Part shown: one piece after another, positions 1-44,729 of the stretch
Layout of the letters: every line of letters starts with the position of its first letter
Numbering within the stretch: position 1 is the first letter of the stretch
Assembly (NCBI GenBank): GCA_027450145.1
Contig: DAIDKH010000036.1
Coordinates: 1-44,729 of the forward strand
Source of the DNA: Chthonomonadaceae bacterium
GTDB taxonomy: Bacteria > Armatimonadota > Chthonomonadetes > Chthonomonadales > Chthonomonadaceae
DNA: 44,729 nt
Direction: 5' to 3'
Notes under the pieces: generated by a model
Told to the model about the DNA's origin: nothing
What the model saw: the letters and a program-made list of their open reading frames with translations, nothing else
The model's database searches: none
Translations under genes and position numbers: made by a program

Positions 1-4
1 GCAG

Positions 5-706
5 CTACTCGTTTACGAACCTGTTGCGGCGATCTTCCTTAACCACGGGTTTCCCGGCTATGACCAGTACAAACTCGCCTTTGAGCGTATTGGGTAAGAG
101 ATCACCTAAATCTGCTAGCTTACACCGCGTGACCAGTTCAAAGTGTTTCGTAAGGTCATTCGCTAATGCGCACTCCCGGTTGCCAAATATTACAGTGGCG
201 TCATCAATGGTGGCCCTTAGGCGGTGTGGACTCTCATAATATATAAGCGTGTGGTCAAGTTCTGCGTCTTCGCCAAAAAACCGTTGACGCTGACCGCTCT
301 TACGCGGTGGAAAGCCACGAAATAGAAAACTGTGAGAGGGTAAACCCGATAACACAAGAGCCATTACCACTGCAGATGGGCCTGGCGCCATGGTGATTTC
401 TGCACCGGACTCAATCGCCTTACGTACCACTGTATAGCCTGGATCCGCGATGCCCGGGGTACCTGCGTCGCTCACAACCGCTACATGCTTCCCCTCTTCA
501 CTTAGTCGAATTAGGCCGGCTGCGGATGCAATTTCGTTGTGTTCGTGAAAGGCCACCAGAGGCTTTTTAATCTCTAGGTGACGTAACAGCACTGATGTTT
601 TGCGCGTGTCCTCACACGCGATCACATCGGCAGCCTTTAGAATCTCAATGGCTCTCAGGGTTATATCGCCCAGGTTACCTATCGGTGTTGATACGAGGGT
701 TATCAA
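5..706 (-). CDS. rsmI: 16S rRNA (cytidine1402-2'-O)-methyltransferase RsmI
   Basis: RsmI uses S-adenosylmethionine to 2'-O-methylate C1402 of 16S rRNA in the decoding centre. The 233-aa product starts with the family signature (STPIGNLGDITLRA), followed by CEDTRKTSVLLRHL and FHEHNE. A tetrapyrrole-methylase-fold core follows, with VSDAGTPGIADPG near residue 80 and APGPSAVVMAL near residue 107. The ending FVLVIAG is near that of the usual core, so this is a short but complete family member. The start is TTG at 706 and overlaps the upstream vanW-like stop by four bases (TTGA), which suggests translational coupling. It is the last visible gene of the cysE-vanW-rsmI run; its stop lies at bases 5-7, so it is complete. 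Identification is confident; the exact start is less certain because no good ribosome site precedes the TTG. Confidence 0.95.
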   Translation of the reverse strand: MITLVSTPIGNLGDITLRAIEILKAADVIACEDTRKTSVLLRHLEIKKPLVAFHEHNEIASAAGLIRLSEEGKHVAVVSDAGTPGIADPGYTVVRKAIESGAEITMAPGPSAVVMALVLSGLPSHSFLFRGFPPRKSGQRQRFFGEDAELDHTLIYYESPHRLRATIDDATVIFGNRECALANDLTKHFELVTRCKLADLGDLLPNTLKGEFVLVIAGKPVVKEDRRNRFVNE

Positions 707-2295
707 TGGCCCGTAGCACCGGCAGGTGCGGGAGAACTTGTAATACCCTGGTGCGTCGGAGGCAACGGTTTGGGCGCGGGCCGCACCGCACCAACCTGCA
801 CAACGGTTGGGAATGGATAGTAGTGTGTAAACAGAGGCTCGCGGCTGATCACTTTACCATTCATTTTGGTGATTCTGTACCACATTGCACGTATATCGGG
901 ATGACCTTCGCGCTCGGTCTCCCGGCGCCCCGGTTGCATTGAATAGTCGGGCACAATCTCCACAGGTACGGAACCATAGTGGGTATATCCATGTTCAATC
1001 TCTATAGACTGCCCGGGAATCTTGTGGCCGAAAATGGAGAATTCCAGTACTCCACCAACACCATGTGCTGAAATGTAAATGGGCCATTTGCTGCTGTTTT
1101 CAAACTGGAAATCTATTGCTCCATATGCCACTGTAGCATCACGTCCTGCGGGAAGGTAGTGAACAGGAAAGCCATGATGCACGCGCTCAACTACCTTAAG
1201 TCCTGCCAGCAAAACGGCGTTATATAGAGTGCTGGATGGCTGGCAAACACCACCGCCCATACCAGGCTTCAATTGGCCGTCAATAATGACAGGCGCAGGT
1301 TTAAACCCATCGCTTGCAATCCGCGGTCCCACCGTCTTGTTATACGAAAAAACTTGACCGGGCATTAAGAGCGTACCGTTGATCCGGCTGGCTGCAAGTG
1401 CAACATTGTCTCCACGGGCTCCAACCATATAGTACGTCGTAAAGCTCGAAAGTTCACCATTAATTGTAGAGAGTTCGTTGTAGGTAATGGCGGCAGTCGC
1501 AGGTGCCGTTACAAGCTGAACCCTTAAAGGAGGTAATGCCGTGCCAATATTGGTAGCGGAAGTAGCAGAAGCCCTGCTGCTAGAAACGCCGTTTGTTGGT
1601 GGTATCGGTTGAGAGCCATTCACGGGTGATGTTGGTGCTGTGCCCGCGGCGTTGGACGAACTCTGCTGTTGGAGGTAAATGGACCAAGCCGAAGTCACGG
1701 CAGCATACGAGGCCTGAACATTTACTTCAAGACCCAGCTTGTCGTGTTTTAACCCTAATCCTCCGTGCGCCATTGGTATAACACGCGCATCCACAGGGAG
1801 TTTGTTTAGGTGCAGCGCTGCTTCTCTAATAACATGCATGGCGCGCTCACTCACAATTCCGGGCACGGGTTGCACAGCGACCTTCGGAGTTCCGGCGACG
1901 CTAGCCACGATGTTCGCACCAATTGACGATGGTCCCGCCGCACTGCTCGCCTTTACAGTGCCGGAAATGTCCAGCGTGAGTCCCATGTGCCTGGCGTCAG
2001 TGGTAAACGATCGGACAGACCCGTCTGGCTCTGTCATTGTCAGGATGATTGGAACCGTCTGCAGTCGATCCGCTGTGGGCGACAACGACGCTGATGCCTC
2101 GGACGTAGTCTGGCCACCTAGTCCCACACCAAGCACTGTTACGCCGGGTCGAATTAACCCATCGGGGCGCAAGACAATTACCGCAGCTGCAATCCCAACG
2201 GATCCCGCAACGAGAGCAATTTTAGTGCCTGTGACATACAAGCCACGAGCGAATCTATTCTTCGCGGTAGTTCCGACATTGTCTCTGGCTGTCAT
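703..2295 (-). CDS. VanW family membrane-anchored protein
   Basis: This is a probable envelope protein with one N-terminal membrane segment (about residues 18-40, rich in Ala, Val and Ile). Two peptidoglycan-binding-4-like segments follow, the first starting at GVTVLGVGLGGQTTSEA. A C-terminal VanW domain begins around GARGDNVALAASRINGTLL and contains GQVFSYNKTVGPR and GMGGGVCQPSSTLYNAVL, the most conserved VanW stretches. The VanW domain was named from vancomycin-resistance clusters but its biochemical role is unknown. An in-frame GTG at 2307 would add four residues. I prefer ATG 2295 because GGGA lies six bases before it, while the GTG has no ribosome site. It begins 18 bases after cysE and overlaps rsmI by four, so the three are probably cotranscribed. 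A low-complexity Ser/Ala/Pro linker lies around residues 215-250. Confidence 0.88.
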   Translation of the reverse strand: MTARDNVGTTAKNRFARGLYVTGTKIALVAGSVGIAAAVIVLRPDGLIRPGVTVLGVGLGGQTTSEASASLSPTADRLQTVPIILTMTEPDGSVRSFTTDARHMGLTLDISGTVKASSAAGPSSIGANIVASVAGTPKVAVQPVPGIVSERAMHVIREAALHLNKLPVDARVIPMAHGGLGLKHDKLGLEVNVQASYAAVTSAWSIYLQQQSSSNAAGTAPTSPVNGSQPIPPTNGVSSSRASATSATNIGTALPPLRVQLVTAPATAAITYNELSTINGELSSFTTYYMVGARGDNVALAASRINGTLLMPGQVFSYNKTVGPRIASDGFKPAPVIIDGQLKPGMGGGVCQPSSTLYNAVLLAGLKVVERVHHGFPVHYLPAGRDATVAYGAIDFQFENSSKWPIYISAHGVGGVLEFSIFGHKIPGQSIEIEHGYTHYGSVPVEIVPDYSMQPGRRETEREGHPDIRAMWYRITKMNGKVISREPLFTHYYPFPTVVQVGAVRPAPKPLPPTHQGITSSPAPAGATGH

Positions 2296-2313
2296 CGTCA
2301 TTCCCACTAGTGA

Positions 2314-3024
2314 CTAATCGCCCGGTGCGTAATGAAAGTGAGGTCGACCTTCATGAGCTTCTATACGTCGAATTAACTCTTCAAGCTTTTCGCTGTGTTG
2401 TTCTAATAACTCCAGGCGTTGCCTTAACTGCCGGATCGTGGCGTCCTGAGGATCTACCACGTTGGTGACGTTATCCATTACCGCGCTATCCACGATAGGA
2501 GCGCCGTTTCTTCTTACAATCCTGCCAGGAATGCCCACAACGGTGCAATCCGGTGGTATATCCTTGTTTACAACAGCATTCGCGCCTATACGACAATGGT
2601 CTCCTATATGTATTGGCCCGAGTATGGCCGCTCCCATGCCTATCATCACTCCGTTGCCGATAGTTGGGTGGCGCTTTGCCTTGACAAGCGTTGTACCGCC
2701 AAGCGTTACCTGGTGGTAGAGCAACACATCATCGCCAATCTCCGCTGTTTCCCCAATAACCACGCCGTCGCCGTGATCTATAAAAAATCGGCGGCCGATA
2801 ACTGCCCCCGGATGGATCTCTATATGCGTTGCAAACCTGACCACTTGAGAAATGACACGCGCTACAAGGCGGAACTTCTTCATCCAGAACCAGTGCGCCA
2901 CTCTATGAGCGGTTATGGCGTGCAAACCGGGATAGGTTAGCACCTCTAATAAGGAGCCGGCTGCCGGATCCTTATCCATCACAGTTTTTATGTCCTCACG
3001 TAGGCGGGCAAACAAAGGCGACAA
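2314..3024 (-). CDS. cysE: serine O-acetyltransferase
   Basis: CysE transfers acetyl from acetyl-CoA to L-serine, giving O-acetylserine for cysteine synthesis in the cytoplasm. The 236-aa protein has the short EpsC-type layout: a helical N-terminus ([26 protein letters not shown]) and a left-handed beta-helix of hexapeptide repeats. It contains [11 protein letters not shown], the catalytic [17 protein letters not shown] stretch, [12 protein letters not shown] and the end signature [10 protein letters not shown] tail of about 45 residues rich in Leu, Glu and Arg, probably coiled-coil, follows the catalytic part. The start is TTG 3024, the only start-like codon after the upstream in-frame stop. 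AAAGGAA lies only about two bases before it, which is unusually close. It is the first gene of the cysE-vanW-rsmI run and diverges from hemB. No cysteine synthase is seen nearby. Confidence 0.95.
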
Positions 3025-3122
3025 GTTCCTTTCAACTTATAGATCAAGCCGCACAAGTGTACAGGCCGGTAATCCTATTACGATTGTTCTGCCGAATGTT
3101 GCACCAGAGCAGGTTTGCCTTA

Positions 3123-3151
3123 TTGATTCTGCATAGAAATTCTAGTATACC
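3123..3151 (+). promoter_or_regulatory. candidate sigma70-type promoter of hemB
   Basis: TTGATT (3123-3128) and TATACC (3146-3151) are separated by exactly 17 bases in the 206-base gap between the divergent cysE and hemB genes. This would give hemB a leader of roughly 70 bases. Each box matches four of six consensus positions, so this is only a candidate. Confidence 0.35.
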
Positions 3152-3230
3152 TTAAGCTATGCATTGGCAACATTTATGTAAACGCTGGCGCATCTGCCAA
3201 CATGCGCTGGGTATTTAAGGAGCACTGACA

Positions 3231-4208
3231 ATGGCTTTTCCACAGACCCGACTTAGACGATTGCGATCCACTTCGTTGTTGAGGGACATGGTGGCTGAAA
3301 ATGTGGTGAGTACGAGCGATCTAATTTACCCAATGTTCGTGACGGAGGAGGGCCAGAGTTCCGACATCAGTTCGATGCCAGGTATTAGGCGGCACACCAT
3401 CGACGACCTCTGCAAAGAAACGGACCGGGCGATGGCAGCGGGTGTTAAAGCAGTCATGTTGTTTGGCATACCAAATGCCAAAGACGATCTCGGCACGCAG
3501 GCGTACGCAACAGACGGAATCGTTGCAAAGTCCATTCGAGCTCTTCGACGTGCAGCAGGGAACGATATATTAATCATTCCAGATGTTTGTTTGTGCGAGT
3601 ATACCAGCCACGGGCATTGTGGAACCTTACGTGACGGTGACGTGGTCAACGATGCAACGCTGGAACTTCTTGCCCGTGCATCCGTCTGTTATGCAGAAGC
3701 AGGAGCAAGTATGATTGCACCATCCGACATGATGGACGGTCGCATTGGTTTTATACGAAATGCTCTTGATACTGCAGGATTCGAGAATTTGCCAATAATG
3801 GCTTATAGCGCAAAATTTGCGAGCGCTTTCTATGGACCATTTCGCGAGGCAGCCGGCAGCACCCCGGAATTTGGGGATCGTAAAAGCTACCAGATGAACC
3901 CGGCTAATGGTAACGAGGCGTTGAGGGAGATCGCAGAGGATATTAAAGAGGGCGCAGACATCGTAATGGTGAAACCAGGGCTGCCCTATCTTGACATCTT
4001 GCGAGAAGCCCGAAATCAAACGAATATACCTCTGGCTGTTTACAACGTCTCGGGTGAGTACAGCATGGTCAAGGCGGCCGCGCAGGCAGGATGGATTGAT
4101 GAAACAAGGGTGGTAGACGAGCTACTCGTCAGCTTTAAGCGTGCGGGTGCTGACATTATTTTAACCTATCACGCCGTGGATTGGGCAGAACGGCGACAAC
4201 GGAGCTAA
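3231..4208 (+). CDS. hemB: porphobilinogen synthase (delta-aminolevulinic acid dehydratase)
   Basis: HemB condenses two 5-aminolevulinate molecules into porphobilinogen, the second common step of heme and tetrapyrrole synthesis. The 325-aa protein has the usual family length and starts with the standard FPQTRLRRLR segment. Residues about 122-135 (DVCLCEYTSHGHCG) carry the cysteine-rich metal site of the zinc-type enzymes. The two active-site lysines are K195 in YSAKFASAFYGPF and K248 in VMVKPGLPYLD, the latter being the Schiff-base lysine. The start is ATG 3231 with AAGGAG eight bases upstream. The stop is two bases before the GTG start of the following Ser/Thr kinase, so the two are likely coupled. 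No other heme genes are visible in the window. Confidence 0.97.
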   Translation: MAFPQTRLRRLRSTSLLRDMVAENVVSTSDLIYPMFVTEEGQSSDISSMPGIRRHTIDDLCKETDRAMAAGVKAVMLFGIPNAKDDLGTQAYATDGIVAKSIRALRRAAGNDILIIPDVCLCEYTSHGHCGTLRDGDVVNDATLELLARASVCYAEAGASMIAPSDMMDGRIGFIRNALDTAGFENLPIMAYSAKFASAFYGPFREAAGSTPEFGDRKSYQMNPANGNEALREIAEDIKEGADIVMVKPGLPYLDILREARNQTNIPLAVYNVSGEYSMVKAAAQAGWIDETRVVDELLVSFKRAGADIILTYHAVDWAERRQRS

Positions 4209-4210
4209 AC

Positions 4211-6064
4211 GTGGTATCTTCAGTCGTTGCGGGACGATATCAACTGCAGGAATCTATTGGAACTGGCGGCATGGGCGTAGTCTACCGTGCAATGGATCTG
4301 CGGTTAAAGCGCGAAGTGGCGATGAAGGTAGTCAAACCTGATTTACTTCAAGATGACGTTGTTCGCGCAAGATTTCGTCGTGAAGCTCTAACGCTTGCAG
4401 GAATAAGCCACCCCAACATTGTGGCAGTCTACGATCTTGTAGACAATGATGAAGGCGCAACCTGCCTCGTGCTTGAGCTACTACACGGTCACTCCCTTCG
4501 CGAGGCAACTGCTCTAAAATCCGCACCCTCACCGGTCGAGATCGCTGTCCAAATTGCCGCTGCCTTGGATGCTGCACATGCCCAGTCAGTTTTGCATCGA
4601 GATATAAAGCCGGACAATATATTCGTATGCGATAACGGTGTAATTAAACTGATGGACTTTGGGCTTGCCAGCGTGGTAGCCTCTGTGGCGCTTACGCAGG
4701 CGGACGCCGTTGCAGGCACGCTGCAATATATGTCCCCGGAACAGTTAACGGATAGCAAACTTGACGGGCGATCCGACCTGTATTCCTTGGGGGTAGTACT
4801 TTACGAATGCCTTTCGGGTTACCTCCCTTTTGCTGGTGACAATCCTGCCGCAATAATTCTTCATCGGCTGAACAGTGCACCAGAACCTATTACCGCCCTA
4901 CCTGATGACGTACCACAGCAATTCCAGGATATAGTTCTAAACCTACTGCAGCCAGATCCAGCCAATCGACTTGCCTCAGCCACAGAACTGTTGAAAAGTC
5001 TGGATGCAGTAAAATCTGGTAAGAAGATAGATAACATTCCGTCACCGATTGAGGTACCGGCTAATCTGCCTGACCAAGAAATACACGTGGCTTCCAGGTT
5101 GCGAAAGAGCGTACTTTTACCAACTTTGTCTATTTTACTGATTGGTGCAGCGGTGTTTGCCGCAACCCGATTTGAACCACCATCGACCACCGAGCAGTTG
5201 AAACCTGGTGCTGTATTGGCCGACACCACCAAGGCTAAATCGGCGCGCCCTACCAGGGCCAGGTTTGGCTCCCAAGCGAATCCGAAACCGAGTAAGCCGC
5301 AAGACATTGCCACCAGTGCCCGTCGCGTAGTACCGTCACAAATAGCGAACTCTCAACCGCAGTCGACGGCAGCGATCGTTCAACAGCTAAACCGCCAAAA
5401 CCGGCAGATCGATATACTTGAGAAGATGCTGGCTTCCATGCAGAAAAGGGCCCAGACGAAGAATGCAACATCCACCAAGGCTCCCCACACTTTTGCGAGT
5501 GCGGGGCATGCAGTGTTACCGGTACCGGAACCCCATGAGACGCTTCGAGCAGGGGGAAACACACCCCTTCGAGCGAGTGCATTCCGACTGAGCCCAAATG
5601 AGAGCACAATTTACCTTACTGCGATTGCCCCTGCGACGACGCAGTTCGCAGTCTATCAACCATCTCCAGCCACGCACTCATTCCACCTTTTACCGTGGCA
5701 TCCAAGAACGCATACAACACATAATGGTGTCGTGCACTTCGAAGGCAAATTAAGGCTTCATCCACAGGCAAAGGCACAGTTCCTCGTGGTTACAGCGTCT
5801 TACGATGGAAGCGGAAACCCACCTTTAGCAATAGAACTGAGCGATTTGCGAAAGCGGCACTATTCTCCACGGCGGGGTATGGAACAATCTCCCACTTCAA
5901 GGTTTCAAAGGTTTAGGAAAGCCTTTGCCACTAGGTTGGGAGCCGATGCTCTGGAAGTTCGCGTAATCTCGTTACGGCAGCTTCCTTACCGTTTCATCCG
6001 TGGGCGCTACAATTATCGCAGAACCTCTACGGCCAACCGACCTGAAATACCAGTACAGCCGTAG
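4211..6064 (+). CDS. transmembrane serine/threonine protein kinase (Hanks type)
   Basis: This is a bacterial PknB-like kinase. With the start chosen here (GTG 4211) the glycine loop GTGGMG is at residues 17-22, the ATP-anchoring lysine is K39 (VAMK), the catalytic loop HRDIKPDN starts at H129, the metal-binding DFG starts at D149, and SPEQ marks the activation-segment end. The kinase ends near residue 270. A membrane helix lies around residues 300-320, so the remaining ~300 residues should be outside the membrane. They include a Gln/Leu-rich coiled-coil around residues 375-410 and a basic beta-rich C-terminal part that I do not recognise; there are no PASTA repeats. GTG 4211 is preferred because GGAG (4201-4204) lies six bases before it; an ATG at 4181 would overlap hemB by 28 bases. 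Substrates are unknown. Its neighbours hint at co-regulation with a GAF histidine kinase. Confidence 0.92.
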   Translation: MVSSVVAGRYQLQESIGTGGMGVVYRAMDLRLKREVAMKVVKPDLLQDDVVRARFRREALTLAGISHPNIVAVYDLVDNDEGATCLVLELLHGHSLREATALKSAPSPVEIAVQIAAALDAAHAQSVLHRDIKPDNIFVCDNGVIKLMDFGLASVVASVALTQADAVAGTLQYMSPEQLTDSKLDGRSDLYSLGVVLYECLSGYLPFAGDNPAAIILHRLNSAPEPITALPDDVPQQFQDIVLNLLQPDPANRLASATELLKSLDAVKSGKKIDNIPSPIEVPANLPDQEIHVASRLRKSVLLPTLSILLIGAAVFAATRFEPPSTTEQLKPGAVLADTTKAKSARPTRARFGSQANPKPSKPQDIATSARRVVPSQIANSQPQSTAAIVQQLNRQNRQIDILEKMLASMQKRAQTKNATSTKAPHTFASAGHAVLPVPEPHETLRAGGNTPLRASAFRLSPNESTIYLTAIAPATTQFAVYQPSPATHSFHLLPWHPRTHTTHNGVVHFEGKLRLHPQAKAQFLVVTASYDGSGNPPLAIELSDLRKRHYSPRRGMEQSPTSRFQRFRKAFATRLGADALEVRVISLRQLPYRFIRGRYNYRRTSTANRPEIPVQP

Positions 6065-6201
6065 TTACAGGATCGGTATGCGTACGGGCGGGAATCCCGA
6101 AAGGCTCTCATCTGTTAAACTGTTTACGCGCAGTAATGCCGTATATCGTAATAGGTGAATAAGACTAGGGTTTGCAGCATACGCAAGGGAGTAGATTCGA
6201 A

Positions 6202-7557
6202 ATGAACGGACCATCTAACGCGCTGAGTAACACAACCGCCCCTGGCACCGATTACCTTGCGACGCTCTTAAAATTAGGACAGCAACTAAACTCCTCGCTC
6301 GAATTAAGTCAGGTTCTAGACACCGCCATCAAACAGGTTGTTGCATTCGTGGGCGCAGAACGAGGTTTTGTACTGCTGGTCGACGTTGAAAGTGGCCGGG
6401 TTTGGGGTGAGGCTGTACATAACATCGACCGCGAGGTGTTGGAGGTTACTCTTAGCGACAGCGATGCTCATGCCGCCGAAATTAGCAGATCGCTGGTAGA
6501 AAGCGTTCTCCAAACAAGGCAACCTGTTCTCTCAATGAATGCCATGGAAGACCCACGATTTGCGAGCCGGCAAAGTGTGCAATTTCACAATCTTCGGTCG
6601 GTGCTATGCGTTCCGCTGGTTGCTCAGGGCAGACTTCTTGGTATCATCTACCTAGATAACCGCCTAAAATCAGGCGTTTTTGATGAGCGACAGCTAACCA
6701 TGCTCACTGCATTCGCGAATCAGGCCTCTATCGCCATCGAGAACGCCCGGCTATATGACAACCTACGGCGATCCCTGGAGGAGCGCATGGCCCTTCAAGA
6801 TGCCCTTGTTCAGCAGGAGACTCAACGTTTGGCTCTCGAGGAGGCGAGTCGGCTAAAATCGGATTTCATTGGCTACGTGGCTCACGAACTTCGTAATCCG
6901 CTCACCACCATTCGCGGTTATGTGCAGACAATTTTAGCAGACACAGATAGAACTCTGGACGAAAACACTCTACAGGAGTTCCATGAGGCCATAGAAGCGG
7001 ATTCCGACCGCCTACTGGACATGATTAACGAGCTGTTGGATACCTCTCGACTTGAAGCGGGACGGACTCTTACGTTGGCTCAAAAGGATGTTAACCTTAA
7101 ACAGCTGCTGGAAAAATTGGTAAGACGACATCGCTATTACAAATATACAAAACCGGAACATCTTCTCGTGCTGGATTACCAGCCAGACGCTCCAGAACTT
7201 ATCCGCGCAGACGAGGATAAGTTAAGCCAAGTGTTTTCGAATCTGCTTAGCAACGCGATTAAATACTCGCCCAATGGAGGCGAAATTCGAGTTGCAGTTT
7301 TGCCCGATAGCCCAAATTGCCTCCAGGTTCGGGTTCAGGATCGCGGCGTGGGGCTATCTCCTGAACAGTGTTCCCGTCTGTTTAGGCAATACGAGCGAAT
7401 AGAACGAGAGGCGATAAAGAACATTCCGGGTACTGGTTTGGGACTTTACCTGGTAAAACATCTGGTAGAATTGCATGGTGGCAGCATCACCGTGCAAAGC
7501 ACACCAGGTGAAGGTGCACTTTTTGTTGTCAAGCTTCCGGTAACACAGGATAGCTAA
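6202..7557 (+). CDS. GAF-domain sensor histidine kinase
   Basis: This is a soluble sensor kinase. A GAF domain (about residues 25-185) contains GAERGFVLLVD and ends with FANQASIAIENARLY. A coiled linker follows, then a HisKA dimerisation domain with the phospho-acceptor in AHELRNPLTT (H228). The HATPase_c domain shows the N-box NLLSNAIKYSP (from N347), DRGVGLSPEQ and GTGLGLYLVK. No membrane segment is seen, so it should sense an intracellular signal or bind a membrane partner. ATG 6202 is preferred over the in-frame TTG at 6172 because AAGGGAG (6185-6191) sits ten bases before the ATG. No response regulator is encoded in the window, so this is an orphan kinase. It follows the Ser/Thr kinase by 137 bases and precedes the glycosidase by 12, so at least the latter pair is probably cotranscribed. 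Confidence 0.93.
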   Translation: MNGPSNALSNTTAPGTDYLATLLKLGQQLNSSLELSQVLDTAIKQVVAFVGAERGFVLLVDVESGRVWGEAVHNIDREVLEVTLSDSDAHAAEISRSLVESVLQTRQPVLSMNAMEDPRFASRQSVQFHNLRSVLCVPLVAQGRLLGIIYLDNRLKSGVFDERQLTMLTAFANQASIAIENARLYDNLRRSLEERMALQDALVQQETQRLALEEASRLKSDFIGYVAHELRNPLTTIRGYVQTILADTDRTLDENTLQEFHEAIEADSDRLLDMINELLDTSRLEAGRTLTLAQKDVNLKQLLEKLVRRHRYYKYTKPEHLLVLDYQPDAPELIRADEDKLSQVFSNLLSNAIKYSPNGGEIRVAVLPDSPNCLQVRVQDRGVGLSPEQCSRLFRQYERIEREAIKNIPGTGLGLYLVKHLVELHGGSITVQSTPGEGALFVVKLPVTQDS

Positions 7558-7569
7558 AGGAATTTGCTC

Positions 7570-9831
7570 ATGGTTGGTCTTTCACGGCTTACCGGCCAAC
7601 GCCTCGCCCACATCGCAGTCGCTCTCTCCGCAGCAACAGCCTGCTTAGGAGTGTGCGGTTGCGGCGGAGCCGGGTTTGGTGCAATGCAGAGTAGTTTGGG
7701 TGGCGATTTAGCTCCCGGTTACAATACACCGCTTACCACACAGGCACCCAATCGATCAGCATTTAACGCCTCAACTCCACAAGGCTGCTATCCCGTGCAG
7801 CGGGCCACGTTCACCCTTAAGGACATTTCAGGTAACCCGTTCGATTACACGCATGAGCTCGTGCAGGTAGTGATCCACACACCGTCTGGTACAACCACAT
7901 ACTATCCGGCATTTTACGAAGGCAGCGATAAATGGGCGGTGAATTATACCCCCCTGCATCCGGGTACTTATACCATATCATCTGTACGCCTTAACGGCAA
8001 TATTGCTCACGAGAACAACCTTGAACCAAACGAGTGGAAGGTAACCGGACCCGAGGAACCAGGCTTTATCCGGATAGATAGAGCACATCCACATAGATTC
8101 GAATTCGACAATGGCACGATTTATTACCCATTGGGACAGGATCAGGCATGGACGGACGGTAAATCCGACACAATTGCTAAAGATTTCGTAAAAATGCACG
8201 CTGCCGGGGAAAATTGGTCGCGCGTTTGGATGACCGCCTGGGACGGTCGTAACCTTATGTGGGCGGTGAAGCCCGGCGAAATCGACCTGAAAGCAGCGGC
8301 AAAATGGGATGACATCGTAGATGCTGCTGCCCTGAACCACATCTATTTTCAAATGACTACCCAGTATCACGGCCAGTATTCCTCGACGGTCAACCCAAAC
8401 TGGGACCAGAACCCGTGGAACGTAAAGAATGGCGGTTTCCTCCAGACTCCGCAACAATTCTTCACCAACCCTCGGGCAATCGCCCTCACCAAACGTGTGC
8501 TTTACTACACTATTGCTCGGTGGGGCTACTCACCCAATATCATGGCCTTTGAGCTTTTCAACGAGGTTCAGTGGACGGATGCCTTTAAAGCCCACAACTA
8601 CGCTGATATTGCGGCCTGGCATGAAACCATGGCTGATTTTATCAAGAAGCACGATCCCTATCGTCATCTTATTACTACTAGCAGTGCCGCTGATGTTCCT
8701 ATAAGCAACCCGATCTGGAACAGTGTGGATTATTATCAGGTGCACAGTTATCCTGCCAACCTCATCGCCACGCTCGGTGCTCGAAGCGCTTTTGGTGCGC
8801 CCACTGTAAAACGACCGCTGTTTGTAGGGGAGTATGGTGCGACCGGCAGCGACGCCAGCGGAATTGGTCTTCATAACGGTCTTTGGGCGGGAATGATGCG
8901 GTTCTCTTCTGGGGCGCCGTGTTACTGGGACTGGAACACAGTAGAAGCGAACAATCTTTATGGACAATATGCAGCAGCCTCGGCATTCCTCGCCCAATCC
9001 GGCCTGCCTCTGCAATTTGGCCTCCAAAATGAGACCCTCTCAGTCTCCACTCCGACGCTGGGCGACTACGTAGTTGCGCCCGGCGCGGGATGGAACGATG
9101 CCACGCAGAATACTTTCACACTCACCGGACTTGGTGAGCCCGCAGGAATGGCGCAGATGCCCTCGTACCTGCAGGGCAACGCGCACCGTGGAATGGTGCC
9201 AAAGCCATTCACGTTCATTTTAGACTGTAAGACCCCCTGCAAATTTATCGTCGAAATCGGGCAAGTAGCGACTTCCGGTGCGAAGGTTGATTTGAGCCTT
9301 TCAGGTAACTTTAACGCGAGCGCGTCTGCCTCTCTATCACTTGCGGGAGACGACGGTAAGGCCCCGTCGCCGATAGCCAAACGCGAACTAAGCATCTCCG
9401 TGCCAGCCGGACATCAGGAAGTTACGCTGCAGAATACCGGGCCCGATTGGGCGGTGATCAAAGAGATTCGCATTACTAACTATGCACCGGGACTCACCGC
9501 TCTCGCACGTTGCGGTACACGATACGCTGCAGGGTGGTTGTACAACGCGGCAAATGTCGACAGTGCGTTAAACAAGGCCAGCAAAGTTGTGTCCGGCACG
9601 GTCACTGTCCCGGGCCTTAAACCAGGTGAATATTCTGTAACTTGGTTTGACACGTGGACGGGCAAGGTGCTCAGCGAAGACAATTTAAGTGTGGGCTCGT
9701 CGACCGCAAGCAATGGGGAATCACACACCATCCTGCATACACCGCCAATAACACGGGATACGGCCTTCTACATTAGACCAGCACGTAATCAAATGCAAAA
9801 AGGGCGCGGTACAGCTAAACACCGAATCTAA
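7570..9831 (+). CDS. DUF5060 plus GH5-like glycoside hydrolase, probable lipoprotein
   Basis: This 753-aa exported enzyme has an N-terminal signal with a cysteine-rich lipobox region (TACLGVCGCGG). A beta-sandwich of DUF5060 type follows (about residues 70-165; FTLKDISGNPFDYTHELV, TYYPAFYEGSDKWAV, PGTYTISS). Next is a TIM-barrel of the GH5/clan-A kind from about residue 175 (FEFDNGTIYYPLGQDQAW). The expected catalytic pair is visible: acid/base E332 in FELFNEVQW and nucleophile E421 in FVGEYGATG. The last 200 residues form beta-rich modules that may bind carbohydrate or aid folding. Start ATG 7570 has AAAGGAA (7556-7562) seven bases upstream; a TTG at 7564 is too close to it. The substrate cannot be read from sequence, though a plant beta-glycan is likely. 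The TAA stop overlaps the convergent upp stop. Confidence 0.85.
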   Translation: MVGLSRLTGQRLAHIAVALSAATACLGVCGCGGAGFGAMQSSLGGDLAPGYNTPLTTQAPNRSAFNASTPQGCYPVQRATFTLKDISGNPFDYTHELVQVVIHTPSGTTTYYPAFYEGSDKWAVNYTPLHPGTYTISSVRLNGNIAHENNLEPNEWKVTGPEEPGFIRIDRAHPHRFEFDNGTIYYPLGQDQAWTDGKSDTIAKDFVKMHAAGENWSRVWMTAWDGRNLMWAVKPGEIDLKAAAKWDDIVDAAALNHIYFQMTTQYHGQYSSTVNPNWDQNPWNVKNGGFLQTPQQFFTNPRAIALTKRVLYYTIARWGYSPNIMAFELFNEVQWTDAFKAHNYADIAAWHETMADFIKKHDPYRHLITTSSAADVPISNPIWNSVDYYQVHSYPANLIATLGARSAFGAPTVKRPLFVGEYGATGSDASGIGLHNGLWAGMMRFSSGAPCYWDWNTVEANNLYGQYAAASAFLAQSGLPLQFGLQNETLSVSTPTLGDYVVAPGAGWNDATQNTFTLTGLGEPAGMAQMPSYLQGNAHRGMVPKPFTFILDCKTPCKFIVEIGQVATSGAKVDLSLSGNFNASASASLSLAGDDGKAPSPIAKRELSISVPAGHQEVTLQNTGPDWAVIKEIRITNYAPGLTALARCGTRYAAGWLYNAANVDSALNKASKVVSGTVTVPGLKPGEYSVTWFDTWTGKVLSEDNLSVGSSTASNGESHTILHTPPITRDTAFYIRPARNQMQKGRGTAKHRI

Positions 9832-10448
9832 ACTGTACCGTAGAGGCGATCGCCAAAATCACCAAGGCCAGGCATAATGTAGCTTTTTGCGTTAAGATCG
9901 CGGTCTAACGAGGCAGTGAAAATCGCTACGTCGGGATATACCTCATTTAGCCTCGCTACTCCTTGTGGTGCGGCCACAACGCACAGTAAAGCGATATTGT
10001 CGGCACCGGCATCCACCAGTTGGTCGATAGCCGCTATTGCCGATCCTCCCGTTGCAAGCATCGGATCCAGTAACAGCACGCGGCATCCGCGCAATGGAGG
10101 AAGCTTACAGTAATACGAGTGCGCAATTGCCGTCGATTCGTCTCGCTGCATTCCTACATAACCAACTGTGGCACCGGGAATGAGTTCAAGGGCAATATCC
10201 AGCATAGACAAACCCGCCCTTAGAACCGGCACTAACACGACTGTCTCAAGCAGAACACGACTTACGGTTACCTCTAAAGGCGTCTGAACATCAATCTCCT
10301 TTAGTGGCAGTGCCCGAGTCGCTTCAGTAACAAGGATTGCGGTTAACGATCTTGCAAGCCGGCGGAACTCGCCCGGAGCAGTAGATTGGTCTCGCAAGGA
10401 GGCGAGCAAATGCTCCCCAAGGCTGTGTGTAATCACGTGTAATGTCAA
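9828..10448 (-). CDS. upp: uracil phosphoribosyltransferase
   Basis: Upp makes UMP from uracil and PRPP in pyrimidine salvage. The 206-aa protein has the normal family length. The PRPP-binding signature is LLLDPMLATGGSA (about residue 123), preceded by VPVLRAGLSMLD and followed by the uracil-binding end PGLGDFGDRLYGT. The start is TTG 10448, immediately after the plsC stop (TAGTTG), so translation is probably coupled; a GGCGGAAAA stretch inside plsC may serve as a weak ribosome site. It is the last gene of cmk-plsC-upp. Its stop codon shares bases with that of the convergent glycosidase gene, leaving no room for a terminator between them. Confidence 0.96.
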   Translation of the reverse strand: MTLHVITHSLGEHLLASLRDQSTAPGEFRRLARSLTAILVTEATRALPLKEIDVQTPLEVTVSRVLLETVVLVPVLRAGLSMLDIALELIPGATVGYVGMQRDESTAIAHSYYCKLPPLRGCRVLLLDPMLATGGSAIAAIDQLVDAGADNIALLCVVAAPQGVARLNEVYPDVAIFTASLDRDLNAKSYIMPGLGDFGDRLYGTV

Positions 10449-11147
10449 CTAATTTTCCGCCTCAATTAGGTCGTTATCTTCAATGTATGGGCTCTCGGTT
10501 GGCTCTCCTGCATCGGTCAAAAGGCGTGCGATGGCTTCCATCGTCTCGCGTAGAATTGTCTCCTTTGGCGTCTCCTCTGAGAAATAGATCGGGTCGCCAA
10601 ACACCATTCGAAGTTTTGCGGGCCGGGGAAAGGGTTTGCCTGGAGGCATCATATTCCTCGTACCGATTATTGCTGCAGGAAGCACAGGCGCTCCCGAGCG
10701 CCGAACTATAAGCGCTAAGCCCGGTTGAGCGCGCTGCAGTCGGCCGTCCCGTGAACGCGTTCCTTCTGGAAATATGCCTACAGCGCGTCCCTGCTCCAAT
10801 AAGTTAAACGTGGTCTTTAGCATTGCCCTATCAGCGGCACCGCGGGTAACGGATACACTCCCCATGCAATTCATGAAACAAGCTACAACAGGATTATTCC
10901 AGAGCTCAATCTTTGCAATACCATGCAATTCACGAACTCGATAAACAGCCGACCAAGCAAGCAACGGGTCAATATTACTAGCATGATTAGCAACGCATAT
11001 TACACTACCCGTCCTTGGAATTCTACCGAGTCCTGTGATTTCATAGCGACCATAGATTGACAAAAAGAATCGAACACCATTTGCCCAAAACAATCGCACC
11101 ACGCGCAGGCTAGCAGGAAGTTTTTCGGGGTTTTCCAGAGCTTTCAT
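10449..11147 (-). CDS. plsC: 1-acyl-sn-glycerol-3-phosphate acyltransferase
   Basis: PlsC acylates lysophosphatidic acid to phosphatidic acid at the inner membrane during phospholipid synthesis. The 232-aa protein carries the acyltransferase motifs in order: the H-X4-D box in NHASNIDP (about residue 54), the phosphate-binding box FPEGTRSRDG (about residue 125), and the later PVLPAAIIGT block. A hydrophobic stretch near residues 18-32 probably associates with the membrane. The ATG overlaps the cmk stop by four bases (ATGA), and the stop directly abuts the upp start, so the three genes form one unit. The pairing of cmk and plsC is common in bacteria. The C-terminal 25 residues are acidic and not conserved. 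Confidence 0.94.
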   Translation of the reverse strand: MKALENPEKLPASLRVVRLFWANGVRFFLSIYGRYEITGLGRIPRTGSVICVANHASNIDPLLAWSAVYRVRELHGIAKIELWNNPVVACFMNCMGSVSVTRGAADRAMLKTTFNLLEQGRAVGIFPEGTRSRDGRLQRAQPGLALIVRRSGAPVLPAAIIGTRNMMPPGKPFPRPAKLRMVFGDPIYFSEETPKETILRETMEAIARLLTDAGEPTESPYIEDNDLIEAEN

Positions 11148-11827
11148 GCGGGAGCCATCGCATTGAGCGGCAGTTTTGAGAGCACTTCGTTTACAACTAC
11201 ATCGATTGCTTTGCCGTCTGTATCAACAACGTGGGCATCCGGTGCCTTTGTTAGTGGCGACGCTGAACGCGTGGAATCCCGATTATCACGGTTTTGAAGC
11301 TGCTCAAGCACGACGCGCTCATCACATTGCGAACCGGTTTCTGCCATCTCATTGGCCCGGCGACGAGCGCGTTCTACCGGTGAAGCTTCCAGGAAAACCT
11401 TTAGATCGGCGTTTGGACACACTACTGTACCCGTGTCGCGGCCTTCCAAGACCGCTCCGTTCCCACCCGAGGATGCCAGATTACGCTGAACCTCAACCAG
11501 GATACTGCGAATAGCAGCGTTAGTCGCAAGCCTGGACGTCATATCTGATACTGCCGGTGTTCGTATCGCGGCCGTAACTTCAGTACCGTTTACCCAAATA
11601 CGCTGGGTCATGTCCTCCATCAGCGGCCCGGGTACGTATTGCATCGATCGAATAAGTTCAATTAAAGCCGATTCGTTTGCCAGGTCGACTTTGTACGAGA
11701 TTACTAGCCACGCGGCCGCCCGATAGCTTGCACCTGTGTCTACATACTGCAGGTTCAAGCGCCGAGCAATATGCCTAGCTACGGTACTCTTGCCAGATCC
11801 CGCCGGTCCGTCAATTGTGATCACCAT
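11144..11827 (-). CDS. cmk: cytidylate kinase
   Basis: Cmk phosphorylates CMP and dCMP with ATP to supply pyrimidine nucleotides. The 227-aa product begins with the P-loop ITIDGPAGSGKSTVARHIA and YVDTGASYRA. VLEGRDTGTVV (about residue 127) and the arginine-rich LID region SPVERARRRANEM are as expected. The usual DTG[AS]-M-Y-R motif reads DTGASYRA, with Ser in place of Met. The start is ATG 11827, although a ribosome site is not obvious. It is the first gene of cmk-plsC-upp and is separated from the divergent GNAT-ankyrin gene by 265 bases that should hold both promoters. Confidence 0.95.
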   Translation of the reverse strand: MVITIDGPAGSGKSTVARHIARRLNLQYVDTGASYRAAAWLVISYKVDLANESALIELIRSMQYVPGPLMEDMTQRIWVNGTEVTAAIRTPAVSDMTSRLATNAAIRSILVEVQRNLASSGGNGAVLEGRDTGTVVCPNADLKVFLEASPVERARRRANEMAETGSQCDERVVLEQLQNRDNRDSTRSASPLTKAPDAHVVDTDGKAIDVVVNEVLSKLPLNAMAPA

Positions 11828-12092
11828 CCGATTGGTTACTGCCTTTGTCTGTATAATTACTACTACACACTATTATACAACCTGGGAACAGCAGAACTTT
11901 TGCGCTGCCTACACCTCCCTGTATCATCTAATGTCATTTACTACCACAGCACGCTTGGACCTTCACATAGGTGCGACAAGACCGGCTCATGACCTGAACT
12001 AGCTGCAGGATATTCTAACTCGACAATAAGTTAGTGTTCCAGAAGGTATAACATAAACTATCATATATGCCTAGGCCGGGGAGGCGCAAGCG

Positions 12093-13334
12093 TTGGGTAA
12101 CAACAGTTCTGCTCTAATTGATGCCACCGCGGAAAATCACAAATCCTGGTTTTTGGCCCGTTGTATCGCACAAGGCGGCTATTCCTGCGAAACGCAGGGA
12201 ATACAGTGGCTGTGCTCACCGGATGACGCTACAATCCCCTTTCCCTCAGAGGAGGCGCTTAAAAGTAACGATTGGCTAGGCGACATACTCCAGCAGTGCG
12301 AACGAATTCGCCCCAAGCAGATTGCGTGCTGGGTCGCAACCGAACGGGATTCGATGAAACTGGGTGCATTGCTAATGGCACATGGATTTGAATGGGGGTG
12401 GAAACCGCAGTGGATGGCCCTTAATCTAGCGGACATCGATCAGTATGCCGCTAACGTCTCCGTGGAGATGGGTCAGGACAATTCTGGTACGGTCGGTGAT
12501 CCTCGCCTTCCTTACTTTAACGACAGGGAAGGGCGTGTGCTAAGTGCGATACTGAAGCGAGAACCAAGAGACACATGGCGGGTGATCGCAACCGTTAATT
12601 CGCAAGTAGTCGCCCATGCCATAGCTCACCGCTCCCCCCTGTGTCCTCAAGTCATTGGCCTGTACTCCATTGGTGTGCAACCAGATTTCCGTAGTCGAGG
12701 TTTTGGCAAAGCCATAACTCTCGCCTGCGCACGGCTCGGCAGAGAACTAGGTTGCCAGTACGCGGTTCTCAACGCCGCAAATGATTTTTACAAGGGCTTT
12801 GGTTTCTCCACCCAGGGATTCGGGCAGACCTGGTGGATGCACGATAGCGGTGGTACCTACACCATAGGGCAGAAAGATATAAGATTTGCCACCGCAATTG
12901 CAACAGGTAATTGCTCAGACCTAGAAGAGTTTAGGTATGACGAGGCCCGGTTAACAAATCCGCTTCGCTGCGGTTTAACAGCTCTAGAATTGGCGGCTCA
13001 ATTTAAGCAGGCAAGCTGTGGCGAAATGCTAATCAGGCACGGTGCGCCTCTCGATATACTGGCGCTGTGGGATTTAGGGCTACACTCCTACCTAAACGAG
13101 CTTTTGATTAACGAGCCAGAACGAGTTAATCAAAAGCGTGGACAATCAGGCGCGACAGCTCTCCACTATGCGATCCTGCGGAATGACGCTGAACTTGCGC
13201 GCGTGCTTCTGGAAGCGCAGCCAGACCTTACCATTACGGACGACGAAGCTCATTCTACACCGCTTGGTTGGGCGCGCTATTTTAAACGCGACGACATAGC
13301 CTCGTTAATCGAGAGGCAACAGACCGAGCGGTGA
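12093..13334 (+). CDS. GNAT acetyltransferase fused to ankyrin-like repeats
   Basis: The 413-aa protein combines two recognisable parts. Residues about 130-250 form a GNAT N-acetyltransferase with the acetyl-CoA motif A (YSIGVQPDFRSRGFGKAI) and the end motif NAANDFYKGFGF, so it should transfer an acetyl group to a small molecule or protein. Residues about 285-410 contain ankyrin-like repeats (GLTALELAAQFKQ, GATALHYAILRNDAELA, STPLGWARYFKRDDIA). Residues 1-125 look like a degenerate first acetyltransferase half (ACWVATERDSMKLGALLMAHGFEW). The start is TTG 12093 with GGGGAGG (12078-12084) eight bases upstream. It has no operon partner: cmk diverges and the UnbV gene converges. The substrate is unknown. 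Ankyrin repeats normally bind proteins, so the repeats may guide the acetyltransferase to a partner. Confidence 0.8.
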   Translation: MGNNSSALIDATAENHKSWFLARCIAQGGYSCETQGIQWLCSPDDATIPFPSEEALKSNDWLGDILQQCERIRPKQIACWVATERDSMKLGALLMAHGFEWGWKPQWMALNLADIDQYAANVSVEMGQDNSGTVGDPRLPYFNDREGRVLSAILKREPRDTWRVIATVNSQVVAHAIAHRSPLCPQVIGLYSIGVQPDFRSRGFGKAITLACARLGRELGCQYAVLNAANDFYKGFGFSTQGFGQTWWMHDSGGTYTIGQKDIRFATAIATGNCSDLEEFRYDEARLTNPLRCGLTALELAAQFKQASCGEMLIRHGAPLDILALWDLGLHSYLNELLINEPERVNQKRGQSGATALHYAILRNDAELARVLLEAQPDLTITDDEAHSTPLGWARYFKRDDIASLIERQQTER

Positions 13335-13370
13335 ATGCATATTGCGCACCACAAACATGTGCGGAGCATT
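13334..13370. terminator. weak two-part hairpin between convergent genes
   Basis: AATGC (13334-13338) pairs with GCATT (13366-13370), and CGCAC (13345-13349) with GTGCG (13359-13363), separated by an internal loop. It lies in the 52-base gap between the convergent GNAT-ankyrin and UnbV genes and could end both transcripts. There is no U-tract, so confidence is low. Confidence 0.3.
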
Positions 13371-13386
13371 AAATAAAGCGCGACAC

Positions 13387-15054
13387 TTAGCCAATCACCT
13401 CACTGCCCTGGCATATGGTAATATACCTGTCACCTTTAATACCGTTGAATGTGCTTGAAGTACCGTCTGGCCAATGAACAGTGATCTTGTCGACGCTCTT
13501 TGAGTTACCCAAACCAAAGTGGACACGGCTATCGCAGGACGACAGATACGATCCATCGGAGTGACAATGACGGAGTAGTGACCGGCCGCCAAATTCTGCC
13601 AGAACTAACGCGCCATACCCGTCACGATTACAATGCAATCCCTTAAGGCGAACTCCTAACCAATGCCCTGCAACGCCTGTTTCGTTGTGCAGAAGCAATG
13701 GAGACCCTTCGGAATCTACGATTAAGACATCCTGTCGCCCATCGTTATCATAGTCGCCTATTGCCAAGCCTCTGCCAACGATACGGGGCAGCTTATCGAA
13801 CCCCGTTTTGTTGCTTGTATCATGGTAGAAAATCGGGCCAACACCAGAATTTGTCAGGAACAGGCTAGGCTCCCTGTAGGTCAGCGCTGGATCAATCTTG
13901 TGGATGTTGTCTTGCACGTGGCCGTTAGACAATACGATATCTAACCAGCCATTATTATTGGAGTCTAAAAATGCTGCCCCAAAGGTTACGTACTGCATTC
14001 CGTATGCACCAACGCCCGTCTGCATCGATCGGTCGGTGAAACTTCCGCCGCCATCGTTATGGTAGAGACATTTCTCCTCATTATAAAACGTCGCAACTAG
14101 TAGGTCCAACCTCCCATCATTATCGTAGTCTCCCCAGTTAATGCCCATTCCGCCATGCACGTTACCATTTCCGTCAAAGGCCACGTTTGCCTTCTGCCCG
14201 GCATTTGAATAGCGCAATAGTTCTGCTGGGTTGCGCGGCAGTAGGAGGTCTCCCGGTTCCTCATCATTGGCGATTGCGATCGCTTGACCGCCGTTGCCGC
14301 TGAAATTGGCGCAGGCTACGCCCAGGGCACGCCCCGTGGCGCCGGCGCCCGCCTCGTGAGTGATATCTTGGAACCGGCCGTCACCCATATTTCGATACAA
14401 ACGATTAGGTATCGGTGTATAAAACCTCGGTCCACATGACGATAACACGCCGTTATCTGGGCACAGTTGTTTGGAACTGCGGTCAAAAACACAGTAATTA
14501 CAGATGTACAGGTCCAGGAATGGGCGCATTGGATCAGTTTGAACCCAAGCAGCCGACGTACCCCAAGGCTGCGGAGGTATGCCTGCTTCATCCGACCTAT
14601 CCGTAAACTTTCGACCCTTTTCGTTATGCAGCAACATGCCCGTACGGTAACCGCTAATGTAGATATCTGGCCAGCCGTCGTTGTCGTAATCACCCACTGC
14701 ACAACCAAGGAAATCACCGTCGAACCGATCGAGACCTACGGCTGCAGTGACGTCCTTAAAATGTCCGTGCCCATCACCCTCGTACAGTGCCAGTTTGCGC
14801 CCTACAAGGAGGACGTCCAGATTTCCATCCGCATTGAAATCCAGGAATGCGCAGCCATTACCTATGGTCTGTAGAATATTTAACGGACGCGTGCCGTCAA
14901 TTGTCCAGGTGTAATGAAGTCCGGCTTCCGTGGCTCGATCACGGAAGTAGACACTCTGAAGATTATGCTCGCCATCGGTATGGGTTGACGCGCTATAGCA
15001 ACCGCTAACCATGCCGGCCATACCTGCTATAAAAAGGCGTCTGTCAATTTGCAC
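13387..15054 (-). CDS. CRTAC1-family lipoprotein: FG-GAP/VCBS repeats and ASPIC/UnbV domain
   Basis: The 555-aa protein begins with a twin-arginine-like lipoprotein signal (DRRLFIAG, lipobox VSGC), so it is probably exported folded and lipid-anchored. The body is a beta-propeller of FG-GAP/VCBS repeats, each with a calcium-binding D-x-D-x-D-G loop (FLDFNADGNLD, VGDYDNDGWPD, WGDYDNDGRLD, FLDSNNNGWLD, IGDYDNDGRQD). It ends with an ASPIC/UnbV domain (WLGVRLKG, GYGALVLAEFGG, HFGLGNSKSVDKITVHWPDG). The function of such proteins is not established; the fold suggests extracellular binding or adhesion. The GTG start at 15054 has only a weak ribosome site. It is the last gene of the prepilin-TPR-small protein operon and starts seven bases after the small protein's stop. 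UnbV/ASPIC proteins often occur beside TPR proteins. Confidence 0.9.
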   Translation of the reverse strand: MQIDRRLFIAGMAGMVSGCYSASTHTDGEHNLQSVYFRDRATEAGLHYTWTIDGTRPLNILQTIGNGCAFLDFNADGNLDVLLVGRKLALYEGDGHGHFKDVTAAVGLDRFDGDFLGCAVGDYDNDGWPDIYISGYRTGMLLHNEKGRKFTDRSDEAGIPPQPWGTSAAWVQTDPMRPFLDLYICNYCVFDRSSKQLCPDNGVLSSCGPRFYTPIPNRLYRNMGDGRFQDITHEAGAGATGRALGVACANFSGNGGQAIAIANDEEPGDLLLPRNPAELLRYSNAGQKANVAFDGNGNVHGGMGINWGDYDNDGRLDLLVATFYNEEKCLYHNDGGGSFTDRSMQTGVGAYGMQYVTFGAAFLDSNNNGWLDIVLSNGHVQDNIHKIDPALTYREPSLFLTNSGVGPIFYHDTSNKTGFDKLPRIVGRGLAIGDYDNDGRQDVLIVDSEGSPLLLHNETGVAGHWLGVRLKGLHCNRDGYGALVLAEFGGRSLLRHCHSDGSYLSSCDSRVHFGLGNSKSVDKITVHWPDGTSSTFNGIKGDRYITICQGSEVIG

Positions 15055-15061
15055 CGCTGGC

Positions 15062-15301
15062 TTACTGCCCCATTCCGTGACCGTAACTCATACCGCCTGG
15101 CGACGGTGCCTGAGGTGTCGCTGATCTGTCCTGTGCGTATGTAGACATGTACTGCTGTTGATGCTGCGCCGCCGTCTTCGGAACTGCCACCGGCGCCACA
15201 GCCTGGGTACTACCCACGGTAAGTTTATAAATGCCCGCTACCACAACAAGCAGCCCGACGACACAGGCCGCTATAATTCCAGGAGTTACCTTAGAGTTCA
15301 T
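15062..15301 (-). CDS. small single-pass membrane protein, 79 aa
   Basis: I do not recognise this family. One membrane helix (about residues 8-28, IIAACVVGLLVVVAGIYKL) follows a short N-terminus. The remaining ~50 residues are hydrophilic and rich in Gln, Ala, Pro and Gly, ending in a Gly/Met/His-rich tail (GGMSYGHGMGQ) that could bind metal. ATG 15301 is preferred over an in-frame TTG at 15319 because AGGGGTGAG lies just before the ATG. It sits between the TPR gene (93 bases upstream) and the UnbV gene (7 bases downstream) on the same strand, so it is probably part of the same envelope system. Its small size and poor conservation make it easy to miss. Confidence 0.7.
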   Translation of the reverse strand: MNSKVTPGIIAACVVGLLVVVAGIYKLTVGSTQAVAPVAVPKTAAQHQQQYMSTYAQDRSATPQAPSPGGMSYGHGMGQ

Positions 15302-15394
15302 TTGCTCACCCCTATTCAAAGTTAGTTTGTTATTTCATCTACAGGCGTAGAAATACTGCTCAGGTCTGTGGCTTTAACCAGTTAGACCACCGTA

Positions 15395-17389
15395 TCAGAA
15401 GGGACATCCTGACATAGATTTATATTGCTGAAAATTAACGGCGGCTGCGTAAGAATTTCCAACCATTGTCTCCGCTCGCGACAAGTATAAATAGGAAACG
15501 CGATTACCAGGAGTTTCTTTGACCGCTTTACCTATCAACCTTACGGCGAGTGCAGGTTCGTGTTGATTAACCGCAATGATCCCTCTAACTAAGCGGGCAG
15601 AAGATGCAAAATGTGGGTAGTAAGCCACCGGTGATAGTTGCCGTGTAGCGGCAGCGACATCACCAGGCTTGTTACGCTCGGCTAAAAATGTCGCATAGAC
15701 CACACGCACGCCCATAACATTCGGAAGGAGCCGAACGATATGCCCTGCAGTCTGCGTAGCTTGGTCCAACGTCCCCCAACGCCTTTGAAGCATTAGAAGA
15801 TATTGGCTGTATAGAACGTTATCGGGATCGAGTTTGACTGCGCTCCCAGCAAGAGAAAGTGCCTTGCGAGCAATTGCTTTGTTGCTATATCCCTCCATGT
15901 CCATAGAGCTGGCTTTTTGAAAGTCCTGGAGGGCTTTCTTGTCGTTTTTTGCCTGGACTGTGAAAGCCGTGACCCTCGCTACCAACTCTCGTTTCTTCGC
16001 TGGCAGCCAATTAATGACGCTGTTGTACTCGCTTTCTGCATCGTTAACACGGCCAGATGCAAGGTATACATCGCCCAAGGTTTCATGTGCTGCTGGGCTA
16101 CCAGTTGCCGCGTGTTCTGCCCGTTTCGCAAGTTCAAGTGCTCCCGGCAGGTGCCTAAATCTCAGCAACGCTGCTGCAGTGGCATCCAACACCTGAGGTG
16201 AGTCTGGTGGGTGGTGAAGAGCCGCAGCAAAGTGATCGATCGCGCCAATGGTATCATTCGTTTGTGCCAGTAGATCAGCAAGTTTCTTTTGCGAAAGCGA
16301 ATCCGATGGATGGCTATCTACGCGAGCCTGCGCTGCTTTGATCTGATTGCTCAATCCGATGAGTTCATCGCTTACTCCGGCAAAATAATCGGCTTCCGGC
16401 TGCCTGCCAACGGATTTGAATGCCACGGAAAGGCTATGTGCAATCTGTCCATTGTATGGGTCTACTTTTGCAGCTCGTTGCAGAACTGGAATCGCATTTG
16501 CCGCCTGGTTCTGTTGCAACAACAGACTTCCCAGTATGAAAAGCGCATCGCTATCTGCAGGTGCGACCGCCACCGCATCCTTGGCCTGCGCGGCGGCTAA
16601 ATCTACCTTTCCGGTTGCCTGGTAGAGCTTCGCTAGAGCGAGGTGAGGAACTTCCGATCTTGGCGCTAGCAATGCCGCGTCGGCAAACTGGTGCTCGGCT
16701 TCACTATTGCGCTTTTCGTCTAGTAGCAACATTCCAAGTGCAACTTTGTAATCTGGCTGACTCTGATCTAGTTCCACCGCCCTGAGCGCAGCGCGAAGGG
16801 CCTGTTTTGGTTGTTTAAGTTGTGCTTCCGCCGCTGAAAGGTAGGCCCATGAGCGAGCAGATTGTGGATTAATTGCCACAGCTTGCTGCATTTCAACTTT
16901 ACAGAGTTGTAAAGCGTGCTGGGTGTAGTAGAAGCGTCCCAACAGAAAGTGACTGTCTGCAATATGGGGATGAGTGCCCTCGAATTGTTTCAGCTGATTA
17001 AATGCAGAAGTGACCATGCCGGTGGCCAGTAACGCCTTAGTCCATTCCGAACGTAGACGAACTGAGTTCTGATCGAGGTTACACGCCCTGCTTAGGACGA
17101 CAGATGCAGGTTTGAACTGCCCAGACTCATTTAACCGTTTACCAAACCAGTACAAAAAGGTTGGATTGTTCTTCTGGGACTTAACAGCCTTCATAAGTTG
17201 TGCCAGCGACAATCTGCTGTACATTCGGTTCTGGTACCACGGTCCCTGCACAATGCCCCAGGCAGCAACTGCAATAGCTGCAACAAGGAATAGAGAGCGC
17301 AGCAGGAGGGAGTTCCTCCTGCTTGCGCCTTCGCTGATTGGCTTAGCCGCCTTCTTTGGAACAGTAGAGCTAGCCTCAATGTGCTTCAT
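15395..17389 (-). CDS. membrane-anchored tetratricopeptide repeat protein
   Basis: The 664-aa protein has a basic N-terminus, one membrane helix around residues 28-47 (LFLVAAIAVAAWGIVQGPW) and then an almost continuous array of TPR units to about residue 640. Examples are SHFLLGRFYYTQHALQLC, AWAYLSAAEAQLKQPKQAL and ALFILGSLLLQQNQAANAI. TPR solenoids bind other proteins, and the topology suggests the array faces the periplasm. No enzyme domain is visible. The start ATG lies 14 bases after the prepilin-like gene's stop, and the UnbV lipoprotein is downstream. I infer a scaffold for assembling or displaying the exported partners. The recurrent pairing of TPR and UnbV genes in environmental phyla supports a joint role that is not defined. 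Confidence 0.88.
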   Translation of the reverse strand: MKHIEASSTVPKKAAKPISEGASRRNSLLLRSLFLVAAIAVAAWGIVQGPWYQNRMYSRLSLAQLMKAVKSQKNNPTFLYWFGKRLNESGQFKPASVVLSRACNLDQNSVRLRSEWTKALLATGMVTSAFNQLKQFEGTHPHIADSHFLLGRFYYTQHALQLCKVEMQQAVAINPQSARSWAYLSAAEAQLKQPKQALRAALRAVELDQSQPDYKVALGMLLLDEKRNSEAEHQFADAALLAPRSEVPHLALAKLYQATGKVDLAAAQAKDAVAVAPADSDALFILGSLLLQQNQAANAIPVLQRAAKVDPYNGQIAHSLSVAFKSVGRQPEADYFAGVSDELIGLSNQIKAAQARVDSHPSDSLSQKKLADLLAQTNDTIGAIDHFAAALHHPPDSPQVLDATAAALLRFRHLPGALELAKRAEHAATGSPAAHETLGDVYLASGRVNDAESEYNSVINWLPAKKRELVARVTAFTVQAKNDKKALQDFQKASSMDMEGYSNKAIARKALSLAGSAVKLDPDNVLYSQYLLMLQRRWGTLDQATQTAGHIVRLLPNVMGVRVVYATFLAERNKPGDVAAATRQLSPVAYYPHFASSARLVRGIIAVNQHEPALAVRLIGKAVKETPGNRVSYLYLSRAETMVGNSYAAAVNFQQYKSMSGCPF

Positions 17390-17403
17390 GTACGTGCTCT
17401 TAC

Positions 17404-18246
17404 TTACTTGTGGTTATGCCAGATGTCGTTGGAACTGTCTATCGCGACCTTCAACGTGTCTGCCGATACCGATTTTGCATGACCGTCGGCAAAGGTACAG
17501 TTAATCTTGCCGAAATGACGTGGATAGGGTCGCCGCCCGCCATTTCGGCAGGAACCCCAGTCCTCGGTACCCGGCACGCCGAAATCCCAGTCAACCGATC
17601 CACCTTGTACCCACACCGATGGATTGAACAAGAACGGTCCGCTTCCACTGTTCGTGGTGCAACCGGTCCATGCCGGGGACCCGTCGTTGAAATGTGGATC
17701 CGCGGCGAGAGTGGCTGCACTTCCAGTTTCTGCTGCGTCCGCAAACGCTACGTAATTTGCGGGCGAGTAGATTCCAGCCTCTGGTGCACCTGGGAAAGCA
17801 CCGCCGTTGCCAACGGCAACCCAGCCCATCGTCATACCAGAATTTCCTCCGTATGGCTGCGCGTTGTAACCATAGCTCGTGGGATCATATCCAGAGTTGG
17901 CAAATGGATCATCCGGGCAGAGATATATGCCCTTGCCCTTACCATTAGCGGCGTCATAAGGGCTCCCCGAATCACCGAACTTCTCGATGTAAGGCTTAAG
18001 CGTCATTCGCCACATCGACTTACCGCCATCTCCACTTGCCCATCCACACGCATAGGTTTCATCGTAGTCCTGGTTGTACATCATGAGGGCAAGCCCCATC
18101 TGTTTCAGGTTAGACACGCAGGTGATAGCCCGTGCCCGTTCTCGTGCCTGTGCAAAAACAGGGAAGAGAATTGCAGCTAGAATTGCAATAATTGCGATTA
18201 CAACCAACAGTTCGATAAGAGTAAAGCCCTTGTTATTACGGCGCAT
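17404..18246 (-). CDS. DUF1559 prepilin-like protein with H-X9-DG motif
   Basis: This is a pseudopilin-type exported protein of 280 aa. The N-terminus [18 protein letters not shown] is a class III prepilin signal, expected to be cleaved between G7 and F8 and methylated by a PilD-type peptidase. It continues with the Armatimonadota-like segment [20 protein letters not shown] and [10 protein letters not shown]. The C-terminal H-X9-DG motif is [13 protein letters not shown], with H at about residue 244. An upstream GTG or TTG would extend the product by up to 17 residues. ATG 18246 is preferred because AAAGGAG lies seven bases before it and the signal then has the normal length. It is the first gene of the four-gene operon. 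Armatimonadota and Planctomycetota carry many such paralogs, and their structural role is unknown. Confidence 0.92.
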
Positions 18247-18541
18247 TCGTTGCTCCTTTAAATAATCACTCCAAACAGTTGATACAATTTCGCACAAAAC
18301 CAGGAACTATAGGTAGACAAAGCACTCAATTCTAGTCACACCAACGAACAACCATTTAGTCCATAATTCGAAGATCGTAGAACGCATCACGTTCACTCGC
18401 CACGTAGTTGCTGCCTCAAAAGAATCAGTTGCTATGCTAGAGATCAATGGCACTGAGTTAACGGCTACATCTACAGCGCGATGCAGCACATTGCTACAAG
18501 CTATAATAATCGCGAACGTTTCGTAGAAGTATTACTCAATA

Positions 18542-18570
18542 ATAATATCGCCATGTCAAAGTTTTGTCAA
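18542..18570 (-). promoter_or_regulatory. sigma70-type promoter of the prepilin-TPR-UnbV operon
   Basis: On the minus strand a perfect TTGACA -35 box (18565-18570) and TATTAT -10 box (18542-18547) are separated by exactly 17 bases. A second TTGACA starts 11 bases further downstream, about one helical turn. Transcription would start near 18535, leaving about 290 bases of leader before the prepilin ATG. This is the best promoter match I found in the window. Confidence 0.6.
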
Positions 18571-18671
18571 TATCTTTTGCGATATTTGCACACAAATTAT
18601 GACATCAATATTTTAATCATAAAAATTAATCAACAAAATTACTAGCGTATATTTGTCAACGATCAGTAAAT

Positions 18672-18690
18672 AACAACGAACGTCGTTGTT
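18672..18690 (-). terminator. hairpin downstream of the YkgJ-like gene
   Basis: The perfect eight-base arms AACAACGA (18672-18679) and TCGTTGTT (18683-18690) enclose a three-base loop. On the minus strand the stem is followed by TTATTTAC, a partly U-rich tail, about 40 bases after the YkgJ stop. It plausibly ends that transcript before the prepilin operon promoter. Confidence 0.5.
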
Positions 18691-18732
18691 TTCAGTTTGT
18701 CCGTCAGTAACCTGTACAACACGCAGAATCTC

Positions 18733-19305
18733 CTAACCCTTGCGCCGATTCCTCTTTCGTGGTTTTTCAGAATTTCGCACAGTGAACTCGCGCTTTAGGC
18801 GATCCCACACGTTGAAAAGTATAGGACACAAAGGGAGGTATTCCATAAGAAAGAGCATTCTCGAGCGGAAATCTCCCTCATACAAATACGGGAAATCACG
18901 ACAGGATTTTGGTCGGTCTTCGTACACTGAACACCGATTATCTGGTTTGAGAAATGGACAGGGAGTAGACGCCAAATGTGAGCATCCATCCGTGGCAGTT
19001 CGAACAAATCTGGCTGTAAACTCATGAACAGTACATTTCAACCTGCGAGCAAGACGTAGCACATCCTCGTCATCGACGGTCACCTGAAGGAAGCGGCAGC
19101 ATCGACCGCAAGTTAGGCAATCGATTTCCTTCCAGACACTATCCGTGGTGACTCGTACCTTTTCGTTCAACTCCGGATTGTTTAACGCTAGATCATGCAG
19201 TACGAAGGACCGGAACCGCATGTCATTCGCTTCATTTTTTGCTGCGTACCGTTCTATAAGCTTTATTTCCCGAATGATGGTTGATTCCTGTGATTGTTTG
19301 GTCAT
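18733..19305 (-). CDS. YkgJ-family cysteine cluster protein
   Basis: This 190-aa protein belongs to the YkgJ/UPF0153 group of putative zinc- or iron-binding cysteine cluster proteins. The signature starts with CLTCGRCCRFLQV (around residue 70) and continues with a spaced set in DGCSHLASTPCPFLKPDNRCSVYEDRPKSC, ending RDFPYL. No reaction is established for the family. The N-terminal 60 residues are helical and charged. ATG 19305 is preferred over GTG 19314 because GGGTGA lies directly before the ATG at good spacing. It is a lone minus-strand gene with a hairpin downstream and divergent from amt. The C-terminus is strongly basic (KPRKRNRRKG), which could contact nucleic acid. Confidence 0.85.
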   Translation of the reverse strand: MTKQSQESTIIREIKLIERYAAKNEANDMRFRSFVLHDLALNNPELNEKVRVTTDSVWKEIDCLTCGRCCRFLQVTVDDEDVLRLARRLKCTVHEFTARFVRTATDGCSHLASTPCPFLKPDNRCSVYEDRPKSCRDFPYLYEGDFRSRMLFLMEYLPLCPILFNVWDRLKREFTVRNSEKPRKRNRRKG

Positions 19306-19788
19306 TGTTGTCACCCACCGCCTTCACACAGTCTTGTATGCTCGCTTAAAGTAAATAGGGATAATGGTAGGTAGCGCACTTGTACGATTGCGATGATATG
19401 TACTCCCTTGGGCCTGGGTGTGCTGCGTCGGGCGTTGCCATCAGCCTGTGTGTAACGCATAGAACCACGCGGTATCAGCCAATAAAAGTATTAAGCGCAA
19501 ACTCAAGCATCTGTTGCATTCTTCATCACCACTCGCTAACCGTTTCATCATCAGCGCAGCAAATTATTGATAAGATTACTTGCGAAATTCGTTACCTACT
19601 TGGAGTATAATTTAGGTCACATTTCTATGATTATACACCCCTAATCATCGCGTAGCAGCTAGCGGTTCCAACCGTATCGCTAGGCTATAAACACCCAGAT
19701 TTGCGCGGTGTAATTCACCTGCTACGGAAAATACATCATCGGAACTCGTTTGTAAACTTCATTATCTACATTGTTGAGAGTTACTACT
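19306..19788. other. divergent intergenic region between YkgJ-like gene and amt
   Basis: This 483-base region must hold the promoters of both flanking genes. A perfect TATAAT occurs at 19606-19611 on the plus strand, but the TTGCGA upstream of it is 20 bases away, too far for a standard promoter. I see no clear sigma54 site that would suggest nitrogen control of amt. A 76-codon frame at 19380-19610 has no recognisable content and no good ribosome site. Confidence 0.5.
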
Positions 19789-21153
19789 ATGACGTTGAAA
19801 TCCTGCGAAGCAGCGGGGGTAAATCGCCGATTAAGTCATGTTGCATGGTTTTGTATGCTCACGCTCGTCGGCTCTGCCGTAGCCGCTAACGCACAGACCG
19901 CAACAGCCTCTCCAGGGGTGAATACTGGCGATACAGCCTGGATGCTACTATCCGCAGCACTGGTAATGCTCATGACACCTGGGCTGGCGTTGTTTTACGG
20001 CGGAATGGTCCGTTCAAAGAACATACTAAATATGCTGATGCAAAGCTTCGTGGCCCTTGGGATCGTGACCATCGTTTGGGTGCTTTGGGGCTATTCACTC
20101 GCATTCGCGCCGGCAACTCCGTACATTGGCGGTCTGCAATGGATCGGACTGAACCACGTCGGAGGCACTCCATCACCACTGTATGCACCCACCATTCCTC
20201 ATCAGCTCTACATGATTTACCAAATGATGTTCGCCATCATCACCCCGGCATTGATCAGTGGTGCCATTGCAGAGCGTATGAAGTTCTCTGCCTATTGTCT
20301 GTTCATGGTCCTTTGGTGCACGGTAGTGTATTGCCCGATTGCGCACTGGGTATGGGGCAGCGATGGCTGGCTTAACAAACTTGGAGCACTAGATTTTGCC
20401 GGTGGTACCGTCGTTCATATCAGCAGTGGAGTGTCGGCCCTGGTATTGGTCCTTATGCTTGGTAAGCGCTCGGCATCCGGGACACTGGCGGAGGAGGAAC
20501 TGCGTCCTCACAATCTGCCAATGACGCTCACCGGCACTGCCTTATTGTGGTTCGGCTGGTTTGGCTTCAATGCAGGTAGTGCACTTTCCTCCAGTAGTCT
20601 GGCGGTTTCTGCTTTCTGCACTACGCACATTGCTGCGGCCGCAGCCGGCCTAACCTGGATTCTGATAGAGTGGGTAAAATTCAAAAAGCCTTCTGCCTTG
20701 GGCTTCGCCACCGGCGCAGTGGCAGGACTGGTTGCAATCACTCCGGCATCAGGATTCGTTTCCATTACATCGGCTATCATCATTGGCATCTGTGTTTCGT
20801 TCATCTCGTTCAACGCGATAAAGCTCAAGACCATATTCAAGTTTGATGACGCGCTTGATGTATTTGGAGTACACGGTGTTGGAGGCATGTTCGGAGCCAT
20901 TGCCACCGGCTTGTTTGCCTCTACCGCTATCAATGTAGCAGGTGCTAATGGACTTCTAGAAGGTGGCGGTTCAGCCTTAGTACTAAAGCAACTTGCTGCA
21001 GTGGGAAGCACCGTTTCATTTGCGGCAATCGGTACATTTGTAATTGTTAAGTTGCTTCAGCTTACGATTGGAATTCGCGTCTCGGCGGATGAAGAGTCGG
21101 CCGGGCTCGACGTCTCGTTGCACAGTGAAGAAGCATATGCTATGGCGGAGTAG
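19789..21153 (+). CDS. amt: ammonium transporter
   Basis: Amt is a trimeric inner-membrane channel for ammonium. The 454-aa protein has a cleavable-type N-terminal segment (MLTLVGSAVAANAQ) before the conserved start of the channel at TAWMLLSAALVMLMTPGLA, then eleven membrane helices. Family signatures include FYGGMVRSKNILN, DFAGGTVVHISSGVSALVL, WFGWFGFNAGSALSS and DVFGVHGVGGMFGAI. ATG 19789 is preferred over TTG 19771, with GAGAG eight bases upstream. No PII (glnK) gene is next door, which is unusual for amt; the next plus-strand gene is an unrelated CARF protein. A GC-rich hairpin 14 bases after the stop probably ends the transcript. Confidence 0.96.
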   Translation: MTLKSCEAAGVNRRLSHVAWFCMLTLVGSAVAANAQTATASPGVNTGDTAWMLLSAALVMLMTPGLALFYGGMVRSKNILNMLMQSFVALGIVTIVWVLWGYSLAFAPATPYIGGLQWIGLNHVGGTPSPLYAPTIPHQLYMIYQMMFAIITPALISGAIAERMKFSAYCLFMVLWCTVVYCPIAHWVWGSDGWLNKLGALDFAGGTVVHISSGVSALVLVLMLGKRSASGTLAEEELRPHNLPMTLTGTALLWFGWFGFNAGSALSSSSLAVSAFCTTHIAAAAAGLTWILIEWVKFKKPSALGFATGAVAGLVAITPASGFVSITSAIIIGICVSFISFNAIKLKTIFKFDDALDVFGVHGVGGMFGAIATGLFASTAINVAGANGLLEGGGSALVLKQLAAVGSTVSFAAIGTFVIVKLLQLTIGIRVSADEESAGLDVSLHSEEAYAMAE

Positions 21154-21167
21154 ATAAAATTGCAGTT

Positions 21168-21183
21168 GGCGCTTGGAAGCGCC
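21168..21183 (+). terminator. short GC-rich hairpin after amt
   Basis: GGCGCTT (21168-21174) and AAGCGCC (21177-21183) are perfect complements, 14 bases after the amt stop. The functional loop is probably four bases. No U-tract follows on the plus strand, so termination is plausible but weak. Confidence 0.4.
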
Positions 21184-21193
21184 CACGCGTAGA

Positions 21194-21244
21194 CAGATGG
21201 CCAATGGACCTCACCTCGCAGAACGCCGTAAATTGGACCATCTG
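21194..21244. repeat. inverted repeat just upstream of the CARF gene
   Basis: The arm CAGATGGCCAAT (21194-21205) pairs with ATTGGACCATCTG (21232-21244): seven plus five paired bases with a single bulged A and a 26-base loop. It ends six bases before the ribosome-site-like GGGAG (21251-21255) and 22 bases before the CARF ATG. It could be an operator dyad or an RNA hairpin affecting translation. Confidence 0.55.
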
Positions 21245-21266
21245 ACCTGCGGGAGAACGGCAAACT

Positions 21267-22370
21267 ATGATCACTATACTTTGCACTGTGGGAACGTCGC
21301 TGTTGGGTCACCTGGCACAGCGAAAGATTGAAGAGGTTAGTGGCCTTGAAGTTACGTTGGAAAACGCAAGCCGCATCGGGGCGGGCCTTACCGCCCTCGA
21401 CATAGATGATAGACGATGTGGTGCGGAGATAACCTCCACTTGGTCTCTTTTGCGCTCAAAGGACGATACGCACCGCGAAAAGTTGGTTTTGTTCACATCG
21501 GATACAGATGACGGGCGACTTGTGGGAGCAGTGTTAAAGAGCTATTTCATGAACCAGCGCTGCAAGATTAAGTTTGATTCCGTAGAGGCGCTTGCCGTCA
21601 AGGATCTAAACGACAGCGACCGTGAGAGATTCAAGACTCACGGTCTCCGAGCGCTAGTGCGCATGATGACCGAGAGTGTGAAAAAAGCTCGCAACCTTGG
21701 TAACGATATAATGATAAACGCCACTGGTGGCTACAAAGCCCAAATCGCCTACGCTACTCTACTTGGACAACTCTTGAAAGTTCCTGTTTACTATCAATTT
21801 GAGCGGTTCGCAGAAATAATTGAGATGCCCATAATGCCTGTGGCTTTTGATCTTTCGTTGTATTTACTAAACTCCGACTTGTTCAACGAGATGGAGGACG
21901 ACTACATTTCAGCGAGTGACCCTAGATTAATCCAGGCGCCCGCAGCCCTGGAGCCGATGTTCCACAGGGAAAACGATAAGGTAATTCTCACCGCACTTGG
22001 GAGTCTCTACGTGGAGTCGATGCGCGAACAATATCGCAAAGACCCTATGTTGCCGCCTTCATCCGGCCTCTTACCAAGTGAAAAGAAGATCACTCGAAGC
22101 GATGGTCACCACCGTCCTGAAAACCTGGACAAGTTGCTGAAACATCTAACATCCATAGAGCAAATTATGTCCATTCACCTCGAACCTGGGCGTCCCACAC
22201 ACCAGGACTTGGAGTTTAAAGTTGCCCAGGAAGTATCGATTATAAAGGCTCACGTTCGTGATCGTGCAGGGATGAACCCACCGTGCACACTCGTATTGCA
22301 TACCACGGCAGCGTCGACAAATCAGCAGGCAGCATTACGACTCTGGTTGGAAGATCAGATACATCAGTAG
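21267..22370 (+). CDS. CARF-domain protein, APE2256 (CRISPR ancillary) family
   Basis: The N-terminal ~190 residues form a CARF Rossmann-like domain of the APE2256/Csx type. The first strand and loop are ILCTVGTSLL (T7-S11) and the ligand-loop signature is NATGGYKAQIAYATLLG (from N151), followed by KVPVYYQFERF and EMPIMPVAFD. In known proteins this domain binds cyclic oligoadenylates made by type III CRISPR complexes. The C-terminal ~160 residues contain a basic EKKITRSDGHHRP stretch (272-284) and a final beta-rich segment (TLVLHTTAASTNQQA). Length and layout are compatible with CARF-RelE ribonucleases such as Cami1, but I cannot assign this domain firmly; no HEPN or PD-(D/E)XK motif is convincing. 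ATG 21267 has GGGAG upstream. No cas10, other cas gene or CRISPR array lies in the window. Confidence 0.8.
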   Translation: MITILCTVGTSLLGHLAQRKIEEVSGLEVTLENASRIGAGLTALDIDDRRCGAEITSTWSLLRSKDDTHREKLVLFTSDTDDGRLVGAVLKSYFMNQRCKIKFDSVEALAVKDLNDSDRERFKTHGLRALVRMMTESVKKARNLGNDIMINATGGYKAQIAYATLLGQLLKVPVYYQFERFAEIIEMPIMPVAFDLSLYLLNSDLFNEMEDDYISASDPRLIQAPAALEPMFHRENDKVILTALGSLYVESMREQYRKDPMLPPSSGLLPSEKKITRSDGHHRPENLDKLLKHLTSIEQIMSIHLEPGRPTHQDLEFKVAQEVSIIKAHVRDRAGMNPPCTLVLHTTAASTNQQAALRLWLEDQIHQ

Positions 22371-22528
22371 TGCCCTCGTCAGTGGAACAATCTGCAACTC
22401 CCTAAGGATAAATGGTGCAGCGAAATCAAGGTATGCTTTAGGTACCGTTAGCGCCTCATTGTGTGGACTTGGTTCAAACACGGCTACGGGTGATCAACCA
22501 CAGGCAGGGACTCAGGAGGTCAGTCGTC

Positions 22529-23428
22529 ATGGATTTGGAAGTACTAAGGCGTGAGCATCTATGTGAAACCGCGGAGTTAGCTGAACTCATAGCCCATAAC
22601 ACTCCCAACCTCAGAGTTGTAGATATCCGCGGCTACGTTAAATCGACTCCCCTGCCGGATGGCAGCCAAAAGGCGGAGTACGTACCAGCACCGGCGCAGT
22701 ATTCAGAGGGGCACATTCCTGGTGCAATCTACATCGACTGGACTCGTGACATTGTCGACGTTTCCGATCCCGTACCAGTTCAGCTCGCGCCAGTATCTCA
22801 GCTTGTCGCACTGTTTCAGCACGCGGGTATTGGCGATGATACGATGGTAGTTGCCTATGACGATCACCCCACAAGCCAGTTTGCAACTCGCCTGTGGTGG
22901 GTACTCAGAACTCTTGGCTTTCATAACGTACGCGTGCTAAATGGTGGGTTTCGAAAATGGTTGGGTGAACACCGCAGCGTTTCACAGGAAGTACCCACGT
23001 ATCCTGTGGCGCACCTAACAGCGCACCCCCGTCCCACACTTCGAGTCACAGCAGACGAGGTAGTCAGCCTGCTTGGCTGTGAAGGCGTTACGCTACTGGA
23101 CGCCCGTGGCGCCGACCAGTATTTCAACGAAGTACACAGGGGCTCGCGTGGCGGCCACATTCCCGGCGCACGGCTACTGCCCCGAGAATTGCTGATTACA
23201 GAAACCGGTGAATTTCTGCCGTCCGAGGAGCTGCGAGCCAAGGTTGAACATGCTGGTGCCAACCCTGCAGATCGTTGTATAGCCTACTGCAACGGAGGCG
23301 TGGCGGCGACTGCCGTGCTTTTTGCCCTCTCCATGTTGGGCTATCCCAACTTGGCCAACTATGATGGATCGTGGAATGAGTGGAGTGAGCGGCTAGATCT
23401 GCCCGTAAACGATCCATCCATTCGGTAG
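22529..23428 (+). CDS. two-domain sulfurtransferase (rhodanese/3-mercaptopyruvate type)
   Basis: The 299-aa protein has tandem rhodanese domains and probably moves sulfane sulfur from thiosulfate or 3-mercaptopyruvate to an acceptor. Domain 1 (about residues 20-145) has VVDIRGYV and YSEGHIPGAIYIDW, but Asp at the place of the catalytic cysteine (VAYDDHPTSQFATR), as is usual for the inactive half. Domain 2 (about 165-290) has LLDARGADQYF, GGHIPGARLLP and the active-site loop YCNGGVAATA, with C254 as the sulfur carrier. ATG 22529 is preferred over the far upstream ATG 22463 because AGGAGGT lies eight bases before it. It follows the CARF gene by 158 bases; a functional link is not evident. CNGGVA differs from the CGSGVT of typical mercaptopyruvate enzymes, so the donor is uncertain. 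Confidence 0.9.
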   Translation: MDLEVLRREHLCETAELAELIAHNTPNLRVVDIRGYVKSTPLPDGSQKAEYVPAPAQYSEGHIPGAIYIDWTRDIVDVSDPVPVQLAPVSQLVALFQHAGIGDDTMVVAYDDHPTSQFATRLWWVLRTLGFHNVRVLNGGFRKWLGEHRSVSQEVPTYPVAHLTAHPRPTLRVTADEVVSLLGCEGVTLLDARGADQYFNEVHRGSRGGHIPGARLLPRELLITETGEFLPSEELRAKVEHAGANPADRCIAYCNGGVAATAVLFALSMLGYPNLANYDGSWNEWSERLDLPVNDPSIR

Positions 23429-23461
23429 ACCAGTCTTCGGGCAGATAGACCGCAGGTTAAG

Positions 23462-26254
23462 TTATGGCTTCAACTCTACCTGCACCGGCTTGCCACTGTA
23501 GTCAACTACCTCGCCAGCTGTGGACTGATAGATACCGGTTCCGCGCCCCTGCCGAACAAGAACAAGCCTCAACTGCCTGTGCGTCGTCATGCCTGGGTAG
23601 TGACCCTGCCGCTCACCGATGGTCAGTCGATGCATGTGATCATCCCACTCAAATTCTATGGTAGTGTACTCGCCATGTTCGTAATCATAGGTGTCACCGG
23701 CATCCTCATAGAGGCGGAAACGCCCGTTGTCTCCTTCATAAACTCGGATCTCTAGAGGTGTGTCCTCTGCCTCGGTATTAGGCACCGTTGGGCCAATTGG
23801 GATGATAGCGCCACTTCGAACAAACAGCGGCATACTGTCTAACGTAGCATTGGCCGTGACCGACTTTCCACCCTGCATCCGCGCGCCCGTCCAAAAATCG
23901 TACCACGTAGGTCCGGCTGGGAGTAGAACATTACGCGACACTGCTCCCTGTTCGACTACTGGCGCGACGAGTAACGACGGACCAAACATAAATTCGTCTG
24001 CGACATTGTGAACAGATTGATCTGCGCGAAAGTCCATCACTAGCGCGCGCATCATCGAATACCCTTCGGATGTTACTCGCCATGCAACAGAGTATATGTA
24101 CGGTAGCAGGTGATACCGTAGTTGATTAAACTTCTGCAAAACTGCCCGGTACTGCGGTGCAAACTTCCACATTTCCTTTCCGTAGTTCACGCCATGAACC
24201 CTGAACATTGGGCAAAACGACCCAAATTGAAACCAGCGCACGAAGAGCTCGGCATAGGCGGGATCCTTCGGATTGCCACTTATGTATCCCCCGATATCTG
24301 TATTCCAATACGGTATACCACTCATACTAAAGTTGAGACCAGCTGGTATTTGCCGTGCAAGGGTTGGCCAATCGCCATCTATATCGCCAGACCAAGTAAC
24401 AGCTGCGTTTCGCTGTTGGCCCGCCCATGCCGAGCGGGTTAGGATCATTACGCGCTTCCTATTTGTGGTACTACGCTGCCCCTCGTATACTGAGGTTGTA
24501 TGCATTAGCGGGTAAGCGTTATACACTAAGGCGCCCGGACCGGCGTGCGTCATTACGGTGGCGAATTCACCCCAGGAACCACATAGCTCAGGCTCTGACG
24601 CATCCAGCCACCAACCGTCTACGCCAAAGTCAAACAGCTGGTCTTTCATCAACTTCCAGTAAAGCCGGCGCGCTGCTGGGTTGAATGCGTCATAGTACCT
24701 ATCGGAGCAGTTGGATTTCATCAAAAACCCTTTGCTTGCCAGCAGAGCATAATTACTCGATCCTGGCGCAAACTTGGCCCACACGCTTATCATGAAATGG
24801 ATGTTTTCACGGTGAAGTTCTTCAATCATCCCTCGAGGGTCAGGGTATCGCGTAGGGTCAAATTTGTTGGACCCCCAGGGCGCGGGCACCCAGTACATCC
24901 AGTCCTGGATAATCCCGTCAATGGGAATCTCCATGCTGCGGTACTCAGCAGCCACCCCTAGAATCTCCTCTTGAGTTTCGTAGTGGTTCTTGCACTGCCA
25001 GAAACCCCAGCTCCAACGGCCAAACATGGGTGCATTGCCAGTAAGCCCCCGATATTCCTTTATCACATCGTCGAGATCAGCACCGGCCATAAAATAGTAA
25101 TCGATTGCATCGCCTGCTTGCGATTGAATCTGGAGATCTCTTAAGGCATTTGGGGTCGACCAGTTAAACTGCATTACGGCGTCGCGCGTCGCTTGAAAAT
25201 ACTCAATTCGAATTCGATACTTCTGCCCACCGATTAACTGAACGGTCGCCGAGGCAGGAGTGGCCGGTTGAACGCGCCAGTTATCCACCAACAGCTTGTC
25301 ATCTAAGTAGAGACGAGAGCCGTCATCAGATATAACCTGCAGCAGATACGATCCGCTGGTAGGAGCGGTTAATTCACCGGACCACCGCACAGAAAAGTCG
25401 TTCGCTCCCAGCCCATTCATTGGCGCTTTGTATTGCCAGTTGAAATCTACAACAGGGTCTACTCTGGTGCCCACCAACGTCTCAAAATTCTGCCCATGGT
25501 AATACTCTCCCTTTAATCCACCGGCGACGCCGTTTGAGGATAGTGCAGTTGTAGGCACGAGTTCTACACCGGAAGTACCAAATTCAAAATCGGTAATTGC
25601 TGGATTATCCCAAAATAGGCCGTAACCCGCGCTACTCAACATGACAGGTACACCAACGTGCATATTCTGCTGCTCGAGATGCACTGATTTACCCAGGTAA
25701 TTCATGACTCCCTGCTGATGTTGCCCAAGCCCATAAAATGCCTGGTCATCGCCAAGGTGGAACCGTTGAGTAGTGACGAATGTGGATGTCCCGCTAACAT
25801 CTACCGGCTTGAAGGTGCGAGGGTTAACCGACAGTTCCTGTAGCACAGTTGCGCCGTCTGCAAGTTGAAACGACAGGGTTTCGGACTTGTGATCAAAGAG
25901 AACCCGCGCGTGCTCAGTCTCCAGTGTAGTCGTGTTTCCCCTGCGGTACTTTCGAACTCGCACGCTTTTGGGTGAAGTGACGACTGCGAGACTATCGTGC
26001 CGTACAGGAGTCTTGCCTGCGCCAGCAGTGATTCTAACGGTTCTATCCGTATAAAACTCAATCGCTACGGTCCCACTTGCGACCGGTAGGATTATGCGTT
26101 GTGCAGAGTTGACTAACGCTCGCTCGGCTTCGATTATTGGCTCCGCCCGGCTCACCTCGGGTAGTAGGCTATCAACAACCGCGAGCGTTAGTGGAGTAGC
26201 AGATGCCGCAATAAACTGCCGCCGGTCGGGTAGATGTTTTTGGTCTTCTGTCAC
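23462..26254 (-). CDS. GH31 alpha-glycosidase with inserted PA14 domain, probable alpha-xylosidase
   Basis: The 930-aa exported enzyme begins with a twin-arginine-like signal (DRRQFIAASATPLTL). A GH31 N-terminal beta-domain follows, with FYGLGQHQQGVMNY. A PA14 domain is inserted at about residues 240-370 (GLKGEYYHGQNFE, SDDGSRLYLDDKLLVDNW). The GH31 barrel has its nucleophile D551 in WWLDASEPE and probable acid/base D624 in WSGDIDGDW. C-terminal beta-domains include FVRSGAIIPIGP. The PA14 insertion together with this nucleophile motif resembles Cellvibrio Xyl31A, an alpha-xylosidase acting on xyloglucan oligosaccharides, so the same activity is inferred. An ATG at 26299 lies in the loop of a strong hairpin, so GTG 26254 is the likelier start, with a weak GGAA about 12 bases upstream. 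It follows GH3 by 71 bases in the same direction. Confidence 0.9.
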   Translation of the reverse strand: MTEDQKHLPDRRQFIAASATPLTLAVVDSLLPEVSRAEPIIEAERALVNSAQRIILPVASGTVAIEFYTDRTVRITAGAGKTPVRHDSLAVVTSPKSVRVRKYRRGNTTTLETEHARVLFDHKSETLSFQLADGATVLQELSVNPRTFKPVDVSGTSTFVTTQRFHLGDDQAFYGLGQHQQGVMNYLGKSVHLEQQNMHVGVPVMLSSAGYGLFWDNPAITDFEFGTSGVELVPTTALSSNGVAGGLKGEYYHGQNFETLVGTRVDPVVDFNWQYKAPMNGLGANDFSVRWSGELTAPTSGSYLLQVISDDGSRLYLDDKLLVDNWRVQPATPASATVQLIGGQKYRIRIEYFQATRDAVMQFNWSTPNALRDLQIQSQAGDAIDYYFMAGADLDDVIKEYRGLTGNAPMFGRWSWGFWQCKNHYETQEEILGVAAEYRSMEIPIDGIIQDWMYWVPAPWGSNKFDPTRYPDPRGMIEELHRENIHFMISVWAKFAPGSSNYALLASKGFLMKSNCSDRYYDAFNPAARRLYWKLMKDQLFDFGVDGWWLDASEPELCGSWGEFATVMTHAGPGALVYNAYPLMHTTSVYEGQRSTTNRKRVMILTRSAWAGQQRNAAVTWSGDIDGDWPTLARQIPAGLNFSMSGIPYWNTDIGGYISGNPKDPAYAELFVRWFQFGSFCPMFRVHGVNYGKEMWKFAPQYRAVLQKFNQLRYHLLPYIYSVAWRVTSEGYSMMRALVMDFRADQSVHNVADEFMFGPSLLVAPVVEQGAVSRNVLLPAGPTWYDFWTGARMQGGKSVTANATLDSMPLFVRSGAIIPIGPTVPNTEAEDTPLEIRVYEGDNGRFRLYEDAGDTYDYEHGEYTTIEFEWDDHMHRLTIGERQGHYPGMTTHRQLRLVLVRQGRGTGIYQSTAGEVVDYSGKPVQVELKP

Positions 26255-26282
26255 TTTAGTTTTATTCCAATCTAGTAGACGC

Positions 26283-26314
26283 ACGACGGACAGGAGCATA
26301 GTCCTGTCCGTCGT
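26283..26314 (-). terminator. perfect 13-bp hairpin between GH3 and GH31 genes
   Basis: The arms ACGACGGACAGGA (26283-26295) and TCCTGTCCGTCGT (26302-26314) are perfectly complementary around a six-base loop. The hairpin starts 12 bases after the GH3 stop on the minus strand and ends about 29 bases before the GH31 GTG. No U-tract follows, so it may be a leaky terminator, or an RNA-stabilising or processing element that sets different levels of the two enzymes. Confidence 0.6.
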
Positions 26315-26325
26315 ATCGGCCGATA

Positions 26326-29013
26326 TTAAGCGATAACCGCAGGTGCGGCAGTGCTGCTAATCCAGCGAGCCTGCCCCATGTCAGCTGGTTGCGGCATAAT
26401 ATTTACCGTGTCTCTAATTAGCACGTTTGCCGAAGAGTCACCCAGGTGCACGGTAGCAGTGCCTGGCTGCAAAGTAAACTTGCGGTCATCCTCATGCCAG
26501 TACCACAAGCTGTAATGGGTGTATGGCACCGATAGAGTAACCCTTCTAGTCTCACCTGGCTTCAGTTCAACACGGGCGAAGGCCGCGAGCTGCTTTATTG
26601 GTCGTTTAACTCCCGTTGTTTCTGGTGCCTGCACGTACAGCTGTACAACTTCCGTACCTGCCATGCTGCCGGTGTTGGTTACGGTAAAGGTTGCCTCCAG
26701 AGGGTGCTTGGCAGAAACATTAGTGTGCTTTATCGACCAATCGCTCACCTTAAACTGCGTGTAACTAAGACCGTAACCGAACGGGTAAAGTACATCGGCT
26801 GTACTGTACATGTAGGTACGGCCTTTTCGAAGGTCGTAATCATGAAAATCAGGAAGCTGGTCGATCGAGCGGTACCACGTGCAGGGGAGTTTTCCACCGG
26901 GATTATACTTACCAAATAGAACATCCGCGATGGCGGTTCCCTGTGCCTGCCCAGCAAACACCGCTAACACAATAGCGGGTAGATTATCCTGTTCCCAGTT
27001 TACAGCCACTGTATTATTGGTACTAAGCACAAGCACCGTTTTGGGATTGGCCTTGTACACCGCCTGAATAAGTTCGTGCTGCACGCCTGTTAACTTAATG
27101 TCCGGTCGATCATGGCCCTCACCGTCCACTTCCTGATTCACGCCACATACCAGGATTGCAACATCAGATTTTGCAGCTGCATCCACTGCTGCCGTAAACA
27201 TTGCGTCGTCTCGTTCGCCAGTCACGGTGCAGCCCGCTTCAAAGCGAAGAATAGGCTTCCCGGGTTCAGGAGTTGGCTTTATGTAAGGCCGGAGTTGGAA
27301 CCACTCCAGGTTTACAATCGGCCCTTGGCCACCACTAAACGTGAAGAAAATGGAGTGGTCGCCCGTAAGGCCTGTAATGGGTGCAGTGTAGGTTTCCCAC
27401 TTCTGCCAATCACCGGTATCCGGAACCTTAAACTCCGCAAACGGCGCTGACTTTAGACTATCTGCATGAGCATACACCGTTGCGCCGCCCCCTGCACTAG
27501 ATGCTCGGATGGCAATAGACGTACGGCCTGTAAAATCCTGCGGTCCAAATTCCACCCATGAATCGCTATAGATGTAATCTATATTGGTACCGCCCTCGCT
27601 CGAGCCCTGGGTCTGTACGTTGTGGTTGTTGACCATCTCATTGCCCCACACCTGTTTTCGCGGAACGGTAATACCGAGTGCGTCGGCAATACCATCAAGC
27701 GGGGAAATGTTTACTGAGGGACCACCACTATAACCGCCAAGGTGGAAGCCCATTGTGGGACCAATTACGGCGACCGATTTAAGCTCCTGTGGATTCAGTG
27801 GCAAAAAGTTATTTTGATTTTTTAACAGAACGATGGTCTCTCGTGCTGCCTGCACTGCAAGGTCCTGGTGGGCCTTCGAATTGCAGACATCAAAAGTAAT
27901 ATGTGAATATGGAACATGATCCTTCGGATCAAACTCGCCTAGCAGGAATCGGCCTGTGTACCACCTAGCCACTGCATGACCAATTTCCTCTTCGCTTACG
28001 AGCTCTAGTGCAACCGCACGGGCGAGATGCGCTGGCATTGCGTCCCCGCAGTTGATATCACACCCCGCCTGGATTCCTAATGCTGCGGCCTGTTCCAGCG
28101 TTGGCACATAGTGATGGTTTTCTGCTATGCACTCGATGGCCCCGCAGTCGGAAACGACGTAACCACGAAATCCCCATCGCTTTCGAAGCAGATCTGTCAG
28201 CAGGAAATGATTCGCACAACAGGGTATGCCGTTTACCGCACTGTAGGCGCCCATTACGTTAAAAACGCCGCCTTCAACCACGCACGCCTGGTAGCACCGG
28301 GTGTAATATTCCCAGTAACTGCGTGCGTCGACTGGTGCACTTACCTCAAGTCGATCATTGTCCGTGTTGTTACAGATAAAATGTTTCGCGCAACACGAAG
28401 TTTTGAGGTAGTTGGGATCATTGCCTTGCATTCCCTTTACCGTATGCACGGCAATCGTGGAGGCCAGACACGGATCCTCACCCAATCCTTCCTCACATCT
28501 TCCCCATCGAGGGTCTCGAAACAGGTTAAGCATGGTAGGTGAAAAGAATAGCATGCCTGTTCCATCATGGCTGTTCCATCCGCGGGCCTCATCGGAGACG
28601 GCTGTATAAATCTTATCGATCAGTGACGTATTCCAGGAGGCAGCAAGGGCCAACGGCAACGGAAACGAGGTAACAGGCGCTCCACGAACAAGGCCGTGTA
28701 GAGCTTCGTTCCCCACACCGTACGCCGGAATACCAAGTCGTGGTATGGCAGGGGACGAGGTACCCGTTTGACTGACCTTCTCGGCCAGTGTCATTTTGGA
28801 TACCAGCTCAACGGCACGTGCGCGCGCTCGCCTGTACGCCTCTTCCGATATCCCCACAGGGCGATATGGGGCGCCAGCAAGCAGGCCCGTCTCTCTGGAA
28901 TTCGCGGCCTCCGCCTCTGAATTCATGCTAATAATGGCTGCGGCAGAAACTGCAGCTGATAGAAAATCGCGCCGACTTATGCCGACATCTGGAGAATTAT
29001 GGTTTTCGGACAC
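26326..29013 (-). CDS. GH3 beta-glycosidase (beta-xylosidase/beta-glucosidase type), Tat-exported
   Basis: The 895-aa enzyme has a clear twin-arginine signal (SRRDFLSAAVSAAAI). The GH3 N-terminal barrel carries IPAYGVGNEALHG, RDPRWGRCEEGLGEDP and CCAKHFICNN, with nucleophile D289 in VVSDCGAIE. The alpha/beta sandwich includes a candidate acid/base E632 in VDGEGHDRP. Between the two sandwich parts sits an inserted beta-sandwich resembling a CBM6/PA14-like module (about residues 470-570; SWVEFGPQDFTGRTSIAIRA). The C-terminus is a fibronectin-type domain (GTEVVQLYVQAP). The arrangement matches family members active on xylo- or gluco-oligosaccharides; specificity is not settled. The GTG start at 29013 has AGGAGG nine bases upstream. 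With the downstream GH31 enzyme it forms a likely xyloglucan- or xylan-processing pair. Confidence 0.92.
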   Translation of the reverse strand: MSENHNSPDVGISRRDFLSAAVSAAAIISMNSEAEAANSRETGLLAGAPYRPVGISEEAYRRARARAVELVSKMTLAEKVSQTGTSSPAIPRLGIPAYGVGNEALHGLVRGAPVTSFPLPLALAASWNTSLIDKIYTAVSDEARGWNSHDGTGMLFFSPTMLNLFRDPRWGRCEEGLGEDPCLASTIAVHTVKGMQGNDPNYLKTSCCAKHFICNNTDNDRLEVSAPVDARSYWEYYTRCYQACVVEGGVFNVMGAYSAVNGIPCCANHFLLTDLLRKRWGFRGYVVSDCGAIECIAENHHYVPTLEQAAALGIQAGCDINCGDAMPAHLARAVALELVSEEEIGHAVARWYTGRFLLGEFDPKDHVPYSHITFDVCNSKAHQDLAVQAARETIVLLKNQNNFLPLNPQELKSVAVIGPTMGFHLGGYSGGPSVNISPLDGIADALGITVPRKQVWGNEMVNNHNVQTQGSSEGGTNIDYIYSDSWVEFGPQDFTGRTSIAIRASSAGGGATVYAHADSLKSAPFAEFKVPDTGDWQKWETYTAPITGLTGDHSIFFTFSGGQGPIVNLEWFQLRPYIKPTPEPGKPILRFEAGCTVTGERDDAMFTAAVDAAAKSDVAILVCGVNQEVDGEGHDRPDIKLTGVQHELIQAVYKANPKTVLVLSTNNTVAVNWEQDNLPAIVLAVFAGQAQGTAIADVLFGKYNPGGKLPCTWYRSIDQLPDFHDYDLRKGRTYMYSTADVLYPFGYGLSYTQFKVSDWSIKHTNVSAKHPLEATFTVTNTGSMAGTEVVQLYVQAPETTGVKRPIKQLAAFARVELKPGETRRVTLSVPYTHYSLWYWHEDDRKFTLQPGTATVHLGDSSANVLIRDTVNIMPQPADMGQARWISSTAAPAVIA

Positions 29014-29476
29014 AATCGTCTGCCTCCTGAGAATGGTTTGACCGAAGAATCACGTGATATTCGTTCGCCATATTCTCTAACGAAGTGCAAGATACCTCCT
29101 TATCACATACCATGCTTAGCAAAATTACCAGCAACACAGCAGCATAGCAGGTTCACCGTAAATAAATTAGAATAACTGACACAAGGCGGCGTCGGTTCGC
29201 TGAAGGAATAGAAGTAGTGCAATAAATCGCGCAAGCATACAGCAATCTACGATATTGCGCAGTGCACGCTGTTGATGCCGCACAACCAGAACTCACCGTT
29301 CTTGAATAATCCGGTTAGCGAGCACTGTCCAGTGGGTATTTAAGGTGATACTTGTGAATGACCAAGCACGCACGAGCCGAATGAAGCGGCACCAATGTTG
29401 CGCTTCCTTGCCGACGTACCTGGTTGGTGCAGCTCGCGGGCCATTAGAGGGCACCGCCGATAGGGCCAGCAATGTA
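29014..29476. other. intergenic region between Hhe-like gene and GH3
   Basis: These 463 bases follow the Hhe-like stop and precede the GH3 start on the minus strand, so the GH3 promoter should be here. A seven-base inverted repeat GCACCAA/TTGGTGC (29389-29395 and 29424-29430) and a small AGAAC/GTTCT hairpin near 29290 are the only structures I see. An open frame at 29293-29682 mostly overlaps the helicase gene and looks spurious. I see no RNA gene, integrase remnant or clear promoter. Confidence 0.5.
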
Positions 29477-32400
29477 CTACAATGCGCGAATCTGGCCGCC
29501 AGTTGAGCTAATTCTGCCAGCAAGTTCAAGAGATGAGATGGCCCGCTGAATGCGATCGGCCAGTGCTGAGCTGGTACTCTGATAGCCCAGTGCACGTGCT
29601 GTGTCCTGCACAAGCTCGTCGTTTCGCTCGCCAATTGCAACTCGCAAAACCGCCAGCACAATTTCTGCCAGCTCTTCGTCACAAATCTCTGTAACGGGCC
29701 TTGGCGACTCGTCCCGTCTTGGCAAGCGAGCAGGATATTTATCTATGCCGCACGGGTAAAGGAAACCCAAACGACGCTCAATTTTGTTCGTGGTGATGAG
29801 GGTGCTTATTGCTCTACTGAGCGCAGCCTCCACCCGAGGACCAACACGTTCGATACCAACGCAACGCGCAGCCAACGACATAATTGACCTCTCCAACATG
29901 GGACCGTTCAACTCCAAAAGTTGTTGTACCAGGTCTGCAACCTGCTCGCGCTCGATACCACTTGTACCGTACAGGCCCTCCCTGTGCCAAGTTACTTCGA
30001 TACCGTGGAGTACGAAGTGGGTGGTACCTGGCAATTGGTCATCAGCGCGCAACGTGGCTTGAAATTGCGGGCTATCGTCCGTCGACGCAGTCTCCTGGCT
30101 GTTTTGCGGTCCGTCGGCAACGTCGTTGATGCCGGTACTGCCAGTGACAACACTCTGCACCAGTGGCCGCCTACGCGCCGGGGGCCGTTGTGCCTCTTTG
30201 GGTGGGTTAAGGCTGAGTTGTACGGCGGCATCGATTTTTCGTAGCTCTCGTAACGGATTATTCACCCAGTCGCAAGACCACACTCGGTGCAGCTTCCAAC
30301 CAAGGTTTGTTAGGACTTCCTCACGCAGTCGATCGCGTGAGCGCACCGTTTCAGCGTCGCGGTAAGTAGGGCCGTCGCATTCAACACCCAGTATGTACTC
30401 CCCCGACCTCTCAGGGTGAACAATGCCGATATTCACTGTGTACCCGTAGGCTCCAACATTTGCTCGCACCTCATAGCCAAGTTCCAAAATGGCCTCGGCC
30501 ACAGCGGTCTCGAACTGCGAGGGTTCGGGAGTTTTCACCTCTAGACTCTGCCCGCCAGATTGGGCGTATTCCAGGTAGCGGCGCAACGTTGCGAGGCCCT
30601 TGGAACCTTCATAGCTGCCGTTAGAGTCAGCGGTTTTGAGCGTAATCTGCTCGGGCAAAATGGAACTTACCATTATCATTCTGGAGCGCGCCCTCGTGAT
30701 TGCGACGTTAAGCCTCCGCTCGCCACCCTCGCGATTGACAGGGCCGAAATTCATGGACAATTTGCCATTCTCATCAGGACCGAAGCCCAGGCCAAGAAAT
30801 ATCACATCCCGCTCGTCTCCCTGAACGTTCTCGATGTTTTTCACAAAAAAACCATCTACGCCAGATTCATCAAGCCTCTTTTGAAGCCTTGGGCTCTGGG
30901 CGATTTTCAGGTCGATTAGTTGCTTAATGTAATTTCTTTGCGGTTCATTGAAGGTGATTACTCCTATAGACGCGTCCGGATAAGCCGTAGCGGCAGTTAA
31001 TACCTCGTCCACTATCGCCTGGGCCTCCACGGGGTTAATGCGCTTTCTGTCACCGCGGTAAAACACCCCATTTGGTACGTATCGCCATGTAACCGCAGAT
31101 TGTGACGTGGGCGCGGGGAATGCAACGATTTTTTCGTAAAAGTGCTGTCGAGAGAACGCGATTAGTGACTCGTGCTTACTCCTGTAATGCCACAGAAGCT
31201 CATGTTCGGCAAAATGTGCAGCTTCGCGATAAGCGCCGTCCGGATCCATGTGCCGGTCGACAAAACCAGAAATTCCGGCTGCTGCCTGTAAGATGCTCTC
31301 GTATGAATCGGATGCCGCCGCGTCCTCTATGTCCTCGTCTTCACTTGTCAAGCTCAGAAAGAAATCCGTTGGAGGCAGTTGCTTCGTATCGCCTGCAATG
31401 ATCACTTGCTTCGCACGGAACAGGGAACAGAGTGAATCCTCAACAAAGATTTGAGACGCTTCGTCAAAGATTACAAGGTCAAATTGAATTACTTTAGCGT
31501 CCAGGTACTGGCTTACAGAGAGTGGGCTCATCAGAATGCAAGGTTTGTATTGGAAGAGCGCATTGGGAATCTCAGACAGAATTTTACGGATGGGGCCAAG
31601 ACGTTTCGCGTTGACGATCTTCCGTACCCTTGCCGCTTCACCGATCTTGGAATTGCTGGTTGTGCCACGGTGCAGTATAGACTGCCTTATTCGCGCCGGC
31701 GCAGTCTCAATCTGCTGCTTATCCAGGTCGCGAAATGTTTCGATTAACTCAATGTGACTTTCGCCCCTAAAGTGCTGTAGAATAGGTTCGCGATCTAATA
31801 CAGCATCGTACCAAAGCTGATGAAACCGCTTTTCAAAAATAAGTTCTACCTGCTGTGCATCAGGTTTGCGTTGAACGATCGTTTCATAAAAGGAGGTTAG
31901 CCCCAGAATTTTGCATTCAGAACTTAGGTTCTGAAAGTCAATCCAACTCTCGAGGTCTTCCAGATGGCTCAAGCGTTCCTCTATCCATAGCCGCATTTTC
32001 GGCAGAATCGCACGATCCAAAGCAAAATTCACGCCGGTAATGCTGGCCGCAGGAAAGTAGTCATCAAGTTGCGGTGCGGTTAAAACAAACTTGTCCGCCA
32101 GTTCGCGCGTTCGCAGTGCTGCCTCGTTTACACGCTGCCGCGTATCTGATGTTGCCTCTAAGGCGACATCGATGATTCCGGCTGCTGGTGTGTTGGTGCC
32201 GCAGGCACTGCAAAGACGTTGGGTCCAGTCTAATTCCGAGAGAACGGTCTCCCAGTCCGTTTCCAGCCCATCGTATAATCCGCTGTATTTCTCAAGCAGA
32301 AGATCCTTCTCGGCAACAATCGCCCGCTCGGTCTCCACAACTCTTGCAGCAACCTGCAGCATTTCAACCAAACCTTCGGCCACCACCGAGTCATGCGTCT

Positions 32401-35143
32401 TTATGCACTCACCGCACTCCATATATGCGTTTGTGTAATGAACTGCAGCCTCGACGACTTCTGTTAGGTACTCGTTTACGACAGGAAGGGGCACCTGTTT
32501 TACAGGTAAATCGGAGGGAGGAATCGCATCGAGAACGATTTGAAGCTCCACGGCATTTAGACACGCAGATTGATTATCCAGCTGAGTGCAAAACTGTGCA
32601 AATATGTCCTTAAATTCCCGCAACGGAATTCCACCACTACTCATCATTGCAACTATCTCGGCAGTAACGGTACCGTTCGGCACTACCTGCAGTAATTCAG
32701 CTTGTGTGTTGAGGCAGCTGCATATCGCGGTCCAGTCGGTTTCAACGCCATTGTAGTAGCCACCGAATGCATTCGTTAAGTCACGGCGGTGCTCATTTAG
32801 CCATTGCTGGCCGTTTTGCCGGTTCAACAACACTCTCAAATCTTGCTCAAGTTGATGTAATGACCGACGAACGCCCGGTCTCAAGGACCTCATAATGGCC
32901 CGTTTATCTGCGTAGTACTGCGGTATGAACCACTTTCTTATGCCTGTGTAATCGCGTTCAAATCGGCTGTTCACAGCAGCGGCATCTACTTCGAACAACG
33001 TATCCTCGTACCATTCACGCAGCGATGTAGTATGTGTTGTTACCCGCTCACATTCCGCCTGCGCAGCTCGTGCTAAGCGCTTACAGTAATCAACATTGGC
33101 AATCGTGAACCAGTCGACTAGAGGATGCTGAGCTTTGCAGACTATTTCACATAGGTCACGAAGGAAGCTTTCATCGCTAATAGTAGGTGGACTTGAGAGG
33201 CCAAGGCGTTCATTTATCAGCTGTAGTGTACGAGCGCAAGTCGCAGATTGTATCTTGAGGTCTTCAGTTGCATTTCTGAGGTTAGATAACCTAACAGGAA
33301 CTGCATCCTGCCATGCGCGACCAAACAACGGCTTGAGCTTAGATTCATAGCGGTTGGTAAGAATATCCAGGAGCTCACGGTGATTTAGTTCCAACACCTC
33401 CGCGTTCCAACGTTCCAATAGTTGGTTTTTCGCGTTGTGGTATGCCAGCTGTTGCGCCCGATGGTTGGCGGCATCGGCTCGAAGCTCTGACAAGTTACCA
33501 TCGGTTAACCAGTTACGTGGAGGCTGAGGACTGACTGCCAGTAACTCGGCAATTCCAACCAACGAAGTACAGTCGCTTAGGCAACCTGCCTCGCCAAGGG
33601 CGCAAGCTTCCGTAATGACGCGAGCGGCATGAGTTAATTCTAAAAGTGTTGCCAGTAAGCCTTCCAGAAGCGACGAAATCTGAGATTTGAGGTCCAATGA
33701 GAACCGATTTGCTTTCACTCCCTTCCACGGGTAACTGTGATCACCACAATAGATTGAATGGTGTTTTGCCAGCCGACGAGCCAGAGCCGTCATCTCTGCA
33801 TACCGCTCTGTGTCTACCAGTTCGACCTCGTTTAAGGCAAATGGGTAATCCGGGGTATCATGGAGGCGGGCAACAATGCCGTTCACCTCGAAGATGCTCT
33901 TACCCAATGGCTGCCGAACCTGGTGGATCGCACGCACTACGTTGGAAAGGCGCATCCTCAGGTTGTCTAGTGATTGCTGATCATATTCATCCAGATTGGC
34001 CCCCGCCCTTTGGGCTTCGTACGCCGCCTTTACCTGTGCAACTACCTTTTTCTTGTCGGCCTTGTAACTATGAAGTTCCAGACAGAAGTCGCTCAGCCCC
34101 TTATCTGTAAGCCTCTTAAACACCGCGTCTAGTGCGGCCATCTTTTGTGAAACAAATAATACGCGCTTTCCGGCGGCCATGCATTCCGAAATAATGTTGG
34201 CAATTGTCTGTGTTTTGCCGGTACCAGGCGGCCCCTGTAAGACAAAGCTTTGACCGGTTCGGGCGGCGAGGATAGCACGTTGCTGGGTTGGATCCGCATC
34301 CAGCACACTATTGCTGCGGTACCCCTTCAATCGTTCATCTAGTTCGTCTAATCGGGATAGTGGCACCAGTGGAAGTTGCGTAATTGCAGAGAGATTACCG
34401 GACAGTGCAGCGATGATTGGATGTTGACATGCTTCCTCGAAATTATCCTGAAGGTCGCGGTACATCGCCATTTTTAGGAATGAAAACCTGCCGAGGTACG
34501 GCTCGTTCAGAACCTCATAATTGCGCACGCTCTTTAAGGCAGTTCTCAGGACATCAAAATATTGCAGGAGAGGAAATTTGGTCTCATCGGGCAAGGCGGG
34601 CAGATCTATTTTGAGATCCGACTGAGATAGTCGATGAACGAGCGTAGGGTTTAGCTCTAAACTGTCGTCAAGTCGTGTTAAAACTATGGATTCCTGCCCT
34701 ATGCCGCGCGTTAACTGCACTGGCATGAGAACGAGCGGTGACCGCACAGGGCCTGAGTCATTACGCCTTGCCGCGTCATACCAAACAAGTACACCAAATG
34801 CCAAATAGAGTGTTACGATCCCCTGTTCTTTAAAGGTTGCAGCGGAAGTGATACGGAGGCGGTCTATTCGCTTAAACTGATCAATTGATAGTTCAATTTC
34901 TATGCTGGTCCCTACCGTGTGAACGCGTACGTCCTCCTCAACGGCAAGTCCACTCATCGTAAATTTAACCGTTCGACGTGGGGTACTGAGATGATCGAAC
35001 AGGTCCGCGCACGCTATGTCCTGGAACGAAAAGACGCCACGGTTGGAAGGTGGAAGGGAGTACAGTGAGTTGCGCCGATTTAGCTCGATGAGCCTGGAGT
35101 GCCACTTCTTTACGTTCTGCCGTACGGTATCCGTGTAGCTCAT
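29477..35143 (-). CDS. Hhe-like defence protein: DUF4011, SF1 helicase, Vsr-like nuclease, DUF3320
   Basis: This very large protein (1888 aa from ATG 35143) has the layout of the single-gene Hhe antiphage system described by Gao and colleagues in 2020. Residues about 1-150 are DUF4011-like (KKWHSRLIELNRRNSL). A split UPF1-like SF1 helicase has Walker A GPPGTGKTQ near residue 310, a long insertion, Walker B FDEASQIFVED near 1230 with AGDTKQLPPTD, and motifs QGDERDVIFLG and RRLNVAITRARSRM. A Vsr/DUF559-like nuclease spans about 1540-1635 (FETAVAEAILELGYEV, GVECDG, LGWKLHRVWSCDW), and DUF3320 is at the end. The expected ID-L-A-type metal aspartate reads VNIGI: the codon at 30431-30433 is AAT (Asn). 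Also, YH after ECDG reads YR. The nuclease may be impaired. The first ATG (35164) lacks a ribosome site. It stands alone between glycosidase genes. Confidence 0.88.
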   Translation of the reverse strand: MSYTDTVRQNVKKWHSRLIELNRRNSLYSLPPSNRGVFSFQDIACADLFDHLSTPRRTVKFTMSGLAVEEDVRVHTVGTSIEIELSIDQFKRIDRLRITSAATFKEQGIVTLYLAFGVLVWYDAARRNDSGPVRSPLVLMPVQLTRGIGQESIVLTRLDDSLELNPTLVHRLSQSDLKIDLPALPDETKFPLLQYFDVLRTALKSVRNYEVLNEPYLGRFSFLKMAMYRDLQDNFEEACQHPIIAALSGNLSAITQLPLVPLSRLDELDERLKGYRSNSVLDADPTQQRAILAARTGQSFVLQGPPGTGKTQTIANIISECMAAGKRVLFVSQKMAALDAVFKRLTDKGLSDFCLELHSYKADKKKVVAQVKAAYEAQRAGANLDEYDQQSLDNLRMRLSNVVRAIHQVRQPLGKSIFEVNGIVARLHDTPDYPFALNEVELVDTERYAEMTALARRLAKHHSIYCGDHSYPWKGVKANRFSLDLKSQISSLLEGLLATLLELTHAARVITEACALGEAGCLSDCTSLVGIAELLAVSPQPPRNWLTDGNLSELRADAANHRAQQLAYHNAKNQLLERWNAEVLELNHRELLDILTNRYESKLKPLFGRAWQDAVPVRLSNLRNATEDLKIQSATCARTLQLINERLGLSSPPTISDESFLRDLCEIVCKAQHPLVDWFTIANVDYCKRLARAAQAECERVTTHTTSLREWYEDTLFEVDAAAVNSRFERDYTGIRKWFIPQYYADKRAIMRSLRPGVRRSLHQLEQDLRVLLNRQNGQQWLNEHRRDLTNAFGGYYNGVETDWTAICSCLNTQAELLQVVPNGTVTAEIVAMMSSGGIPLREFKDIFAQFCTQLDNQSACLNAVELQIVLDAIPPSDLPVKQVPLPVVNEYLTEVVEAAVHYTNAYMECGECIKTHDSVVAEGLVEMLQVAARVVETERAIVAEKDLLLEKYSGLYDGLETDWETVLSELDWTQRLCSACGTNTPAAGIIDVALEATSDTRQRVNEAALRTRELADKFVLTAPQLDDYFPAASITGVNFALDRAILPKMRLWIEERLSHLEDLESWIDFQNLSSECKILGLTSFYETIVQRKPDAQQVELIFEKRFHQLWYDAVLDREPILQHFRGESHIELIETFRDLDKQQIETAPARIRQSILHRGTTSNSKIGEAARVRKIVNAKRLGPIRKILSEIPNALFQYKPCILMSPLSVSQYLDAKVIQFDLVIFDEASQIFVEDSLCSLFRAKQVIIAGDTKQLPPTDFFLSLTSEDEDIEDAAASDSYESILQAAAGISGFVDRHMDPDGAYREAAHFAEHELLWHYRSKHESLIAFSRQHFYEKIVAFPAPTSQSAVTWRYVPNGVFYRGDRKRINPVEAQAIVDEVLTAATAYPDASIGVITFNEPQRNYIKQLIDLKIAQSPRLQKRLDESGVDGFFVKNIENVQGDERDVIFLGLGFGPDENGKLSMNFGPVNREGGERRLNVAITRARSRMIMVSSILPEQITLKTADSNGSYEGSKGLATLRRYLEYAQSGGQSLEVKTPEPSQFETAVAEAILELGYEVRANVGAYGYTVNIGIVHPERSGEYILGVECDGPTYRDAETVRSRDRLREEVLTNLGWKLHRVWSCDWVNNPLRELRKIDAAVQLSLNPPKEAQRPPARRRPLVQSVVTGSTGINDVADGPQNSQETASTDDSPQFQATLRADDQLPGTTHFVLHGIEVTWHREGLYGTSGIEREQVADLVQQLLELNGPMLERSIMSLAARCVGIERVGPRVEAALSRAISTLITTNKIERRLGFLYPCGIDKYPARLPRRDESPRPVTEICDEELAEIVLAVLRVAIGERNDELVQDTARALGYQSTSSALADRIQRAISSLELAGRISSTGGQIRAL

Positions 35144-35469
35144 GCAAAGGTACCTGCCAATCATTCACGTTATTCTGTTAAAACATAGATTATATCGCAT
35201 AGCTGCATGCATTGCATACAGAGAACGTTGCACCAAGCTTTGAGAGATACAAGCACGACGAGGTTGGATGATTTCAAATTTCCACCTGGCGCAATACAGA
35301 ATTTAAGGAAGTTACCAACAAACCGTGGAGGAATTTGGGAGTTGCTGGAGCATTATAGACTAACGAGGCAACCAGGTGCACCACTATTTCGCCATTATTC
35401 ACCACTACTAACCAATGCATGCCGAGAAATCGTGGGCCGACGTTGCTGTTCAACAACAAGGAGGACGAC
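35144..35469. other. divergent intergenic region upstream of the Hhe-like and pectate-lyase-fold genes
   Basis: The 326-base region should carry two divergent promoters. A perfect TATAAT occurs on the minus strand (35189-35194), about 45 bases before the Hhe-like start, but without a recognisable -35 box at normal spacing. The segment 35200-35218 is rich in GCATGC/GCAT elements. An in-frame ATG at 35419 would extend the pectate-lyase-fold gene into this region but has no ribosome site. No RNA gene is seen. Confidence 0.45.
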
Positions 35470-36786
35470 GTGTATATTCAACGTAAATTAACTTCTGCAG
35501 CGCAGCACACGCTCATACTACTCGGATTGTTGGCAATTACTGCGTGCGCACATGCTGTTCCGTCCCACAGTTCGGGCCCACTTGGTCTCAGCGTTATACA
35601 ATTTGGTGCCTTAGGTAACGGCAAACACGATGATACCGCAGCATTTCAAAACGCATTGAACGCCGTCTCACGTTCCGGTGGCGGTCGTGTATACGTACCC
35701 GCAGGAAATTTTAGGATCAATGGTAATTTGACGGTACCCCAAGATGTCACTCTTGAGGGGACTTGGGTTGCGCCGCCAACCTACACCGATCCCACGAAGG
35801 CTGCAGAAGTGCACGGTACTACGTTGTGGGCATACGAGGGTAAAGGCGACGCCAACGGGAGCCCGTTTATCACTCTCTTGCGAAACGCCGCTATTCGTGG
35901 AATTGCTATCTTTTATCCTGAGCAAACCATGCCCGTTCCAGTCGCCTATCCGTGGTGCATTAGAGGAAACGGCGACAATTGCAGTTTGGTGAACGTGCTC
36001 TTAGTTAATCCGTATCAGGGTGTAGATTTTGGCACACTGCCATGTGGCAGGCATTTCATCAGTGGTCTCTACGGTGAACCACTGTATAAAGGTCTCTTTA
36101 TAGACCAGTGTTTCGACATTGGCCGTGTAGACAATGTGCATTTCTGGCCATTTTGGGATGTAAACCAGGCCATGATGAAATGGACGTCGCAACATGGAAC
36201 CGCCTTCATCATCGGTCGCACAGATTGGGAATACATGCGAAACTGCTTCACTATCTGCTACCACGTCGGTTACCACTTCATTAATGGAAAGGCAGGTCCT
36301 GGCAATGTCGTGCTAACCCAATGCGGAGCGGACGAGGGCGCTGATGGTACGAGCACAACGCCTGTGGTAGTAGATAACAGCGAATCACACGCTGGCATTT
36401 CGTTTGTTAATGGGCAGTTTATGGGCACAGCCGAAGTTAACGTAAAGGCTAGCAACACGGGGCCAATAAAGTTTACATCCTGCGGGTTTTGGGGTATGCC
36501 CAACTGCAACACAATGGCAAACCTGGCGGGAACGGGCAATGTCACCTTTACCGGGTGTCACTTTATTGGCTGGGCGAAAACCGATAACACAGCGCCCGCA
36601 ATAGATGCAAACTGCGACGGCCTTACAGTCACCTCATGCGACTTCATGGATGCTGGCCACTCCCAGATTGCGGTTGGTCCACTATGCAAATCCGCCATTA
36701 TCGCAGAAAATCGATTGCGCGGTGGACAGCACATCACTCTACCTACAGGTTTTATTGCCGAAATTGGGTTAAACTCAACGAAGTAA
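35470..36786 (+). CDS. pectate-lyase-superfamily (right-handed beta-helix) lipoprotein
   Basis: The 439-aa protein has a lipoprotein signal (LLGLLAITAC). Next comes the Pectate_lyase_3 signature: VIQFGALGNGKHDDTAAFQNAL, read here as FGALGNGKHDDTAAF, and GGGRVYVPAGNFRINGNL. A parallel beta-helix runs to the C-terminus, with repeated short strands (VTFTGCHFIGW, LTVTSCDFMDAG). Such proteins cleave or bind acidic or neutral polysaccharides, and the fold alone does not show the reaction. The start is GTG 35470, with AAGGAGG (35458-35464) five bases upstream; this also gives a normal signal peptide, unlike the upstream ATG 35419. It sits near the GH3/GH31 pair and may serve plant-cell-wall use. A strong hairpin follows its stop. 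Confidence 0.87.
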   Translation: MYIQRKLTSAAQHTLILLGLLAITACAHAVPSHSSGPLGLSVIQFGALGNGKHDDTAAFQNALNAVSRSGGGRVYVPAGNFRINGNLTVPQDVTLEGTWVAPPTYTDPTKAAEVHGTTLWAYEGKGDANGSPFITLLRNAAIRGIAIFYPEQTMPVPVAYPWCIRGNGDNCSLVNVLLVNPYQGVDFGTLPCGRHFISGLYGEPLYKGLFIDQCFDIGRVDNVHFWPFWDVNQAMMKWTSQHGTAFIIGRTDWEYMRNCFTICYHVGYHFINGKAGPGNVVLTQCGADEGADGTSTTPVVVDNSESHAGISFVNGQFMGTAEVNVKASNTGPIKFTSCGFWGMPNCNTMANLAGTGNVTFTGCHFIGWAKTDNTAPAIDANCDGLTVTSCDFMDAGHSQIAVGPLCKSAIIAENRLRGGQHITLPTGFIAEIGLNSTK

Positions 36787-36798
36787 GATCCTAATGCG

Positions 36799-36840
36799 AT
36801 ACAGTCCCGCCTCACTATTAGATGCGAGGCGGGACTGTAT
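36799..36840. terminator. perfect 15-bp hairpin after the pectate-lyase-fold gene
   Basis: ATACAGTCCCGCCTC (36799-36813) and GAGGCGGGACTGTAT (36826-36840) are perfectly complementary around a 12-base loop. It lies 12 bases after the plus-strand stop and 33 bases from the stop of the convergent VOC gene, so it can serve as a bidirectional terminator, although no U-tract flanks it. Confidence 0.75.
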
Positions 36841-36873
36841 GGAGGCGTTACCGAATTACTAATGGAGACCGAA

Positions 36874-37383
36874 CTATAGGGCTGGTAACTCCGCAAGCAG
36901 CGCTTGTAGATCCAAATGACGCGAGTACATTTGTAGCTCGCCAGCCTGGTCAATGGGCCACTCCTCAGTTGGTCGGTCTCTGTAGAGTTCGACGCCGTTC
37001 TCATCTGGGTCCCTCAAATACAGTGCCTCGCTCACGCCGTGGTCCGAAGCCCCGTCCAGCTGCCAGTTTGCCGCTATTAGCCTTCTGAGAGCGTCGGCAA
37101 GCGACTTTCTATCCGGATATAGAATGGCGAGGTGGTACAAACCTGTAGTACCACCAGGAGGAGGCGAGCCGCCCTCACTCTCCCACGTATTGAGGCCAAT
37201 ATGGTGATGGTAGCCGCCGGCCGCAATAAACGCTGCGCTACGCCCCATACGCTGCATGAGAGTAAATCCCAAAATACCGCAATAGAACGCAAGTGAACGT
37301 TCGATATTGGCAACTTTCAAATGAACGTGACCAATTCTCACGCGCCCGTCAACTGGTGCTGTGTGCGCAACTTCCTCTGGCAT
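36874..37383 (-). CDS. VOC (glyoxalase/extradiol dioxygenase-like) family protein
   Basis: The 169-aa protein has the paired beta-alpha-beta-beta-beta units of the vicinal oxygen chelate fold. The likely metal ligands are His in IGHVHLKV (near residue 19), His in GLYHLAIL (near residue 84) and Glu in NGVELYRD (near residue 134). Together with the YHHHIGLNTW segment this resembles CatE-type catechol-2,3-dioxygenase-like proteins. The physiological substrate is unknown; lactoylglutathione lyase or fosfomycin-type activity is less likely. ATG 37383 has AAGGAG eight bases upstream. It follows the aldo/keto reductase by 80 bases, with hairpins between them, so partial cotranscription is possible. 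Confidence 0.88.
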   Translation of the reverse strand: MPEEVAHTAPVDGRVRIGHVHLKVANIERSLAFYCGILGFTLMQRMGRSAAFIAAGGYHHHIGLNTWESEGGSPPPGGTTGLYHLAILYPDRKSLADALRRLIAANWQLDGASDHGVSEALYLRDPDENGVELYRDRPTEEWPIDQAGELQMYSRHLDLQALLAELPAL

Positions 37384-37410
37384 ACGCCATTCTCCTTACC
37401 CTTAATCCAC

Positions 37411-37441
37411 GCGGCTGAGAGCCGCAGCCAATGACTGCGGC
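37411..37441 (-). promoter_or_regulatory. two mutually exclusive hairpins between AKR and VOC genes
   Basis: GCGGCT (37411-37416) pairs with AGCCGC (37420-37425), while GCCGCAG (37421-37427) pairs with CTGCGGC (37435-37441). The shared middle arm means only one stem can form at a time. On the minus strand the structure lies after the aldo/keto reductase stop and before the VOC ribosome site. It could be a terminator with an alternative fold or just a processing site. Confidence 0.4.
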
Positions 37442-37463
37442 CCTGCTAAAAACTCGATGACTT

Positions 37464-38429
37464 TCAGGCCATTACGTCATCAATTTCTTTGATGGATTCC
37501 TCGCTAAGTTTATGCCCGGCAGCGCCAGCATTGTCATGAACCTGCGAAGGCTTGCTCGCGCCAATAATAACGCTTGAGACATTTTCCTGCCGCAGGCACC
37601 ACGCAAGCGCGAGTTGTGCCAGGCTAAGCCCCTCACGCTCGGCAATTGGGTGCAGCTTCTGAACTTTTTCCAGTACTTTCTGATCCAGATTGCCCCCGTT
37701 TAGGAACATATTCTGTTTGGGATCGGCGGCGCGACTGTCGGCCGGGAGTGGTTGACCTGGTTTGTATTTGCCGGTAAGGATTCCCTGCGCAAGAGGCGAA
37801 TAGACGATCTGCCCTATACCGTAGTGCGAGCTGATTGGCACAACAGCGCGTTCGATATATCTATTTAATATGCTGTATGAAGGCTGATTGGATACCAGTC
37901 GATCAAGATTAAGCTTCTCTTGTAATCTAACTGCCTCAGCTATTTGCGGTGCGCTCCACTCACTTACTCCCACATAGAGAACTTTGCCCTGAGTAACAAG
38001 ATCATCTAAAGCGCGCAGCGTCTCTTCAAGAGGTGTTTCACTGTCGTAACGGTGACACTGATACAGGTCAATATAATCCACGCCCAGCCGCTTCAAGCTG
38101 GCCTCGCACTGCTCGATAATGTGCTTGCGCGATAGTCCTCGATTGTTCGGCATAGGCCCATCGGTCATCTGAAAAAAGACCTTGGTAGCGAGTACATAGC
38201 TATCTCGCGGATATTTCTTCAAGGCGCGGCCCACCACCTCTTCACTTTTGCCACGCGCATACACATTTGCTGTATCAAAAAAGTTGATGCCCAATTCGTA
38301 CGCACGGTCTATACATGACTCGGCTGCGCTGTCCTCGGTGGCATTGCCATAGGTAAGCCAGCTGCCTAGGCATATCTCACTAACTCTAACTCCGCTTGAA
38401 CCTAGCCTGCGGTACTTCATCTCATGCAT
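37464..38429 (-). CDS. aldo/keto reductase (potassium-channel beta-subunit-like)
   Basis: The 321-aa NADPH-dependent oxidoreductase starts with MKYRRLGSSGVRVSEICLG. It has the AKR catalytic aspartate and tyrosine in FFDTANVYARGKSEE, the lysine in VLATKVFF and the histidine in LYQCHRYD. A cofactor-binding end (SSVIIGASKPSQVHDN) follows. The family (AKR6/7/12-like) reduces aldehydes and ketones; the substrate cannot be told. ATG 38429 is preferred over ATG 38450 because AGGAG lies eight bases before it. It diverges from the HEXXH-protein gene and precedes the VOC gene on the same strand. Confidence 0.93.
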   Translation of the reverse strand: MHEMKYRRLGSSGVRVSEICLGSWLTYGNATEDSAAESCIDRAYELGINFFDTANVYARGKSEEVVGRALKKYPRDSYVLATKVFFQMTDGPMPNNRGLSRKHIIEQCEASLKRLGVDYIDLYQCHRYDSETPLEETLRALDDLVTQGKVLYVGVSEWSAPQIAEAVRLQEKLNLDRLVSNQPSYSILNRYIERAVVPISSHYGIGQIVYSPLAQGILTGKYKPGQPLPADSRAADPKQNMFLNGGNLDQKVLEKVQKLHPIAEREGLSLAQLALAWCLRQENVSSVIIGASKPSQVHDNAGAAGHKLSEESIKEIDDVMA

Positions 38430-38563
38430 TTTCTCATCTCCTGATTTCATCTACTTTTTGGTCACATTTACCCTGCGATACGATTATGTACCCTCGTACA
38501 ATTGCAGCGAGTTTGAGCCAATTGTAGTAAACTTGATGCATATCACACTAAGAGTTTACCTGT

Positions 38564-39748
38564 ATGCCTCGTATTAAATGCCCAAAATGCGTCCAATTGC
38601 TCGCTCTTTGCCTCACGCTGTCATCCATGATCAGGCAACCAGCATTCGCAAAACATCACATCATCAAGTTAGGTTTACCGTTCCTCACAAGGCTCATAAT
38701 CGGTACGGTTGATCCAGGTGTCACCAACCCACGAGATGGGCAAGTTTACCACGGCTTCTGTCAGGTTTGGCCCGACGTTGCACCCGCAGGAGGCAGTGTA
38801 GAATATGCACAGAGGTTTGATGTGCATGTGCAGTCGGCAGCACAGCTACCGCTCGCAGAGCGAACCGGCAGACTACTGGCGCTTATTTACGGCGAGGAAC
38901 GGACCCGGCTAGGCTGGGATCATCCGTTCGAAAAAACCGTACACGTGTGGCTTACACCTGGTGCAGACCCAGATGGCCCCGCAGATGTTGGCGGCCAACA
39001 GTTCCGCAACCAGATCTACATCTATGATGTGTATGCTAGTCGCTCCCCCGAAGAGTGGCTGAGGGAGATCACGCACGAATATGGACACTATGCGCTTCCC
39101 GGAGTAACTGGCTTCACGAGCCCGGAAGCGTGGGCAAATGGCTTTTTGGGGCAGCGGCTCTTCGTTTATTGGCTGATTGAGGACGAGATAAACGGAAGGA
39201 TATCACCTCAGGACATTCCCTTTGTAACACCGGCGCAATTACTAGACTACCAGGCGCGGGAGATCGATCCGCCAATAAGCACAATCGAAGACTGCCACGG
39301 TTCGCCAGCCTCATTGCTGCATCTGCAAAACTACAAGGGCATGAAGGCGTACATTGGGCTGGTTCTTTACTGCGACAAGCTGCTTGGCGATGGTATGCTC
39401 CTTAACACTTTTGCTGATACATTGCCCGCCGCCGGCACGCAGGCAACTGCACCAATCTACCTACAAGCCTTTCAGCGAGCACTCACTTCTGCCAATCGCT
39501 TTACGTTGCAAGGCATAACTGCGTCCGGTACACCTACCGCCGTTTTTCTGCCTCATGGCCTTTGGAATGTGGAAACTTCCAAATCAGTTTCCATGCCTAA
39601 GTTTGCGCCTATGGGCCGAGGTATGCACCAATACGGCAAGAAGTTGCGAGTGATCCGCTCAGGTTGGTACAGTGTACGGGTAACATCACCGATCCCGGCA
39701 AGCGCTTCACTCAAATTCACCAGGATGGCAAGAGGCGGTGTAAAATGA
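38564..39748 (+). CDS. uncharacterised exported protein with HEXXH motif (putative metallopeptidase)
   Basis: I do not recognise a named family. The 394-aa product has an N-terminal hydrophobic signal (LLALCLTLSSMIRQPAFA). In the middle is a zincin-type motif HEYGH (residues 171-175) in EWLREITHEYGHYALPG, where the two His would bind zinc and Glu would be catalytic. A third ligand could be Glu in SPEAW (about 188) or in YWLIEDE further on; neither spacing is decisive. The C-terminal ~80 residues look beta-rich. A metal-dependent peptidase or a degenerate relative is plausible. The ATG 38564 has only a weak ribosome site. The stop overlaps the pyrK start by four bases (ATGA), an odd partnership of a secreted protein with a pyrimidine enzyme. 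Confidence 0.75.
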   Translation: MPRIKCPKCVQLLALCLTLSSMIRQPAFAKHHIIKLGLPFLTRLIIGTVDPGVTNPRDGQVYHGFCQVWPDVAPAGGSVEYAQRFDVHVQSAAQLPLAERTGRLLALIYGEERTRLGWDHPFEKTVHVWLTPGADPDGPADVGGQQFRNQIYIYDVYASRSPEEWLREITHEYGHYALPGVTGFTSPEAWANGFLGQRLFVYWLIEDEINGRISPQDIPFVTPAQLLDYQAREIDPPISTIEDCHGSPASLLHLQNYKGMKAYIGLVLYCDKLLGDGMLLNTFADTLPAAGTQATAPIYLQAFQRALTSANRFTLQGITASGTPTAVFLPHGLWNVETSKSVSMPKFAPMGRGMHQYGKKLRVIRSGWYSVRVTSPIPASASLKFTRMARGGVK

Positions 39749-40587
39749 ATAGATTCGAACGGGAGGTGTCGCAGCGCTTTGAGGAGGTCGCTAGGGTTGT
39801 ATCCCATAGGCGCATAATAAACAACGAGTTCATGTTAGTCGTTCATGCGCCAAACGTAGCACAATATGCAATTCCGGGTCAGTTCCTGGAGGTGCTTACA
39901 GGAGATAGTTACACACCCCTCCTTAGAAGACCATTTAGCATATTTAGCGCCGATCAAGAAACCGGAACGATCTCTATTGTCTACCTGGCACGCGGGTCGT
40001 TTACCAGCGGATTAGCTCGGCTCAATATTGGCGACAATCTCTCTATAATAGGTCCCTTAGGACGAGGGTATCGGTGGCATAGCACATATCCTCTTCACCA
40101 TATACTTGTAGCGGGCGGCATTGGTGCGCCGCCACTCCACTTTCTCGCGCAGACCATTTGCCGGGCGGATGCCGAACAGCCAATGGTGGTAATAAATGGA
40201 GCCCGGACTGAAGAGCTCCTCGTGGGTATCCAGGAGTTTTCAGACCTCAGCCTCGAGGTGAAACTGGTCACAGATGATGGCTCGGCAGGCCGCAAAGGTT
40301 TGGTTATTGATGAGCTTCGCGAGTTGCTGAACGAGACCCGGACCAACACACCACGAGTATACGCCTGTGGCCCCATGCCCATGTTAAGAGCTGTGGCGGA
40401 ACTAACGGTTTCCCGAGGCGTAGATTGCCAGGTCTCAGTGGAGACACCTATGCCGTGCGGAATTGGCATCTGTATGGGCTGCACAATAGGAGTTAACGAC
40501 TTCCACGATAAGGAAAATGGTCGCACAGCACTGGCGTGTACCGAGGGACCGGTATTTGACGCCAGTGCTGTGATTTGGCCCAAATGA
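39745..40587 (+). CDS. pyrK: dihydroorotate dehydrogenase B electron-transfer subunit
   Basis: PyrK passes electrons from dihydroorotate oxidation by PyrDB to NAD+, using FAD and a [2Fe-2S] cluster. The 280-aa protein has the flavin-binding motif RRPFSIFSAD (near residue 72), the NAD-binding ILVAGGIGAPPLHFLA, and YACGPMPMLRAV. The cluster ligands are CGIGICMGC and a later Cys in ALACTEGPVFDA, the standard C-x4-C-x2-C-xn-C set. The in-frame ATG at 39664 is inside the preceding gene; ATG 39745 gives the normal length and overlaps the upstream stop. The catalytic partner gene pyrD is not adjacent and not in the window, which is unusual. The lysR gene converges 24 bases away. Confidence 0.94.
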   Translation: MNRFEREVSQRFEEVARVVSHRRIINNEFMLVVHAPNVAQYAIPGQFLEVLTGDSYTPLLRRPFSIFSADQETGTISIVYLARGSFTSGLARLNIGDNLSIIGPLGRGYRWHSTYPLHHILVAGGIGAPPLHFLAQTICRADAEQPMVVINGARTEELLVGIQEFSDLSLEVKLVTDDGSAGRKGLVIDELRELLNETRTNTPRVYACGPMPMLRAVAELTVSRGVDCQVSVETPMPCGIGICMGCTIGVNDFHDKENGRTALACTEGPVFDASAVIWPK

Positions 40588-40611
40588 AAGTGATGTAACT
40601 GGCTTACTAGA

Positions 40612-41526
40612 TTATAATCGACCGTTTTCCGGCGTTGCCACGTCCATCTTAATGGAGTCTACAAAGGCAGTTACTGCTGCACGGCGGGCTGTAGTCTCTT
40701 TTAAAATAATTCCAGATGTTCGGCAAAACGAGTCCTCTGAAACCAAGGGAATACAGACGAGAATCCCATCGCGAACCTCGGATCTCACCGTTTCAACCGG
40801 GACAATAGCAATCCCTTTACCAATTTCCACAAGATTTTTCAGCGTCTCGATGTTGTCAACCGCCATCACAACCTTTACGCGCACTCCTGCACTACGAAGT
40901 TGATCATCAATGAGCCGACGCGTGGGAATGTCATCATCAAAAGCGATGAACGGTTCACCCTCTAGGTCGCGTAGACTTACAGTTGTCCTATCTGCAAACC
41001 TGTGCTCCGGCGCGCAAATGGTGGCCATTGTCTCTACACCAAATGGTATGACCTCTAGTGATGGCATAGGCATTGGTACGGCGACAATCCCCACGTCTAC
41101 CGAACCGGACATCACATCCTGGTACACCCGCGAGGTCTGACTGTACTCCAGATGCACGTTAACCTTGGGATGATCGGCAAGGAAGGATTTCAGTCGCTTT
41201 GGCAAGGCGTGTAGACCCACAGAATAGACAGTTGCTACGCGAACTGTTCCTGATATCTCGTCCTGCATGCATCGCAGCCGGTTGTCAAGTTCCGCTACCT
41301 CACCTACCAGAGGCTTGGCGCCCTCGTACAACACGCGACCGGCTTCGGTAAGGACGATGTAACTTTTGCCTTTGCTTCGCTGCAAAAACACCTGATCAAA
41401 CTCCCGCTCCAGAGCGCGCAACCTCTGGCTAACCGCTGACTGGGAGACAAAATTTCTCTCTGCTGCCCGTGAAAACGACCCTGTTTCAACCAGGTCGCAG
41501 AACAGACGCAAATCACTTAAGTCCAT
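40612..41526 (-). CDS. LysR-type transcriptional regulator
   Basis: The 304-aa regulator has an N-terminal winged helix-turn-helix (FCDLVETGSFSRAAER and VSQSAVSQRLRALERE, residues about 8-50) and a periplasmic-binding-like effector domain (TVRVATVYSVGLHALP to the C-terminus, with GSVDVGIVAVP and IGKGIAIVPVE). It resembles the CysL/CbbR-type group, but the effector and targets are not visible. ATG 41526 has GAGG six bases upstream. LysR regulators often control a divergent neighbour. Here the upstream neighbour (an epimerase-like gene) is on the same strand and pyrK converges, so the target is unclear; it may act elsewhere or on its own promoter. Confidence 0.93.
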   Translation of the reverse strand: MDLSDLRLFCDLVETGSFSRAAERNFVSQSAVSQRLRALEREFDQVFLQRSKGKSYIVLTEAGRVLYEGAKPLVGEVAELDNRLRCMQDEISGTVRVATVYSVGLHALPKRLKSFLADHPKVNVHLEYSQTSRVYQDVMSGSVDVGIVAVPMPMPSLEVIPFGVETMATICAPEHRFADRTTVSLRDLEGEPFIAFDDDIPTRRLIDDQLRSAGVRVKVVMAVDNIETLKNLVEIGKGIAIVPVETVRSEVRDGILVCIPLVSEDSFCRTSGIILKETTARRAAVTAFVDSIKMDVATPENGRL

Positions 41527-41643
41527 AGTATCCTCTTAGACCTCCCATTCTCTGTGCAACTGCCGCTAAGACTTGGAATGTCACAATAAGTTGTGGTCTC
41601 ACTAAATCGCGACGAAACTAGGAATGCTCCCTCGCACGCACCA

Positions 41644-42657
41644 TTAATGACCAATTGCAGATGATAGCACCTGGCACTGTTGCCTCCAGGCAGCTATCAC
41701 TCGGTCTTCAAAATCGTCGCTGTCACTGTTTTCAATTTTGCCGCGTTGATCCAGCCATGCCACTGTGCGCCGGACACCCTCACGCCACGAAATGGTGTAC
41801 CTAAAACCTAAGTCGCGCATAGCTGCCGAGTTATCAAAGATTGATGGATACTGAAAAATCTCTACGCTAATGTTGAACCTACCCCGATCGATTTGTGCGA
41901 GAAGGTCGGTAGGAATGTGAACGATGTTAGGAGCTGGTGCATCAATTGCGGCAGCCACCTCTTCGTGGTAACGGTTCCATGTCATCCACTCCTCACCCGT
42001 TACGTTGTAACTGTTGCCGTAAGCCGCAGGGTTACACAGCGCCCCGACAAATCCTCGAGCGACATCATCGATGTGGCATGCAGCCCACAGGCATGCACCG
42101 TCGCCATGAACTATGATGGGCTTGCCTTTGCGCAGACGGTCTATGTACGTTGTAGAAGTACCCATAGAGTGGACTATTACGCCGCCCTCACCGTAGGTCT
42201 GAGACGGTCGCATAATGGTGACGTCAAAATCACCGCGCTTCCCCGCGGCCAACACAATATCCTCGCATTTCACCTTGTTAGCGCCGTAACCACCAGTGGG
42301 AGTGCGCTCTTCATCCTCGCGTATCGGATATCTCGATGCTGGACCACCGTAAACGCACACTGTGCTGCAGAACACTACATGCGAAGCCTTGCCTTTACAG
42401 GCTCTCACAAGGCTCTCTGCATCCTCGGGCGCAAAGCCAACCATGTCTATAACGGCGTCGTAATGAGGGCCATTGGCAATCGTATCCTCAAACTTCGAAT
42501 ACTCACGTCGGTCACCGATAATGGTTTTGGCGCCAGTAGGAATTCGGGCCTCACTCTTGCCCCGATTATACAAGGTGACCTCATCACCCTTAGCAAGTAG
42601 CTGGGTAGTTATCGCAGTGCTAATTAAGCCAGTTCCACCGATGATTAGGACCTTCAT
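41644..42657 (-). CDS. NAD-dependent epimerase/dehydratase family (extended SDR)
   Basis: The 337-aa protein begins with the dinucleotide-binding motif MKVLIIGGTGLISTAI and has YNRGKSE for cofactor recognition. VIDMVGFAPEDAE, FCSTVCVYGG and the catalytic Y-x3-K in YGANKVKCED follow. This points to nucleotide-sugar epimerases or dehydratases, with some likeness to CSP41-like proteins (HIDDVARGFVGAL, NVTGEEWMTW). The sugar substrate is unknown. ATG 42657 is preferred over ATG 42702 because GAGGT lies shortly before it and the Rossmann motif then starts at once. It has no clear operon partner; LysR is 117 bases downstream on the same strand. Confidence 0.9.
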   Translation of the reverse strand: MKVLIIGGTGLISTAITTQLLAKGDEVTLYNRGKSEARIPTGAKTIIGDRREYSKFEDTIANGPHYDAVIDMVGFAPEDAESLVRACKGKASHVVFCSTVCVYGGPASRYPIREDEERTPTGGYGANKVKCEDIVLAAGKRGDFDVTIMRPSQTYGEGGVIVHSMGTSTTYIDRLRKGKPIIVHGDGACLWAACHIDDVARGFVGALCNPAAYGNSYNVTGEEWMTWNRYHEEVAAAIDAPAPNIVHIPTDLLAQIDRGRFNISVEIFQYPSIFDNSAAMRDLGFRYTISWREGVRRTVAWLDQRGKIENSDSDDFEDRVIAAWRQQCQVLSSAIGH

Positions 42658-43021
42658 TCGTAAACGACCTCGCTGTGCGTTGTTTAAGTCATACCTGCCC
42701 ACAGCACCTAGTTACCAGGTTGCGTGCAAATATAAGATTAGTTGTCACTACAATACCATATAACTGAATTGTAGTTATGTCATTTATTAATAGTACAAGC
42801 CCAAAATCAGTCATTTCGCTGATAACTGCGTGACACTACCGTCACGAGTTCCCCGCTTCTCCGGGTCAAGAACTGGCACAATCGTATCAAGCGAAATTCA
42901 ATACCTTCCTACGTCAATACCTGTTTGGTTACAACGAACAAACCAGATTCCGCGCACGCACAAAAAAGCGACCCGCACCATTAAAGCACGGATCGCCTTC
43001 ATCCTGTACTAACAGATATAG
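42658..43021. other. intergenic region between epimerase-like and TPR-protease genes
   Basis: This 364-base minus-strand gap begins, in transcription order, with the terminator of the TPR-protease gene (42962-42996). It should then contain the promoter of the epimerase-like gene, most likely in the AT-rich part at 42720-42800. I found no confident -35/-10 pair and no coding content. Confidence 0.5.
42962..42996 (-). terminator. intrinsic terminator of the TPR/aspartic-protease gene
   Basis: On the minus strand GCGATCCGTGC (42986-42996) pairs with GTGCGGGTCGC (42968-42978) over 11 positions, three of them G-U, around a seven-base loop. Six consecutive T residues follow (42962-42967). It starts about 25 bases after the stop of the gene at 43022-44608. 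It is the only clear stem with a U-tract in the window. Confidence 0.8.
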
Positions 43022-44608
43022 TTAGTTATTGGGAAGTTCGAGAGTAAGCGTGCGTGAGGGATAATCAATTGTGACCCGTCGGGCACTCGTGAGGTATGGA
43101 ATACCTACGATACCGCATATCTGGAAGTTGAAACCCGGGCTAACCTGACTGTCAACCAACGACGCACCGAAAATTGGATCCATCTCCATGAAGAATGGGA
43201 CCCCCCCACTCCGCTTCAAGCTGAGATCCACAGCAAAGCGAAACACCAGTGCGCTGAAACTTGTGTCTGTTGTTCCAACACCGATACGCTGATTAATGCG
43301 CACCTCTACATAGGAGTCTTTTCTCTGAGCTTTCGCTAACTCCTTCGCGGTGATGAGCGACAAGACACCGACGGGCTCGCATCCGGTATCCAACAGCGCC
43401 CATTCAGTGGTCTTTTGATCTGCCAGTCGTACCTTGACAAATATGTAACCATCGTAATAGTGAAATGGAACCGTCATCAGAGCATCGCCTTGTGCGGGTG
43501 GCGGCGGCGCAGCCTTGGGGCCAGTCGTCACCACTAGGCGATTATCGACAAAGTCCAGCGTGACGACGCTATGCTTGAAGTTAGCCCCTCCAATGAGCCC
43601 ATCTGTAAGGTCGCCAGCGTTCCTTTCAACAGTAGATACATCGACGCCATCGAACTCCTGTCGGCCCACTTCCATGGTTTGATCGCGAAAGCTTTTCCCA
43701 ACTTCCTCACCACTAGCGCCAAATTCAACCGACTGACCATCTGGCTGTATTCCTAACCGTTGCGCGGAGTCACTGTTAAGTACCACGCTATCACCAGCAC
43801 CGGTATCTAGTAATAAGTGAAAAAGTACACCGCGAATGCGGACGGGGAGAATTACATCGTCGTGTTCTCTATACATTGGCACAGAAAACGAGTAATCATC
43901 TACTGCCTTTTTGTGCTGGCTTGTAGAGTTTGCACGCTGAGAAGTACTGGAATTTTCGTCTGTGCCCCACCTCTGGTCAAATTTGAGTGCGTCTGTAAGC
44001 TGAGTGTGGGGATAACCCTTCGCGTGGAGTTGTATATAACTATCAACTATGGATTTTGCTCCCTCATGATGGCGATCAGTCATAGCATTTAGAAGATAGT
44101 AATACGCCATCGCACGCTTAGGGTTTAGCTTAACTGCATGGGTGAGGTACGCCCTTGCCTTAGCCCTATTCCCATTCCATAACTCAACCCGAGACGATGC
44201 TACCAACGCGTAATAGCTATTGGGATTAGTGGCTAATGCCGTCGCGGCGGCCTGAGCGGCGAGCGACGGCCGACCTCCTCGCATATAGGCAAGTGAGAGC
44301 AGTCCCTGCATATCACCACTTTGCGGATCCTGCTGAATGCCCACCTTTCCCAGTTCCTCCGCCTCCTGCCAGTTATCTCCGTCTAGGCGCAGGCATGCGC
44401 GCATAAGCAGTTTACGCACTTCGTTCTGTTTCGGGTGAGCTTTTATTACTGGTCGTAACAAGGCTACAACCTGGGCAAAACGTCCTGTCTCGTACAGTTG
44501 GTGCGCAGTTGATTGAGCGGCGCCAGCCACCTGGGGCGAAAGCGCACAAATAGCAGCAAACAGAAATGGCTTATTTACTCCGCGTTTTAGATCTCTGAGT
44601 CTAGGCAT
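43022..44608 (-). CDS. secreted TPR protein with two retropepsin-like (DTG) domains
   Basis: The 528-aa protein has a signal peptide (FLFAAICALSPQVAGAA). TPR-like repeats follow at residues about 35-200 (HQLYETGRFAQVVALLRP, GLLSLAYMRGGRPSLAAQ). Two aspartic-protease-like domains come next: the first has LLLDTGAGDSVVL near residue 265 and DGLIGGANFKHS; the second has ALLDTGCEPVGVL near residue 404 and GIVGIPYLTSARRV. Each thus has the DTG catalytic loop and the later hydrophobic-hydrophobic-Gly motif. Bacterial retropepsin-like proteins normally have one DTG and dimerise; two in one chain could form a pepsin-like active site by themselves. Whether it cleaves anything is unknown. ATG 44608 has AAAGGAA eight bases upstream. 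A good terminator follows. The Pro-rich linker (APPPPAQG) separates the two domains. Confidence 0.87.
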   Translation of the reverse strand: MPRLRDLKRGVNKPFLFAAICALSPQVAGAAQSTAHQLYETGRFAQVVALLRPVIKAHPKQNEVRKLLMRACLRLDGDNWQEAEELGKVGIQQDPQSGDMQGLLSLAYMRGGRPSLAAQAAATALATNPNSYYALVASSRVELWNGNRAKARAYLTHAVKLNPKRAMAYYYLLNAMTDRHHEGAKSIVDSYIQLHAKGYPHTQLTDALKFDQRWGTDENSSTSQRANSTSQHKKAVDDYSFSVPMYREHDDVILPVRIRGVLFHLLLDTGAGDSVVLNSDSAQRLGIQPDGQSVEFGASGEEVGKSFRDQTMEVGRQEFDGVDVSTVERNAGDLTDGLIGGANFKHSVVTLDFVDNRLVVTTGPKAAPPPPAQGDALMTVPFHYYDGYIFVKVRLADQKTTEWALLDTGCEPVGVLSLITAKELAKAQRKDSYVEVRINQRIGVGTTDTSFSALVFRFAVDLSLKRSGGVPFFMEMDPIFGASLVDSQVSPGFNFQICGIVGIPYLTSARRVTIDYPSRTLTLELPNN

Positions 44609-44698
44609 AGGTGGTTCCTTTTACGTTATCGAGCTACAAATCACCGGCCATGCGCCTTTGCATCCAATTGAACAATGTACGACGGAAGACGATTAATA

Positions 44699-44727
44699 AC
44701 CTAGATATGCCCACGGTATATCTAGGT
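44699..44727. repeat. perfect 10-bp inverted repeat at the window edge
   Basis: ACCTAGATAT (44699-44708) and ATATCTAGGT (44718-44727) are perfectly complementary around a nine-base centre, about 90 bases upstream of the TPR-protease start. It may be an operator for that gene or the end hairpin of a gene beyond the window; context is cut off. Confidence 0.45.
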
Positions 44728-44729
44728 CG

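Follow-up and report, generated by a model that had tools for sequence, protein, structure and literature searches.

Cami1 (PDB 8phb/8phj) is a ribosome-acting ribonuclease that consists of a CARF domain, a winged helix and a RelE domain. The ring nucleases Sis0811 and SSO1393 have a CARF domain of the APE2256 type with equivalent serine and lysine residues (S12 and K169 in Sis0811, both altered by mutation in PDB entry 7pqa), and their solved chains lack the C-terminal output domain described below. Another described CARF protein, the orphan VC1899 of Vibrio cholerae, is encoded away from type III genes and does not respond to cA4; its site is reportedly unsuited to this ligand, and it has no type III partner (PMC7969007). 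In addition, the PADLOC collection catalogues a family named CARF7--CARF_DUF2103 (PDLC01930), a known and widespread CRISPR-alarm family of predicted sensor-effectors. Here we analyzed a gene of this family in a Chthonomonadaceae genome (G000), located at positions 21267-22370 on the plus strand of a 44,729-nucleotide stretch of contig sequence that constitutes the window of this study. The gene encodes a protein of 367 amino acids with an ATG start and no internal stops; both contig ends are more than 21 kb away, and the gene is intact and the protein complete. We consider it highly probable that this protein is a trans-acting type III CRISPR effector, in which a sensor and a winged helix that are sister to those of Cami1 are joined to a different output domain.

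CARF sensor and winged-helix region

The PADLOC model CARF7--CARF_DUF2103 covers residues 3-364 of the 367-aa protein (E 1.3e-88). In the AlphaFold model (72-row alignment, mean pLDDT 93.4), the CARF sensor domain occupies residues 1-195 (positions 21267-21851, plus strand) and is followed by a winged-helix-like region at residues 196-262 (21852-22052, plus strand) and by a separate C-terminal output domain at residues 263-367 (22053-22367, plus strand) with a beta-alpha-beta4-alpha arrangement. In three ortholog pairs, pN was far below pS in each domain, with dS mostly saturated. The assignment of the sensor to the APE2256 type, which was made by a sequence-only reading of this DNA, is confirmed by a match to the Pfam family Cas_APE2256 at residues 49-189 (E 2.4e-36) and by the ligand loops TVGTS (residues 7-11) and NATGGYK (151-157). 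Across 72 relatives, residues N151-G155 and K157 do not vary, and S11 is almost invariant.

The best structural match of the full model is Cami1 (Z 23.7, 3.0 Å over 244 residues, model residues 2-263), and the Cami1 sequence profile matches the protein over residues 5-255 (E 3.3e-30); the proposed relation to Cami1 is thus borne out for the CARF and winged-helix part, where the two cores are alike. The PADLOC CARF_RelE models also match the protein, chiefly over the same part. By structure, Cami1 is followed by the ring nucleases Sis0811 and SSO1393 (Z 19-21 over about residues 1-257), and the winged-helix-like region matches both Cami1 and Sis0811. The Sis0811 residues aligned with S11 and K157 are S12 and K169, which suggests that the CARF domain may also cleave its own activator. 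This residue match, together with the rank of Sis0811 as the next structural match (Z 21.0), would also suit a protein that is mainly a ring nuclease, degrading cA4 and switching off type III immunity with the C-terminal domain as an accessory. We regard such a role as very unlikely, given that the C-terminal domain is a separate unit kept under purifying selection and is retained in 71 aligned sequences, where its His-bearing loop is conserved, whereas the solved chain of Sis0811, with 275 aa, stops after its CARF and helical part.

C-terminal output domain

The C-terminal part bears EKKITRSDGHHRP, as previously described, and had been called unassigned. This remains valid with respect to Pfam, where no convincing family was found for the C-terminal part (2-oxogl_dehyd_N, MbtH and Elong_Iki1 were rejected as inconsistent matches below the curated cut-offs), but not with respect to PADLOC, whose full-length model covers the whole architecture. 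All 72 aligned members of the family match PDLC01930 and the same PADLOC models as the 367-aa protein. The PADLOC model NsnC matches 17 of the 72 relatives at E 1e-10 or better, and the 367-aa protein has no match at that threshold; no paper describing NsnC as a defence gene was found.

The DUF2103 label given by PADLOC to the C-terminal part has no support from Pfam PF09876 among the matches listed for the 71 C-terminal domains, and DUF2103 was therefore rejected as a Pfam assignment. The profile similarity is weak: hhalign against cyanobacterial DUF2103, for which the profile is shallow, gave a probability of 32% (p 4.8e-4) over 21 columns, and this alignment spans the helix located just after the His motif in both. 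No PF09876 gene was found in the bacterium's own order, and a literature search on DUF2103 retrieved nothing.

Modelled alone, the C-terminal domain is predicted with high confidence (71-row alignment, pLDDT 91.9), and it has no significant match in the PDB (best Foldseek E 0.12). In the VIA comparison of the isolated domain, Z was at most 4.7, with PH/PTB-like arrangements; at this Z the PH/PTB fold was not accepted and was taken as a common arrangement. The best match in BFVD (E 0.024) is nameless. The same part of the protein had earlier been proposed to be RelE-like as in Cami1. According to this explanation, the protein would be a Cami1-like ribonuclease with a diverged RelE domain cleaving mRNA at the A site of the ribosome, and both the structural match of the CARF and winged-helix part to Cami1 and the PADLOC CARF_RelE matches, which lie mainly in that part, are consistent with it. 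However, the Cami1 structural alignment ends at residue 263, the confidently modelled C-terminal domain resembles no PDB entry significantly, and its profile aligns with the C-termini of RelE-type CARF7 proteins at an hhalign probability of 0.1. The C-terminal domain is thus not detectably RelE, in contrast to Cami1, and RelE is rejected on the sequence profile though not on fold; it is also absent among the VIA rows for the isolated domain, although a RelE fold could escape such a comparison. Overall, a RelE-type ribonuclease appears improbable to us.

The His-bearing loop, GHHRP at residues 280-284 of the 367-aa protein, is conserved in 64 of the 71 C-terminal domains, with no other stretch of equal length exceeding 48%. 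Together with TT at residues 346-347, within the TT(A) strand end (346-348), this loop is probably the best candidate for a functional site. In a cyanobacterium (locus L075), a short CARF paralog of about 300 aa at positions 1456-2443 terminates with the output domain's ETTGR motif, and a full-length copy of the family is located about 8 kb away.

Genomic site and type III systems

The absence of cas genes and arrays from the surrounding 45 kb, noted by the sequence-only reading, holds under each of our searches: a simple repeat scan detected no CRISPR array in the window, genome-wide searches for RAMP and Cas10 proteins gave no match on this contig, and the ten neighbouring proteins have no cas match and no convincing defence match. 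The flanking genes are, as stated before, those of an ammonium transporter (amt, 19771-21153, plus strand) and of a sulfurtransferase, which is of the rhodanese type (22463-23428, plus strand). The order amt, CARF7 gene, rhodanese gene on one strand is kept in all three genomes of the genus (G000, G001 and G002). Between G000 and G001 or G002, respectively, identity is 90% and 86% for amt and 82% and 81% for the rhodanese, and only 64% and 58% for the CARF7 gene; judged by these identities, the CARF7 gene evolves faster than its flanks. Defence genes often evolve faster. Other genera of the family also have the rhodanese gene, and neither amt nor a CARF gene was found there within 1.5 kb of it; thus, the position between amt and rhodanese looks specific to the genus, a local accident that carries no functional message by itself.

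The G000 genome encodes two type III systems, both on contigs other than that of the CARF7 gene. Contig C23 carries a III-D locus with a 488-aa Cas10 containing the GGDD motif, Cas7 and Cas5 of the III-D type and a Card1-like CARF nuclease; it is adjoined by a type I-B set with Cas6. In this set, a 551-aa ORF between Cas7 and Cas6 (locus L029, 4005-5660, minus strand) has no Pfam or PADLOC match, and its position suggests a diverged Cas8. The III-B locus, on contig C118, comprises Cmr3 and other RAMP proteins, and a tandem pair of Csx1 (CARF-HEPN) genes is located beside the III-B genes (locus L028, 79-1305 and 1341-2654, minus strand). Since the end of Cmr2 was found at the edge of C118 using the Cmr2 of a relative as query (69% identity), the III-B Cas10 appears to have been cut by the assembly rather than shown to be absent. 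Together with the two Csx1, the Card1-like protein and the product of the 21267-22370 gene, the genome encodes at least four CARF proteins. Of the two items for which a genome search had been suggested, a GGDD-containing Cas10 was found on C23; a search with one common repeat-end pattern (ATTGAAAC-type repeats) detected no array in the genome, and none was seen in the C23 and C118 stretches read. The earlier description of the gene as an orphan is therefore correct in that it is unlinked to cas genes, but, with two type III systems on other contigs of the same genome, orphan here means unlinked, not unpartnered.

The genus-wide location between amt and rhodanese, at a distance from cas genes, could also be read as the mark of a protein that has departed from CRISPR signalling and answers another nucleotide and is perhaps tied to amt, and VC1899 provides a precedent for an unlinked CARF protein with no cA4 response (PMC7969007). 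A non-CRISPR signal is the less likely case, because the VC1899 site is unsuited to cA4, whereas the ligand loops and the S and K residues of the 367-aa protein are intact and shared with type III-linked relatives. The two type III loci in the genome and the apparently accidental nature of the amt neighbourhood also argue against such decoupling, to which we assign little probability.

A scan of public genomes with the alignment of relatives identified 80 loci in Desulfobacterota, Cyanobacteria, Planctomycetota, Thermotogota, Poribacteria, Nitrospirota, Armatimonadota and others; a contig scan with the single protein as query and a viral scan yielded no relatives. We compared CARF7 and RAMP positions by hand in 31 genomes from other groups. 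Type III RAMPs are encoded in 28 of them, and in 22 the CARF7 gene and a RAMP gene share a contig and are at most about 7 kb apart; the remaining CARF7 genes with no close RAMP are mostly on short contigs or near contig ends, and G090 is a clear unlinked case outside the genus studied here. Thus, unlike most CARF7--CARF_DUF2103 relatives, which are located beside type III genes, the 21267-22370 gene is unlinked to cas genes. An Armatimonadota genome (G094) has a type III-linked family copy on contig C36 and a second copy (C4, 55086-56135) on a contig with no RAMP matches.

Co-occurrence was evaluated in 61 genomes, comprising the bacterium's own and 60 relatives, of which 21 carry CARF7 and 40 do not. 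Cas10 is present in 19 of the 21 carriers versus 13 of the 40 non-carriers (Fisher p 1.3e-5, uncorrected for kinship); this count includes a marginal Cas10 in G012, and if that genome is counted as lacking Cas10, the p-value becomes 1.1e-4, likewise uncorrected for kinship. The two carriers without Cas10 are G002 and G027. No type III gene was found in G002, which has an ortholog and an assembly that is only 74% complete. In G027, the CARF7 gene is located at a contig end with a RAMP gene next to it. GGDD Cas10 loci are present in G001 and G010, the ortholog carriers with the more complete assemblies: the genus mate G001 has III-B and III-D loci with GGDD Cas10, and the III-B system of G010 includes a GGDD Cas10 and is accompanied by a CARF-type gene. 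The possibility raised by the sequence-only reading, that the protein answers a remote type III system, is supported by the III-D and III-B loci on other contigs and with the mostly type III-linked family elsewhere.

Proposed mechanism and its implications

Based on these comparisons, we propose that the protein acts as an effector in trans. Phage RNA would be recognized by a type III complex encoded elsewhere in the genome, at the III-D and/or the III-B locus, and the Cas10 palm domain of this complex would then produce a cyclic oligoadenylate, most likely cA4. A CARF dimer would bind this molecule between the TVGTS and NATGGYK loops, and the change would pass from the CARF domain via the winged-helix region and reach the C-terminal domain, whose action would then be toxic or growth-arresting. 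We favour translation as the target, solely because the CARF and winged-helix part is common with the ribosome-acting Cami1, and cleavage of the activator by the CARF domain itself, via S11 and K157, may serve as an off-switch. In this scheme we infer the ligand, the dimerization, the ring nuclease activity and, for the output domain, both its target and its chemistry. What speaks against the effector reading is that the gene is unlinked to any cas gene in the genus, that the 74%-complete G002 assembly has the ortholog but yielded no type III gene, and that the array search with one repeat-end pattern was negative in the G000 genome. As a tentative extension, which we think rather unlikely to hold in full, the C-terminal domain would be a new CARF output domain, structurally unlike those of solved effectors, that is perhaps carried to the ribosome by a Cami1-type winged helix, arrests translation by non-RelE chemistry, and in this genus is deployed in trans for two type III systems.

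The interest of this locus lies in the output domain and in the genus-wide trans arrangement. The CARF7 subfamily is widespread, and its output domain is confidently modelled, with no significant match among solved structures and no activity reported in the literature searched. In this genus, the CARF7 gene is conserved at a site on the chromosome that is separate from two type III systems, both of which could feed the 367-aa protein. The rule, used in searches, that any CARF effector has to lie within a type III locus is thereby corrected.
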